NCBI RefSeq assembly: GCF_023923205.1
Contig: NZ_CP099490.1
Location: 2,170,001 to 2,234,000 of the forward strand
Length of the DNA stretch: 64,000 bases
Reading direction: 5' to 3'
Source of the DNA: Ornithinimicrobium cryptoxanthini
GTDB taxonomy: Bacteria > Actinomycetota > Actinomycetes > Actinomycetales > Dermatophilaceae
The notes beneath the pieces are model-generated. The model saw only the letters and a list, made by a program, of their open reading frames with translations, had not been told where the DNA came from and ran no database searches. The position numbers and the translations under genes are program-made. This document shows positions 1 through 64,000 of this stretch, piece after piece; the first letter of the stretch is position 1; each line of letters opens with the position of its first letter.

Positions 1-1041
1 GGCGAGGGCGGCATCGCCAGGCACCACCGGCACGGTGCAGACCTCATCTTCCAGATCGGCACGGCCTATTTTGGCTGCCGGGACGAGGACGGCGCCTTCA
101 GCCTCGACAAGCTCAAGGCGCTGGTCGCCTCGGCGCCGGTCCGCGCGATCGAGGTCAAGCTGAGTCAGGGTGCCAAGCCCGGGCTGGGCGGCATGCTGCC
201 CCAGGCCAAGATCAGTGACGAGATCGCCGACATCCGGGGCATCCGCAAGGACCGCGACTGCGCCAGCCCCTCGCGGCACGCCGAGTTCGACGACGTCGAC
301 AGCATGCTCGACTGGATCGAGATGCTGGCCACCGAGACCGGGCTGCCGGTCGGGATCAAGTCGGCGGTCGGTGACCTGGCCTTCTGGGAGGAGCTGGCCG
401 AGCAGATGGCCACCACGCAGCGGGGCGTCGACTTCATCGCGATCGACGGGGGCGAGGGCGGCACCGGCGCAGCCCCGCTGAGCTTCGCCGACTCGGTCTC
501 ACTGCCGTTCCGACTCGGCTTCCCGCGGGTCTACCGGATCTTTGCCCAACGCGGCCTGACCGACCAGATCGTGTTCATCGGCGCCGGCAAGCTGGGCCTG
601 CCCGACAACGCCGCCGTCGCGTTCGCCCTGGGGGCGGACCTGGTCTATGTGGCCCGCGAGGCGATGTTCGCCATCGGCTGCATCCAGGCGCAGCGATGCC
701 ACGACGACCACTGCCCCACCGGTGTCGCCACCCAGAACCCTTGGCTCACGCGTGGCATCGACGTGCCACTGAAGTCGGAGCGGACCGCCAACTACCTGCG
801 TGCCTGGCGGCGCGAGATGCTCAAGCTGGCCGAGGCCTGCGGCGTGGTCCATCCTGCGCTCCTGGACCCCGATGACGTCGAGATCCTGCTCGGCAACCGG
901 GCCGCGACACCGCTGCGCGAGGTCGCCGGCTATGAACCGGGCTGGGCGCTGCCCTCGCCCGAGCAGCAGGAGGAGGTCCGCCGACTCATGCTGCCCGCCT
1001 CCCGCGGCGGCAGCGCCCCGAGGTCGGTGACGGCTCGATGA
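1..1041 (+). CDS. FMN-binding glutamate synthase-family protein (5'-truncated by window edge)
   Basis: The reading frame is open from the first base, so the 5' part lies outside the window; 346 residues are visible. They match the FMN/3Fe-4S synthase domain of glutamate synthase large subunits and stand-alone relatives: KLSQGAKPGLGGMLP near residue 55, the glycine-rich GGEGGTGAAP flavin region near 150, and three cysteines at residues 227, 233 and 238 (CX5CX4C), the spacing of the 3Fe-4S ligands in GltS. The family transfers ammonia to 2-oxoglutarate or catalyses related amidation using FMN and the iron-sulfur cluster. Because no C-terminal GXGXG beta-helix domain follows, this is more likely the stand-alone family than true GltB. 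Its TGA overlaps the next ATG by 4 nt, so the two genes are translationally coupled. Confidence 0.85.
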   Translation, partial: GEGGIARHHRHGADLIFQIGTAYFGCRDEDGAFSLDKLKALVASAPVRAIEVKLSQGAKPGLGGMLPQAKISDEIADIRGIRKDRDCASPSRHAEFDDVDSMLDWIEMLATETGLPVGIKSAVGDLAFWEELAEQMATTQRGVDFIAIDGGEGGTGAAPLSFADSVSLPFRLGFPRVYRIFAQRGLTDQIVFIGAGKLGLPDNAAVAFALGADLVYVAREAMFAIGCIQAQRCHDDHCPTGVATQNPWLTRGIDVPLKSERTANYLRAWRREMLKLAEACGVVHPALLDPDDVEILLGNRAATPLREVAGYEPGWALPSPEQQEEVRRLMLPASRGGSAPRSVTAR

Positions 1042-2261
1042 GCTCCGCTGTCCCGCTCACCGACCGGAAGTGGACCGCGTCCCTGACCGACCCGGACCTG
1101 CCCGTGCTGACCGACCTGCTGACCGACCAGGTCCCTGGCCCGTTGGCCGCGGCAGTCGCGGCCGCTGACGGGGTGGTCACGGCTGTCGCGGTGAGCCAGG
1201 TGACCTGGTGGCCAGGACGCAGCGCAACGGTCTCCTGGGACACGGTCGTGGAGGGCGGACCACTGGCCGGGCGCGCGACCTATGTCGGCACGACCCAAGA
1301 CCCGCCCGAGGGGGCGGTGGTCGTGGGGGACGGCGAGGAACGGGTCACGATCTGGCGTGTTCCGCACGACCCGTTCCTGCCTGCCCTGCCGACGGCCCTG
1401 CAGCCCGAGGTCGCGGCCGACGTCATCTCCTCACTGGGCGGCACGATCGCCAACCCCAGCACCCGTCTGCGCGCCTATCGCCCGACCCGCCGGGCTGTCA
1501 TCGAGGTCACCGGCGAGGGCCACCGGGTCTATCTGAAGCTGGTGAAGCCGCGTCGGCTGCACTCCCTCCACCAGCGTCACCTCGACCTCACCGGGGTGCT
1601 GCCGGTGCCCGAGCCACTGGGCATCAACGAGGAGCTCGGCCTCCTGGCGATGCGCAGCATGACCGGCGCGACGTTGCGCGCCGTCCTCGAGGACGGGACG
1701 GGGCCGCTGCCGCACCCAGAGGTGGTGACCGGCCTGCCCGGCACACTGCCAGCCCTGTCCGGTGCCGCGACAGTCCACTCGGCTGTCGAGGCGGTCCCAC
1801 GGATGGTCGAGCTGTTGACCAGGTTGCTGCCCATGGAGGCTGACCGCATCCACCGCATCGCCGAGGGCATCGGGCCCGACGACGTCGCCGACCGGGTGCC
1901 CGCTCACGGTGACTACCACGAGGCCCAGCTGCTCATCGAGGACGGCCGGGTCAGCGGGATCCTCGATGTGGACACTCTCGGCGTGGCCCGCCCGGGAGAT
2001 GACCCGGGCACCATGCTGGGTCACCTGGCGGTCTGGCACACGATGTCGAGCCAGCCGGACCGGGTCGCGGCCTATGCCAGCGCACTGCAGGAGATCTGGG
2101 AGTCCCGGCTCGACCCCGTCGACCTGCGGCTGCGGGCCGCCGCCCGGATCGTAGGCCTGGCGGCCGGTCCGTTCCGGGTGCAGCAGCAGGGGTGGCCCAT
2201 CGAGACCTCCCGCCGACTGGCGCTCGCGGAGCACTGGGTGGAGTCGGCTCGCGCCCTCTGA
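1038..2261 (+). CDS. Aminoglycoside phosphotransferase/kinase-fold protein
   Basis: A 407-residue soluble protein starting at the ATG of an ATGA overlap with the upstream synthase-like gene. The C-terminal half has the APH/choline-kinase fold signature: HGDYHEAQLL near residue 292 (catalytic-loop HGD) followed by GILDVDTLG, the metal-binding Asp block. The usual catalytic-loop Asn (HGDxxxxN) is Gln here, which may change or weaken metal binding. The N-terminal 180 residues are a nucleotide-binding lobe with YRPTRRAVIEV and VYLKLVKP, the Lys probably being the ATP lysine. The substrate cannot be told from sequence. Coupling to the synthase-like gene suggests a shared small-molecule modification role, but that is inference. 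Confidence 0.7.
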   Translation: MSSAVPLTDRKWTASLTDPDLPVLTDLLTDQVPGPLAAAVAAADGVVTAVAVSQVTWWPGRSATVSWDTVVEGGPLAGRATYVGTTQDPPEGAVVVGDGEERVTIWRVPHDPFLPALPTALQPEVAADVISSLGGTIANPSTRLRAYRPTRRAVIEVTGEGHRVYLKLVKPRRLHSLHQRHLDLTGVLPVPEPLGINEELGLLAMRSMTGATLRAVLEDGTGPLPHPEVVTGLPGTLPALSGAATVHSAVEAVPRMVELLTRLLPMEADRIHRIAEGIGPDDVADRVPAHGDYHEAQLLIEDGRVSGILDVDTLGVARPGDDPGTMLGHLAVWHTMSSQPDRVAAYASALQEIWESRLDPVDLRLRAAARIVGLAAGPFRVQQQGWPIETSRRLALAEHWVESARAL

Positions 2262-2299
2262 TGCGGCCTCGAGGTCGAGGCGGCCCTGAATGCACCGTG

Positions 2300-2385
2300 C
2301 CGTTGTCGCCACCCTCGTCGTCCTCGCCACCGTCGTCCTCGTCACCGTCGTCGTCCTCGTCACCGCCCTCGCCGTCGGGCAGGCC
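2300..2385. repeat. Low-complexity GTC/CTC-rich tract
   Basis: A run of degenerate GTCGTCCTCGCCACC-like units lies between the kinase-like gene and the 70-nt palindrome. Because of its periodicity it gives open frames in several phases, one coding for a hydrophobic helix-like stretch, but none has other gene-like features. I see no promoter in it. Confidence 0.6.
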
Positions 2386-2393
2386 GGTTCAAA

Positions 2394-2463
2394 CGTCATG
2401 CGTTCTCGGTGTTGCAGAAGTTGGGCTCGAGCCCAGATCTTGCAAGACCGAGATCGCATGACG
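2394..2463. repeat. 70-nt imperfect palindrome
   Basis: Two 35-nt arms meet at GGGCTCGAGCCC (centre 2428/2429). Reading each arm inward, 29 of 35 positions are complementary, beginning CGTCATGCG and continuing TCTCGGT, TTGCA and GGGCTC. It could form a very long hairpin or cruciform. There is no T-run, so it is not a standard intrinsic terminator. It lies about 150 bp upstream of the exported repeat protein. A REP/BIME-like dispersed element or a large operator are the alternatives. Confidence 0.75.
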
Positions 2464-2611
2464 CGTCGCGCCGCTGCTTCGGGCCGGACGGGACGCCAGC
2501 ACTGGGTGAGAGGACTCTCACCGGATTCCAACGACCTGCTCATCTGGGAGGTCCACGATGGAGTCATCACCAAAACCGGTCCCGAGTCCCGAGTCCCGAA
2601 AGGACAAGATC

Positions 2612-3169
2612 ATGAACACCCCAGCTCCCCAGAAGTCCCGCGTCTGGAAGATCGTCGTCGCCACGACCGCCGTTGCCGCCGTCGGTGGCACCTCCGTCGC
2701 CGCCAGCTGGGCGGACCCGGCAGCCGGCACGGAGTCCATCTCCCTGAGCCAGCAGCAGTCTCTCGCGAAGGCCCCGGCCCTCGAGGCGAACGCACGGGCC
2801 ACCGCCGCGAAGGACTTCGGTGAGCTGGCCACCCGCCTCGGCACTTGGACCGGCGACAGCGTCCCGGCCGTGAGCAGCGCGTTTGCCAAGGCGCGTGACC
2901 TGGCTGCGGCCCAGGACGTCCAGAGCGCCAGCGTGCAGTCGGTCCAGAGCGTCGCCTCGGTCGTCTCGGCTCAGTCCGTGCAGTCCGCCCAGTCAGCTCA
3001 GTCTGTGCAGTCAGCCCAGTCCGTGCAGTCGCCGAACAGCCCAGACAGCGTCGACAGCCCCGCGAGCGTCGACAGCCCCGCGAGCGTCGACAGCCCCGCG
3101 AGCGTCGACAGCCCCGCGAGCGTGGACAGCCCGATCAGCCCGGACAGCGTCGACTCCCCTGACAACTGA
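2612..3169 (+). CDS. Small exported Ser-rich repeat protein
   Basis: A 185-residue protein of no recognised family. From the ATG at 2612, preceded by GAAAGGA at good spacing, it opens with a basic segment (QKSRVWK), a hydrophobic helix (residues 11-28) and a small-residue cleavage-like region before ADPAAG, so a Sec signal peptide or N-terminal anchor is likely. An ATG at 2558 with its own GGGAGG would add 18 residues. A helical segment of about 70 residues follows, then a C-terminal half made almost only of SVQS/SAQS units and then SVDSPA hexads, ending DSVDSPDN. The hexads are encoded by near-perfect 18-bp repeats. Such low-complexity acidic/polar tails occur in surface stalks or linkers; function unknown. 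Confidence 0.65.
   Translation: MNTPAPQKSRVWKIVVATTAVAAVGGTSVAASWADPAAGTESISLSQQQSLAKAPALEANARATAAKDFGELATRLGTWTGDSVPAVSSAFAKARDLAAAQDVQSASVQSVQSVASVVSAQSVQSAQSAQSVQSAQSVQSPNSPDSVDSPASVDSPASVDSPASVDSPASVDSPISPDSVDSPDN
3050..3139 (+). repeat. 18-bp tandem repeats inside the exported protein gene
   Basis: Four exact copies of GTCGACAGCCCCGCGAGC (3050-3121) and a degenerate fifth encode the SVDSPA hexads. Identity at the nucleotide level indicates recent expansion or homogenisation, so copy number may vary between strains. Confidence 0.9.
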
Positions 3170-3176
3170 CGGATGG

Positions 3177-4259
3177 TCAGCCAGCGTCAGCCACCGCCGT
3201 GAAGGCCTCGATGAGCACCTGCTCGTCGGGGCCTTCGAGCCGTTGCGGCGCGCCGACCCCCGAGAGGACCACGAACCGCAGCGTGCTGCCGCGAGACTTC
3301 TTGTCACGGGCCATGGCAGCGCGCAGCTGCTCCCAGGGCGCACCGGCGTATGACGTGGGCAGGCCGACCGACCGCAGCACCGTGCGGTGGTGCTCCAGCA
3401 CGTCGGGCGAGAGGACTCCGCTGCGCACGGCGACCTCGGCGGCAAACACCATCCCGACCGACACCGCATCGCCGTGGCGCCACGCATAGTGCTCCACCTG
3501 CTCGATCGCGTGCGCGAACGTGTGGCCGTAGTTGAGAATCTCCCGCAACCCGCTCTCATGCAGGTCCGCATCGACGACGCGGGCCTTGACTGCCACCGCG
3601 CGGGAGATCAGCTCGGTCATCACCGCCGCCGTCGGGTCGCTCGCTGAGGCGGGGTCTGCCTCGACGAGAGTCAGGATGGTGGGGTCGGCGATGAAGCCAC
3701 ACTTGATGACCTCGGCGAGGCCGGAGACCAGGTCCGGCCGTGCCATGGACCGCAGCCACGTCGGGTCGCACAGCACGGCTCGTGGTTCGTGGAAGGCCCC
3801 GACCAGGTTCTTGCCCTCGGCGGTGTTGATGCCGGTCTTGCCGCCAACCGCCGCATCCACTACGCCCAGCAACGACGTCGGCAGCTGGATGGCATCCACC
3901 CCGCGCAGCCAGGTGGCCGCGACAAAACCTGCCAGGTCGGTGGCTGCTCCCCCACCGACGCCGATGACGAGGTCGTCGCGGGTAAAGCCCGCCAGACCGA
4001 GGGCCTGCCACGCACCGGCGAGCACCGACACGTCCTTGGCCGCCTCGGCATCCGGGACCTCGTGCGCGTGCGCCTCTCCGCCCGCGGCGCGGATCTGCTC
4101 CAGCACCCCGGCCACCAGCGCGGTGCGCCCGGGCTGGTGGATCACCATCACCCGCCGACCACCGGTGACCCACCCGCTCAGCCGGTCCAGCACCCCTGGC
4201 CCGACGTGCACGTCATACCGCCCGCCGACGGAGATGGCCTGCGCGCCCACCGGGGTCAC
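3177..4259 (-). CDS. aroB: 3-dehydroquinate synthase
   Basis: A 360-residue cytoplasmic enzyme converting DAHP to 3-dehydroquinate, step 2 of the shikimate pathway, using NAD+ and a divalent metal. Visible signatures are GVGGGAATDLAGF (NAD-binding), TSLLGVVDAAVGGKTG, and the three metal-ligand blocks GLAEVIKCG (Glu), YGHTFAHAIE (His) and WRHGDAVSVGM (His). Length is normal. Its ATG overlaps the aroK stop by 4 nt, making aroB the last gene of the alaS-to-aro operon. In many actinobacteria efp follows aroB; here the next feature downstream is the convergent repeat-protein gene, only 7 bp away. Confidence 0.97.
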   Translation of the reverse strand: MTPVGAQAISVGGRYDVHVGPGVLDRLSGWVTGGRRVMVIHQPGRTALVAGVLEQIRAAGGEAHAHEVPDAEAAKDVSVLAGAWQALGLAGFTRDDLVIGVGGGAATDLAGFVAATWLRGVDAIQLPTSLLGVVDAAVGGKTGINTAEGKNLVGAFHEPRAVLCDPTWLRSMARPDLVSGLAEVIKCGFIADPTILTLVEADPASASDPTAAVMTELISRAVAVKARVVDADLHESGLREILNYGHTFAHAIEQVEHYAWRHGDAVSVGMVFAAEVAVRSGVLSPDVLEHHRTVLRSVGLPTSYAGAPWEQLRAAMARDKKSRGSTLRFVVLSGVGAPQRLEGPDEQVLIEAFTAVADAG

Positions 4260-4771
4260 GGCTCGCCCAGCTCGGCCACGACTGCCGCCACCACCTCGGC
4301 CGGGGTCCGGCCGGCGGTGTCGACCCGGACGGTGCTCACGCTCTCGTAGGTCGGGCGGCGGACCTTCATCAACCTGTTCCAGGACGCCCTCGGGTTCACG
4401 GCCAGCAGCGGGCGGGAACCGTCGAAGCCGACGCGTGACGAGGCGTCCGCGATGCCGACGTCGAGGAACACCACGCGGTGGCCGACGAGCGCCTCCTGGA
4501 CGTCAGGGTCCAGCACGGCACCCCCTCCGAGCGCCAGCACCCCCGCGCTGGTGGTCAGGCTGGAGACCACGGTCTCACGCTCCAACGCACGGAAGAAGGC
4601 CTCTCCGTCATCGACGAAGATGTCCGAGATCGATCGGCCCTGGCTCTGCTCGATCAGCCGGTCCGTGTCTCGGAAATCGGCGTGCCAGTGGTCTGCCAGG
4701 AGTGCCCCCACCGTCGACTTGCCCGCACCGGGCGGGCCGACCAGCACGGCAAGGGGTCGTGTGCTGCTCAC
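4256..4771 (-). CDS. aroK: Shikimate kinase
   Basis: A 171-residue P-loop kinase phosphorylating shikimate at the 3-hydroxyl with [12 protein letters not shown] (residues 12-20) is the Walker A loop, DTDRLIE (35-41) carries the Asp that binds shikimate, FFRALERE the substrate Arg, and LALGGGAVL the second substrate loop. The start overlaps the aroC stop and the end overlaps the aroB start, both by 4 nt, so aroC-aroK-aroB are translationally coupled. Confidence 0.97.
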
Positions 4772-6081
4772 TCGGACTCCTGCCCGGCGCCGGTGTCCCC
4801 TGCGCCAGTGTCGCCTGTGCCAAGGTCCCCTGTGCCGCTCCCGGTCACCATCCCCTCAGGGATGGCCGCGAGATAGCCGGCGAGGTTGCGCCTCACCTCG
4901 GCGACCGAGTCGCCGCCGAACTTCTCGATGACCGCATCCGCCAGCACAAGAGCGACCATTGCCTCGGCGACGACGCCGGCTGCCGGCACTGCGCAGACGT
5001 CGGAGCGCTGGTGGATGGCGGTCGCCGCCTCGCCCGTGCTGACGTCGATCGTCTGCAACGCACGGGGCACCGTGCTGATCGGCTTCATCGCGGCCCGCAC
5101 CCGCAGCACCTCTCCGGTGCTCATGCCGCCCTCGGTCCCACCCGAGCGCTGGGTCGTGCGGCGGACCTGTCCGTCCGAGCCGCGAGCGATCTCGTCGTGG
5201 GCCTGGCTGCCGCGGCGTGCGGCGGTGCGGAAGCCCTCCCCGATCTCCACGCCCTTGATCGCCTGGATCCCCATCAGGGCTCCCGCCAGCCGGGAGTCGA
5301 GCCTGCGGTCCCAGTGGGTGTAGGAACCCAGCCCCGGTGGCAGCCCCCACGCCAGGACCTCGACGACGCCGCCGAGGGTGTCGCCGTCCTTCTTGGCCGC
5401 ATCGATCTCGGCGACGATGGCCGTCGAGAGGTCGGCGTCCAGGGTGCGCACGGGGTCGGCATCGATGCGTGCCACGTCATCCGGGTGCGGCAGGGTGTCC
5501 GCGTCCGGGGCGTCCTGAGCCCGCTCCTCCCCGGGGACCGATCCCACCGCCACCGTGTGGCTCACCAGCCGGATGCCGGCGGCCTGCTCCAGGAACGCAG
5601 CGGCAACCGCGCCGAGGGCCACCCGGGCCGCCGTCTCGCGGGCACTGGCCCGCTCCAGGACTGGGCGTGCCTCGGTGAAGCCATACTTCTGCATGCCGAC
5701 CAGGTCGGCGTGCCCCGGACGCGGGCGCGTCAGCGCCTTGTTGCGGGCGATCTCCTGTGGGGCACCGATATCGCTGGCGCGCTCCAGGTCACCCGCCTCG
5801 ACCGGCTCGGGGTTCATCACGGCGGCCCACTTGTCCCACTCGGAGTTGGCGATCTGCAGGGCGATCGGGCTGCCGAGCGTCTGGCCGTGGCGCATCCCCG
5901 CCAGGAACGAGAGCTGATCAGCCTCAAAGCTCATCCGGGCGCCGCGACCGTAGCCCAGCCGGCGGCGGGCCAGCGCGGCCTCCACGGCGGTCCGATCGAC
6001 CCGCACCCCAGCGGGAAGTCCCTCCAACATCGCGGTGAGCGCGGGACCGTGCGACTCACCGGCAGTCAACCAGCGCAGCAT
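4768..6081 (-). CDS. aroC: Chorismate synthase
   Basis: Converts 5-enolpyruvylshikimate-3-phosphate to chorismate with reduced FMN. The family signature [15 protein letters not shown] opens the protein, with RARPGHAD-like and [12 protein letters not shown] blocks further in. I place the start at the ATG at 6081, which has GGGAAG at normal spacing; an ATG three codons upstream (6090) abuts that Shine-Dalgarno and is less plausible. The C-terminus carries a low-complexity tail of about 25 residues ([18 protein letters not shown]) absent from the core family and encoded by short DNA repeats. Together with aroE, aroK and aroB it supplies most of the shikimate pathway from one operon. Confidence 0.96.
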
Positions 6082-6101
6082 GGCTGGCATCTTCCCACGT
6101 G

Positions 6102-6851
6102 TCAGAACAACGAGCTCAACGCACCCGGTGAGGTGAGCAGCGCCAGGACCGCACCAACCATCATCGGAGGACCGTAGGCGAGGTCTCCATCACGGCCGAC
6201 CCGACGGGTCAGCAGCAGCACGAGCGCGAAGACGCCACCGGCAAGGAACCCCGCATACATCCCGATCAGGACGGTCTGCCACCCGAACCAGCCCAGCCCC
6301 ATCCCGAGCAGGGCCGCGAGCTTGACGTCCCCCAGGCCGACTGCCAGCGAACCCCTGGCCAGGGACAACAGCGCCAGGAGCAGATAGCCTCCGCCACAGG
6401 CGAGCCCAGCCAGCACCACACGCAGGATCGCCCCCCACTCGGTCGCCACGACACCGGCGATGGACAGGCCCACGAGCAGCACGCCCATCGAGGGCCACAT
6501 CAGGCGGTCCGGGAGCCGGTGCACGTCGAAGTCCATGGCGGCGAGGCAGACGCTGGCGAGCGCGACGACCAGCAGGGTGACCAGGACGATGGCCTGGATC
6601 AGGCGCGCGTGAGGTGAGTCCGCGCCAGGGTCCGACCCACCGGGCTGGGCCGGGTCGGCCACCAGCACCCGCCAGGCCAGGACCCACCACGAGATGGCGA
6701 GGATCGGGACCACCCACCACCGCGACCCCGGGATCGGCATCTCTTCCTCATCGGGCTTGCGATAGGTGACCCATCGCAGCCACCGGGCCACGGGGATGGC
6801 GACCACCAGCCCGAGCCCGGCTATCAGCCACGGCGCGACCGCGATCGTCAC
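6102..6851 (-). CDS. Type IV prepilin peptidase (A24 family)
   Basis: An aspartic membrane protease of 249 residues if started at the GTG whose GTGA overlaps the aroE stop; a longer open frame upstream is only aroE shadow. The two catalytic aspartates expected for A24 peptidases are seen in [13 protein letters not shown] and in [13 protein letters not shown] (GxGDxK). About seven hydrophobic segments are present. It lacks the N-terminal cysteine-rich methylase domain, as in many actinobacterial PilD/TadV-like proteins. Its position between aroE and aroC is a conserved actinobacterial oddity with no clear functional link. No pilin genes are in the window. Confidence 0.85.
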
Positions 6852-7666
6852 GGCGCCGCCCGGAGGGCGGCCGATAGTGCCTCGCCCATGAGTGCGACGG
6901 GGGCGTTGCGGCCGGTCATCAGCTGCACCTGCGCGACCGCCTGGTGCAACAGCATCCGGTCTCCCCTCGCCACCGTGACTCCCTCGCTTCGCCACTGGGC
7001 CGCCCACGGAGTCGGCCACCCGGCATACACCACATCAAACACCACGCACCCCTCCGGGAGCCGCCAGCCATCCACAGGCGGTGTGGCCCCGCTGGGCACG
7101 GTGCTGATCACGGCCCCCGGACTCCCCCACGCACCAGACCCATGGGCATAGTTGCGACTACTGACCGTCATCCCTAGCCGCTCGGCCAGTGCTGCGGCGG
7201 CGGGCCGGACCTGATCGCGGACCAGGAAGGTGACGTCGTGGGCTCCGAACCGGCTCAGCGCCAGCAGCGCCGACCGTGCCGTCGCCCCAGAGCCCACGAT
7301 GACGGCGGAGCCCACCTCGCCCAAGCCCGCCTCGCGGAGCGCCATCTCCAGGCCCTGGACGTCGGTGTTGTCCGCCCGCCAGCCCTGCTCACCCCGCGTC
7401 AGGGTGTTGGCGGCACCCACGAGCTCTGCCTCGTCACCGCGGGTGACGGCGAGCGCCAGGGCCTCCTCCTTCAGCGGCATCGTCACCGACACACCGACCC
7501 ACTCATCGGACAGGCCCCCGACGTGCGTGCTGAGGCCACCGGCCTCGACCTGGTCACGGTCGAAGGTCCAGTCAGCCAGGCCGAGCGCGGCATAGGCCGC
7601 CCGGTGCAGGACGGGGGACATCGAGTGGGTGATCGGGGAGCCGACCACCCCGGCACGCCGGGTCAC
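6848..7666 (-). CDS. aroE: Shikimate dehydrogenase
   Basis: A 272-residue NADPH-dependent reductase of 3-dehydroshikimate. N-terminal GSPITHSMSPVLH binds substrate; the catalytic Lys lies in VTMPLKEEA and the Asp in NTDVQGLEMAL; VIVGSGATARSALLAL is the NADPH-binding glycine loop, with the A residues typical of AroE in place of the usual third glycine. It sits 3 bp after mltG and overlaps the prepilin peptidase start. Confidence 0.95.
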   Translation of the reverse strand: MTRRAGVVGSPITHSMSPVLHRAAYAALGLADWTFDRDQVEAGGLSTHVGGLSDEWVGVSVTMPLKEEALALAVTRGDEAELVGAANTLTRGEQGWRADNTDVQGLEMALREAGLGEVGSAVIVGSGATARSALLALSRFGAHDVTFLVRDQVRPAAAALAERLGMTVSSRNYAHGSGAWGSPGAVISTVPSGATPPVDGWRLPEGCVVFDVVYAGWPTPWAAQWRSEGVTVARGDRMLLHQAVAQVQLMTGRNAPVALMGEALSAALRAAP

Positions 7667-7669
7667 CGC

Positions 7670-8947
7670 TCAGCAGCTGTCTGGGTTGTCTTCACACCAC
7701 TGGAGGAACTGCTCGACGTTCTTGTTGTGCTCCTCCAGCGTGTTGGTGAAGACCGTCTCACCCGTCGACGGGTTGACCGTCACAAAATAGAGCCAGTCGC
7801 CCTCGGCGGGATTCATCGCGGCGTCGATGGCGGCTGCCCCCGGACTGTTGATCGGTCCGGGCGGAAGACCCGGGTGCTCATAGGTGTTGTAGGGACTGGG
7901 GTTGGCGCGCTGCTCATCGGTCGTGCCGGCGCGCCCACGCTCCCGGTAGATGAAGTGGATCGTGGAGTCCATCTGCAGGTGACCGTTGGTCTCGGAGTCG
8001 CCGGCGAGACGGTTCTCGACGACCCGCGCTACCTTGGGCAGGTCCTCGGCGAACATGCCCTCTCCCTGCACGATGCTGGCCTTGATGATGATGTCGTGCA
8101 GGTCCGCATCGCTGAGGCCCAGCTCCTCGTAGCGCACCGCGCCGAGGTCGATCATGGCCTGCAGCTGCTCCTCGGGTGTCGAGCTCGGGCTGAACTCGTA
8201 GGTGTCGGGGAACAGGTAGCCCTCCAGCTCGCCGTTGGCGGCCTCCGGCAGGTCCAGGGAGGCCGGGTCGACGGCTTCGTAGTCGGCCACCTCGTGGCCC
8301 GTGGCATCGGCCAGGACCGCGAAGACCTCGTCCTTCCACAACCCCTCGCGGATCGTGACACCCGTAGTCTGCCGGGAGTCTGGGTCGACCAGCCGGTCCA
8401 GGGCCGCACCGGAGCTCATCTGCTCCGCCATCGTGTAGGTGCCGGGCTGGATGCCGGTGGAGCGGGGGTCTGCGGCGGCCGTGTTGGAGAACGCCTCCGC
8501 CGAGGCCACGACGCCGGCGTCGAACAGGATCGTGCCGATCTGGCCACCGCCAGCACCCGGGGGGATGTCGACCAGCACCTCGCCGCTGCCGCTGCCCTCA
8601 AAGTCCTCGGGCGCGGCCGTGCCGAGCGAGATGTCCGGGATCATCCCCCGCACCGCGTTGAAGCCCATGATGCCGCCGACCACCACGACCAGTGCGGCGA
8701 CCGCGATCGCGCCGAAGCGGACCAGCGGGTTGTGCTTCCTCCTGCGCCGTCGCGGGCGCAGCATCTGCTCGCCGTCCGCCGAGGCCGGGGCCAGGACGTC
8801 GTCGGCCAGCGTCTGGTCGTGATAGTCGAAGTCGTCGTGGAACTCGTCGAGGAACTCGTCGTCGTGCAGATCGTCGCCGTGCTCAGCGTCCTGCCAGTCA
8901 CTCTGACGCGGCGCGTGGGCCGAGTCGTCCGCCGGGGGTCGGCTCAT
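7670..8947 (-). CDS. mltG: Endolytic murein transglycosylase MltG
   Basis: A 425-residue single-pass membrane protein that cleaves nascent glycan strands and terminates peptidoglycan polymerisation. An acidic cytoplasmic N-terminus (about 70 residues, rich in D/E/H), a basic RPRRRRRKH stretch and one membrane helix (about 72-92) precede the YceG domain. ASIVQGEGMF carries the conserved catalytic Glu, followed by VARVVENRL and MDSTIHFIY; NTYEHPGLPPGPINSPG and YFVTVNPSTGET are also family hallmarks. The start overlaps the ruvX stop by 4 nt. Confidence 0.95.
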   Translation of the reverse strand: MSRPPADDSAHAPRQSDWQDAEHGDDLHDDEFLDEFHDDFDYHDQTLADDVLAPASADGEQMLRPRRRRRKHNPLVRFGAIAVAALVVVVGGIMGFNAVRGMIPDISLGTAAPEDFEGSGSGEVLVDIPPGAGGGQIGTILFDAGVVASAEAFSNTAAADPRSTGIQPGTYTMAEQMSSGAALDRLVDPDSRQTTGVTIREGLWKDEVFAVLADATGHEVADYEAVDPASLDLPEAANGELEGYLFPDTYEFSPSSTPEEQLQAMIDLGAVRYEELGLSDADLHDIIIKASIVQGEGMFAEDLPKVARVVENRLAGDSETNGHLQMDSTIHFIYRERGRAGTTDEQRANPSPYNTYEHPGLPPGPINSPGAAAIDAAMNPAEGDWLYFVTVNPSTGETVFTNTLEEHNKNVEQFLQWCEDNPDSC

Positions 8948-9456
8948 CGTGGGCTTCCCTCACTGTTGGTTGCGCTGCGCTTGGTCCTGGGTTTGCGCGT
9001 CACGAGCTCTTCACCGGCGGGGCCACCGGTGTTTCTTTCCGTGTCAAGGGCAGCCTGCAGTATGACGACTGCTGCCGCCTGGTCAACACGCGCGCGATGA
9101 CGCCGCCCGGCGACGCCGCTGGCGTGCAGAGATCGGTGCGCATCCACGGTCGACAGTCTTTCATCGAACAGCCGCACCGGCACCTGACCCAGTCGTCGGC
9201 GCAGTGCCAGAGCATAGTCGCGGATGGCGGCTGCGGCCGCACCCTCGGTGCCGGCCAGGCTGCGCGGAAGCCCGACGACCACCTCGATGGCCTCTCGCCC
9301 GCGGGCCTGCTCGACGATCGCCTGGAGGTCGGTCAGGCCCTCCCGGTCACGGGTGAGCGTGGCGACCGGGGTCGCCAGGATCCCGTCCGGGTCGCTGGCG
9401 GCCAGACCCACCCGAACCTCGCCGACATCGACACCGAGGCGCACCCCGCGGCGCAT
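8944..9456 (-). CDS. ruvX: Putative Holliday junction resolvase / pre-16S rRNA nuclease RuvX (YqgF)
   Basis: A 170-residue RNase H-fold protein. GVDVGEVRVGLAASD holds the first catalytic Asp, VVVGLPRSLAGTEG the next core strand, DERLSTVDAHR the Glu, and RVDQAAAVVILQAAL the last acidic residue. The family processes the 5' end of 16S rRNA in E. coli and has been proposed as a resolvase. I start it at the ATG at 9456, 13 bp after the alaS stop; the frame stays open further upstream inside alaS but without a sensible start. The neighbour order alaS-ruvX-mltG-aroE is typical of actinobacteria. Confidence 0.92.
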   Translation of the reverse strand: MRRGVRLGVDVGEVRVGLAASDPDGILATPVATLTRDREGLTDLQAIVEQARGREAIEVVVGLPRSLAGTEGAAAAAIRDYALALRRRLGQVPVRLFDERLSTVDAHRSLHASGVAGRRHRARVDQAAAVVILQAALDTERNTGGPAGEELVTRKPRTKRSATNSEGSPR

Positions 9457-9469
9457 AGCGCCGCCCGCG

Positions 9470-12163
9470 TCAGGCGCGACCAAGGGCCCGCCCGATCTGG
9501 GTGAGCGCCTCGCTGATCTGCGACGCGTCCTGCCCCCCACCCTGGGCCAGGTCGTCCTTGCCTCCACCGTTGCCGCCCAGTGCCTGGGCGCCGATCTTGA
9601 CCAGCTGGCCGGCCTTCAGCCCCCGTTCCCGAGCCGCCGCGTTGGTGGCGATCACGATGACGGGACGGTCTCCGGCGGCCGACACCGCCGCGACCACGCT
9701 CGGGCGCTCCTCCCCGAGGCGGCCCCGCAGGTCGGTGACCAACCGGCGCAGGTCATCGCCGCCCACACCGGGGCCGGCGTCGTGACCGAGCCAGGTGACC
9801 CCGTTGACGTCCTCGGCCGAAGCCACGAGGGCGCCGGCGTCCGAGAGCACGGCCGCCTGGCGCATCGCCGCGATCTCCTTCTCGGCCTCCTTGAGCCGGG
9901 TCAACACCTGTCCCACCCGGTCACTCAGCTGCTCGGGCCGCACGCCCACGAGCCCGGACAGCTCGCTGACCAGGGCACGCTCCCGGGCGAGATAGCGCAG
10001 CGCGTCCATCCCGACGAGGGCCTCGATGCGCCTCGAGCCCGACCCGACCGACGACTCGCCGGTGAGCGTCAGCGCCCCGACCTGGCTGGAGTGCCGCACG
10101 TGGGTCCCTCCGCACAGCTCGCGCGACCACGGGCCACCGATCTCGACCACCCGCACCTGCTCGTCATACGTCTCACCGAACAGGGCGAGCGCACCGGCCG
10201 CGCGGGCCTCGGGCAGGGTCATGTAGGCCGCGGACACCGGCAGGTCCTGGCGCAGCGCCAGGTTGGCGACCTCCTCGATCTCCGAGCGGGTCTCACGCGA
10301 GAGCGAGGAGTTCCAGGCGAAGTCCAGGCGCAGGTATCCCGGCTTGTTGTAGGAGCCGCTCTGCAGCGCCGTGGGGCCGAGCACCTGGCGCAGCGCCGCG
10401 TGCACGACGTGCGTGCCGGAGTGAGCCTGGCAGGCCTGCACCCGCCAGTCGGGGTCGACCTGGGCGTTGACGCCCGCGCCCTCGGTGAGCTCGCCGGACT
10501 CGACCTCGACCGTGTGGGCGATCAGACCCTTGACGGGTCGCTGCACGTCGCGGACCCGCAGCACCGCACCGGACGCGGTCTCGATGACGCCCTCGTCAGC
10601 GGTCTGGCCACCGGACTCGGCATAGAACGGAGTGCGGTCCAGCACGATCATGCCGCGCTGACCCTGGGTCAGCGCCGGGACGCGGGCCCCGTCGACCACC
10701 AGACCGCGCACCGAGGCCTCGGCCGTCAGCGTCTCGTAGGCCAGGAACTCGGTGGGGCCGTGGTCGCGCAGGTCGCGCCAGACCTCGGTCGAGGCGTGGC
10801 CGGACTTCTTGGCCCTGGCGTCGGCCTTGGCACGCTCGCGCTGCTCGGTCATCAGGGTGGTGAAGCCCTCGCGGTCGACCTCGAGACCCTGCTCGGCCGC
10901 CATCTCCAGGGTCAGGTCGATCGGGAAGCCGTAGGTGTCGTGCAGGGCGAAAGCCTGGTCCCCGGCGAGGGTGGTCGCACCGCGCTCCTTGGCCTTGTCG
11001 ACCGCGAGGTCCAAGATGGTGGTGCCCGCGACGAGGGTGCGCCGGAAGGCCTCCTCCTCGGCATACGCGATCTGGCTGATCCGGCCGAAGTCGGCCTCGA
11101 GCTCGGGGTAGGACGCCTTCATGACGTCCTTGCTGATCGGCAGCAGCTCGGTCAGCGCGGGGTCCTGCACGCCGAGCAGCCGCATCGAGCGCACCGCGCG
11201 GCGCAGGAGCCGCCGGAGGACGTAGCCACGGCCCTCGTTGCCGGGGGTGACGCCGTCAGACATGAGCATCAGGCCGGAGCGCACGTGGTCGGCCACGACC
11301 CGGAACTGCACGTCAGCACCGTGGTCGGCGCCGTAGTCGCGGCCACTCATCTGCTCGGCGCGCTCGATGACGGGGTAGACCTCGTCGATCTCATAGAGGT
11401 TGTCCACGCCCTGCAGCAGGTAGGCGACGCGCTCCAGACCCATGCCGGTGTCGATGTTCTTGCTGGGCAGCTCGCCGGTCACGTCGAAGTCGGCCTTGGA
11501 CCGGATCGCGGAGAGCTCCTCCTGCATGAAGACCAGGTTCCAGATCTCCAGGAAGCGCTCCTCGTCGACCAGCGGGCCACCGTCGGGGCCGTACTCAGCA
11601 CCGCGGTCGACATAGATCTCGCTGCATGGGCCGCCGGGGCCGGGCACCCCCATGTGCCAGTAGTTGTCCTCCACCCCGCGGCGCTGGATCCGCTCGTCGG
11701 GCAGGCCGGCGATCTCGCGCCACAGCGCGGCGGCCTCCTCGTCGCCGTCCGGAAGGTGCGGCAGCAGGCCGGGCCCGAGCACGGTGACCCAGACCTTGTC
11801 GGGGTCGAACCCGAGGCCGCCCTCGGCCTGGGATCCGGTGACCAGCTCCCACGCCTGGCGGATCGCCCCCTCCTTGAAGTAGTCGCCGAAGGAGAAGTTG
11901 CCGTTCATCTGGAAGAAGGTGCCGTGGCGGGTGGTCTTGCCGACCTCCTCGATGTCGAGGGTGCGCACGCACTTCTGCACCGACGTGGCGCGCTTCCACG
12001 GCGGGCTCTGCTGCCCCAGGAAGTAGGGCTTGAACGGGACCATGCCGGCGTTGACGAACAACAGGTTCGGGTCGTCATACACCAGGGGTGCGCTGGGCAC
12101 CACGGTGTGGTCGGTGCCTTCAAAGAAGGACAGCCAACGGCGGCGGATCTCGGCGGTTTCCAT
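9470..12163 (-). CDS. alaS: Alanyl-tRNA synthetase
   Basis: A full-length 897-residue class II synthetase with catalytic, tRNA-binding, editing and C-terminal oligomerisation domains. N-terminal LLFVNAGMVPFKPYF and RHGTFFQMNGNFSFGDYF are class II motifs. The editing site zinc residues are seen as HSGTH (about residue 579) and CGGTH (about 682). It is the first gene of the operon ending with aroB, 32 bp downstream of rarA on the same strand. I see no T-box or leader peptide before it. Confidence 0.98.
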   Translation of the reverse strand: METAEIRRRWLSFFEGTDHTVVPSAPLVYDDPNLLFVNAGMVPFKPYFLGQQSPPWKRATSVQKCVRTLDIEEVGKTTRHGTFFQMNGNFSFGDYFKEGAIRQAWELVTGSQAEGGLGFDPDKVWVTVLGPGLLPHLPDGDEEAAALWREIAGLPDERIQRRGVEDNYWHMGVPGPGGPCSEIYVDRGAEYGPDGGPLVDEERFLEIWNLVFMQEELSAIRSKADFDVTGELPSKNIDTGMGLERVAYLLQGVDNLYEIDEVYPVIERAEQMSGRDYGADHGADVQFRVVADHVRSGLMLMSDGVTPGNEGRGYVLRRLLRRAVRSMRLLGVQDPALTELLPISKDVMKASYPELEADFGRISQIAYAEEEAFRRTLVAGTTILDLAVDKAKERGATTLAGDQAFALHDTYGFPIDLTLEMAAEQGLEVDREGFTTLMTEQRERAKADARAKKSGHASTEVWRDLRDHGPTEFLAYETLTAEASVRGLVVDGARVPALTQGQRGMIVLDRTPFYAESGGQTADEGVIETASGAVLRVRDVQRPVKGLIAHTVEVESGELTEGAGVNAQVDPDWRVQACQAHSGTHVVHAALRQVLGPTALQSGSYNKPGYLRLDFAWNSSLSRETRSEIEEVANLALRQDLPVSAAYMTLPEARAAGALALFGETYDEQVRVVEIGGPWSRELCGGTHVRHSSQVGALTLTGESSVGSGSRRIEALVGMDALRYLARERALVSELSGLVGVRPEQLSDRVGQVLTRLKEAEKEIAAMRQAAVLSDAGALVASAEDVNGVTWLGHDAGPGVGGDDLRRLVTDLRGRLGEERPSVVAAVSAAGDRPVIVIATNAAARERGLKAGQLVKIGAQALGGNGGGKDDLAQGGGQDASQISEALTQIGRALGRA

Positions 12164-12195
12164 GGGCTCCTCGTCGTTCAGGGGGACGCTGCACT

Positions 12196-13581
12196 CTATC
12201 TGCCGGGGCGGATCCCCCGGATGATGGCACGGAGCTCACGCCAGCGCGGCCCCAGCCGCTCCTCCCATCCGCGGTCGGTCGGACGGTAGTACTCAGCGTC
12301 CATTAGGTCGTCCGGGAGGTACTGCTGGGGGCCGACCGCGTTGGGCTCGTCGTGGCTGTAGCGGTAGCCCGCGCCGTGGCCCAGCTTGGCCGCGCCGGCA
12401 TAGCCGCTGCCCCGCAGGTGGGCGGGGACGGCGCCCCCGCGACCGGCCCGGACGTCCTCGATCGCGGCGTTGATGCCGGAGTATGCCGCGTTGGACTTGG
12501 GCGCGAGAGCGTTGTGCACGACGGCCTGCGCCAGGATGATCCGTGCCTCGGGCATGCCGATCTGGGCCACCGCGTGCAGTGCCGCGACGGCGGTCTGCAG
12601 CGCCGTCGGGTCGCCCATCCCGACGTCCTCGCTGGCCGAGATGACGATGCGGCGCGCGATAAACCGCGGGTCCTCCCCCGCCTCGAGCTGGCGGGCCAGA
12701 TAGTGCAGCGCGGCGTCGACGTCACTGCCGCGCATCGACTTGATGAAGGCGCTGGCCACGTCGTAGTGCTGGTCACCGGTCTTGTCATAGCGCACCGCCG
12801 CCTGGTCGACCGCCTGCTCGGCCGCCTCCAGGGTGATCACCACGGTCTCGCCCTCACGCCCCGCGGCGACCCCGTCCAGCGCGACCCCGGCGGCAGCCTC
12901 CAGGGTGGTCAGCGACCGACGCGCGTCACCCCCGGCGATCCGGATGATGTGCTCCCGTGCAGCAGTCTCGAGCTCGAACTGGCCACCCAGACCGCGCTCG
13001 TCGGTCAGCGCCTGGTCGATGACCTCGCCCACCTGTGTGTCGTCCAGGGAGGTCAGCCGGATCAGCATGGAGCGGGACAGCAGCGGGGCGATGACGCTGA
13101 ACGAGGGGTTCTCCGTGGTCGCGGCCACCAGGATGACGAGGCGGTTCTCGACGCTGGGGAGCAGTGCGTCCTGCTGGGCCTTGCTGAACCGGTGGATCTC
13201 GTCGAGGAAGAGCACGGTCTGGCGGCCATAGAGGCTGCGCTCGCGGGTCGCCTGCTCCATCACCGAGCGCACGTCCTTGACGCCGGCGGTCACCGCAGAG
13301 AGCTCGACGAAGGTGCGCCCGGCGGCCTGTGCCACCAGGTGGGCGAGGGTGGTCTTGCCCGTCCCAGGTGGCCCCCAGAGGATCGCGGAGAGCGGCCCGG
13401 CCGCGCCTGCTGAGCCCTCGATCAGACGGCGCAGCGGGCTGCCCGGTCGCAGCACGTCGGCCTGGCCCCGCACCTCCTCGATGGTCGAGGGGCGCATGCG
13501 CACGGCCAGTGGAGGCTGCAGGTCCCCAGCACCGACGTCGGACTGCTGGGCAAAGAGGTCGTCAGCCTGGGTCGGGGACAC
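12196..13581 (-). CDS. rarA: Replication-associated recombination protein A (RarA/MgsA AAA+ ATPase)
   Basis: A 461-residue AAA+ ATPase of the RarA/WRNIP1 family that acts at stalled replication forks. GPPGTGKTT (residues 70-78) is Walker [11 protein letters not shown]alker B, and [16 protein letters not shown] sensor 1; the C-terminal tetramerisation region contains [21 protein letters not shown] and [12 protein letters not shown] motifs typical of the family. The GTG start at 13581 is preceded by TAGCCT (13588-13593) with 6 nt between and no Shine-Dalgarno, which suggests a leaderless mRNA. It is divergent from the GNAT gene. Confidence 0.93.
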
Positions 13582-13587
13582 ACTGGC

Positions 13588-13680
13588 AGGCTAACCCGCC
13601 GCACCGACGTTGACCGCTGCCACCTCGGGACCGCCTCCCCGCGGACCGGCACCGCCGCCCGGTCTGGCCATGACTACGAT
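13588..13680. promoter_or_regulatory. Divergent leaderless promoters (rarA / GNAT)
   Basis: Two -10-like TANNNT boxes face outward: TAGCCT on minus (13588-13593), 6 nt before the rarA GTG, and TACGAT on plus (13675-13680), 6 nt before the GNAT GTG. Neither gene has a Shine-Dalgarno, so transcription probably begins at or beside the start codons. -35 elements are not clear. Confidence 0.6.
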
Positions 13681-13686
13681 TCCGTC

Positions 13687-14469
13687 GTGATCGACCACTG
13701 CGGACTGCGCGAGATCGCCAGCCACCCGGCGCTGCTGGAGCTGACCGGCAACGACCCTTTTGTGCGGTGGGGCGTGCCCTCGCCCTTCAGCGGTCGCGTC
13801 CTGGCCGGGGACGGTGCCGTCGCGATCGAGCGGGTCGGTCGCCGCGGCCGTGGCATGTGGGTCATCCCGCACCATGCGGGCGGAGCACCCGGCATCCGGT
13901 CACTGCTGGAGCAGCTGCGCTCTGGTCCCGTCGAGCGGCTCGGCGTCACCCACCTCTCGGTGCCTCAGGAGTATGCCGACCAGCTGGCGGCGATCTTCGC
14001 CACGGACGGCGGCGGCAACTGGGACTGGATGTGGACCACCACCGAGCCGGCGCCGGTCCCCCACGAGGCCGATCTGGTGACCCTAGATGACACCGCTGAC
14101 GCTGCCGAGCTGATCGCGCTGGCGGCCGCGCACAGCCCGGCTGGCGAGGGTGACCCGGGCACCGGCGCCACCCACCTGTGGCTCGGGCTGCGCGACGACG
14201 CTGGTCGGCTCATCTGCGCCGGTGCGCTGCAGTTCCTGGACTCCGGCGCCCCGCACCTGGCTGGGATCGTGACCGACACGTCCCTGCGTGGGCGGGGTCT
14301 GGGCCGGGCGGTCACCGCCGGCCTCACGCGCTGGGCGATCGCCCGGCACGGGGTGTGCACGCTAGGCATGTATTCGGACAACCCGCCGGCTCGCGCGGTC
14401 TATCTGGGCCTGGGCTACCGCACGGCCTATGCCTGGCACTCACGACGCCTCGCTCTGCCGCAGAGCTGA
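13687..14469 (+). CDS. GNAT-family N-acetyltransferase
   Basis: A 260-residue protein with a C-terminal GNAT domain: HLAGIVTDTSLRGRGLG carries the acetyl-CoA pyrophosphate loop RGRGLG near residues 202-207, and NPPARAVYLGLGYR is the typical motif B end. The N-terminal 120 residues look like a degenerate second GNAT half, as in two-domain acetyltransferases. The substrate is unknown. The start is a GTG directly behind a -10 box with no ribosome-binding site. It stands alone between rarA and the convergent pepN. Confidence 0.85.
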   Translation: MIDHCGLREIASHPALLELTGNDPFVRWGVPSPFSGRVLAGDGAVAIERVGRRGRGMWVIPHHAGGAPGIRSLLEQLRSGPVERLGVTHLSVPQEYADQLAAIFATDGGGNWDWMWTTTEPAPVPHEADLVTLDDTADAAELIALAAAHSPAGEGDPGTGATHLWLGLRDDAGRLICAGALQFLDSGAPHLAGIVTDTSLRGRGLGRAVTAGLTRWAIARHGVCTLGMYSDNPPARAVYLGLGYRTAYAWHSRRLALPQS

Positions 14470-14502
14470 GAGGACGGGCGCCACCCCGCCCTCTCGCCAG
14501 GG

Positions 14503-17094
14503 TTAAGCCGCGGCCTGGGCCCGCAACGCGCGCAGCAGGCCGTCCGCCTCCTCGATCACGATGCGGCGCAGCGCTGCCGGGGCCGACTCGTGGTCCCGCA
14601 ACCACTGCTCGACCCGCACCAGGACCTCGTGCTCCTCGGGGCCCTGACCGCTGGCCAGGTCACCACGGGGGAAGAGTCCCCGGGCCAGGACGGTGGCCAT
14701 GACGATGGTGCGTCCGGACCACCAGGAGGTGAGCGAGTCGAGGTAGGCCTCGGCATACCCCTGCCTGTCGTGCGAGCTGGCCGGCTCGGTGAACCCGGCG
14801 ACCATGGCGCGCAGCCGGTCGTTGGTCAGCGAGGTGTCCGTCGTCATCGCCTCCCAGACGCGGGCCTTGGCGTCCGCGCCCGGTCGGCCAGAGCTGGCCC
14901 GCACGTGTGCCGTGCGACCGCCCATCGTGGCGTCCTGGGCGAGCTCGGCGGCCAGCTCCTCCTCGGTCGTGTCGTCCTGGGCTGTCAGGGCAGCAAGGGC
15001 CGCCCAGCGCAGCTCCTGGTCGACGCGGAGCCCCTCCGGCACGGCCGTGCCGTCCAGCAGACCGCGGACGGCAGCGACACCGTCGCGGCAGGAGGCCGTC
15101 GCGCGCACCAGCGCCCGGGCCCAGACGATCTGCAGGTCGGAGCCGCTCTCGGCGGCGGCGAGGGAGGTCGTCGCGGTCCGCACGAGGTCGGACCGGGCGG
15201 CATCGCGGTCGGCCACCGGGGTGTAGTCCTCGATCGCCGTGGTCAACGTCGTCAGGACCGTCGCGGCCAGGGCCGGGTGGGTCTCGGAGCTGAGCTGGGC
15301 GAGGGCGCCGCGCACATAGTCACCGACCGGCAGGACCGCGTCTCGTGTCGCGTTCCACAGCGAGGACCAGACGATGGCGCGGCTGAGCGGCTCACTGATC
15401 GTGGTGGTGTGCTCAAGCGCGTGCCGCAGGGACACCTTGTCAAAGCGGACCTTGGCATAGGTGAGGTCGTCGTCGTTGACCAGGATCAGGTCGACCGCCT
15501 CCCCCACGGCCTGCGGCACCTCGGTCCGGGCGCCCGTCACGTCGAGCTCGATCGTGCGGGTGCGGGTGAGCACTTCGTCCTTCAGTCGATAGAGGCCCAG
15601 GACCAGCCGGTGCGGACGCTCGACCGGGGCGTCGTCGCGCAGCGGGTCGCGCGCGTCCTGCTCGATCACCAGGCGGGTCAGGTGCCCGTCCGCCCCCACC
15701 TCCGGGACGGGAGTCAGCTCCGAGATGCCGGCGGTCTCCAACCAGGCCTGCGACCACGTCTCCAGGTCTCGGCCGGACGCCCGCTCCAGGCACTCCATCA
15801 GGTCACCCACCTCGGTGTTGCCGAACGCGTGGCGAGCGAAGTAGTCACGGGAGCCGGCAAAGAAGGGTTCCTGGCCGACATACGCCATCAGCTGCTTGAG
15901 TGCCGCCGCACCCTTGGCATAGGTGATGCCGTCGAAGTTCTGCTGGGCTGCCTCGACATCGTCGATGACGGCGACGATGGGGTGCGTGCTGGGCAGCTGG
16001 TCCTGCCGGTAGGCGAACTGCTTGCGGTCGGCGGCGAACCTGACCCAGCCGTCGGCATACTGCGTGGCAGCAGAGGTGACGTGATAGCCCATCAGGTCAG
16101 CGAAGGACTCCTTGAGCCAGAGCCCGTCCCACCAGCGCATGGTGACCAGGTCGCCGAACCACATGTGCGCCATCTCGTGCATCACCGTGGAGGCGCGGCC
16201 CTGTCGCTGCGCGCGGGTGGACGTGCCGCGGTGGAGATACTGCTCGGTGAAGGTGACCAGGCCGGGGTTCTCCATGGCGCCGATGTTGTATTCAGGCACG
16301 AAGATCTGGTCGTACTTGCCCCACGGGTAGGGGAAGCCGAAGTGCCTGTCGAAGAAGTCCAGCCCCTGGTGCGTGACAGTGAGCACGTCGTCTGCGTCGA
16401 AGTGCGGCACCATGGTGCGCCGGCACAGGACCGTGAGCGGGATCTCCTGGCGGCTCCCGTCGGCCCGCTCCACCGACCAGGTGCTCTCGACGCGGTGGTA
16501 GGGGCCGGCGGCGACGGCGGTGATGTAGCTGGAGAGCGGTGGCGTCGGCGCGAAGGTCACGGTGGCGCACCCGTCGGCCGTGGTGCGTCCGACCTCGGGC
16601 TGGCCGGAGAGGATCTCCCAGTCCTGTGGGGCGGTGACCACGAAGGTGAACTCCGCCTTGAGGTCGGGCTGCTCGAAGACAGGATAGAGCCGGCGGGAGT
16701 CCGTGGGCTCGAAGTGGGTGTAGAGGTAGGTGTTGTCGTCCTCGGGGTCGGTGAACCGGTGCAGGCCCTCGCCGGTGACGCTGTAGACGCAGTCGGCCTC
16801 GACCCGCAGCTCGTTCTCGGCCTCCAGGCCCGCGATGACCAGGCGGGCGCCGTCATAGGTCGAGACGTCGAGAGGCGTGCCGTTGAGCGTGGCGGCGATG
16901 ACGCTGTCGGCCACGATGTCGATCCAGGTCTCGTCCGTCGTCGCGCCGAACGTCACGGTGCTCACGGCGCGGAAGGTCCGCTGTGCGGGGTCGGGCGCTC
17001 CCGAGAGGTCGAGCTCGACGCGTTGGCTGCGCAGGCTGATGGTCCGGGCGCGCTCGGCGCACTCTGCATGGGTCAGGTTCATCTCGGCTGTCAC
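14503..17094 (-). CDS. pepN: Aminopeptidase N (M1 zinc metallopeptidase)
   Basis: An 863-residue cytosolic exopeptidase removing N-terminal residues from peptides. The M1 hallmarks are intact: GAMENPG (about 271) for the free amino terminus and the zinc site HEMAHMWFGD (about 304) with the third ligand Glu 18 residues on in LWLKESFADL. The C-terminal ERAP1-like helical domain is complete. A GTG at 17094 is used; an in-frame ATG four codons on is an alternative. It lies 51 bp downstream of nothing coding on its own strand except the metI end, so it may be co-transcribed with or separate from the met operon. Confidence 0.96.
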   Translation of the reverse strand: MTAEMNLTHAECAERARTISLRSQRVELDLSGAPDPAQRTFRAVSTVTFGATTDETWIDIVADSVIAATLNGTPLDVSTYDGARLVIAGLEAENELRVEADCVYSVTGEGLHRFTDPEDDNTYLYTHFEPTDSRRLYPVFEQPDLKAEFTFVVTAPQDWEILSGQPEVGRTTADGCATVTFAPTPPLSSYITAVAAGPYHRVESTWSVERADGSRQEIPLTVLCRRTMVPHFDADDVLTVTHQGLDFFDRHFGFPYPWGKYDQIFVPEYNIGAMENPGLVTFTEQYLHRGTSTRAQRQGRASTVMHEMAHMWFGDLVTMRWWDGLWLKESFADLMGYHVTSAATQYADGWVRFAADRKQFAYRQDQLPSTHPIVAVIDDVEAAQQNFDGITYAKGAAALKQLMAYVGQEPFFAGSRDYFARHAFGNTEVGDLMECLERASGRDLETWSQAWLETAGISELTPVPEVGADGHLTRLVIEQDARDPLRDDAPVERPHRLVLGLYRLKDEVLTRTRTIELDVTGARTEVPQAVGEAVDLILVNDDDLTYAKVRFDKVSLRHALEHTTTISEPLSRAIVWSSLWNATRDAVLPVGDYVRGALAQLSSETHPALAATVLTTLTTAIEDYTPVADRDAARSDLVRTATTSLAAAESGSDLQIVWARALVRATASCRDGVAAVRGLLDGTAVPEGLRVDQELRWAALAALTAQDDTTEEELAAELAQDATMGGRTAHVRASSGRPGADAKARVWEAMTTDTSLTNDRLRAMVAGFTEPASSHDRQGYAEAYLDSLTSWWSGRTIVMATVLARGLFPRGDLASGQGPEEHEVLVRVEQWLRDHESAPAALRRIVIEEADGLLRALRAQAAA

Positions 17095-17145
17095 GGTGAC
17101 CAGTCAAACAGACGCGCTGCACTGAGCCCGTCGTGCTCTCGAGGC

Positions 17146-17817
17146 TCAGCCGTGGTGCATGGCCTTGCGGGACAGCCTGTTGCCCAGTGCCTGAGCCAGC
17201 TGAACCAGGATGATGATCACGATGACCGTCACCCAGACCACGCCAAAGTTCCAGCGCTTGTAGCCGTAGTCGAGGGCGAAGGCTCCCAGACCACCGCCAT
17301 CAAGAGTCCCTGCCAGAGCCGACATGTCGACCACCGCAATGCAGATGAACGTGTAGCCCAGGATCAACGGCCCGAGTGCCTCGGGCACCAGCAGACTGGT
17401 GATGATCCGCCACCTGGTGGCCCCCGTCGCGCGCGCCGCCTCGATGACGCCCGGGTCGATGGCGACGAGGTTCTGCTCAACGATGCGCGAGACCCCGAAG
17501 GTCGCTGCCACCGACATCGGCACGATCATCGCGGTGCTGCCCAGCCGGGTGCCGACGATGCCCACGGTCAGCGGCGCGACAGCAAAGAGCAGGATCAGGA
17601 ACGGGATCGGCCGGAAGATGTTGACCGTCAGGTTGAGCAGGGCGAACACCCAGCGGTTCTCCACCAGTCCCCCGCGGCGGGTGGTGTAGAGCGCCAGGCC
17701 CAGCACCAGCCCCAACAGCCCGCCGATGACCAGCGTGGCCGCGACCATATAGAGCGTCTGCCCGGAGGCCTCGAGGAGTTTGGAGCCGTGCTCGTTCCAC
17801 TGGAATCCTTCGTTCAT
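17146..17817 (-). CDS. metI: Methionine ABC transporter permease
   Basis: A 223-residue membrane protein of the BPD/MetI family with five predicted helices. EAARATGATRWRIITSLLVPEALGPLI is the EAA loop region that docks to the ATPase (core EAARATGATRW). The start overlaps the metN stop as TGATG. With MetN and MetQ it forms a D/L-methionine importer. Confidence 0.94.
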   Translation of the reverse strand: MNEGFQWNEHGSKLLEASGQTLYMVAATLVIGGLLGLVLGLALYTTRRGGLVENRWVFALLNLTVNIFRPIPFLILLFAVAPLTVGIVGTRLGSTAMIVPMSVAATFGVSRIVEQNLVAIDPGVIEAARATGATRWRIITSLLVPEALGPLILGYTFICIAVVDMSALAGTLDGGGLGAFALDYGYKRWNFGVVWVTVIVIIILVQLAQALGNRLSRKAMHHG

Positions 17818-18836
17818 CAGGCGACCTCCTGGATCTCGGTGACGTCCCGCAACTCGGTGACCACCCGGTCGACAGCGTCCTCGGACCCGGTCAGGGCCAG
17901 GGTGAGCGAGCCGAACGAGCGCGCCTGGAGCGTGCCGATGCCGCCATAGACGATCTCGAACCGCACGCCATGAGCACCCGCATCGGCCAGGACCGCACCC
18001 AGTCGGGAGCCGTCGTGGATGGTCGCCGTCACGATCCGGCCAGGGTGGGCCGCCCTGATGCGGGCGAGATCCTCGCCGCGTGGCTGGTCATGAATGACGG
18101 TGGAGACGAAGCGACGGCCGACCTCGGAGCGGGGGTTGCTGAACGTCTCGAAGACCGTGCCGATCTCGGCGACGTGTCCGTTCTCCAGAATCGCCACCCG
18201 GTCAGCGATCGCGCGGACGATCTCCAGCTCGTGGGTGATCACGACCACCGTGACGCCGAGCTCGGTGTTGACCTTCTTGAGCAACCGCAGGACATCCTGA
18301 GTCGTCTCCGGGTCCAGCGCACTCGTGGCCTCGTCAGCCAGCAGGATCTTGGGACCCGCGGCCAGGGCACGGGCGATGCCCACCCGCTGCTTCTGACCAC
18401 CAGAGAGCTGGTTGGGATAGGCGTGGGCCCGGTCGAGCAGCCCCACGAAGTCGAGCAGCTCGGCCACTCGGGCAGCACGCCGGTCCTTGGGCCAGCCGGC
18501 CACGCGCAACGGGAAGTCCACGTTGCCCGCGACCGTCCGCGACCCAAACAGGTTGAACTGCTGGAAGATCATGCCCACGTCGCGACGCTTGCGTTCCATC
18601 TGCGACTCGGACAGCTCCGCGACGTTCTGGCCGTCGACGATCAGCTCGCCGGAGGTGACGCGCTCAAGACCGTTGATCAGGCGCACCAGGGTCGACTTGC
18701 CGGCCCCCGAGTAGCCGATGACCGCAAAGATCTCGCCCTGCTCGATGCTCAGGTCGACGTGGTCAACCGCGGTCAGATCGCTGGCCCGGCCCCGGAACAC
18801 CTTGGAGACATCGCGGAACTCGATGATCGGGGGCAC
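17817..18836 (-). CDS. metN: Methionine ABC transporter ATP-binding protein
   Basis: A 339-residue ATPase: Walker A GYSGAGKST (41-49), Q-loop FQQFNLF, signature LSGGQ (144-148), Walker B ILLADEATSALD (about 164-175) and H-loop VVITHE. The C-terminal 80 residues form the NIL domain, which in MetN binds methionine and trans-inhibits the transporter when cytoplasmic methionine is high. It lies between metQ (44 bp gap) and metI. Confidence 0.96.
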   Translation of the reverse strand: MPPIIEFRDVSKVFRGRASDLTAVDHVDLSIEQGEIFAVIGYSGAGKSTLVRLINGLERVTSGELIVDGQNVAELSESQMERKRRDVGMIFQQFNLFGSRTVAGNVDFPLRVAGWPKDRRAARVAELLDFVGLLDRAHAYPNQLSGGQKQRVGIARALAAGPKILLADEATSALDPETTQDVLRLLKKVNTELGVTVVVITHELEIVRAIADRVAILENGHVAEIGTVFETFSNPRSEVGRRFVSTVIHDQPRGEDLARIRAAHPGRIVTATIHDGSRLGAVLADAGAHGVRFEIVYGGIGTLQARSFGSLTLALTGSEDAVDRVVTELRDVTEIQEVA

Positions 18837-18880
18837 GGTGCCCTGCCTCTCGTCGTGGGTGGGGTGGGTGAGGCGAACCG

Positions 18881-19825
18881 TCAGTTGGCAGCCTGCAGGT
18901 TGGTCTCGGTCTCCTCCAGAACCTCCTGGAGCCGATCGGCGTCGTAGCCCTCGACGATCAGGGCGGTCCCACCCGAAGAGTCGACGACGGACTCCAGCAC
19001 CTCCGGGTTGTGATAGATCTCGACGATCTTGCGGAAGGTCTCGTTCTGCACATCACCGGGACGAGCCGCGAAGATGTTGATGTAGGGCTGCGCGCCCGCG
19101 GACTCCGGGTCGTCCGCGTAGAGGTAGCTCGCCAGGTCGAACCCAGCGTCAGTGGCGAAGTTGTTGTTGACGATCACCGCGGCCACGTCGGCGTCCTTGA
19201 TCAGTCCGGCCGTCTGGCTAGCCTCGACGGGGCGAACGACCACGGTGGAAGCCTCCTCATCCACGTCGTCCGGGGTGGGCGAGGCCGGGTCGCCGGTGAA
19301 GGTGATGAGTCCGGCGCCCTCCAGGACGAACAGGGCGCGGGCCTGGTTGGTCGCGTCGTTCGGGATGGCGACCTGGTCGCCCTTGACGAACTCCTCGAGG
19401 GAGTCGTACTTCTCGGAGTACAGCGGCAGCGGGACGATCATCGTGGAACCGATGGGGCGCAGGTCGTCACCGGTGTTGAGGTTGTGGTCTGCGAGGTAGA
19501 GCAGGTGCTGGAAGGAGTTCAGGTCGATCTCCTCCTCCGCCAGGGCCGGGTTGGGCAGGGTGTACTCGCTGAAGTTGACGATCTCGACCTCGATGCCCTC
19601 CTCCGCGGCCTTCTCCTTGAGAATCTGCCAGTGTGGCTGCGAGGCCTCCGTGGTGCCGATCCGGATCACGTCGGCGTCTTCGCCCCCTCGCGTGAGCGCC
19701 CAGCCGCCGACGGCAAGGGCCGCGACGAGGACGGCGGCCCCAGCGATCAGCGGCGTCCTACTGCGCTTCGGCTTCTCGGGCAGGACGGGGGCCGCGCCGG
19801 TCGTGGTGTCGATGGGCTCAGACAT
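18881..19825 (-). CDS. metQ: MetQ/NlpA-family substrate-binding protein with N-terminal membrane anchor
   Basis: A 314-residue NlpA-family protein: IRIGTTEASQPHW, EEEIDLNSFQHLLYL and AIPNDATNQARAL are typical of methionine-binding proteins. Unlike most Gram-positive homologues there is no lipobox and no cysteine at all; instead residues 1-25 are polar/basic and residues 26-46 form a hydrophobic helix (LIAGAAVLVAALAVGG), so the protein is probably tethered by an uncleaved helix. A Shine-Dalgarno GAAAGG precedes the ATG. It is the first gene of metQ-metN-metI, with a promoter and an 18-bp inverted repeat upstream. Confidence 0.92.
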   Translation of the reverse strand: MSEPIDTTTGAAPVLPEKPKRSRTPLIAGAAVLVAALAVGGWALTRGGEDADVIRIGTTEASQPHWQILKEKAAEEGIEVEIVNFSEYTLPNPALAEEEIDLNSFQHLLYLADHNLNTGDDLRPIGSTMIVPLPLYSEKYDSLEEFVKGDQVAIPNDATNQARALFVLEGAGLITFTGDPASPTPDDVDEEASTVVVRPVEASQTAGLIKDADVAAVIVNNNFATDAGFDLASYLYADDPESAGAQPYINIFAARPGDVQNETFRKIVEIYHNPEVLESVVDSSGGTALIVEGYDADRLQEVLEETETNLQAAN

Positions 19826-20054
19826 GATGGTGCCTTTCAGGGATGGTCAGCGCACCTGGGCGGCATGACCGATGGGACTGGCGGGATGCAGGTGGAACGG
19901 ACGCAGCCAGGCTCCGGCTGGAGTGCGCGCACTCAGGTTCAGCGGCGCGTGCGTCGGGGACCGGCGGCGACGTTGCCGCGAGGTCTAGGGGTGGTGTGGA
20001 GGCCGAGTACCAGCGGCTGCTAGGGCTGCGGTCAGCGGCCGACTCAGTGGTTCC

Positions 20055-20092
20055 ATTAGAAGGTCTCTGAGAGCCAGTTGTCAAAACAACTG
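20055..20092 (-). promoter_or_regulatory. Candidate metQNI promoter with overlapping operator
   Basis: On the minus strand TTGACA (20079-20084) and TCTAAT (20055-20060) are separated by 18 bp, a good sigma-70-type promoter for metQ. An inverted repeat with perfect 7-bp arms, CAGTTGT-4 nt-ACAACTG (20075-20092), covers the -35. This is a plausible repressor site for sulfur/methionine control. The rest of the 317-bp gap 19826-20142 shows no SAM riboswitch signature that I can recognise. Confidence 0.6.
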
Positions 20093-20125
20093 TCACGCAG
20101 AACCCTCGTCGAACTACCCCTAGAC

Positions 20126-20141
20126 AGCGACTACAGTCGCA
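20126..20141 (-). terminator. Short hairpin after the FAD oxidoreductase gene
   Basis: GCGACT-AC-AGTCGC (20127-20140) is a perfect 6-bp inverted repeat directly downstream of the oxidoreductase stop on minus. No U-tract follows, so termination is uncertain. Confidence 0.3.
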
Positions 20142-20142
20142 G

Positions 20143-21633
20143 TTACTTCGGTGAGACACTCCCCAGTGATGGCATCTTTGAGATTCCGAACTCCTTGCGC
20201 AAGACCCGGCGGGCCGCGTGGAGTCCGACCATTCCGTGCACTCCCGGCCCGGGTGGCGCTGATTGTGAGCAGAGATACACCCCCGGGGCCACGGCATACG
20301 GATCGATCCTGGGCCCTGGACGGGCGACCATCCGCCACATCGAGACCATTCCCCCCGCAATGTCGCCGCCGGGATAGGCGGCGTTGTGCTCAGCCATCCG
20401 CGAGGCCGGGGTCACGACGCAGTCGACCACCAGATCGCGGAAGCCTGGGGCGAACCGCTCCAGTTGCCGGTCCGCCGCTGCCCGCACATCGCGCGTCGAC
20501 CCCGTGGGGACGTGCGCATAGGCCCAGATGGGCCGCAGACCGCTGCGACCGAGGCGGGTGTCATCGTGCTGGGCTGGGTCACTCACCAGAAGCATCGGCC
20601 GGTCCGCATGCCGACCTGCCGCGACCTGAGCCTCCGCCGTGCGCATCTCCTCGAGCGTGCCGCCCACATGCACTGTCCCGGCGCGCTGCACCAGCGGTTC
20701 GCGCCACGGCACCGGACCGCTGAGGACATAGTCGAGTTTGCACACACCACCACCCAGGGGCAGGTCGCGCAGCCGCGAGCGATAAGGCTCGGCGAGCAGC
20801 TCAGCAGCGACCCGGGCGTGTGTGTTGAGCAGGTGCACCCGTGCCGGAGGCAGGTCGCTCGGGGTCCGCACGGGGTGGTCGACCACCAGTTGCCCACCGT
20901 GCGCCAGCAGGTCCTCCACCAGCACGCTGCTGATCACTCCAATGCCGCCGCGAGCGAGTGGCCATCCTGCAGGGCTGTGCGCCAGTGCCCCCAGATAGCT
21001 CGCCGTGCCCGCTGCGGCCAGGGAGGGCAGCGCCGAGATGGTGTGGGCGGACACCCCGCCGATCAGGCTTCGGGCCTCCTCGGTGTGCCAGTAGCCGTCA
21101 CCCCAGGCGCCTCCCATCAGCGCCGTGCTCGTGGCGAGGGCCAGCCCCGCCCGGGCCAACCGCAGGGGATCTCCGTGTGGTGGTGTTCGCTTGTCCGACA
21201 AGGCAATCGTCGCCACTTCACGAGAGTATGCCGCGAGTGGCCCCAGCAGGCGGCTCCACCGCCGGCCGTCGGTTCCGAGCCGCTCCACGGTGCGGTCCAG
21301 GTCGTGGAAGGCGATCCCGGCCCGACCGCCGTCCAGCGGCTGGGCGTAGGAGACCTCGGGGGTGATCAGCTCGATCCCGCGGGCGGCCAGGTCGAACTCT
21401 TCGAAGAACGGTGAGGTCGGCGCCGCAGCGGGAACGGCCGCGCACACATCACGCAGCAGTCCCTCGGCATCGGTGACCGTGTCACTGACCAGCGGGAGCG
21501 TGCGCATGCCCCCGCCGGGCGTGTGCTGCCCCTCGAGAACGGTGACCGACAGACCCGCCCGCGCGAGGATCACTGCGGCAGCCAGACCATTGGGTCCGGA
21601 GCCGAGGATTACTACGTCTGCGCGTGCCGTCAC
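20143..21633 (-). CDS. FAD-dependent oxidoreductase (phytoene desaturase/amine oxidase-like, COG1233)
   Basis: A 496-residue flavoprotein. VVILGSGPNGLAAAVILARAG is the N-terminal dinucleotide-binding fold and VTVLEGQHTPGGGMRT completes the FAD motif; the C-terminal PGVYLCSQSAPPGPGVHGM region is the second FAD block of the CrtI/COG1233 group. There are no carotenoid genes around, so a pigment role is not supported and the substrate is unknown. I choose the GTG at 21633 because TAGTGT (21641-21646) lies 7 nt upstream, a leaderless arrangement, and the protein then opens directly at the FAD motif; a GTG six codons upstream is the alternative. Confidence 0.8.
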   Translation of the reverse strand: MTARADVVILGSGPNGLAAAVILARAGLSVTVLEGQHTPGGGMRTLPLVSDTVTDAEGLLRDVCAAVPAAAPTSPFFEEFDLAARGIELITPEVSYAQPLDGGRAGIAFHDLDRTVERLGTDGRRWSRLLGPLAAYSREVATIALSDKRTPPHGDPLRLARAGLALATSTALMGGAWGDGYWHTEEARSLIGGVSAHTISALPSLAAAGTASYLGALAHSPAGWPLARGGIGVISSVLVEDLLAHGGQLVVDHPVRTPSDLPPARVHLLNTHARVAAELLAEPYRSRLRDLPLGGGVCKLDYVLSGPVPWREPLVQRAGTVHVGGTLEEMRTAEAQVAAGRHADRPMLLVSDPAQHDDTRLGRSGLRPIWAYAHVPTGSTRDVRAAADRQLERFAPGFRDLVVDCVVTPASRMAEHNAAYPGGDIAGGMVSMWRMVARPGPRIDPYAVAPGVYLCSQSAPPGPGVHGMVGLHAARRVLRKEFGISKMPSLGSVSPK

Positions 21634-21680
21634 TCTCAAGACACTACTCACCCACCCCGCGGTTGGGCACGACGCAGGAC

Positions 21681-21715
21681 GCCCCTGTCACCGAGGTGTT
21701 CTCGGTGACAGGGGC
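21681..21715 (-). terminator. Strong hairpin downstream of aspS
   Basis: A perfect 15-bp stem (GCCCCTGTCACCGAG and its complement) with a 5-nt loop GTGTT lies 38 bp after the aspS stop. It has no T-run, as is common in actinobacterial terminators. Confidence 0.75.
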
Positions 21716-21752
21716 GGTGCGGACGTGTCAGCCTGTGCCGGGGTTGACCGCG

Positions 21753-23591
21753 TCAACTCTGCTTCGGGTTGACCTGCTCAGCGCCCAGCGGTGCCGGTGT
21801 CCTGGACTCCGTGGTGGACTCCGGCTTGGCATCCACGCCAGCCTCCTTGCGCTGCTGCGCCGTGATCGGCGCGGGCGCCTCCGTCAGCGGGTCGAAGCCG
21901 CCACCGGACTTGGGGAAGGCGATGACGTCGCGGATCGACTCGGTGCCGGCGAGCAGGGCCACGATGCGGTCCCAGCCGAAGGCGACCCCACCGTGCGGCG
22001 GGGCACCGAACTTGAACGCCTCGAGCAGGAAGCCGAACTTGTCGTCGGCCTCCTCCGGCGAGAGCCCCATGATGCCGAAGACCCGCTCCTGGATGTCGCG
22101 GCGGTGGATTCGGATCGAGCCACCACCGATCTCGTGGCCGTTGCAGACCAGGTCATAGGCATAGGCCAGCGCCGAGCCAGGGTCGGACTCGAGGCTGTCC
22201 AGGAACTGCTCCTGCGGCGAGGTGAAGGCGTGGTGCACCGCCGTCCACGCGCCGCCGCCCACGGCGACGTCACCCGAGGCGACGGCGTCACTGGCCGGCT
22301 CGAACAGCGGGGCGTCGACCACCCACAGGAACGACCAGGCGGACTCATCGATCAGCTCCGCACGCCGACCGATCTCCAGACGGGCCGCGCCGAGCAGCGC
22401 CCGGGAGGCCTTGGTCGCCCCGGCGGCGAAGAAGACGCAGTCGCCGGGCTGGGCACCGACGTGTGCCGCCAGTCCGTCGCGCTCTGCGTCGGAGAGGTTC
22501 TTGGCCACCGGACCACCGAGCGTCCCGTCCTCGGCCACGGTGACATAGGCCAGACCCTTGGCCCCGCGCTGCTTGGCCCACTCCTGCCAGGCGTCGAACT
22601 GGCGCCGGGGCTGAGCCGCACCGCCGGGCATGACGACCGCGCCGACATACTCCGCCTGGAAGACCCGGAAGGGGGTGTCGGCGAAGAAGTCGGTGCACTC
22701 GACGAGCTCCAGCTCAAAGCGCAGGTCAGGCTTGTCCGTGCCATAACGTGCCATCGCGTCGGCATAGGTCATCCGGGGGAACGGCGTGACCAGCTCGATG
22801 CCCTTGACGGCCCAGACCGCCTTGGCGATCACCTCGCCGAGCTCGATCACGTCGTCCTGCTCAACGAAGCTCATCTCGATGTCGAGCTGGGTGAACTCCG
22901 GCTGCCGGTCGGCGCGGAAGTCCTCGTCCCGATAGCAGCGGGCGATCTGGTAGTAGCGCTCCATCCCGGCCACCATCAACAGCTGTTTGAACAGCTGCGG
23001 GCTCTGGGGCAGGGCATACCAGCTGCCCGGCTGCAGGCGGGCGGGCACCAGGAAGTCGCGGGCGCCTTCTGGCGTGGACCTGGTCAGCGTCGGGGTCTCG
23101 ATCTCGACGAAGTCACGCTCCGCCAGCACGTTGCGCGCGGCGGCGTTGACCTTGCTGCGCAGGCGCAGGTTCTGCCCGGCCGCGTTGGCACCCGGACGAC
23201 GCAGGTCGAGATAGCGGTGACGCAGGCGTGCCTCCTCACCGACGGTCACCCGCTCGTCGATCTGGAACGGCAGTGCCTCGGCGGCGGACAGCACCTCGAT
23301 CTCGGTTGCGACGACGTCGACGGAGCCGGTGGGCAGGTCGGGGTTGACGTCCTTGTCCTCGCGGGCGGTCACGTCCCCGACGACGCGCACGCAGTATTCG
23401 CTGCGCAGGTCGTGGGCGGTGCCGGTCAGCACCTCGTCGCGGGCGACGACCTGGACGATGCCGCTGGCGTCGCGCAGGTCGATGAAGGCAACGCCGCCGT
23501 GGTCCCTGCGGCGGGCCACCCAGCCGGTGAGGGTGATGGTGGTGCCGACGTGCTCGGATCGAAGCGTGCCGGCCTCGTGGGTGCGAAGCAT
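21753..23591 (-). CDS. aspS: Aspartyl-tRNA synthetase
   Basis: A 612-residue class IIb synthetase of the bacterial type, with N-terminal OB anticodon-binding domain ([19 protein letters not shown]), the catalytic core split by a GAD insertion, and motif 3 near the C-terminus ([10 protein letters not shown]). A C-terminal tail of about 30 polar residues ([14 protein letters not shown]) is an extension. The ATG at 23591 follows GAGGAGA. Whether it is discriminating for Asp or also charges tRNA-Asn cannot be decided here. It is controlled by the T-box leader directly upstream, and the strong hairpin at 21681-21715 ends the transcript, so it is monocistronic. Confidence 0.97.
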
Positions 23592-23658
23592 GAGGTCTCC
23601 TCTCGGGTCGCAAGCGCTGGAGAGTCGCCCCCAGCACTGACGATTGGGCAAGCCCGGG

Positions 23659-23811
23659 AGGTGCGGGCGGGGGCCAGATCGCGGTGCCACCACACCTTTG
23701 CCGAGGGGACCTCGGCCTCTCGTCGTCGACCGGGCTCGAGCCAGGTCCGCCGGACGCGCGGTGCGCGGGTGAGTCGGCCTGGGCCGCCTCGGGTGGATCG
23801 TCACTCCACCC
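23659..23811 (-). promoter_or_regulatory. T-box riboswitch upstream of aspS (tRNA-Asp specific)
   Basis: Read on minus. A 7-bp hairpin GGGTGGA/TCCACCC (23791-23811) has the 7-nt loop GTGACGA, presenting the Asp codon GAC: an ultra-short stem I. A 6-bp hairpin GCCGAG-GTCCC-CTCGGC (23700-23716) is the stem III equivalent. The antisequestrator then follows: helix A1 AGGTGTGG (23697-23690) with CCGCACCT (23666-23659), the 7-nt bulge TGGCACC (23689-23683), helix A2 GCG (23682-23680) with CGC (23669-23667). The variable base of TGGN is C, complementary to G73, the discriminator of tRNA-Asp. There is no U-tract before the ATG, so control is probably of translation: uncharged tRNA-Asp would free the GAGGAGA ribosome site. 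Confidence 0.88.
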
Positions 23812-23825
23812 CGGGCACGGCGCCC

Positions 23826-23831
23826 ATTCTA
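23826..23831 (-). promoter_or_regulatory. -10 element of the aspS T-box transcript
   Basis: TAGAAT on minus lies 14 bp upstream of the stem I hairpin, placing the transcription start just before the riboswitch. The -35 is weak. Confidence 0.55.
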
Positions 23832-23978
23832 CGACCCCGTGGGCGGCCTCGGCACCACGTTTGTCGCGCGGGCCGTCGGCTCCGGCGACGGCAGCCTGAC
23901 CTGCAACCTTCTGCCGCGTCGCCGCGTGTGGAGAGATAGAAGCACACCACCGGACGACAATGAGGGCAGGAGGGACCG

Positions 23979-24479
23979 ATGAGCCGGAATCAGGCGGAGC
24001 ACGACTTCGAGGAGTTCTATGCCGCGGCGGCACCGAGAGTGGTCCATCTCGTCTATGCCACCACCGGTGACATGACGATCGCCCAGGACAGCACGCAGGA
24101 GGCGTTTGCCAGGGCCTGGCAACGCTGGACGACCATCCGCGAGTATGACGAACCGCTGGCCTGGGTGCGCACCGTCGCCAGGCGCCTGGCCATCTCGACC
24201 TGGCGCAAGCAGGGTGCGCAGGACCGGGCCTATGTGCGACACGGCGCGACGGCCACCAGCGAGGGTCCCGGCGTCGACCGGGTCGCTGTCCGCGCAGCGC
24301 TCCAGACACTGAGTGACCCGATCCGTGAGTCGGTCACCCTGCACTACATCGCCGACCTGTCGATCGAGCAGATCGCCCGGGAGACCGGGGCAGCCGTCGG
24401 CACCGTGAAGTCCCACCTGCACCGCGGTCGGCGCCAGCTCGCCGACGCGCTCGAGATCAAGGAGAACGACCATGCGTGA
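23979..24479 (+). CDS. ECF-type RNA polymerase sigma factor
   Basis: A 166-residue sigma-70 family protein of the ECF/SigE-like size. Region 2 is at the N-terminus (DFEEFYAAAAPRVVHLVY, then DSTQEAFARAWQRW), and region 4 is a C-terminal helix-turn-helix (SIEQIARETGAAVGTVKSH, about 131-149). The ATG follows AGGAGGG. It overlaps the next gene by 8 nt, the usual arrangement for a sigma factor and its membrane anti-sigma partner. Confidence 0.92.
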   Translation: MSRNQAEHDFEEFYAAAAPRVVHLVYATTGDMTIAQDSTQEAFARAWQRWTTIREYDEPLAWVRTVARRLAISTWRKQGAQDRAYVRHGATATSEGPGVDRVAVRAALQTLSDPIRESVTLHYIADLSIEQIARETGAAVGTVKSHLHRGRRQLADALEIKENDHA

Positions 24480-25386
24480 GGAGCAGGAGTTCCAGGACTG
24501 GACCCAGGACGCAGACGACGAGCTGCGCCGCGCCCTCGGCAGCCTCCGGCACGACGTGGACGCCGCCGGCATCCCCGACGTGCGGTTCGTGATGCGCAGA
24601 GCCGGTCGACAGCGGCACCGCGCCCTGGCCGGTGTCGCCGCCGGTGCCGCTGCGGTCCTCGGGTTGTCGTGGTTGGGCTACCAGGCGATCGACAACGCCC
24701 CGAGCACAGCGCCAGCAGGTCAGACCGAGCGGGACCAGGGTGAGACGACAGCAGACGAGACGACCCCCGACGAGGCGATCCAGGATCCCGGCGATGACGA
24801 GGGCACCGACGCGGCGCCCGTCGACAGGGTGGACCTCTTCACGTCCGAGGCGTCCATCCCTGAGCTGTCGCTGTTCGTGCCTCCCGGCCTCTGGTCATCG
24901 CAGACCTTCACGGACGGCGCGGCCACCGGATCCGCCATGGGTGACCCCGAGGGCACCACGCTCTTCGACTGCGACCCCGACGACGTGATGTGGGGCAGCG
25001 CCGACGAGGGCACCTTCGGCATCATGACCATCTGGGCAGAGGGCCGGGCCTTGGGAAAGCAACGCGTCCGGGTGCTCGACTCCACCGACGCCACCACCGG
25101 CTACGTCAACGATATGAACGCCGCGTTGAGCGAGTGCGAGGCCCCGGCCGAAGCGACCAATATCGTCCTGGACGTGCAGCCGCTCGAGCTGTCCGGGGCC
25201 TATCGCATTACGACCAACTTCGTCGACGGCACCGAGTCGATGACCGACTTCGTCTACGTCGTCCAGCACGAGGGCATGCCGGAGGCCGTCTCGACCATCC
25301 GGATCACCGACTGGTCGCGAGCGGCCACCGACGCTGAGGCGGCCACCGAGCTCGAGCGGCTCGCCGGGCTGGTGACCGACAACTAG
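24472..25386 (+). CDS. Membrane protein, probable anti-sigma partner of the ECF factor
   Basis: A 304-residue protein with a short cytoplasmic N-terminus (about 48 residues), one membrane helix (about 50-70, ALAGVAAGAAAVLGLSWLGY), an acidic Thr/Asp/Glu-rich linker (75-115) and an extracytoplasmic domain of about 190 residues with two cysteines (FDCDPDD and SECEAP). This topology and the overlap with the sigma gene suggest an anti-sigma factor. The cytoplasmic part has no recognisable zinc-binding HxxxCxxC motif, so if it is an anti-sigma factor it is not the ZAS type. The outer domain is not a family I recognise and may be the signal sensor. Confidence 0.7.
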   Translation: MREEQEFQDWTQDADDELRRALGSLRHDVDAAGIPDVRFVMRRAGRQRHRALAGVAAGAAAVLGLSWLGYQAIDNAPSTAPAGQTERDQGETTADETTPDEAIQDPGDDEGTDAAPVDRVDLFTSEASIPELSLFVPPGLWSSQTFTDGAATGSAMGDPEGTTLFDCDPDDVMWGSADEGTFGIMTIWAEGRALGKQRVRVLDSTDATTGYVNDMNAALSECEAPAEATNIVLDVQPLELSGAYRITTNFVDGTESMTDFVYVVQHEGMPEAVSTIRITDWSRAATDAEAATELERLAGLVTDN

Positions 25387-25414
25387 GGTCCTCTGCCGAC
25401 CAGCCGCATCGTCG

Positions 25415-25476
25415 GTGCGACCGGATCTGCGCCCGTGCGAGCACCTGGTGCTCGCACGGGTGCACTTTCGTCGCAC
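25415..25476. repeat. Long palindrome between convergent genes
   Basis: The inner stem is perfect: CCCGTGCGAGCAC-CTG-GTGCTCGCACGGG (25432-25460). The pairing extends outward through TGC/GCA and, after a mismatched stretch, GTGCGA/TCGCAC at the outer ends. It separates the sigma-partner gene from the convergent DUF1801 gene and can act as a bidirectional terminator, or be a member of a dispersed repeat family. Confidence 0.65.
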
Positions 25477-25505
25477 GGAACGGAGATGGACCAGCAAGTG
25501 CGGGC

Positions 25506-25931
25506 TCAGCCCGGCAGCGGGTCGTCGCCGCGGGCGGCCGCGATCGCGATGAGGCGACGCAGCACGTCCTCGTCGATCTGGTCCAGTCTCTTGACATAGA
25601 CGCAGCCCGCTCCCTCGGTGTAGGCACCGAGCTCGGGCAGCAGCGCGGCTCCCTCGGGCAGGTCCTTGAGGCCATAGAGCGTCAGCGCGGCCTTCCGTGG
25701 CGAGAACGCGACCCTGGGCCAGTCGCCCTGTCGGCGCGGATCGCTGGGCGAGACATAGCGATAGCTTCCGTAGCCCACCATCGACGGACCCCACAGGACC
25801 GGCTCCTCCCCCGTCACCTCCGCCATGATCTCGGCCAGGCGGTGCCCTTCAACGACCCGCCGGGCGGGCTGGGCGGCGTCGAGGAAAGCCCCGACGTCAG
25901 CGTCAGTGGGCCCGGTCTTCGGTGCACTCAT
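25506..25931 (-). CDS. DUF1801-domain protein
   Basis: A 141-residue protein with the YdhG/DUF1801 pattern: PVLWGPSMVGYGSYRY, WPRVAFSPRKAALTLYG, GCVYVKRLDQIDEDVLRRLI. The family is small, soluble and of uncertain function (an iron-chaperone/frataxin-like fold has been proposed). The ATG at 25931 is preceded by TACGCT (25938-25943) at 6 nt with no Shine-Dalgarno, so the mRNA is probably leaderless. It follows the Nudix gene on minus after 70 bp. Confidence 0.8.
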   Translation of the reverse strand: MSAPKTGPTDADVGAFLDAAQPARRVVEGHRLAEIMAEVTGEEPVLWGPSMVGYGSYRYVSPSDPRRQGDWPRVAFSPRKAALTLYGLKDLPEGAALLPELGAYTEGAGCVYVKRLDQIDEDVLRRLIAIAAARGDDPLPG

Positions 25932-26001
25932 CCAGCTAGCGTAGACCGCGCTCAGTGAGGTCGGGTGCGCAGTCGCGGACCTCGGGTGAAGCAGTGCGGG
26001 G

Positions 26002-26672
26002 CTACCGGTCGCGCAGTCGCGGGTGCGCCGGCCACGGCTCGTCCGCCCGGCGCAGCGAAGCCCACCCCTGGGCTCGTGACACCTGTGCACTGAGCAGCCC
26101 GATCGCGACGGTCGCGTTGCGGATCCGCCCGGCGAGCACCGACTCCACTGCCACGTCGAGGTCGACCCAGCCGGTCGGCATACCGAGCTCCTCACCCTCC
26201 CGCTCGAAGACCTCGTCGCCGGGCACGTCGGACAGGTCCCGGGCGAGGAAGACCCGCAGCGCCTCGCTGAGGCCTCCGGGTGAGGAGACATAGTCGGCCA
26301 AGAGGTCCCAGCGCCCCGCGCGCAGGTCAGCCTCCTCTGCCAGCTCGCGCGCCGCGGCGTGAACCGGAGGCTCCCCGTCGACATCCAGGAGGCCGGCCGG
26401 CAGCTCCCACTCGAACGCACCGACCGGGTGACGGTACTGCTGGATGAGGAGCACCTCGGCCGGTCCACGGTCCTCACGCAGGGCGAGCACGGCAACGGCA
26501 CCGGGGTGGTCGACATACTCCCGCGTGACGGTGCCGGCCTCCCCCAGGTCGACGGTGTCCCGTCGCACGTCCCAGACCCGGCCCTGGAGAGCGACCTCGC
26601 TGGTCGGGACGGGCCGTGGCTGCACCCGGTCGACCAGGTCGGCCACCCTCAGTCGCGGGGCGCCGAGCGTCA

Positions 26673-26673
<1 letters not shown>
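26002..26673 (-). CDS. Nudix hydrolase, ADP-ribose pyrophosphatase type
   Basis: A 223-residue enzyme of the ADPRase subgroup. The Nudix box is GLLDVDGEPPVHAAARELAEEADL region, residues about 94-117, with RELAEEAD carrying the metal-binding glutamates; LLIQQYRHPVGAFEWELPAG precedes it as usual in ADPRases. It hydrolyses ADP-ribose or similar nucleoside diphosphates. The start overlaps the pyrG stop as TGATG. The pyrG-Nudix pair is conserved in actinobacteria (Rv1699-Rv1700); the xerD that often follows is absent here. Confidence 0.92.
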
Positions 26674-28361
<1,688 letters not shown>

Positions 28362-29468
28362 TCAGTCTACGTCACGGACCGCGGCCGCGGACACGGCACG
28401 CCGGTAGGCCTCCAACGCGGCCTGCGCCGCGTCCTCCTCCGTGGGCAGGACAGCCGCTCGTGCCAGTGCCCGCGCCCGCAGGTCGTCCCGCAGCCCCTCG
28501 TCCACGAGCAGCGCCGTCAGAGCCGCCCCCAGCGCGTCAGGGTTGTCAGCCGGCACCAGCACCGCGGCACCGTCGAGCACCTGCTCGGTCCCGCCGACAT
28601 CGGTGGCCACGATCGGCAGGCCCACGCTGAGCGCCTCCTGCAGCCAGACCGGCTGCCCCTCCCAGCGGGCCGCGGAGACCGCGACGTCTGCTGCGGCCAG
28701 CAGGTCCGGCACGTCGCTGCGGTGGCCCAGCAGGCGCACCGGCAGCCCCGCCCGGTCGATCCGGCGCTGCAGCGCCTGCGCCTGGGGGCCGTCACCGGCG
28801 ATCGCGACCAACGCGTCGTCGCTCGTGGTGCCGGCCGCCACCAGTGCATCGAGCAGCCGGTCGAAGCCCTTCTGCGGGGCCAGCCTGCCGACCGCCACCA
28901 CCAGGAGGGTCGAGTCGGCAAGGCCCAGCGCCTCACGCACCTGCCCACGGTCCTGCTGTGGTGTCGCCCGCACCGCCGGGACGACCGCCAGGGCCACGTC
29001 CGCCGCACCGCGCTCCCAGGCATCGGCGACGAGGTCAGCCGACACGCCGAGCACCAGGTCGGCGCCTCGACATGCCATGCGCTCCAGCCCGCGGTGGACG
29101 ACCGCCGCAAGTCGCCCCTCGGGCGCGGCGTTGTGCAGGGTGACCACCAGGCCGGGCCGCTCCCCGTCACGTGCCATCGTCGCCAGGGCGCCCGCCCGCA
29201 CGCCGTGGGCGTGCACCACGTCGACCTCTCGCATCGCCTCGCGCAGCACCGCCGTCGAGCGACGGTCCCGGTGCGGCGAGGGGCGGGAGCCGACCTCGAG
29301 GGCCACGTGCTGGGCGCCGGCTTCCACGAGTCCGAAGTGGGAGGCGACGACGTCGGGGCAGGCGACCAGGACGGTGTGGCCGAGCCCGACCAGGCTCCTG
29401 GTCAGCTGCTCGACGTGCCTCCCGACGCCACCGGCGACGACTCCGGTCACCATCAGGATCGCGCTCAC
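28362..29468 (-). CDS. GT4-family glycosyltransferase
   Basis: A 368-residue glycosyltransferase with two Rossmann-like domains. N-terminal MVTGVVAGGVGRHVEQL is the acceptor-domain glycine loop; the C-terminal donor site shows VAVGRLAPQKGFDRLLDAL and the EX7E region GQPVWLQEALSVGLPIVATD (first Glu of the pair replaced by Gln-Pro, an atypical point). The GTG at 29468 lies 4 bp after the murJ-like stop; a longer open frame into that gene is not needed. Its neighbours (MurJ-like flippase, MraY-like transferase) suggest assembly of a lipid-linked envelope glycan. Confidence 0.82.
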   Translation of the reverse strand: MSAILMVTGVVAGGVGRHVEQLTRSLVGLGHTVLVACPDVVASHFGLVEAGAQHVALEVGSRPSPHRDRRSTAVLREAMREVDVVHAHGVRAGALATMARDGERPGLVVTLHNAAPEGRLAAVVHRGLERMACRGADLVLGVSADLVADAWERGAADVALAVVPAVRATPQQDRGQVREALGLADSTLLVVAVGRLAPQKGFDRLLDALVAAGTTSDDALVAIAGDGPQAQALQRRIDRAGLPVRLLGHRSDVPDLLAAADVAVSAARWEGQPVWLQEALSVGLPIVATDVGGTEQVLDGAAVLVPADNPDALGAALTALLVDEGLRDDLRARALARAAVLPTEEDAAQAALEAYRRAVSAAAVRDVD

Positions 29469-29472
29469 CCTG

Positions 29473-31107
29473 TCATCTAACCCCACGACGCAAGATCCCT
29501 CCCACCAGGTCCGCAAACGTCTCGCGGGCACCGATCCGCAGCGCGAGCAGGGAGGCGGCGAGCACCGCGCCCCCGGTCACGGTGCCGCTGGCCAGAGCGA
29601 CCGCCCAGTGGCTGACCTCCAGTCCGCCGACAAGCTCGCGCACCACCAGCACCGCCAGCGCACCCCCGAGGGCCACCAGCGCGGCCGACCAGACCCCATG
29701 GGTCACCGACGCCCCCCAGGCGCGTCGGACCAGGACAACCAGGAGTATGCCGGTCAGCGACATCCCGATCGAGCTGCCCCTGCCGAGGGTCACCAGTGCC
29801 TGCGTCGAGGTGGGTGTCGTGCCGGTCAGCAGCAGCACGGGGATGGCGGCCGCGACCAGCCACCCGATGGCCACAGCTGCACCTGCGGCCAGGGCCGAGC
29901 CCCGGGCATACAGCGCCCGGGACAGCAACGCGGTGAGGGCGAGGCCGACCAGACCGGGGGCATACCACCCGAGGGCCGCAGGCAGCGCGCGCAGTGCCTG
30001 CTCCCCTGCTCCTGAGCCTCCCGCGTCGATCGCCTGGAACAGGGCGCCGACCTCGCGCCGGACCGCGACCAGGGCCACCGCCCCTGCCACGCCGGCTACG
30101 GCGACCGACAGCAGGGTGCGACGCAGGACCGGACCTGCCTCGTCAGAGGTGAGCCGGGGGAAGGCCGCGGTCGCGAGCGGGACGGCCAGCACGGCATACG
30201 GCAGCAGGTAGGCGGTCTGGGCATAGGTGTAGACGTTGAGCGTCCCGACCCCGTCGGCCGCGTTGGCCAGCCACACGGTCACGAGGACGGTCACCTGCTG
30301 GGCCCCGACCGCGACCAGCCCAGCGACGGCCAGCGTGCCGACGCGCCGACCGGCGCCCTCGGGGAAGCGCCAGGTGGGGCGCAGCCGCACCCCCGCACGC
30401 CAGGTGGGCACGAGCAGGGGCAGGCTCAGAGCCACCACGCCGGCCGTCGTGCCCCAGGCCAGGAGCAGGATGGCGTTGCGCGGCGTGCCGTCCAGCCCCG
30501 CATCAGGCGCGACCCAGGCGCCATAGGCCAGGAAGACGCTGATCGCGACGATGCTCGAGAGCACCGGCGCCAGCGCGGCCGCGAGGAAGCGGCGGTGCGA
30601 CTGCAGCACCCCCGCCAGCACGATCCCGATGCCATAGAGCACGATCTGCGGCGCGAAGACGGTGAGCATGGTGGCGCCGGTGTTGACCGCCGCGCTCCCG
30701 CACTCCGCGTCCGCGCCGAGCAGCACGCGCGTCAGCGGGCGCGCCAGCAGCGCCACCAGGATCGACAGGGGCAGCAGGACGCTCAGGGTCCAGGTCAGCA
30801 GCGCGGAGGCGGTGCGGTCGGCCAGATCCTCCCGGCCGCGGTGCAGATAGCCGGAGACGAGCGGCACGACCACTGCGGCCAGGGCTCCACCCGCGGCGAT
30901 CTCATAGAGCGCGTTGGGCACCTGGTTGGCCGTCGCATAGATCTCGCCCACGCAGGTGGCGCCCACGCCGTGGCTGAACGCGACCCACCGGCCCAGGCCG
31001 ACCGCACGCCCGACCAGTGTCACGACCGCGATCAGCCCCGCGGCGGCGGCGATGCTGCCGGCCGCCAGGCGCGGGCTGGGCGTGCCCGCTGGCCCGGTCA
31101 GGCTCAT
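29473..31107 (-). CDS. murJ: MurJ/MviN-family lipid flippase
   Basis: A 544-residue polytopic protein with about 14 hydrophobic helices, of the MOP/MviN family that flips lipid II or other undecaprenyl-linked sugars. ARFLGRWVAF-like start (VGRAVGLGRWVAFSHGVG), EIYATANQVPNALYEI and GALAAVVVPLVSGYL match the family N-terminus. The canonical actinobacterial murJ sits near oriC with trxB/parAB, so this copy next to steAB and an MraY-like gene may be a paralogue for another polymer. It overlaps the MraY-like gene by 4 nt. Confidence 0.85.
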   Translation of the reverse strand: MSLTGPAGTPSPRLAAGSIAAAAGLIAVVTLVGRAVGLGRWVAFSHGVGATCVGEIYATANQVPNALYEIAAGGALAAVVVPLVSGYLHRGREDLADRTASALLTWTLSVLLPLSILVALLARPLTRVLLGADAECGSAAVNTGATMLTVFAPQIVLYGIGIVLAGVLQSHRRFLAAALAPVLSSIVAISVFLAYGAWVAPDAGLDGTPRNAILLLAWGTTAGVVALSLPLLVPTWRAGVRLRPTWRFPEGAGRRVGTLAVAGLVAVGAQQVTVLVTVWLANAADGVGTLNVYTYAQTAYLLPYAVLAVPLATAAFPRLTSDEAGPVLRRTLLSVAVAGVAGAVALVAVRREVGALFQAIDAGGSGAGEQALRALPAALGWYAPGLVGLALTALLSRALYARGSALAAGAAVAIGWLVAAAIPVLLLTGTTPTSTQALVTLGRGSSIGMSLTGILLVVLVRRAWGASVTHGVWSAALVALGGALAVLVVRELVGGLEVSHWAVALASGTVTGGAVLAASLLALRIGARETFADLVGGILRRGVR

Positions 31108-32042
31108 GTCGCGAGGCTCGGGTGCGGCTTCCTGCCCAGCTGGTCCAGGTCCCGCAGCACCGGTGTCGACTCGATCACGGCCGTGAAGCTCACCCGCTCG
31201 GAGGCCAGCGTCAGCGCGGTGACCACGGCGAGGGTGAGCGTCCTGGCGAGGGGCCCCTGGCGCTGCACCAGGGCCAGGCCGAGGGTGGCGCCCAACGGGT
31301 TGGCCCCCGTGTCGCCGAGCATGCTGACGCCAGACAGGTCGTCGGGCAGGAGGGCGAGCGCGACCCCGAGCGTAACGGCGCCGGCCGCGGAACCGGCCCC
31401 GGTCACCACGAGCGGCACCGCCGTCAGCACGCCGACCTTCAGCGCCCGGCCGGGTCGCAGGTCACACAGGTTGGCCAGGTTGGCCGAGCCGGCCACCACG
31501 GCACCACCGGCGAGCGTGCCCCAGAGGCAAACCGCGGGTGTATGCCGCGCGCCCCGGTCTCCCTTCAGCGCCGGTCCAGGCGTGGCGGGCTGTGCGTCCC
31601 AGCTGGTTCGACGGGAGGACCGGGCGTCGTCCCAGGCGACGGTGATCAGCCCGGTCGCGGCCAGTCCGAGGATCTTGATCGCTCCGGTGGTGACCCTCCC
31701 CTGGGCCAGCGCCCGCAGGTGCCCACCCAGCCCCTTGCGGTCGGTGTCCTCGCGCAGGTCGTCCACCGCCCCGAGCAGCCCCGCGCCGACCGAGGCCACG
31801 GCATACGGTCCCGGACCGGTGACCCACCCCGAACGCGAGCCCACCCCGGACACGACAGCGGTGCCCGCGCTGCCGACGACGAGCGCGACACCCTCCAGCA
31901 GCGTCACCTCCCGACCGGCGTGGTTGGTGCGTAGCCACCGCCGTGCCCAGCCCTCGGTGCGGCCCTCTCGCAGCTGTCGCCAGACCAGCGTCGTGGCGCC
32001 TGCACCCGCCGCGCAGAGCAGCCCGTCCCGCAGCGGCCTCAC
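31104..32042 (-). CDS. MraY/WecA-like polyprenyl-phosphate transferase homologue (divergent)
   Basis: A 312-residue membrane protein of the PNPT superfamily. The DD motif is present in GAVDDLREDTDRKG, the NxxNLxD motif in NLANLCDLRPGRALK and the GDTG motif in SMLGDTGANPLGATLG. The second Asp of the usual DGxDG is Pro, and an arginine/serine-rich cytoplasmic loop (about residues 135-170) is inserted. These enzymes move a sugar-1-phosphate onto a polyprenyl phosphate. It is shorter than MraY and cannot be the main MraY, which normally sits in the dcw cluster. It overlaps steB by 4 nt and the MurJ-like gene by 4 nt. Confidence 0.7.
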   Translation of the reverse strand: MRPLRDGLLCAAGAGATTLVWRQLREGRTEGWARRWLRTNHAGREVTLLEGVALVVGSAGTAVVSGVGSRSGWVTGPGPYAVASVGAGLLGAVDDLREDTDRKGLGGHLRALAQGRVTTGAIKILGLAATGLITVAWDDARSSRRTSWDAQPATPGPALKGDRGARHTPAVCLWGTLAGGAVVAGSANLANLCDLRPGRALKVGVLTAVPLVVTGAGSAAGAVTLGVALALLPDDLSGVSMLGDTGANPLGATLGLALVQRQGPLARTLTLAVVTALTLASERVSFTAVIESTPVLRDLDQLGRKPHPSLAT

Positions 32043-33256
32043 GAGGTCGGTGCGCCAGTGGTGGGCACAGCGTCGGTGGTCGGTGCTTCCCCGGGCTCTG
32101 CGGCAGAGGACCCCTCCGTCGGCGCCTCCCCGGTCGGGCTGCTGTCACCGGGGCCGAGGGTGCCGGTCTCGCCCGCACCGTCCTCGCCGTCACCGCCTGG
32201 CGCAGTGGGCTCGGGCACGGGGAACGGCCCGGGTGCTGTCGTGGTCGTGTCCGCCTCCTGGACCTTGGGCTGCGGGACGGCTGGCACAGGGGCGACCGCA
32301 TCCGTGCCCAGACCCCAGTGACCTGGTTGGTCCTCGATGGTCCAGCGCAGCGCGAGCACCGCGGCCAGCTGTCCACTGGGTCCCTCGATGTTGTCGACGC
32401 TGCTGACCACGTCCGCCAGGTCGGCCTCGGCCCGCACTCCCCGGACCACGGGCGACTCGGCCGTCTGGACGGGCGCTGCATAGGCCTCGGTGCCATAGCC
32501 GGCCACGAGCGTGGGCACCCCCAGGTCGCCGAAGCCCGCCACCAGGTCCAGTGCCTGCTCCAGCCTGGCCTCGCCGTCCTCCCCCGCCTCGACCTCGGCG
32601 GTGCTGAGCGAGCCGGTGACGAGCACCACGGAGTCGGGCGGTCCGGTCGTGACCGCGTCCTGGCCCACGCCCCAGCTGGCGTCCAGGAGACCAGCCGCGC
32701 CGAGCTCGTCCATCGCCAACCGCCACGCGCCGGAGCCGGCGACGGCGTCCTGACCCGTGACGGCTGCCGCCAGCACCGTCTCCACCGTGGGCTCGTCACC
32801 CGTGCGCGGCGACGGCACCGCCAGGTCGGTGGCCAGCTGGGCCGCGAGCTCGTGACGCTCCGCGGACCGCTCGAGGTTCGGGTCGGTCCACGAGTTGTCG
32901 AGCCGAGCCGTCACGGCCACGGCACCACCAGCTCCCGAGATGACGTCCTGGAGCTCGCCCACCAGGTTGCGGTCGGCCCCGGGCATGGCCACCAGCGCCA
33001 CGCGATGCCCGGTCAGCTGGTCCATCGTCACGGTGGGGGTGACGACCTCGACCACCTGGTCCTTCAGGTCGCCACGGGCTTCGGCCTGGTCCAGCTGGTC
33101 GCGCAGCCCGTTGCGCTCCTCGCGCAGGTCACGCACCTGAGCCTCCAGCGTCGAGGAGATCTCCTGCCCCAGCGGGCCGGCCCCGAGCACGATGCCGACG
33201 GCGAGCGCCATGAAGACGGCCACCAGGGAGACGAGGTGATAGCGGAAGTCGATCAC
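32039..33256 (-). CDS. steB: SteB / MctB-family protein (copper transporter family)
   Basis: A 405-residue protein: one N-terminal membrane helix (residues 5-27, IDFRYHLVSLVAVFMALAVG), a coiled coil (about 33-62, rich in E/R/L heptads) and an extracytoplasmic domain, ending in a Pro/Gly/Thr/Glu-rich tail of about 65 residues. IDFRYHLVSLVAVF is the signature of the family containing M. tuberculosis Rv1698 (MctB) and Corynebacterium SteB. In Corynebacterium SteA and SteB act together in cell separation; a copper role was reported for MctB. Pairing with steA makes the division role the better guess here. Confidence 0.85.
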   Translation of the reverse strand: MIDFRYHLVSLVAVFMALAVGIVLGAGPLGQEISSTLEAQVRDLREERNGLRDQLDQAEARGDLKDQVVEVVTPTVTMDQLTGHRVALVAMPGADRNLVGELQDVISGAGGAVAVTARLDNSWTDPNLERSAERHELAAQLATDLAVPSPRTGDEPTVETVLAAAVTGQDAVAGSGAWRLAMDELGAAGLLDASWGVGQDAVTTGPPDSVVLVTGSLSTAEVEAGEDGEARLEQALDLVAGFGDLGVPTLVAGYGTEAYAAPVQTAESPVVRGVRAEADLADVVSSVDNIEGPSGQLAAVLALRWTIEDQPGHWGLGTDAVAPVPAVPQPKVQEADTTTTAPGPFPVPEPTAPGGDGEDGAGETGTLGPGDSSPTGEAPTEGSSAAEPGEAPTTDAVPTTGAPTS

Positions 33257-34441
33257 CTAAAAGAGCCCTCCGATCCAGGCGAGAAGGTCGTCCCAACGGA
33301 CCGCGAGGACACCCATCAACGTGCGGCCACCGGGCGTCGCCGCCAGTGCCGCGAGCACGGCCAGCAGTCCGGCGAGCACCAGCCAGGTGAGCGCACCGGA
33401 CGAGATCCGGCTGCGATAGAGCAGGCTCACTCCCTTGGCATCGACCAGCTTGCCCCCGACGCGCAGCCTGGTCAGGAAGGTCGAGGCCATCCCCTGACGG
33501 CCCTTGTCGAGGAACTCGATGAGCGTGGCGTGGGTCCCGACGGCGACGATCAGGTCGGCCCCCTTGCCGTCAGCCAGCAGCATCGCGACGTCCTCGCTGG
33601 TGCCGATGGCGGGCAGCACGATGACGTCCTTGACCCCCAGTGCGGTGACCCGCTCCAACCCTGGCGCGCGACCGTCCCGATAGGCGTGCACGATGATCTC
33701 GGCACCGCTCCTGAGCGCGGCGTCCCCCACGGAGTCCATGTCGCCGACGATGATGTCGGGGCGGTAGCCCAGCTCGATCAGCGCGTCCGCGCCGCCATCG
33801 ACGCCGATCAGGACCGGTCGGGCCTCTCGGATGAACGGCCGCAAGGTCTGCAGGTCCTCCTTGTAGTGGTAGCCCCGCACCACCACCAGGGCGTAGCGCC
33901 CGTCCAGGTCGGTGCGGATCTCCGGCAGCTTGATGCCGTCGAGGAGGAGGTCGCGCTCCTCACGGACATATTCCATCGTGTTGCGGGAGAAGGCCTCGAT
34001 CTGCTGCGAGAGGTTGCCACGCGCCGCCTCCATGGCAGCGTCGACGGCCTTGGAGCTGAGCAGGGTCCCCTCGGCCACGACGTGGCCCTCGACGACCAGC
34101 CGGTGGCCCGACACCCGCCCGTTGGCACCCTCTGTGACCTGCGTCAGCACCGCTTCTCCCGCCCGGTCGATCAGGGGGACGCCGGCATCGAGGAGGATCT
34201 TCGGGCCGAGGTTGGGATAGGTCCCGCTGATGGAGGCTGCCGCGTTGATCACCGCGGCCGGCTTGCAGGCCACCAGGGCGTAGGCGCTCACCTGGTCGAT
34301 GTCCTCGTGGTTGATCACCGCGATGTCGCCGGGCTCGAGCCGCTTGGTCAGGTTCTTGGTGCGGGCATCGACCCGGACCCGCCCCACCACGGAGGGGCCG
34401 TCGGAGGCGGCCTCGGGCACCGGGGGTCTGGACAGGCTCAT
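33257..34441 (-). CDS. steA: SteA, putative cytokinetic-ring protein with thiamin-pyrophosphokinase-like domain
   Basis: A 394-residue protein. The central region resembles the catalytic domain of thiamin pyrophosphokinase (VLIGVDGGADALIELGYRPD, IIVGDMDSVGD), preceded by an N-terminal domain (residues 1-170) and followed by one membrane helix (about 348-370) and a short tail. Corynebacterium SteA is recruited to the septum with SteB. It starts 144 bp after recN and is directly joined to steB. Confidence 0.88.
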   Translation of the reverse strand: MSLSRPPVPEAASDGPSVVGRVRVDARTKNLTKRLEPGDIAVINHEDIDQVSAYALVACKPAAVINAAASISGTYPNLGPKILLDAGVPLIDRAGEAVLTQVTEGANGRVSGHRLVVEGHVVAEGTLLSSKAVDAAMEAARGNLSQQIEAFSRNTMEYVREERDLLLDGIKLPEIRTDLDGRYALVVVRGYHYKEDLQTLRPFIREARPVLIGVDGGADALIELGYRPDIIVGDMDSVGDAALRSGAEIIVHAYRDGRAPGLERVTALGVKDVIVLPAIGTSEDVAMLLADGKGADLIVAVGTHATLIEFLDKGRQGMASTFLTRLRVGGKLVDAKGVSLLYRSRISSGALTWLVLAGLLAVLAALAATPGGRTLMGVLAVRWDDLLAWIGGLF

Positions 34442-34585
34442 GGTGGCCCCATCGTGCCACGCTTCGCCCCGGAACCGGCCCGGACGGGCCGCTGAGGGAG
34501 TATGCCGAGATGCACCCCTGTGACGGCCGTCACCAGCAGCGCTGCACTGATGACGTCACCGGACTGGGCACGCTGCACCCAGCCG

Positions 34586-36325
34586 TCAGCGGCCGAGACG
34601 CTGCGGTGCATGCTCCTCGACGAGCTCGCGGGCGTGCTCCAGCGCGGCTGCCGAGTCGGTGACACCCCCGAGCATGCGGGCGATCTCGGCGACCCGGTCG
34701 GCGCCGTCCACGGTGCTGACGTCACTGGCCGTGATCACACCGTCCGAGCTCTTGTGCACGACGTGGTGGCGGTCCGCGAAGGCCGCCACCTGCCCCAGGT
34801 GGGTGACCACCACGACCTGCGCGGTCCTCGCCAGCAGCGCCAGCCTGGCCCCGAGGTCGAGAGCGGCGGCCCCACCCACACCAGCATCGACCTCGTCGAA
34901 CACATAGGTCGGGACGTCACCCTGGGCAGACACGACCTCCAGCGCAAGCATGACCCTCGACAGCTCACCGCCGGAGGCCGCCTTGGTCACGGTCCGAGGC
35001 TGTGCGCCGGCGTTGGCCGCCAGCATGATCTCGACCTCGTCCAACCCGTGCGCCCACGCCCTGACTCGCTGCCCGTCGGCGAGCTCCAGGCCCTGCTCGT
35101 CGGGTCGCTGGGTCACCGAGACCTCCAGCCGCGCGCTGCCCATGGCCAGGTGCGCCAGCTCGGCCTCGACCTTGCGGCCCAGGTCGGCAGCCGCCGCCTG
35201 CCTGACCCGGGTCAGCTCGGCTCCTGCAGCCACCACCGCCTCCCGCAGCCGCGTCTCGTCCTGGGTGAGCGCGGCGATGCGGTCGTCGGCCCCGTCCAGC
35301 TCAGCCACCTCCCCGGCCGCATCCCTGGCCCACGCCAGGACGGCTGCCGAGCTCTCGCCATACCTGCGCAGCAGTCCGGTCAGGACCGACCGACGCTCCT
35401 GCACCCCCGCGAGGCGGGCGGGATCCACCTCGATGTCGGAGGAGTATGCCGCGAGCTCGGTGGCCAGGTCGGCCGCCAGATAACCCAGCTCGTCAAGTCG
35501 CTGGCGCAGTCCAGCGAGGGCCGGGTCGTGCTCGGCGACCGGCCCCAGGGTCTGGCTGGCTGTGGCGAGCAGCTCAGTGACCGGACGGATCTCCTCGACC
35601 GTGTCGTCGCCGCCGGTCAGGGCGGTGTGCGCCGTCTCCGCCGCCTGGCGCAGACCATCAGCGTGCGCCAGGCGCTGCTCCTCGGTGCGCAGGTCGTCCT
35701 CCTCACCCTCCTGGGGGTCGATGGCCTCGATCTCCTCCAGCGCCGCCCGGAGCAGGTTGACGCGCAGGGTGCGCTCGGCACCGAGGCTGCTCAGCCGGAC
35801 CAGCTCCTCGCGCGCGGCGTGCCAGTCGCGGTGGGCGGTGGCATAGGCGTCTCGAGCACTGTGCACCGCCGCCCCGCCGAAGGCGTCCAGGAGCACCCGG
35901 TGCTGGTCAGGGGCACGCAGACGCCACTGGTCGGCCTGCCCGTGCACGGCCATCAGGTGCTGACCGACCTCGCTGAGCACGCCCACCGGCGCCGCACGGC
36001 CACCGACGTGCGCGCGGGAACGACCTTCTGCACTCACCGTGCGCACCAGGATGAGACCGTCCTGAGTCTCTCCTCCAGCCGCCTCGACCCGTGCCGCAGC
36101 AGGGTGGGCCTGAGGGACGTCGACCTCCCCCTCGACCACGGCCGAGGCAGCCCCTGCCCGGACCATGCCGGCATCGGCGCGGGCACCGAACAGCAGCCCC
36201 AGGCCGGAGACGACCATGGTCTTGCCAGCGCCGGTCTCACCGGTGATCACGTTGAGCCCAGGGGACAGCTCGAGCTCGGCGTCCTCGATGACGCCGAGTC
36301 GTTGGATCCGGATGCGGGTCAGCAC
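34586..36325 (-). CDS. recN: DNA repair protein RecN
   Basis: A 579-residue SMC-like ATPase acting in double-strand break repair. Walker A GETGAGKTM (29-37), a long coiled coil (about 150-370), signature SGGELSRVMLALE and Walker B YVFDEVDAGVGG are all present. The GTG start lies 9 nt after the nadK stop; TAGGGT (36332-36337) overlapping that stop sits 6 nt upstream of the start and could give a leaderless transcript, or the gene may simply be co-transcribed with tlyA-nadK. Confidence 0.96.
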   Translation of the reverse strand: MLTRIRIQRLGVIEDAELELSPGLNVITGETGAGKTMVVSGLGLLFGARADAGMVRAGAASAVVEGEVDVPQAHPAAARVEAAGGETQDGLILVRTVSAEGRSRAHVGGRAAPVGVLSEVGQHLMAVHGQADQWRLRAPDQHRVLLDAFGGAAVHSARDAYATAHRDWHAAREELVRLSSLGAERTLRVNLLRAALEEIEAIDPQEGEEDDLRTEEQRLAHADGLRQAAETAHTALTGGDDTVEEIRPVTELLATASQTLGPVAEHDPALAGLRQRLDELGYLAADLATELAAYSSDIEVDPARLAGVQERRSVLTGLLRRYGESSAAVLAWARDAAGEVAELDGADDRIAALTQDETRLREAVVAAGAELTRVRQAAAADLGRKVEAELAHLAMGSARLEVSVTQRPDEQGLELADGQRVRAWAHGLDEVEIMLAANAGAQPRTVTKAASGGELSRVMLALEVVSAQGDVPTYVFDEVDAGVGGAAALDLGARLALLARTAQVVVVTHLGQVAAFADRHHVVHKSSDGVITASDVSTVDGADRVAEIARMLGGVTDSAAALEHARELVEEHAPQRLGR

Positions 36326-36334
36326 GCTCGCACC

Positions 36335-37222
36335 CTAGGCGGGGCTGCCGTCAGGCTTGCCGCGCCACCCGGCGACCGGCAGCTCGAACTTGGCGACCAG
36401 ACGGTCCGTGAACGAGCCGGTCGACAGCCGGGCGAGACGCACCGGGGTCTCGCTGCGGCGCACCTCGATGCGCGCCCCGGGCGGAAGGTCGACGGTGCGG
36501 CGGCCGTCGCACCACATGACACCCTGGGTGGTGGCGTGGGGCACGACCTCGACGGCGACCCGGGTGTCGGGTCCCAGCACCACGGGGCGGGCAAACAGCG
36601 CGTGCGCCGAGATGGGGACGACGAGCAGTGCCTGCACGTCTGGCCAGACGATCGGGCCTCCACCAGAGAAGGCATAGGCAGTGGAGCCGGTGGGGGTGGC
36701 CACCACCACGCCGTCGCAGCCCCACGTCGACAGGGGCCGTCCGTCGATCTCGACGGTCAGCTCGAGCATGCGCTCGCGGGCAGACTTCTCGACGGAGGCC
36801 TCGTTCAGGGCCCAGGTGTGGTCGACGAGACGACCGTCCTGATAGACGTCGACCTCCAGGGTCATCCGCTCCTCGACCGTGTAGTCGCGAGCCACGATCC
36901 GCTCGACGACCTCGGAGGTCTCCTCCCGCTCGGCCTCGGCCAGGAAGCCGACCCGACCCAGGTTGATGCCGAGCAGGGGGAGGCCAGCACCACGCGAGAC
37001 CTCCGCGCCACGCAGGATCGTGCCGTCACCGCCGAGCACGACCACCAGCTCGGCGCCCGCAGCGGCCTCGGCGACCTCGAGGTCGCCCTCAAGGCTGTCC
37101 CAGCCCTGCTCTAGCTCGACCACCTCGATGCCCTGGTCGCGCAGCTGGGCCGCGACCGCCGCTGCCAGTGCCGGCAGGTCGGGGCGGTTGGCGTGCGTGA
37201 CAAGCAGGATCCGCCTGGCCAT
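36335..37222 (-). CDS. nadK: NAD kinase
   Basis: A 295-residue kinase producing NADP from NAD. GGDGTIL (64-70) is the diacylglycerol-kinase-fold phosphate loop, NLGRVGFLAE the following NAD site, and TPTGSTAYAFSGGGPIV the conserved family motif 2. It ends with TAG and abuts tlyA upstream (1 bp apart). The order tlyA-nadK-recN-steA is conserved in actinobacteria. Confidence 0.97.
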   Translation of the reverse strand: MARRILLVTHANRPDLPALAAAVAAQLRDQGIEVVELEQGWDSLEGDLEVAEAAAGAELVVVLGGDGTILRGAEVSRGAGLPLLGINLGRVGFLAEAEREETSEVVERIVARDYTVEERMTLEVDVYQDGRLVDHTWALNEASVEKSARERMLELTVEIDGRPLSTWGCDGVVVATPTGSTAYAFSGGGPIVWPDVQALLVVPISAHALFARPVVLGPDTRVAVEVVPHATTQGVMWCDGRRTVDLPPGARIEVRRSETPVRLARLSTGSFTDRLVAKFELPVAGWRGKPDGSPA

Positions 37223-38071
37223 CTAGTCGTCCTCCCCTGTCAGCTCGTGGATGCGGGCGGTCGTATCGACCGCACTCATCATGCCTGCTGTGGATGTCGC
37301 GAGCCAGAGCAGGTACTCCCTGTTGCCGTGGGCGCCGGCCACCGGAGAGGCCGCGAGGCCGTGCACGTGCCAGTCCAGACCGGTCGCGACCGCCACGACC
37401 TGCTCCAGGGTGCGGGTCCGTTCGGCGGCAGACGTGACGACGCCCCCGCGCCCCAACCGATCGCGCCCCACCTCGAACTGTGGTTTGACCAGGAAGACGA
37501 CGTCACCACCGGGCGCGAGGAGCGGGGCCACGGCGGGCAGGACGATCTGAAGTGAGATGAAGGAGACGTCCCCGACCACGACGTCGAAGGTGCCGACCTG
37601 CTCCGGGTCCACATCGCGGATGTTGGTGCCCGGCAGGTCTGTCACCCTCGGGTCGTCCGCCAGCTCGGCGACCAGCTGGTCGTGCCCGACGTCGAGAGCG
37701 GTGACGTGATCGACACCGTGCTTCAGCAGGACCTGGGTGAAGCCTCCCGTCGAGGCCCCGACGTCCAGGGCGCGACGGCCCTCGACGCGCAGCAGACGCC
37801 GCTCGTCGGAGACTGGCTGCGAGGGTGCCGCGCTCCCCCAGATGGTCAGCGCATGGAGCAGCTTCAGCGCTCCCCGGCCCACCCACCGACTGGTGTCATC
37901 GTCGACGACACTGACCTGCTGTCCCGGCTGCACGGCATACGACGGCTTGTCGATCTGTCGGCCGTCGACCTGGACCGAACCTGCCCGGATGAGACGTTGC
38001 GCCACGTTCCGGGAGCGCGCCAGGCCGGCCCGGACCAGGTGTTGGTCGAGTCGGCTGTCCGCTGGGATCAC
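37223..38071 (-). CDS. tlyA: TlyA-family rRNA 2'-O-methyltransferase
   Basis: A 282-residue protein with an N-terminal S4 RNA-binding domain (RLDQHLVRAGLARSRNVAQ, then GSVQVDGRQIDKPSY) and an FtsJ-like SAM-dependent methyltransferase domain (ALDVGASTGGFTQVLL, VVVGDVSFISL, LVKPQFE). TlyA methylates 16S C1409 and, in mycobacteria, 23S C1920, conferring capreomycin sensitivity. I use the GTG at 38071, 7 bp after the stop of the small upstream gene; a longer frame upstream is composed of that gene's shadow. Confidence 0.93.
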   Translation of the reverse strand: MIPADSRLDQHLVRAGLARSRNVAQRLIRAGSVQVDGRQIDKPSYAVQPGQQVSVVDDDTSRWVGRGALKLLHALTIWGSAAPSQPVSDERRLLRVEGRRALDVGASTGGFTQVLLKHGVDHVTALDVGHDQLVAELADDPRVTDLPGTNIRDVDPEQVGTFDVVVGDVSFISLQIVLPAVAPLLAPGGDVVFLVKPQFEVGRDRLGRGGVVTSAAERTRTLEQVVAVATGLDWHVHGLAASPVAGAHGNREYLLWLATSTAGMMSAVDTTARIHELTGEDD

Positions 38072-38078
38072 GCAGGTC

Positions 38079-38240
38079 TCACGCGCCGGGAGGGGAGTCG
38101 GTGAGCCGTGCCTGCAGTCCACCCTGCGCCTGACGCGCGGCCTCGGCCCGCTCCGCGAGCGGCTGACCATCAGTCTCCTGGAAGGTGCTGATGACTTTAT
38201 CGACCACGGGATCACCGGTCTGCGGCAGCGGCTGAGTCAT
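38079..38240 (-). CDS. Conserved-position small protein (53 aa) upstream of tlyA
   Basis: A short frame beginning MTQPLPQTGDPVVDKVISTF and ending LTDSPPGA. It is acidic/amphipathic (VVDKVISTFQE, then AERAEAARQAQGGLQARL, probably one helix), with no membrane segment or cysteine. It fills exactly the gap between the HAD phosphatase and tlyA, where M. tuberculosis has the small conserved hypothetical Rv1693, and its TGA is 7 bp from the tlyA GTG, suggesting translational coupling. No strong Shine-Dalgarno is seen. Function unknown. Confidence 0.75.
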   Translation of the reverse strand: MTQPLPQTGDPVVDKVISTFQETDGQPLAERAEAARQAQGGLQARLTDSPPGA

Positions 38241-38302
38241 GCTGGCAGGTTATCGCGACTGGGTCGGCCCACGACGCACTTGTCCACAGCAGGTGCGTCA
38301 CC

Positions 38303-38382
38303 TGCTGGTCCAGCGCGACAGTCGGTGGTTCGGCGCGACAGTCTGTGGTTCGGCGCGTCAGCCTGTGGTCCAGTGCGGAACC
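38303..38382. repeat. 20-bp tandem repeats at the 3' end of the HAD gene
   Basis: Four degenerate 20-bp units (typical plus-strand unit CGGTGGTTCGGCGCGACAGT). The HAD phosphatase stop codon (38358-38360) falls in the third unit, so the last codons of the gene and its 3' flank are built from the same repeat. Confidence 0.75.
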
Positions 38383-39182
38383 AGACCAGGGATCGTGTCC
38401 GCGATCAGATCCGGGTGGTGGCTGGCCTCGGCCTGGTCGACCTCGGCGCGTCCGTGCACCCCCGTGAGGACCAGTGCCGTCCGCAGACCCGCCTGCTTGG
38501 CGCCGGCGATGTCGGTGTCGAGCCGGTCCCCGATCATCAGGACATCCTGGGCCGGCAGACCGATGCGTTGCAGCGCGATCTCAAACGCCGGCGCATGGGG
38601 CTTGCCTGTCACCAGATCCGGCTCTCGGCCAGAGGCATGGGCGACTGCCGCGACGAGGGACCCGTTGCCCGGGGCCTGGCCACGCTCGGTCGGCAGGGTG
38701 GCGTCGGTGTTGGTCGCCACCCAGTAGGCGCCCGCAGACACGGCATACGTGGCCTCGGCGAGCTCGCTCCAGTTGACGGCGGCGCCATAGCCCTGCACGA
38801 CCGCCGCGACGATCTCGCTGCCGCCGTGCCCCAGCACCTCACTGGGTTCGATCACGGGGATGCCCTGCTCGTCGAGGGCTGCGGTGACTCCGGGGCCACC
38901 GATGGGCAGCACGAAGCGGCCCTCTGGCACCGGATGGTGCTGGCGGAGATAGCTCGCGGCGACCTGGGAGCTGTTGAGCACCTCGTCGGGCTCTGCCTGG
39001 ACGCCCAGAGCCGTGAGGTGCGCCGCAACCTCTCCCGGAAGCCTGGCTGCGTTGTTGGTCAGGAACAGGATCGGCAGCCCCGCCTCCCTGGCCGTCTGCA
39101 GCCCCTCGACAGCGCCGTCGCAGGCGGTGCCGCCGCGATAGACGACGCCATCGAGGTCACACAGCAACCCGCGGACGGTCAT
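38358..39182 (-). CDS. HAD-IIA family sugar/glycerol phosphatase
   Basis: A 274-residue HAD phosphatase with the catalytic DxD in LLCDLDGVVYRG (Asp 9 and 11), motif II in FLTNNAARLPG, Lys in VTGKPHAPAFE and motif IV in IGDRLDTDIAGAKQAG. The IIA cap places it with p-nitrophenyl/phosphoglycolate/glycerol-3-phosphate phosphatases; the M. tuberculosis counterpart Rv1692 is a glycerol-3-phosphate phosphatase. The GTG/ATG start overlaps the TPR-gene stop by 4 nt. Confidence 0.9.
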   Translation of the reverse strand: MTVRGLLCDLDGVVYRGGTACDGAVEGLQTAREAGLPILFLTNNAARLPGEVAAHLTALGVQAEPDEVLNSSQVAASYLRQHHPVPEGRFVLPIGGPGVTAALDEQGIPVIEPSEVLGHGGSEIVAAVVQGYGAAVNWSELAEATYAVSAGAYWVATNTDATLPTERGQAPGNGSLVAAVAHASGREPDLVTGKPHAPAFEIALQRIGLPAQDVLMIGDRLDTDIAGAKQAGLRTALVLTGVHGRAEVDQAEASHHPDLIADTIPGLVPHWTTG

Positions 39183-40903
39183 CGAGCATCCGGCCCGTCC
39201 TGCGCGGGTTGATCCTCAGAGCCGTCGGGGGCAGGCTCGGCGGCTTCATCATTCATGGCCGCAGGCTCCTCATAGGCGTCGAGCTCCTGCAGGGGCACCC
39301 CACCTTCCTCGCGCAGGTCAGATGTCTCCTCGTCCACGTCAGTCGTGCCCTCGTCCGAGTCATCATCACCGAGGTCAGTGATGTCGACGCCGTCGAGCTC
39401 GCTGAGCCGGTCGGCCGCGTCGGTCAGTGCGTCCTTGTCGGCTTCCAGGGCACGGGCGAACCACTCACGTGCTGCATCCTGGTCGCCCGCGCCCAGCAGT
39501 GCTTCTGCATAGGCGTAGTAGAGCCGGCCGGCCCAGGACCGCTGCGGTGGGCTGGCCTGCACCAGCTCGCGCAGGGACTGCACTGCCGCGTCGTCCTGGC
39601 CGAGGTCGCGCCGTGCGCCACTGACGACGATCGCCAGCTCGACCCGGTCTGCCGCACTCAGCGACTGGGCAGCTGGTTCCTGCGCGAGTTCGATCGCCCG
39701 GTCGGGCCGTCCGAGGCCACGCTCGACGTCGGCCATGTGCGGCAGTAGGTGGTTCGAACCGCTGAGCCGCCTCGCGGTGCGGAACTCCCGCAGTGCCTCC
39801 GCCCACTCGCCACGGCGGTAGCGCACGAAGCCCAGGACCTCCCGCACGATGGCGACACGGCCTGCCCGGCGGGAAGCGTTCTCCGCGTGGTCGAGCGCGC
39901 CATCGAGATCCCCGGCAGCAAGAGCCTCCGAAGACGCGACGAGATGACGCGCCACGCCGTCAGCGTTGTCCTTGCTGAGAGTCAGCAGCTCCCGTCGGGC
40001 AGCCCGATCCAGCTGCTTTGCCTCAATGTGATCGGGGATCTCCGGTTCTGGCTTGCGCACCGGTCTGTGCCCAGAGTCACGGAAGTCGCGCTCTCGCGAA
40101 GGCCGGTCGCTGCCACCACGCGGCGCATGCCCCCGGTAGCCGCCGCGCTCGTCATCACGACGAGGCCCACGCCGGTCATCCTGACCCCGATAGCCCCCAC
40201 GCTCGTCATCACGACGAGGCCCACGCCGGTCATCCTGACCCCGATAGCCCCCACGCTCGTCATCACGACGAGGCCCACGCCGGTCATCCTGACCCCGATA
40301 GCCCCCACGCTCGTCATCACGACGAGGACCACGACGGTCATCCTGACCCCGATAGCCACCGCCACGCTCGTCATCACGACGAGACCCACGACGGTCATCC
40401 TGACCCCGATAGCCACCGCCACGCTCGTCATCACGACGAGACCCACGACGGTCATCCTGACCCCGATAGCCCCCGCCACGCTCGTCATCACGACGAGACC
40501 CACGACGGTCATCCTGACCCCGATAGCCCCCACGCTCGTCATCACGACGAGGCCCACGACGGTCACCCTGACCCCGATAGCCCCCACGCTCGTCATCACG
40601 ACGAGGCCCACGACGGTCACCCTGACCCCGATAGCCGCCACGCTCGTCATCACGACGAGGCCCACGACGTTCATCCTGGCCCCGATAGCCACCGCCACCG
40701 CCACGGTCATCGCGCCCCCGGTAGCGATCCTGCGCCGGCCGATCCGCCCGAGGACGCCACTCGCTGCCCCCACCGCGGCGTCCGCCTCCACCGCTGTCCG
40801 ACCGCCAGCTCCCCGACCTCTGGTCCCGGCTGTCACCACGACTCTCTCGCCGATCGTCGCGTTGACCGTCCGACGCCGGCTTCTCCGGGGACTCCTCAGC
40901 CAT
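39179..40903 (-). CDS. TPR protein with RG-rich tandem-repeat N-terminus
   Basis: A 574-residue protein in two parts. Residues 1-270 are disordered: a Ser/Asp/Arg/Gly lead, then ten YRGQ units (plus one YRGH) in a 20-22-residue repeat containing DDRRGPRRDDERGG, strongly charged and RGG-like. Residues about 290-520 are helical TPR-type repeats (LDGALDHAENASRRAGRVA, then RGEWAEALREFRTA), followed by an acidic tail. The TPR half corresponds to Rv1691-type proteins found next to HAD-tlyA; the repeat half is an expansion. A strong AAGGAGGG lies 5 nt before the ATG. RG/RGG tracts bind RNA in many proteins, so an RNA-linked role next to the rRNA operon is conceivable but unproven. Confidence 0.8.
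   Translation of the reverse strand: MAEESPEKPASDGQRDDRRESRGDSRDQRSGSWRSDSGGGGRRGGGSEWRPRADRPAQDRYRGRDDRGGGGGYRGQDERRGPRRDDERGGYRGQGDRRGPRRDDERGGYRGQGDRRGPRRDDERGGYRGQDDRRGSRRDDERGGGYRGQDDRRGSRRDDERGGGYRGQDDRRGSRRDDERGGGYRGQDDRRGPRRDDERGGYRGQDDRRGPRRDDERGGYRGQDDRRGPRRDDERGGYRGQDDRRGPRRDDERGGYRGHAPRGGSDRPSRERDFRDSGHRPVRKPEPEIPDHIEAKQLDRAARRELLTLSKDNADGVARHLVASSEALAAGDLDGALDHAENASRRAGRVAIVREVLGFVRYRRGEWAEALREFRTARRLSGSNHLLPHMADVERGLGRPDRAIELAQEPAAQSLSAADRVELAIVVSGARRDLGQDDAAVQSLRELVQASPPQRSWAGRLYYAYAEALLGAGDQDAAREWFARALEADKDALTDAADRLSELDGVDITDLGDDDSDEGTTDVDEETSDLREEGGVPLQELDAYEEPAAMNDEAAEPAPDGSEDQPAQDGPDAR
40137..40690 (-). repeat. 60-66-bp tandem repeats encoding the YRGQ/RGPRRDDERGG units
   Basis: About ten near-identical units of CTCGTCATCACGACGAGGCC... 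(plus-strand phase) of 60 bp (Pro type) or 63 bp (extra Gly). Neighbouring units are almost identical, with two variant blocks (GPRR versus GSRR), which points to recent unequal exchange. Confidence 0.9.
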
Positions 40904-40932
40904 GCGGCCCTCCTTATTGAAAGTTCTGTGGC

Positions 40933-40960
40933 AGTCTACGCGCCCACTCACTCACGCCAA
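40933..40960 (-). promoter_or_regulatory. Promoter of the TPR-HAD-tlyA-nadK-recN operon
   Basis: On minus, TTGGCG (40955-40960) and TAGACT (40933-40938) are spaced by 16 bp. Transcription would start about 25 nt before the ATG at 40903, which has a strong Shine-Dalgarno. Confidence 0.6.
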
Positions 40961-40989
40961 CTCCCGACGAAACTAGGTCCAGACATGGC

Positions 40990-41031
40990 AGTAGCCCCGC
41001 CCTGGACCGTGTGGTCTGGGGTGGGGCTACT
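40990..41031 (-). terminator. rRNA operon terminator hairpin
   Basis: AGTAGCCCCACCCC pairs with GGGCGGGGCTACT across a 15-nt loop, 10 bp after the 5S 3' end on minus. A stable 13-bp stem without a strong U-run. Confidence 0.75.
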
Positions 41032-41040
41032 GGAGTGTTT

Positions 41041-41159
41041 GTCCGGCGGTGTCCTACTCTCCCACACCGTCACCAGTGCAGTACCATCGGCGCTGAGAGG
41101 CTTAGCTTCCGGGTTCGGTATGTGTCCGGGCGTTTCCCTCTCGCTATGGCCGCCGTAAC
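41041..41159 (-). rRNA. rrf: 5S ribosomal RNA
   Basis: On minus the 119-nt gene runs from GTTACGGCGGCCATAGCG to GGACACCGCCGGAC; the terminal GGCGG/CCGCC stem, CCGAACCCGGAAG loop and GATGGTACTGC segment are typical of actinobacterial 5S rRNA. It lies about 117 bp after the 23S 3' end. Confidence 0.97.
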
Positions 41160-41276
41160 TCTATGGAGATGTCAAACCATTCTGGGCCCACCCGGGACAC
41201 CACGTGTGTGGTGTGGGGGTGGGGTTTGTGGTTCGTATCTCGGGAACCACACAGTGGACGCGTGTCATCTTTGTTG

Positions 41277-46365
<5,089 letters not shown>

Positions 46366-46815
46366 TCAAACACCCAACCACCCACCCCAAAAAGGCGGAC
46401 AGCCAAGCAAACTTTGACCCAAAGAAGGGCACAATCACTAGCAGAACAAGTCACACTGACTCATCCAACAAAATAATCAAAGAAATCCTTGCCACCAGAA
46501 CACACCACACACCCACACAAAATGGGCCCATGCCATGCCCCAGGACAGGGTAAAAATTGGCATCGATTACTGACACGCTGTTGAGTTCTCAAAGATCGGA
46601 CACACACCAACCACCACACCAGAAACAACCAGCACAGCGATTGGGGCAACCTGACTACTGTACCACCTTGCCGGCGCGTTTTGCACACCCGGCATCGCAG
46701 CGAACTGCGGCCGGCTTCGGCGTGGTGGAGTGTCTGCTCCTGCGGGACCGGCCACTCCGGTGAACCGGGTGTCCGTGCCTCCCTGCTGGGCTGACGTGAT
46801 GAAACTTTAGGTCAC
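46366..46815 (-). promoter_or_regulatory. rRNA operon promoter and leader
   Basis: A 450-nt region without genes upstream of 16S. On minus TGCAAA (46680-46685) and TACAGT (46657-46662) are spaced by 17 bp and give a candidate promoter. About 70 nt further on, TTTGAGAACTCAACAGCGTG (near 46570-46590) is the boxA-type leader sequence that matches the spacer copy. Lower GC and A/C-rich stretches follow up to the 16S 5' end, typical of rrn leaders. Further promoters upstream are possible but not resolved. Confidence 0.65.
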
Positions 46816-46881
46816 GTGCGCCGAGGAATACAAATCCGCAGGTCAGCGGCCCAGACGCCGCGTCGACCAGCGTTGCGCGGG

Positions 46882-48147
46882 TCAGGATGCGGCGCGACGT
46901 GCCGCAGCGAGGTTCTTGCGACCTCGGCGCAGGAGCGCGATGGACCCGTGCAGGAACTCGTCCTCCCCGAGACTGAGCTCAGGGTCGGTCACCTTCACGT
47001 TGTTGATGCTCACGCCGCCCTCCCCGATGAGGCGTCGAGCAGCGCCCTTGCTGTCCGCCAAGCCGGTGATGACCAGGGCGTCGACCACCGTCGTGCCGAC
47101 CGACACCGGCCCACCCGGCAGCTCTGCGGTCGCGTCGGACAGGGTGCGGGCGTCGATCTCGGCAGGGTCGCCCTTGCCGAAGAGCACCTGGCTGGCGGCC
47201 TGCACCTGCGCGGTCGCTTCAGCTCCGTGCACCAGGGTCGTCACATCCGTCGCGAGCACTCGGTGCGCCTCGCGCAGGTGCGGTCGCTCCTGCGTCGAGC
47301 GCTCGAGGTCCTCGATCTCCTCGCGGGTGCGTGTGGTGAAGACCTTGAGCAACTTGCTGACCTCCGAGTCGGCCACGTTGATCCAGTACTGGTAGAAGGC
47401 ATAGGGGCTGGTCATGTCCGCCGACAGCCACACGGCGTTGCCCTCGGACTTGCCGTATTTCTGACCGCTCTCGTCGGTCAGCAACGGTGTGGTCATGACA
47501 TGCACGCTCGCCCCCTCCGCGCGGTGCACCAGGTCGACACCGGCGGTGAGGTTGCCCCACTGGTCCTGTCCACCGGTCTGCAGCGTGCAGCCGTGCTCGC
47601 GGTAGAGGTGCAGGTAGTCCAGCGCCTGCAGGATCTGGTAGCTGAACTCGGTGTAGCTGATCCCCGCCTCGCTCTGCAGCCGGGCCGCGACCGCATCCTT
47701 GCGGATCATCTGGTTGACCCGGAAGTGCTGGCCGATCTCGCGCAGGAAGTCGAGCGCCGACATCGGGGCCGTCCAGTCCAGGTTGTCCACGAGCAGAGCC
47801 GGGTTGTCGCCCTCGAACTCGACGAACGGCAGGACCAGCTCCTTGATCCGCGCCACGTTGGCTGCGGTCTGGTCCTTGGTCTTGAGAGTGCGTTCGCTGG
47901 TGGGCTTCGGGTCCCCGATCAGGCCGGTCGAGCCGCCGACGAGGACGATGACCCGGTGGCCTGCGCGCTGCAGGTGGCGCAGCATGACCAGCTGCACCAG
48001 GTTGCCAAAGTGGAGGGAGGGGGCGGTCGGGTCGAAGCCGCAGTAGACCGTGACCTGGCCGTCACTCAGCTCCTTGCGCAGCGCTGTCTCGTCGGTGGTC
48101 TGGGCCACCAGCCCTCGCCACTGCAGCTCTTCGAAGATGTCGCTCAC
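46882..48147 (-). CDS. tyrS: Tyrosyl-tRNA synthetase
   Basis: A 421-residue class I synthetase. The HIGH motif is HFGN (46-49) in APSLHFGNL, the tyrosine pocket is VYCGFDPTA, KMSKS is KYGKS (about 231-235), and a C-terminal S4 domain (SKGAARRLIGEGGVSINNVK) binds tRNA. I start at the GTG at 48147 (MSDIFEELQW), preceded by GAGG; upstream codons belong to the gap. A -10-like TAGGCT lies at 48185-48190. It sits immediately upstream of the rRNA operon on the same strand. Confidence 0.96.
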   Translation of the reverse strand: MSDIFEELQWRGLVAQTTDETALRKELSDGQVTVYCGFDPTAPSLHFGNLVQLVMLRHLQRAGHRVIVLVGGSTGLIGDPKPTSERTLKTKDQTAANVARIKELVLPFVEFEGDNPALLVDNLDWTAPMSALDFLREIGQHFRVNQMIRKDAVAARLQSEAGISYTEFSYQILQALDYLHLYREHGCTLQTGGQDQWGNLTAGVDLVHRAEGASVHVMTTPLLTDESGQKYGKSEGNAVWLSADMTSPYAFYQYWINVADSEVSKLLKVFTTRTREEIEDLERSTQERPHLREAHRVLATDVTTLVHGAEATAQVQAASQVLFGKGDPAEIDARTLSDATAELPGGPVSVGTTVVDALVITGLADSKGAARRLIGEGGVSINNVKVTDPELSLGEDEFLHGSIALLRRGRKNLAAARRAAS

Positions 48148-48193
48148 GTCTGCCTCACGTCTCTCGGATCGGTCGTGCTGGGTCAGCCTACGT

Positions 48194-48847
48194 TCAGCTG
48201 CGACGGCGCAGGGGCGCGGCGGGCCGATAGTCGGACACGCTCGGCTCCCCGTCGATCCAGAACCGCCAGGGGTATGCCGTGCCGTCCCCACCCGGACCCC
48301 GCACTCCGACCCGTGGTCCAGTGCGGATCACGCCGGGATCGATCCGCTCCTCACCAGGGAGCAGCCGCACGGTCCCCGGTCCCAACAGGTCAGCGCCGTA
48401 GTCATCCAGCGTCAGCCCGAGCGCCTGGGCCAGCCGCGCGGGACCTCGCGCCAGGTCACGCACCGCAGGCACCCGGCCGGTGCGCGCCGACGTGCGCCGG
48501 CTCCGGGCCGCCTCCTCCCCGCTGATCAGCTCACCGGCCCGCAGCAGCACAGCCTGAGCGGTGCCGTCGGTGCCGCACACCACGTTGGCGCAGGTGTGCA
48601 TGCCATAGGTGAAGTAGACATACAGATAGCCGGCCGGCCCGAACATCACCTCGTTGCGCCTGGTGCGACCACGGAACGCATGGGATCCGGGGTCCTGCTC
48701 GCCGGCATACGCCTCGACCTCGGTGAGCCGCACCGCGACGCCATCGTGCTCGATCACCGTCCCCAGCAGGTCTGGTGCCACCTCGAGGGCAGGACGGGCC
48801 AGGAACTCGTGCGTGATCACGGGGTCAGGCTCAGCGCGGGACGTCAC
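48194..48847 (-). CDS. mpg: 3-methyladenine DNA glycosylase (AAG/MPG family)
   Basis: A 217-residue base-excision glycosylase removing alkylated purines. Conserved blocks are LLGTVI, RLTEVEAYAGEQDPGSHAFRG (catalytic Glu in EVEAY), VMFGPAGYLYVYFTYGMH and LLRAGELISG. The GTG at 48847 lies 11 nt after the argH stop; a GTG nine codons on (48820) is equally possible. The argH-mpg-tyrS order matches other actinobacteria. Confidence 0.9.
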   Translation of the reverse strand: MTSRAEPDPVITHEFLARPALEVAPDLLGTVIEHDGVAVRLTEVEAYAGEQDPGSHAFRGRTRRNEVMFGPAGYLYVYFTYGMHTCANVVCGTDGTAQAVLLRAGELISGEEAARSRRTSARTGRVPAVRDLARGPARLAQALGLTLDDYGADLLGPGTVRLLPGEERIDPGVIRTGPRVGVRGPGGDGTAYPWRFWIDGEPSVSDYRPAAPLRRRS

Positions 48848-48857
48848 GGAAGCCCGG

Positions 48858-50863
<2,006 letters not shown>

Positions 50864-50870
50864 CTGCACA

Positions 50871-50891
50871 ACTATACAAGCGCATGCATAG
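50871..50891 (-). promoter_or_regulatory. argR -10 box overlapped by a candidate ARG box
   Basis: TATAGT (50871-50876, minus) is 7 nt before the argR GTG. The 20-bp sequence CTATGCATGCGCTTGTATAG on minus (50872-50891) is an inverted repeat with 6 of 7 arm positions complementary, similar in size to ArgR half-site pairs; it also contains ATGCAT. Confidence 0.65.
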
Positions 50892-51854
50892 TCATGCGGA
50901 ATCGCCCCACCGTTCGCGCAGCCAGTCCGCGGCCGCGCCGCCCTGGGCACGCTGGAACGCGCGCACCGTCGGCAACCCGGGCGGTGCGGGCAGCCGGGCG
51001 GCGTGCACGAAGTAGCCGAGCAGCGCGCTCAGCAGGACGTCCACGTCCTCCTCGCTCGCGCCCAGGTCGGCCAACCGCGGCGCGTATGCCGCCACGTCCG
51101 GTCCCCCATGGACCCGCACGTTGAAGAGCAGCATCAGCGAGTCGACCCAGGCACTCCCGCGGCAGGCCCAGGGCCAGTCGACGACCCGGACAGCACCGTC
51201 TCCGGTCACCAGCAGGTTGTCCGAGCGGATGTCGGTGTGCACCAAACGGTCACCTCGCAGGAGCGGCACAGCTGCGGCGCTCAGCTCGACGAGCCGGTCC
51301 AGGTGGGCCACCACCCACGGGTCCAGGCCCTCCGGCGGGTCGGCCACGATCTCGGGCCACAACGACACGTCGCCGGCCATATCCTCCTCCAGTGCCGGCA
51401 GGTCGACCGTCTCGGGCAGCGGCTCAGCTGCCAGGCGCGCGAGGGAGTCCAACGCCGCCTCGACCTCGTGGCCCTGCCACGGCACATGCGGGTGGCGCCC
51501 TGGGATGTCCTCGACCATCAGGGCGACCCAGCGCTCACCCGCGATGCGCTCGTCGAGAGAGGAGAGCAGGACCGGCGCCCCGGCATACGCCGGCAGCTGT
51601 TGCAGGACAGCGATCTCGCGGGCGACCAGGTCCGGGGTGTGGGCGTTCAGACTCTCGCCCACCGCCTTGACGAACGCGCTCCCCCGCGAGCCACGCACCC
51701 GATCGGCCGTGCCCGGCGAGAAGCCGCCCTGTTGCGGGCGGACCTCGCCCACCTTGCCGAGCTCCCCAGCCACCCAGTCGCGGACTGGCTGCGGCAGATC
51801 ATCCCAGCTGATCCGCACGCCATAGGGCTGGATCGGCTCGGGGGTCGCGGACAT
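50892..51854 (-). CDS. Phosphotransferase (APH-fold) family protein
   Basis: A 320-residue kinase-fold protein. [13 protein letters not shown] (about 220) is the catalytic loop with Asp and the following Asn, and [17 protein letters not shown] the metal-binding Asp block; [21 protein letters not shown] is the N-lobe Lys region. Substrate unknown; such genes are frequent in actinobacteria and are not by themselves resistance genes. The ATG at 51854 is 6 nt after TAGCGT (51861-51866), a leaderless arrangement. It lies where argCJBDF would be expected between pheT and argR. Confidence 0.8.
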
Positions 51855-51936
51855 GCGAGCACGCTAACAAGTCGCCATGATGCCCGCCGACCGGATTCTC
51901 GTGCGGTGCTCGGACCGTCGCACCACCCGCACTGGC

Positions 51937-52710
51937 TCACGCCAACGGATCGTCCTCGCCCCAGGGGCGCAGCCGGAGCATCCGCTCGCCGTCACCCAGC
52001 CCCTCGGCCGACTTGGCTCGCAGCACGTCAAGGTCGTCGGCTCCGGCCCGCACCATGCGTCCCGAAAAGCCGTCGAGCTCACCGTCCGCGATGGCCAACG
52101 CCAGGGCCTTGAGGTCCTCTGGACTCGTCCATTCGGTCCGGTCCTCGTGCATCTGCATGCCGTGGGTCATGTCGGTCTCGATGACACCTGGCGCCAGGTC
52201 GAAGGCTTGCACGTTGTGCTCGGCACCTGCGAGCGCCACCCCGCCGGTCAGCCGCGCCAGCGCCGACTTGCTGGCGTGGTATGCCGTGAGGACCGCGCTC
52301 TCCCGCGTCCCCGAGCCGCTGTTGAGGTTGATGATCCGGCCGCCACCGGCAGCGATCATGTGCGGCACGACGGCACGGGTCACCAGGAACGGACCGCGCA
52401 CGTTGGTCTCCATCACCTGCCACCACTGCTCGGGGTCGGCCTCCCAGAGCGGGACCTCACGCTCGACCAGGCCGGCGTTGTTGACCAGCAGGTCGATGCG
52501 GCCGTGCTCGGCGATCACCCCGTCGACGGCTGCCTGCACCGCGGCCAGGTCGGTGACGTCGCAGGCGGTCGTCGGCGTTCCAGTGGAGTCGTCAGCTCCG
52601 CTGCGGGACAGGCCCACGACCTCCCACCCGGCGCCACGGAAGGCTCCGGCAAGGTGCGCCCCGATGCCTCGTGAGGCACCGGTGATCAGGGCAACCCTCG
52701 GCATCCTCAT
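51937..52710 (-). CDS. Short-chain dehydrogenase/reductase
   Basis: A 257-residue classical SDR: TGASRGIG (9-16) binds NAD(P), NNAG (about 77-80) stabilises the core, and the catalytic triad is Ser in NLNSGSG, Tyr and Lys in YHASK. The substrate cannot be predicted. Its ATG overlaps the pheT stop by 4 nt, so it is the third gene of a pheS-pheT-SDR operon. Confidence 0.88.
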   Translation of the reverse strand: MRMPRVALITGASRGIGAHLAGAFRGAGWEVVGLSRSGADDSTGTPTTACDVTDLAAVQAAVDGVIAEHGRIDLLVNNAGLVEREVPLWEADPEQWWQVMETNVRGPFLVTRAVVPHMIAAGGGRIINLNSGSGTRESAVLTAYHASKSALARLTGGVALAGAEHNVQAFDLAPGVIETDMTHGMQMHEDRTEWTSPEDLKALALAIADGELDGFSGRMVRAGADDLDVLRAKSAEGLGDGERMLRLRPWGEDDPLA

Positions 52711-55256
52711 CGCTGGACCGCGCCGTGGTCCTTGGCCGCCTGGGCGACCGCTGCATCCCGGGCGGCGTTGACTTCCTCGGTCTTCAGCGTGCGGTCATCG
52801 GCACGGAAGACCAGGTGGAAGGCCAGGCTCTGCTGGTCGTCACCGATCTGGTCGCCGCGGTAGACATCGAACAGTCGCACCGACTCGAGCAGCTCACCTG
52901 CGCCGTCGCGCACCGACTCGAGCAGGTCGCCGAAGCTGGTGCTGCGAGACACAGTCAGCGCGATGTCAGAACCGGCGGGCGGGTGGTTGGACATGGGGGC
53001 GCCCTGGGCGCGACGGTCGCTGGCCGCGATCAGGACGTCCAGGTCGAGCTCGGCGGTGACGGTGCGCTCGGGGACGCCGAGAGCCTTGGAGGCCTTGGGG
53101 TGCAGCTCGCCGGCCCAGCCGATGGTCGTGCCATCGGGCAGGGTCAGCTCGACGCAGCGACCGGGGTGGAAGGGCTCGCGTTCGGTCTGCAGCCGCTCGA
53201 CCTCCACACCGAGAGCGTCGCAGACCGCATGGGCCCAGCCCACGACGTCGGTGACGTCGGTGGTGCGGCCGGGGCCCCACCACCCGGCGCGCTCGGCCTG
53301 GCCGGTGGCGACCATCGCGACATGCAGCGGCTGGTGCGGGACAGCTGCGCGGATCTCCTCCAGCACCGCGTCATCGGGCTTGACCCCCACGCCGGGCACC
53401 GGCGCCTTGCGGGCCAGGTCGGGCAGGGTGACGGTGTCAATCTCAAACAGTGCGACGTCCTTGGCCCCGCGCCCCAGGTTGCGACGCACTGCGTCCGGCA
53501 GCGTCTGGAGCAGCTCGGTGCGCATGAGCGGTGCCTCGTCCGACAACGGGTTGGCCAGTCGGACCGCGTGCCGGCGCTGGTCGTCCGCTCCCAGACCTAG
53601 GTCCTCGAAGCGGGACTCACCGACGAACGGATAGGTCAGCACCTCGTCTAGGCCCTGACCGGCAAGGGCTGCGGCCACGGTGCGGCGGGCACGCTGGGCG
53701 TGGGTGAGTCCGCGTCCACCCGGCGCGGTCGGCAGGATGGAGGGGATCTTGTCGTAGCCATCGATCCGTGCGACCTCCTCAACCAGGTCGGGCCCGGTCA
53801 GCAGGTCGGGGCGCCAGGTCGGTGGGGTCACGGTGAGCTGTCCGTCCCTGCCATCGGTGACCGTGCACCCGATGGTCTCGAGGATCTCGCGCACCCGGTC
53901 GGTGCCGTAGTCCACGCCGACATAGCGCGTCGGCATCGTGGGGTCGAAGCTGATCGGCTCCGGCGCGCTGACCTGGCCGGCGTCGGTGACCGCGGGGTCG
54001 GCGGTGCCGCCGCCGAACTCGACCATCAGCTCGACCATCAGCTGGGCCGCCTGCGGGGCGAGCTCGGGGTCGACGCCACGCTCGAACCGCTTGGACGCCT
54101 CGCTGGAGAGCCGGTGCCGACGCGCGGTGCGGGCGACCGTCTTGGGGTCGAAGTGCGCCGCTTCGATGAGCACGTCGGTGGTGGTCTCGCTGACCTCGCT
54201 GGAGGCGCCACCCATCACACCGGCGATGCCGAGCAGGACCTCCCCACCGTCGGTGATCAGCAGGTCCTCGGCGTCGAGCGTGCGCTCGACGCCGTCCAGG
54301 GTCGTCAGCTTCTCCCCCGCCCGGACGCGGCGCACGACGATCGGCCCGGTGACCTTGGCCAGGTCGTAGGCGTGCGTGGGCTGGCCGAGAGCGAGCATGA
54401 CGTAGTTCGAGATGTCGACCGCAAGGCTGATCGGACGCATCCCGGCCTCGGTCAGGCGGATGGCCATCCACGCGGGTGTCGGCGCCTGCGGGTCCAGCCC
54501 GCGCACGATGCGGGTGACGAACCGGTCGCAGCCCTGCGCACCTTCGAGGGGCGACTCGTCGCGCAGCTCCACGCCGAAGCCGTCGGCGGTCGCGGCGGGT
54601 GCCGTGAGCGGCTGCTCCTGCCCGTCGACGACGCGCACCAGCGCTGGGTCACGGTAGGCGACACCGGTGCTGTGGGAGTACTCCCTGGCGATGCCGCGCA
54701 GGGAGAAGCAGTAGCCGCGGTCGGGCGTGACGTTGACCTCGACGGTCTCCCGGTCCAGGCCCAGCAGTGGGATGGCGTCCTGGCCGGGTTCCAACCCCTC
54801 GGCTCCAGCACCCAGCCAGTCAGTGAGCACGATGATGCCGTCGTGGTCGTCACCCAGGCCGAGCTCGAGCGAGGAGCAGATCATGCCGGCGCTCACATGG
54901 CCATAGGTCTTGCGCGCCGAGATCTCGAAGTTCCCGGGCAGCACACCGCCGGGCAGGATCACCGGCACCAGGTCACCGACCGCGAAGTTGTGCGCCCCAC
55001 AGACGATCCCCTGCGGCTCGCCCGTGCCGTTGGCGTGGCCGACGTCCACCTGGCACCAGTTGATGGTCTTGCCGTTCTTCTGCTCCTCCGGAGTCATCTC
55101 CAGCACACGACCAACCACGAGGGGACCCTGCACGTCACCGCCGTGCAGACCCTCCTCCTCCAACCCGACCCGGACCAGGTCAGCGGCCACCTGGGTGCCG
55201 GTCGTGCCTGCCGGCACCTCGGCATACTCCCTCAGCCAGTCAAGGGGAACCCGCAT
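52707..55256 (-). CDS. pheT: Phenylalanyl-tRNA synthetase beta subunit
   Basis: An 849-residue subunit with the N-terminal tRNA-binding OB domain (VVGRVLEMTPEEQKNGKT, CGAHNFAVGDLVPV), B3/B4 editing domains, B5 domain (ERGVDPELAPQAA) and C-terminal ferredoxin-like anticodon-binding domain (NHPPAGSDIALTV). Length is normal. Its start overlaps the pheS stop as TGATG. Confidence 0.97.
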   Translation of the reverse strand: MRVPLDWLREYAEVPAGTTGTQVAADLVRVGLEEEGLHGGDVQGPLVVGRVLEMTPEEQKNGKTINWCQVDVGHANGTGEPQGIVCGAHNFAVGDLVPVILPGGVLPGNFEISARKTYGHVSAGMICSSLELGLGDDHDGIIVLTDWLGAGAEGLEPGQDAIPLLGLDRETVEVNVTPDRGYCFSLRGIAREYSHSTGVAYRDPALVRVVDGQEQPLTAPAATADGFGVELRDESPLEGAQGCDRFVTRIVRGLDPQAPTPAWMAIRLTEAGMRPISLAVDISNYVMLALGQPTHAYDLAKVTGPIVVRRVRAGEKLTTLDGVERTLDAEDLLITDGGEVLLGIAGVMGGASSEVSETTTDVLIEAAHFDPKTVARTARRHRLSSEASKRFERGVDPELAPQAAQLMVELMVEFGGGTADPAVTDAGQVSAPEPISFDPTMPTRYVGVDYGTDRVREILETIGCTVTDGRDGQLTVTPPTWRPDLLTGPDLVEEVARIDGYDKIPSILPTAPGGRGLTHAQRARRTVAAALAGQGLDEVLTYPFVGESRFEDLGLGADDQRRHAVRLANPLSDEAPLMRTELLQTLPDAVRRNLGRGAKDVALFEIDTVTLPDLARKAPVPGVGVKPDDAVLEEIRAAVPHQPLHVAMVATGQAERAGWWGPGRTTDVTDVVGWAHAVCDALGVEVERLQTEREPFHPGRCVELTLPDGTTIGWAGELHPKASKALGVPERTVTAELDLDVLIAASDRRAQGAPMSNHPPAGSDIALTVSRSTSFGDLLESVRDGAGELLESVRLFDVYRGDQIGDDQQSLAFHLVFRADDRTLKTEEVNAARDAAVAQAAKDHGAVQR

Positions 55257-56350
55257 CAGATCTCCATCCCGAACTGCGCGTTGAAGCGCACGTCTCCCTC
55301 GATGATCTCGCGCATGTCAGCCAGGTGGTTGCGGAACATCAGGCTCCGCTCCACCCCCATGCCAAACGCGAAACCCTGATAGCGCTCCGGGTCGATGCCG
55401 CAGGCGCGCAGCACGTTGTGGTTGACCATGCCGCAGCCACCCCACTCGATCCAGCCCGTGCCTCCGCAGGTCCGACAGTCGGTGTCCTCACCCCGGCAGA
55501 CGAAACACTGGAAGTCCATCTCGGCGCTGGGCTCGGTGAACGGGAAGTATGCCGGGCGCAGCCGGGTCTTCAAACCCTCGCCGAAGAGGGCGCTGGCCAG
55601 GCGGTCCAGGGTCCCCTTGAGGTGGGCCATGGTCAGACCCTCGTCGATCGCCAGGCCCTCCATCTGGTGGAAGACGGGCGTGTGCGTGGCGTCCAGCTCA
55701 TCGGTGCGGAACGTCTTGCCCGGCACCGCGACATAGAGCGGCGCGCCGCGCTCGAGCAGCGAGCGGGCCTGGCCCGGCGAGGTGTGCGTGCGCAGGACGA
55801 TGCCGGCGTCGGCGGGGTCGACAAAGAAGGTGTCCTGCATCTGGCGGGCCGGGTGGTCCTTGTCGAAGTTGAGTGCGTCGAAGTTGAACCACTCGGCCTC
55901 GACCCCGGGCCCCTCGGCGATCTCCCAGCCCATGCCGACCATCACATCGGCCATCCGCTCGGCCGTCAGCGTCAACGGGTGGCGGTGTCCGAACGGCCGG
56001 CGGTCTGGACGCACGGTCAGATCCATGGCCTCCTCGACCAGGATCCTCTCGTCGCGCTCGGCCTCGAGCTCGGCCTGCCGGACGGCAAGCGCCTTGTTGA
56101 CCTGCCCACGGGCCTGGCCGACGCGCTTGCCGGCCTCGGCTTTGGCGCTCGGTGGCAGTGCCCCGATCTCACGGTTTGCCAGGGCAAGCGGGCTCTTCTC
56201 CCCGGCGTGCGAGATGCGGGCGACCTTGAGCTCGTCAAGGCTGGCCGCTGCGGTGATGGCTGCGAGGGCCTCGGTGACGTTGCTCTCGATCGCTTCGGGG
56301 TCGAGGGCGCTCACCTCGACCGGGTCGTAGTTGGTGTTGGGTCCGGACAC
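55256..56350 (-). CDS. pheS: Phenylalanyl-tRNA synthetase alpha subunit
   Basis: A 364-residue class II catalytic subunit: N-terminal coiled coil (residues 15-95), motif 1 HPLTLTAERMADVMVGMGW, motif 2 FRTDELDATHTPVFHQMEG and motif 3 GMGVERSLMFRN. The C-rich CRGEDTDCRTCGGTG segment (Cys at four positions) is a probable zinc knuckle insertion seen in some actinobacterial PheS. The GTG start is 7 nt after TAGACT (56358-56363) and has no Shine-Dalgarno, so a leaderless transcript is likely. An IS30 element lies 140 bp upstream. Confidence 0.96.
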   Translation of the reverse strand: MSGPNTNYDPVEVSALDPEAIESNVTEALAAITAAASLDELKVARISHAGEKSPLALANREIGALPPSAKAEAGKRVGQARGQVNKALAVRQAELEAERDERILVEEAMDLTVRPDRRPFGHRHPLTLTAERMADVMVGMGWEIAEGPGVEAEWFNFDALNFDKDHPARQMQDTFFVDPADAGIVLRTHTSPGQARSLLERGAPLYVAVPGKTFRTDELDATHTPVFHQMEGLAIDEGLTMAHLKGTLDRLASALFGEGLKTRLRPAYFPFTEPSAEMDFQCFVCRGEDTDCRTCGGTGWIEWGGCGMVNHNVLRACGIDPERYQGFAFGMGVERSLMFRNHLADMREIIEGDVRFNAQFGMEI

Positions 56351-56357
56351 GCGCCCG

Positions 56358-56461
56358 AGTCTAAGTTGCCGCGGCTCCCCGGGACGAACGGGTTCCCGCG
56401 GCCTCGTCCCCGGCCCGCCCCGGCACGTGCCCAGCTCCGCTCCTCCGCCCCGGCACGTGCG
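56358..56461 (-). promoter_or_regulatory. pheS promoter region with repeated GCACGTGC palindromes
   Basis: TAGACT (56358-56363) is the likely -10 for leaderless pheS. Upstream, a 16-bp direct repeat CCGCCCCGGCACGTGC occurs twice (56415-56430 and 56445-56460), spaced by 30 bp, each containing a GCACGTGC palindrome. They are candidate regulator sites. A third copy lies beyond the IS element (58055-58062). Confidence 0.55.
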
Positions 56462-56490
56462 CGGGTTCTACCCAGCGAACCGCTGGCGAA

Positions 56491-58024
56491 TTCAAGGGGT
56501 CTGCGCAACGGTGAGTAGTTCGGCGAGTCTAGCGGCGGGAGTCGCGAAGCCGAGTGTTTTGCGGGGTCGGGTGTTCAGGAGGTCCTGGGCGTCACGGACT
56601 TCTTCGTCGGTGACCTTGGCGAAGTCGGTGCCTTTGGGGAAGAAGTCACGGATCAGGCCGTTGGTGTTCTCGTTGGTGCCGCGTTGCCAGGGTGAGTGCG
56701 GGTCACAGAAGTAGACCTGGCAGTCACTGGCCAGTGTGAAATCAGCGTGCTCAGCCAGCTCAGATCCTTGGTCCCAGGTGATGGTTCGGCGCAGGTCGCC
56801 CGGGAGGTCGGCGACCATCTGGATCAGGGCCTGGGTCACGGTCGGGGCGTCGTGGCGGTCCGGGAGTCGGTAGATCAGCACGTTGCGGGTGGCCCGCTCG
56901 GCCAGGGTGATCAACGCGGTGGCGCCCTTGGCACCGATGACGAGGTCTCCTTCCCAGTGGCCGGGCACGGCCCGGTCGGCCACCTCGGCAGGTCGGGCGC
57001 TGATGTGGTTGTCCTCATCGATCCAGGACCGGCTGCTGGCCTTGGGCGGCAGCTTGGAGCGGGGCTTGCGGCTCGTGCGGCCGGTGCGGGTGGCCTTGGC
57101 CACCTTCACCTCGTGACGCAGGGAGCCTTTGCCCTGGACGTACAGCGCTTGGTAGATCGTCTCGTGGGACACCCACATATCTTCCTCGTCCGGGTAGCTG
57201 AGACGCAGGTCAGCAGCGACCTGCTCGGGCGACCACCTCTTGTTCAGCCGCTCGATCACCGCGGCTCGCAACCGCGGGCAGGACAACCGGCGGGCCTGCG
57301 GACGGGCCGCCGCGGCAGTGGCAAGGTCCTGCGCGGCCCGAGCGCGGTAGCCGGCTCGGTCAGCGAACCGGGCCAGCTCCCGACCGATCGTGGAGCGGTG
57401 CACGCCCAGCACCCTGGCGATATGGGCGTTGGTCGCGGTGGTGCCAGCCAGGTGCTGGAGCACCCCGCGCCCGGCCTGGGTCAACCGGCCCCGCTCATCG
57501 CGGTAGTCCTCATCCATAGGTACAGCAGGTACCAGGCTCGCGCGAGCCGCCGCCCGCGACGCGCCGTCCAACCCCCCGATCCCACCGGGTTGCCCGGACC
57601 ACCCCTGCGCGACGATCCACCGGTACAGGGTCGACTCGTTGATGCCGAGCGTGCGGGCGACCGCTGTCAGGCTCTTTCCCTCGGCAAGCATTCCGAACGC
57701 TTCGGCGCGACGCTGTGCACTGCTCGGCTGGCCCACCTGACCGGCCACCCGCACCGGAGCGATCAACTCCTCCCCGGCCGGGGTCAGCAAGCCCCGGGCA
57801 TCGACATAACCGCCCTCAAGGAAGCCAGCCGGCAACAGCTCCGGTCGCAAGACGAGCTGGTCGGCGGCCACACCCGTGGCCCGCACCCAACGAAGCACCG
57901 ACGACCGGTCCCGGGCCAAGACCCTGCCCACCTCCTCCAGAGCCATCCCAGCAGCCACCAAACCCAGACCATACGAACGCAGCACCATGCCTCCCGGCAG
58001 ATTGGTGTTGCGCTGACCCCTGAA
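56491..58024 (-). mobile_element. IS30-family insertion sequence
   Basis: About 1.53 kb bounded by terminal inverted repeats: left TTCAAGGGGTCTGCGCAAC (56491-56509) and right, read inward on minus, TTCAGGGGTCAGCGCAAC (58007-58024), differing by one substitution and one inserted base. It contains one transposase gene whose stop codon lies inside the left repeat. The target duplication cannot be defined by eye. It splits trmH from pheS. Confidence 0.88.
56492..57988 (-). CDS. IS30-family transposase
   Basis: A 498-residue DDE transposase. Two N-terminal helix-turn-helix segments (LTAVARTLGINESTLYRW and AHIARVLGVHRSTIGREL), then the RNase-H-like core: first Asp in HWEGDLVIG, second in TWDQGSELAEH, Glu in NENTNGLIRDFFP, the IS30 signature. 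Because the right inverted repeat ends at 58024, the ATG at 57988 must be the start; a GTG at 58111 lies outside the element. Stop TGA overlaps the left repeat. It is intact and may be active; longer than classical IS30 transposases (about 380 aa) because of the extra N-terminal domain. Confidence 0.93.
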   Translation of the reverse strand: MVLRSYGLGLVAAGMALEEVGRVLARDRSSVLRWVRATGVAADQLVLRPELLPAGFLEGGYVDARGLLTPAGEELIAPVRVAGQVGQPSSAQRRAEAFGMLAEGKSLTAVARTLGINESTLYRWIVAQGWSGQPGGIGGLDGASRAAARASLVPAVPMDEDYRDERGRLTQAGRGVLQHLAGTTATNAHIARVLGVHRSTIGRELARFADRAGYRARAAQDLATAAAARPQARRLSCPRLRAAVIERLNKRWSPEQVAADLRLSYPDEEDMWVSHETIYQALYVQGKGSLRHEVKVAKATRTGRTSRKPRSKLPPKASSRSWIDEDNHISARPAEVADRAVPGHWEGDLVIGAKGATALITLAERATRNVLIYRLPDRHDAPTVTQALIQMVADLPGDLRRTITWDQGSELAEHADFTLASDCQVYFCDPHSPWQRGTNENTNGLIRDFFPKGTDFAKVTDEEVRDAQDLLNTRPRKTLGFATPAARLAELLTVAQTP

Positions 58025-58150
58025 CCCAAGGGGCCTGGCTCGGGTAGTTCCCGTGCACGTGCCATGGTCAAGAGGCAGAAGACGGCGGGGCGGACTGTGC
58101 CGAGCCCTCACTCTGCGGGTTGACGCGCAAGTCCGCGTGGTGTTGGACCT

Positions 58151-58212
58151 GTCAGCGGGCAGCGGAGGAAGAGGCGGGCAGGTCAGCGGGCAGCGGAGGA
58201 AGAGGCGTGCAG
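58151..58212. repeat. 31-bp tandem duplication at the trmH 3' end
   Basis: Two copies of a 31-bp unit beginning GTCAGCGGGCAGCGGAGGAA, 58151-58181 and 58182-58212, differing at one base. The second copy contains the stop codon and last residues of the methyltransferase gene, the first lies downstream, so gene 3' end was duplicated. Confidence 0.9.
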
Positions 58213-58989
58213 ACAGACTGTCGCGGCCATCGCGAGGTTGAGGGACTCGGCGCGGACGATGGGGATGGACACCACGTCGTCACACAGGGCACGGACCTCA
58301 GGCTCCAGTCCCCACGCCTCGTTGCCCATCACCCAGGCGTGCGGCACCGACAGGTCGACGTCTGGCAACGAGGTGGTGCCTGCGCCATCGGCGGCCAGCA
58401 CGCGCAGGCCGGCAACGCGGCAGGCGTGCAGGAGCTCGGGTACCGGCGTCCCCACACTCACCGGCAGGTGGAACAGCGAGCCGACCGTGGACCGAACCAC
58501 CTTGGGGTTGTAGACATTGACACTCGCGTCGCTCACCAACACTGCCGCGGCTCCGAAGGCGTCGGCGGCACGGAGGACGGTGCCAGCGTTGCCAGGGTCA
58601 CGCACGTTGGTGAGCACCACCACGAAGCCGTCTCCGGCAGCTGACAGCGCCTCGGCGAGCGGCACGTCAACCGGCGCGGCCACCGCGATCATCCCCTGCG
58701 GGTGCGGGGTGTCGGTCATCGCGGCGAGGACCTCATCGGTGCACAGCCGCACCGCGACCCCAGCCGCGTTGGCCCGTTCCACGACCTCCGTATGCCGCTC
58801 AGCCGCCGAGGAGGTGACGTACAGGTCTCGGGCGGCGTGGCCGGCATACGACAGGAGCTCACGGACCGCCTGCGGCCCCTCGACCACAAAGAGGCCCTGC
58901 CGCTGCCGGACAGCACGACGGCCCAGGGACCGGACCGACCGGACCCGCTCGCTCCGAGCATTGCTCAGCAGCGTCAGGTCGGTGGTCAC
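58183..58989 (-). CDS. TrmH/SpoU-family RNA 2'-O-methyltransferase
   Basis: A 268-residue SPOUT methyltransferase: an N-terminal substrate-binding domain (GLFVVEGPQAVRELL) and the knotted SAM domain with motif 1 NVRDPGNAGTVLRAADAFG, motif 2 VMGNEAWGL and motif 3 IPIVRAESLNLAMAATV. It resembles TsnR/RlmB-like 23S rRNA methylases (position equals Rv1644 tsnR in M. tuberculosis). It follows rplT by 31 bp in the infC-rpmI-rplT operon. Confidence 0.93.
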   Translation of the reverse strand: MTTDLTLLSNARSERVRSVRSLGRRAVRQRQGLFVVEGPQAVRELLSYAGHAARDLYVTSSAAERHTEVVERANAAGVAVRLCTDEVLAAMTDTPHPQGMIAVAAPVDVPLAEALSAAGDGFVVVLTNVRDPGNAGTVLRAADAFGAAAVLVSDASVNVYNPKVVRSTVGSLFHLPVSVGTPVPELLHACRVAGLRVLAADGAGTTSLPDVDLSVPHAWVMGNEAWGLEPEVRALCDDVVSIPIVRAESLNLAMAATVCLHASSSAAR

Positions 58990-59020
58990 AGTGCCCTGGG
59001 CCGTCGGGTGGTGCGGTGAC

Positions 59021-59416
59021 TCAGGCGGCAGACGTGTCGTCGGCCTTGGTGTCAGCCTGGGCCGGGACGTTCGCGCGAGCGATCTCGACCAGCGCGGTGA
59101 ACGCGGCCTCGTCGTGCACGGCCAACTCGGCCAGCATGCGACGGTCGACCTCGATCTCGGCGATCTTCAGACCCTGGATGAAGCGGTTGTAGGTCATGCC
59201 GTTGGCGCGGGCCGCAGCGTTGATGCGCTGGATCCAGAGACGACGGAAGTCGCCCTTGCGGGCGCGACGGTCACGGTAGCTGTAGACCAGCGAGTGAGTG
59301 ACCTGTTCCTTGGCCTTGCGGTAGAGACGGGACCGCTGGCCCCGGTAGCCGCTGGCGCGCTCGAGAACAACCCGGCGCTTCTTATGGGCGTTGACCGCCC
59401 GCTTCACGCGTGCCAC
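59021..59416 (-). CDS. rplT: 50S ribosomal protein L20
   Basis: A 131-residue 23S rRNA-binding protein, [20 protein letters not shown] at the N-terminus and [19 protein letters not shown] in the core. An acidic/Thr tail of about 10 residues extends the C-terminus. The Shine-Dalgarno AAAGGAG is good. In many bacteria L20 represses the infC leader. Confidence 0.97.
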
Positions 59417-59449
59417 GTGAGAACTCCTTTAGATCAGTGGTGGGTCGGC

Positions 59450-59644
59450 TCAGCGGCCGAGCAGCTTCTTGGCGGTCTTCTCGTCCGCGGGGGACACGAC
59501 CTTGTCGTTGGCCAGGCGGCGAGCCGCGCTAGCGGTGCGCTCCTGGAACTTGTGCACGTGGCGCGCACGCTGGTGCATGATCTTGCCCGTCCCGGTGACA
59601 CGGAAGCGCTTCTTGGCGCCACTGTGCGTCTTCATCTTCGGCAT
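59450..59644 (-). CDS. rpmI: 50S ribosomal protein L35
   Basis: A 64-residue basic protein, PKMKTHSGAKKRFRVTGTGK at the N-terminus, the family signature. Preceded by GAGGAG. It lies between infC (78 bp) and rplT (33 bp). Confidence 0.97.
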   Translation of the reverse strand: MPKMKTHSGAKKRFRVTGTGKIMHQRARHVHKFQERTASAARRLANDKVVSPADEKTAKKLLGR

Positions 59645-59722
59645 GTGCCGATCTCCTCGTTGCTCTGGCGGCCGCTGTTGACCGCTTGCCTTGCGATGGA
59701 AAATCTGGGGTGCTGCTGGACG

Positions 59723-60385
59723 TCAGCTGGCGGTGCTGGTGGTCTCGGGAACCTCGCTCGGCTCCGCGCTCCCGCTGGCCTGCTCCACGTCCGGAGCCGG
59801 CGCGCTGTCCGTGCTCGAGTCGTTCGCGTGAGCCGCAGCCGCCTTCTCGGCGCGCTTCTCGTTGCGCACGGCCGTCTTCTTCTTGGCCGGCCCGAGGACC
59901 ATCACCATGTTGCGACCGTCCTGCTTGGGCGAGGACTCGACGAAGCCGAGCTCGGCCACGTCCTCGGCCAGCTTCTGCAGCAGGCGGAAGCCCAGCTCCG
60001 GACGCGACTGCTCGCGACCGCGGAACATGATCGTCACCTTGACCTTGTCGCCACCCTTGAGGAAGCGCACGACGTGACCCTTCTTGGTCTCATAGTCGTG
60101 GCTGTCGATCTTGGGGCGGAGCTTGATCTCCTTGATGATCGTGTTGACCTGGTTCTTCCGCGCCTCACGGGCCTTCACGGCGGCTTCGTACTTGTATTTG
60201 CCGAAGTCCATGAGCTTGGCGACCGGTGGGCGCGCCATCGGAGCCACCTCGACGAGGTCAAGGTCGGCTTCGGCGGCCAGGCGCAGCGCGTCCTCGACGC
60301 GCACGATCCCGACCTGCTCACCGTTAGGTCCAACCAACCGCACTTCGGGAACCCGGATGCGGTCGTTGATTCGAGGCTCGCTGAT
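59723..60385 (-). CDS. infC: Translation initiation factor IF-3 with AUC start codon
   Basis: A 220-residue factor. The conserved N-terminus [19 protein letters not shown] is encoded only if translation begins at ATC (60385-60383). The Shine-Dalgarno GAAGGAG stands 6 nt upstream, and an in-frame TAG two codons before ATC excludes an earlier start; the next GTG would delete part of the N-domain. Non-canonical starts (AUU in E. coli infC) allow IF3 to repress its own synthesis, so the same autoregulation is expected. [20 protein letters not shown] marks the linker/C-domain. A 45-residue Ala/Ser/Glu tail follows the C-domain, as in other actinobacteria. Confidence 0.9.
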
Positions 60386-60430
60386 TGCCTACTCCTTCGT
60401 TCATGTCAATGGACACCCCGCAACGAAGAG

Positions 60431-60461
60431 AGGCCCCTCGTCACGGGTGCACGAGAGGCCT
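60431..60461 (-). promoter_or_regulatory. infC leader hairpin
   Basis: AGGCCTCTCGT pairs with ACGAGGGGCCT (11 bp, one G-U) around a 9-nt loop, 45 nt upstream of the infC start. It could be a target for L20/IF3 feedback or an attenuator; a weak pyrimidine run follows. Confidence 0.55.
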
Positions 60462-60638
60462 GGAGTTCCGCCATGATCAAGGTATGCCGACGGGTTGCCC
60501 CGGCAGCCACCTCACCCTCACGGGCGGGAACCAAAGGAACCCGGCGACCGAGATGGTCGTCGCGGGTGGAAGCTGTCAAGCCTCACTTGCACGGTGCCCC
60601 AGATCGCTGATGCGTTCCAAGACACCTGGTTGCCCACC

Positions 60639-60644
60639 ATGCTA
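60639..60644 (-). promoter_or_regulatory. Candidate -10 of the infC-rpmI-rplT-trmH operon
   Basis: TAGCAT on minus, about 250 nt upstream of infC and 26 bp past the sseB-like stop. The -35 is weak. The long leader fits a regulated ribosomal-protein operon. Confidence 0.4.
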
Positions 60645-60669
60645 GCAGCCACGTGCCTCCCGGATCGAA

Positions 60670-61500
60670 TCAGACGGCACCCAGGGCAAAACTGATTGCG
60701 TCGATCCGCGCGCGGACCTCGCCATCAGTGGCCACCCGCTCGCTGACACGCTGGACCAGGTCGCGGACCTGCGACCCGTCGAGGCCGGGCTGAAGTCCCA
60801 GCCGGATGACCAGCTCCCCATCCGATCCGCCCTCGAGTCGCACGGACCCGACGTCCGGCTCTGGCGCAGTCGCAGCCTCGACGCCCGCCCTCACCTGAGG
60901 GTCCTGGTGGGCTGGCAGCCAGTCGCGTCCCATCGCCAGGGCCCAGACCATCGAGCCGCGCAGGGTGCCGGCGGTGGGCAGCCCGGGGTCGAGCACGATG
61001 ACGTGGCAGCCCTCCTGCACGGCAGCCTGGGCGGCCCGCTGCGCCGAGACCGGCACCGGACGGGCGCTGGCGTCCCACTGCCCCAGAGCCGCAAGGCTCG
61101 TGAATGCCGGGAGGGCACGCTGTCCGTCAGGGGCCACCAGCGTGACCGCAGCCATGTCGCTGGTGGCGTCGCTGACTAGACCGTTGACCTCGGTCATCTC
61201 TCCGGCGACGGCGACCACGGGCACCAGGAGGCGCGCGGCGGTCACCAGCTCCACCAGTCGCACGTCGTCCGCCGCGGTGGCCTCGGCACCACGGCGGCGC
61301 AGAGCCTCAATCAGGACCGCGTCCGCGTCGCCGGTGTCGCCGTCAAAGCCGGTGCTGGTCAGCTGTCGGCCGGCCCATGGCGTGCCACCCGTGTCGACGC
61401 CCGCCTGCGGGTCATGCCCGGCGAACCGTCGCCGGATCGCCTGGTCAGCTCCCTCACCAGGATCAGCACCACCAGGATCAACGTCTGGTCGATCAGTCAT
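60670..61500 (-). CDS. SseB-family protein
   Basis: A 276-residue protein matching actinobacterial SseB-like proteins that are found next to hisA: LLVPVVAVAGEM, DGQRALPAFTSLAALGQWD, EGCHVIVLDPG and TLRGSMVWALAMG are the family blocks. The N-terminal 50 residues are Asp/Gly-rich and variable. Function is uncertain; the name derives from an enterobacterial enhanced-serine-sensitivity protein. It overlaps hisA by 4 nt. Confidence 0.82.
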   Translation of the reverse strand: MTDRPDVDPGGADPGEGADQAIRRRFAGHDPQAGVDTGGTPWAGRQLTSTGFDGDTGDADAVLIEALRRRGAEATAADDVRLVELVTAARLLVPVVAVAGEMTEVNGLVSDATSDMAAVTLVAPDGQRALPAFTSLAALGQWDASARPVPVSAQRAAQAAVQEGCHVIVLDPGLPTAGTLRGSMVWALAMGRDWLPAHQDPQVRAGVEAATAPEPDVGSVRLEGGSDGELVIRLGLQPGLDGSQVRDLVQRVSERVATDGEVRARIDAISFALGAV

Positions 61501-62213
61501 CTCGCACCTCCTGCGACCTCGAGTGCATCGGCCAGCGTCAAGGCCCCGTGATAGAGCGCCGCACCCAGCACCACTCCGCTGACCCCGACGTCGGCCAGCA
61601 GGCGCAGTCGGCGCAGGTCATCGAGGGAGGCCACGCCACCGGAGGCGATGACCTGTCCCTCCACCCGTTCGGCGACATGGCGGAACAGGTCGGTGTCGGC
61701 CCCGTGCAGGCTCCCGTCCCGGTTCGCGTCAGCCACGACGTAGGTCCGGCAACCGATCCCGTCCAGGTCTGCCAGGACATCGTCCAGCGACCCGAGACGG
61801 ATGTCACTGCCGCGGGCGACGACCTCACCGGCCTGCACGTCGATCCCGACCGCGATGCGTGCAGCGTGCTCGCGGACCACCTCTTTGACCCAACCCCGGT
61901 CGCGCAGTGCGGAGCTGGCCAGGTTGACCCGGGCCGCCGCGGTCTCCAGCGCGACCGCGAGCGAGGCCTCGTCGGCGATCCCTCCGGACACCTGCACCGG
62001 GACGTCATGTGCCGCCGTGAGCTCGGCGATCAGCGCGGCGTTCTCGCCACGGCCAAACGCCCGGTCCAGGTCGACCAGGTGCAACCACTTCGCCCCTTCG
62101 GCCACCCAGCGCGCCACGACCTGCGCAGGGTCATCCTCGCCGTCACCCACGACCTGGCTGGCGCGACCGCCGGAGATGTCGACGGCGGGAAGCAGTGTCA
62201 GAGCGCTGGTCAC
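61497..62213 (-). CDS. hisA: Phosphoribosyl isomerase (HisA/PriA type)
   Basis: A 238-residue TIM-barrel isomerase of histidine biosynthesis. LLPAVDISGGRASQVVGD holds the first catalytic Asp, HLVDLDRAFGRGEN the N-terminal phosphate region, VQVSGGIAD and IASGGVASLDDL the phosphate loops, and VVADANRDGSLHG the second catalytic Asp. In actinobacteria this enzyme (PriA) often also does the TrpF reaction; whether this one does cannot be decided. It overlaps both neighbours by 4 nt. Confidence 0.93.
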   Translation of the reverse strand: MTSALTLLPAVDISGGRASQVVGDGEDDPAQVVARWVAEGAKWLHLVDLDRAFGRGENAALIAELTAAHDVPVQVSGGIADEASLAVALETAAARVNLASSALRDRGWVKEVVREHAARIAVGIDVQAGEVVARGSDIRLGSLDDVLADLDGIGCRTYVVADANRDGSLHGADTDLFRHVAERVEGQVIASGGVASLDDLRRLRLLADVGVSGVVLGAALYHGALTLADALEVAGGAR

Positions 62214-62839
62214 GCCTCCAGCTCCTGGCGCAGCCGCACGGCGTCACGCACGGCGTCGTTGAAGTAGCCGACCTCCTTGGGTGCCGGCAGGACCGAGACC
62301 GCACCAGGCAGCTCGGACACGCCGCTCGCATCGACCATCAGCCGAGCGCCCGGCAACTCGAGGACGGCCACGACAGCCGCGAGCAACCGGTCCGGCTGGA
62401 CATAGAGCTCGTGCAGGATCTCGATCAGCTCGCGGCGTGACCCTCCGCCAGCGACGCGTTGCAGGGTCACCGGCCCGGCCTGGGGCAGACCCGGTGGCTC
62501 GACGATGCCGCGCTCGGGCTCCCACACGACATACCGGATCCCGCCGCGTCCCCTGGTCTGGACCGTGATGATGGCGCGACCGTCCACGACCCAGAACCCC
62601 AGTGCCGGGCCGAGCTGGCGGGGCACGGGCCGGCTGGCGGTGACGACCGTCCCGTCGGTGTATGGCGGATCAGCGAAGGAGCGACCCTCCGGGAATACCG
62701 CGGTCCAGCCATCCATCGGGGCGACGGTGGCAGGGACCACGCCCCTGCGCAGCCAGGTGCTCACCTCTGGCACGGAGCCGCGCAGGAGGAGGCACCCCGC
62801 CGGATCGTCCCCGATGTCGGGGCGGGGACTGGTGCTCAC
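62210..62839 (-). CDS. Conserved hypothetical protein in the hisA operon
   Basis: A 209-residue soluble protein of no family I recognise. Segments GWTAVFPEGRSFADPPY, LGFWVVDGRAIITVQTRG and IRYVVWEPERGIVEPPG look like a beta-rich domain, followed by a helical C-terminus (ELIEILHELY, VRDAVRLRQELEA). No signal peptide, membrane helix or catalytic motif. It overlaps hisA by 4 nt and follows glnE by 9 bp, so it is likely co-expressed with hisA and sseB. Confidence 0.75.
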   Translation of the reverse strand: MSTSPRPDIGDDPAGCLLLRGSVPEVSTWLRRGVVPATVAPMDGWTAVFPEGRSFADPPYTDGTVVTASRPVPRQLGPALGFWVVDGRAIITVQTRGRGGIRYVVWEPERGIVEPPGLPQAGPVTLQRVAGGGSRRELIEILHELYVQPDRLLAAVVAVLELPGARLMVDASGVSELPGAVSVLPAPKEVGYFNDAVRDAVRLRQELEA

Positions 62840-62848
62840 CCGCCCATC

Positions 62849-64000
62849 CTACGAAGGCCGGGCGCCAGAGCCCGGGAGGCGACCCGTCGCCGTGCCGTGC
62901 AACGGACCGCCATAGAGCAGCTGTTCCACGACGTGACGGCACCGCCGGGCGGTCCGGCGCCACTCCTCGGCCAGCTCACTGCCGTGCCCCGGGGGCCGTC
63001 CGAGGATGCGGCTGACGCCCTCGGCCTCGCGGCTGTCGCTCGGCACCGACTCGACCGGCCGCCCGCGCCACAGCACGCCGGCGTCGCGCAGGCGCGAGGC
63101 CAACGTCCACGAACGGCGGAGCACGGAGGCGTCCTCCTCCGAGATCAGGCTGGCCTCGACCGCCGCGTTCAGGGCAGCCAGGGTGCCCGTCGTGCGGAGC
63201 CCGTCGTGCTCGTGGGCATGCTGCAGCTGCGTCAGCTGGACCACCCACTCGACGTCGGTCAAGCCGCCAAGGCCCAGCTTGAAGTGGGTGCGGGGGTCGG
63301 CTCCGCGAGGCAGTCGCTCGCCCTCCATCCGCGCCTTGAGACGACGTATGTCGCGCACCGCCGCCTGGTCGATCCCGTCGTCGGGCCAGCGCAACGGCTG
63401 GATCAGGTCGGTGAACCGCTGAGCCAGGTCGTCGTCCCCGGCCAGCGGTCGGGCGCGCAGCAGCGCCTGGGACTCCCAGCCGGCAGACCAGCGCTGGTAG
63501 TAGACGCTGTAGGACTCGAAGCTGCGGACCAGGGGCCCGGACTTGCCCTCCGGCCGAAGGCTGGCGTCGAGCTCGAGCGTGGGGTCCGGGCCGTTGCCCG
63601 ACAGTCCCTTGCGGAGGGCGGCGATGATCTCCGAGGCCTGCTCCGCTGCTCCCTCGGCACCCTCGAGCGGCTCATAGACAAACATCAGGTCCGCGTCGCT
63701 CGCATAGCCCAGCTCGCGGCCTCCGAGACGCCCCACCCCCACGATCAGCATGGAAGCCGCCGGCTGACCGTCGCCGACGACAGCGCGGGTGGCCACCCCG
63801 AGGGCAGCTGCCAGGAGCTCGTCGGTGAGCTCGGTCAGGGCTGAGCGCAGGGCCGGCTGGTCGATCTCACCGACGAGGTCGGCCAGGACCAGGCGCAGGA
63901 GCTCCTTGGCCCGGACGGAGCGGATCCCGGTGAAGGCGTCCTGGGGATCGTCGTGCCGCTCGGCCGCAGCCAGCATCCGCGCCCCCAGCGCCTCGCGGCT
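62849..64000 (-). CDS. glnE: Glutamine-synthetase adenylyltransferase GlnE, C-terminal part (runs off window)
   Basis: The frame is open to the right edge; 383 residues are seen. IVGVGRLGGRELGYASDADL is the GxGxxGxxE...SDxD nucleotidyltransferase signature, followed by VYYQRWSAGWESQALLRARP, the GlnD-PII-uridylyltransferase-associated region (HFKLGLGGLTDVEWVVQ) and a C-terminal helical domain. GlnE adenylylates and deadenylylates glutamine synthetase; this segment is the second (C-terminal) transferase domain. The N-terminal half is outside the window. Confidence 0.92.
   Translation of the reverse strand, partial: SREALGARMLAAAERHDDPQDAFTGIRSVRAKELLRLVLADLVGEIDQPALRSALTELTDELLAAALGVATRAVVGDGQPAASMLIVGVGRLGGRELGYASDADLMFVYEPLEGAEGAAEQASEIIAALRKGLSGNGPDPTLELDASLRPEGKSGPLVRSFESYSVYYQRWSAGWESQALLRARPLAGDDDLAQRFTDLIQPLRWPDDGIDQAAVRDIRRLKARMEGERLPRGADPRTHFKLGLGGLTDVEWVVQLTQLQHAHEHDGLRTTGTLAALNAAVEASLISEEDASVLRRSWTLASRLRDAGVLWRGRPVESVPSDSREAEGVSRILGRPPGHGSELAEEWRRTARRCRHVVEQLLYGGPLHGTATGRLPGSGARPS

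Follow-up and report, generated by a model that had tools for sequence, protein, structure and literature searches.

Locus and organization of the aspS leader

The window, namely the whole stretch of 64,000 nucleotides of Ornithinimicrobium cryptoxanthini that was analysed, carries on its minus strand an aspS gene (21753..23591, start codon ATG at 23591-23589) encoding a bacterial-type aspartate--tRNA ligase (AspRS) of 612 aa (NCBIfam NF001750, 837 bits). A divergent ORF on the plus strand (23979-24479) looks by eye like an extracytoplasmic-type sigma factor, and because it starts at 23979, positions 23592-23978 were taken as intergenic. An rRNA operon (16S, 23S, 5S) is located at 41041-46363 on the minus strand.

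Reading of the sequence revealed a leader of T-box layout on the minus strand, extending from a -10 box (TAGAAT, 23831-23826) to the aspS ATG, with transcription probably starting at about 23818, the G of GTG. Downstream of TAGAAT follow GTGCCCGG, a hairpin carrying GAC, a second hairpin, CCGCGCAC, CGCGCGTCCGGCG, and a further hairpin, and then ACGAGAGG, stem III, AAA, the antisequestrator, CCTCCCGGG, 45 nt, CCCGAGAGGAG, and the ATG. The specifier hairpin, corresponding to the upper stem I (GGGTGGA-GTGACGA-TCCACCC, 23811-23791, minus strand), was delimited from the sequence and an alignment of relatives; its stem comprises 5-7 bp, and its apical loop, of 7 nt in the window, holds the specifier GAC at 23802-23800. 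The second hairpin (23771..23790), whose sequence and length vary among relatives, is an insert in the junction that surrounds the specifier hairpin, on the 3' side of that junction. Stem III (GCCGAGG-TCC-CCTCGGC, 23716-23700) has 7 bp, and the antisequestrator (23659..23697), supported by sequence and alignment and by the nearly identical cores of L071 and L073, consists of the parts that the initial annotation had described: helix A1 (AGGTGTGG/CCGCACCT, 23697-23690 with 23666-23659; 8 bp, one of them U-G), the bulge TGGCACC (23689-23683), and the 3-bp helix A2 (GCG/CGC, 23682-23680 with 23669-23667), both helices being assigned by complementarity.

Predicted specificity for tRNA-Asp

The host tRNA-Asp, read from its sequence, has the anticodon GTC and G73, and therefore both GAC and UGGC fit it, in agreement with the earlier proposal that the bulge C matches the discriminator base of tRNA-Asp. 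The leaders found before IleRS ORFs had UGGU in 35/35 cases and UGGC in none; tRNA-Ile carries A73. A second T-box in the same genome, outside the window and before ileS (L291, G000:C1:2711300-2713000), is class III-like: its bulge has UGGU, its loop has ATC, and the S-turn motif GGAAGAAC..ACTAGAACC is present. Among 29 of the 30 loci found with the Rfam T-box model RF00230, 21 had UGGU, three had UGGC, and five had no core by pattern, and the three UGGC loci (L264, L275, L278) carry AspRS-like ORFs. Other UGGN forms of the core gave 23 matches, and the inspected ones with N other than C seem to be chance matches in coding sequence. Separately, a leader in another family (L236) combines GAATCCACTCCC with UGGC before a seryl-tRNA synthetase-like ORF and is possibly Ser-specific.

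Conservation and covariation

The folding energy of the leader is unremarkable (z -0.77; 43/200 shuffles equally stable), and the evidence for it is therefore comparative. The T-box parts stand in the order initially annotated between the -10 box and the aspS ATG. BLAST with the leader found it before aspS in 25/30 same-genus relatives and gave matches in 31/58 genomes overall, own included; of the five matches outside the genus, one (L029) reads as a T-box leader. In the remaining five same-genus genomes, aspS starts with GTG behind a short leader in which the T-box core was not found, and the distribution within the genus is patchy. Across the 26 aligned leaders (own and 25 same-genus), the core is almost constant, and neither TA..T of the -10 box nor the GT that follows it by about 7 nt shows any change. 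TGACG is invariant upstream of aspS in all 26, which upholds the claimed Asp specifier GAC in the loop GTGACGA; row selection required TGACG[AC], which was present at all 26 genus BLAST loci. A purine follows GAC throughout, but it is not independent evidence, as the pattern demanded TGAC[AG].

With the columns kept fixed, the 26 leaders have 98.5% of their 650 cells paired, and four pairs changed on both sides; three of these belong to stem III, and the fourth, in stem I, is U-A in the window vs C-G. Slid structures paired in only 34-51% of cells on the same alignment, and letter shuffles reached the observed values in 0/500 for four of five pairing measures and in 17/500 for the fifth (further pair types). 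The hairpin annotated as stem III-like thus covaries, and the compensatory changes for which an alignment of relatives had been suggested were found there and at one pair of stem I, but A1 hardly varies: seven of its eight pairs and all A2 pairs are unvarying in the 26 leaders. Since these pairs scarcely vary, the support for A1/A2 comes from complementarity and from the T-box match. In 101 wider sequences, part of which were chosen by the A1/A2 motif itself, A1 showed a single flip from U-A to A-U and a single C-G form, and 2/101 alter the 5' strand. Stem I and stem III pair counts in the wider set were not used as covariation, because the hairpins there were picked by complementarity. The wider set comprised 114 distinct leaders, of which 12 failed the loop and distance filter, leaving 102 ultrashort leaders; L218 was left out as a probable misassigned leader of the long type.

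A helix closing the junction around the specifier hairpin

The initial annotation described an ultra-short stem I, which holds for the ultrashort specifier hairpin itself but not for stem I as a whole, as a helix absent from that description, here called P0, closes the junction around it. Its 5' strand GTGCCCGG (23811..23818) faces the 3' strand CCGCGCAC (23768-23761), both strands being supported by partner-swap tests. In the window, 7/8 P0 pairs form with one C.C mismatch, and P0 is missing from the thermodynamic MFE, so that the window P0 rests on comparison; a fold made to contain P0 and stems I and III is less stable (-123.0 vs -130.1 for the unconstrained MFE of the window fold). Examples of P0 pairs in relatives are GTTCGTAG/CTACGAAC (L046), GTCGTCGG/CCGACGAC (L049), GTGCGCAG/CTGCGCAC (L024), and GTGCGCGG/CCGCGCAC (L002).

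Free-register duplex energies were noisy in this GC-rich sequence (mean rank 0.38, permutation 1/2000), and a fixed register was adopted for that reason, in which the segment before CGCGCG was paired with the leader's own 5' segment or with those of other leaders. Anchors were present in 72/114 distinct leaders, which were thinned at 75% identity to 57 representatives. These scored 4.80 with their own partners vs 2.88 +/- 0.21 with swapped ones (0/5000 permutations as high), and the 33 aspS-type leaders scored 5.71 vs 3.54 +/- 0.26. Within groups, the permutations, which ignore kinship, gave 24/5000 (16 same-genus), 0/5000 (17 aspS-type from other genera), and 6/5000 (24 aspS2-type); L066, with a mis-set hairpin, stayed in these tests, and its group's result stands without it. 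Neighbouring registers also gave 0/5000 for the whole set, which therefore does not fix the register exactly; in the aspS2-type subset, offsets -1, 0, and +1 gave 1188/5000, 9/5000, and 0/5000, respectively. RNAalifold on MAFFT alignments returned neither P0 nor the sequestrator. The partner-swap results show that P0, which closes the junction around the specifier hairpin in ultrashort leaders, covaries.

The insert between the specifier hairpin and the P0 3' strand folds at z < -1 in 39/46 cases tested (mean -2.4), all of them of at least 14 nt; 11/57 inserts are shorter, six of these being 4-7 nt long, with 4 nt in L067 and 6 nt in L069. As a separate observation, the inserted hairpin contains CATAC in 15/26 and GGCATAC in 12/26 same-genus leaders (e.g., L018, L022, L023).

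Downstream of P0, a possible pseudoknot in the place of IIA/B could form from CGY/RCG, its CGU loop, and a more distant ACG. In the window, alignment places its first part at 23748..23760 (CGC/GCG, 23760-23758 with 23750-23748; loop CGU, 23756-23754), and the ACG (23723-23721), with the purine run GAGAGG 5' of stem III (23716..23723 together), is invariant or nearly so in the 26 leaders. One pair of the first helix is mostly C-G, also U-G and U-A, in 72 leaders, although 3/72 (CCAGCG) and some blocks with at least one extra base misfit the fixed register. The putative second helix is invariant across the 26 leaders. The F-box CCGUCA, as named in the available passages of PMC7583486, was absent from the leader by reading.

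Distribution and association with two AspRS types

Model R1 matched 70/186 genomes of the family, own included, with 44 matches before bacterial aspS and 26 before the archaeal-type aspS2, as judged by the ORF N-terminus. At the level of the order it matched 17/248 genomes, and at that of the class 12/296, own included. In addition, at least 118 stretches matched the antisequestrator pattern; among the matches listed (80 loci), 61 precede aspS2, eight aspS, and 11 neither, several of these 11 having a mis-picked ORF. Judging from these sequences, related leaders before aspS or archaeal-type aspS2 occur in other Actinomycetes. The archaeal-type copies at L098, L103, and L106, which are complete and lie outside the family, pass the aspartate--tRNA(Asn) ligase cut-off, and L083, ended by the locus edge, falls just under it. 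In the family genomes G033 and G034, the core was found at aspS2 and none at bacterial aspS. Genomes with two AspRS genes (L305 and L306 with L082 and L083) have the T-box core at the archaeal-type gene and not at the bacterial one.

Comparison with known T-box classes

The initial annotation looked to RF00230 for recognition of the leader, but the search gave only chance-level matches and no T-box match at E up to 10, and none was obtained at E up to 1 for 12 ultrashort leaders. The same model matched the long-stem-I aspS2 leaders L073 (1.3e-7), L080 (1.3e-4), and L071 (0.0018) over all 219 model positions, below the gathering score, and did not match L082 and L083, the other two of five long-looking leaders tested; within the class, 100/197 genomes gave a match with an E value of 0.001 or less, in no case above the cut-off of the model. 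The antisequestrators of L071 and L073 are nearly the same as that of the window, a likeness taken to mean that the 3' part has a common origin. The missing match reflects the reach of the model, and a match to it is not a defining part of a T-box.

The published passages on T-boxes describe translational members at actinobacterial ileS, four classes, and truncated stem I elements that need stem II (PMC7583486, PMC10482949, PMC10651847, PMC1262725, PMC2494555, PMC9413887, PMC7778990); according to the accessible part of the review PMC7583486, truncated stem I's scarcely bind tRNA without stem II. PMC9413887, in the part available, cites Vitreschak 2008 for T-box control of various synthetase genes in Actinobacteria and Firmicutes and names a T-box at the Corynebacterium glutamicum his operon, so that non-ileS T-boxes are not new to the phylum as such. 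The passages of PMC7778990 apply the class II model to Actinobacteria and tabulate Asp specifiers without taxa. The literature search found no paper on an actinobacterial aspS T-box, TBDB entries being outside its scope.

Compared with the class III ileS T-boxes of Nocardia farcinica and M. tuberculosis, as far as the published passages describe them (PMC10482949, PMC7583486, PMC10651847), the aspS leader shares a short stem I, an apical-loop specifier, the lack of an elbow platform (not seen in any of the ultrashort leaders), a putative pseudoknot in the IIA/B place, stem III, a UGGN antisequestrator, and likely sequestration of the Shine-Dalgarno (SD) sequence. It differs in its Asp rather than Ile specificity, in UGGC vs the UGGU of the ileS leaders examined here, in its apical loop (7-9 nt vs 5-6 nt in those passages; 9 nt in 86/114 distinct leaders, with a script favouring loops near 8), in the P0-closed junction, and in that neither the S-turn motif nor a K-turn was seen. 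Similarly, the apical specifier, the stem III region, and the UGGN antisequestrator are common to the leader and L291 of the same genome, which differs by AUC, UGGU, and the presence of the S-turn motif. The ileS-like architecture proposed for the leader stands as regards the apical-loop specifier, but more than a change of codon separates it from the ileS type, because the S-turn motif of the host's ileS T-box was not found in it.

An ordinary class III T-box of the ileS type, switched to an Asp specifier and discriminator and with a normal but divergent stem II, would account for the apical-loop specifier, the short stem I, the IIA/B-like pseudoknot, and the occurrence in Actinomycetes, all of which are class III traits in the passages of PMC10482949. 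However, one regular expression found the S-turn pair in 0/102 ultrashort aspS/aspS2 leaders vs 25/35 ileS leaders, the host's own included, even if it could miss a divergent S-turn, and the inserted hairpin lies inside P0 rather than after stem I, and measures only 4 and 6 nt in L067 and L069. This reading is considered improbable, and owing to the S-turn count, the leader was not filed as class III.

Two further groups of leaders bear on the comparison. The long-stem-I aspS2 leaders (Micromonospora, Kribbella, Paractinoplanes) resemble the aspS leader in a near-identical antisequestrator and an Asp specifier (GAAGAC), with aspS2 downstream in those assigned, but differ in their long stem I and AGTA..GAAGAC specifier loop, 18/62 having the S-turn pair. 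The compact aspS2 leaders of Terrabacter and Humibacillus (L077, L116, L117) share the GAC apical loop, UGGC, stem III, and anti-SD/SD, but are only about 110 nt long, with a K-turn-like base (CGGC-GAC-GA..GA-GCCG), and by eye show neither stem II nor a pseudoknot; together with L078 and similar loci, they are possibly very small T-boxes. Classes I, II, and IV have a long or intermediate stem I that carries the specifier in a side bulge or an internal loop, whereas the aspS leader has it in an apical loop. The plan of this leader, with no elbow platform, no S-turn motif, and a P0-closed junction around the specifier hairpin followed by the putative IIA/B-like pseudoknot, differs from the four classes as described in the published passages and is new relative to them. 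Most likely, the leader is of the general T-box kind and a new structural variant, not class III as defined.

Antisequestrator and the proposed translational switch

By complementarity, the anti-SD arm CCTCCCGGG (23653..23661) overlaps the A1 3' strand and could pair with a sequestrator 3' arm CCCGAGAGG (23607-23599), which reaches into the SD GAGGAG (23602-23597). Uncharged tRNA-Asp would base-pair at two points, through its GUC anticodon with the GAC of the apical specifier loop and through its GCCA end with the UGGC of the bulge. Such binding would stabilize A1/A2, which retains the anti-SD strand CCGCACCU, leaving the SD free for more AspRS synthesis. With charged tRNA-Asp, the 3' end would not be held, the anti-SD may pair with CCCGAGAGG, and translation would fall. 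In this scheme, tRNA binding, sensing of charging, switching, and its sign are inferred.

The SD was findable in 100/102 leaders. The sequestrator passed the partner-swap test in the aspS2-type leaders (-17.63 vs -16.57 +/- 0.28 kcal/mol; 26 representatives, 0/5000) and failed it in the window's aspS type (-10.29 vs -10.63 +/- 0.29; 21 representatives, 4419/5000 as good), where the SD stretch is almost constant and leaves little room for covariation. The pooled support (0/5000; rerun 1/5000) was rejected as an artefact of mixing the two types. Because the sequestrator failed within the window's own type, confidence in the T-box reading was lowered slightly. Constrained folds of the window in the ON and OFF states differ by about 1 kcal/mol (-125.7 vs -126.8), both being less stable than the unconstrained MFE, in which A1 is kept paired and P0 and the sequestrator are absent.

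Transcription attenuation, which is the mode of most annotated T-boxes in the available text of PMC7583486 and would sit well with the unsupported window-type sequestrator, is very unlikely here, as no terminator with a U run was seen by eye between the antisequestrator and the ATG, and the sequestrator covaries in the aspS2-type relatives. Translational control is the likeliest mode, by analogy with the ileS and aspS2 relatives. Leader structures through which synthetases regulate their own genes are known from other bacteria, but a conserved structure in the AspRS mRNA that acts without tRNA binding, for example as such an autoregulatory site, is scarcely credible, given the T-box hallmarks (UGGN bulge, A1/A2, stem III, and their order), the RF00230 matches to relatives with nearly the same antisequestrator, and the presence of one core before two distinct AspRS types.

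Implications for AspRS regulation in Actinomycetes

Taken together, the comparative evidence argues that the aspS leader is very probably a tRNA-Asp-responsive T-box, most likely translational, with tRNA binding and regulation deduced from its sequence. Whether it also represents a fifth T-box class, in which a P0-held GAC hairpin reads tRNA-Asp without an elbow platform or S-turn stem II, in many Actinomycetes (aspS, aspS2) and with an additional K-turn form of about 110 nt, is an evenly balanced question. A conserved T-box that lacks both the elbow platform and the S-turn motif raises the issue of how the 3-bp codon-anticodon contact is held, and P0 with its junction is perhaps another solution to it. 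Such leaders would document the control of AspRS, including a second, archaeal-type AspRS, by T-boxes that the Rfam model misses.
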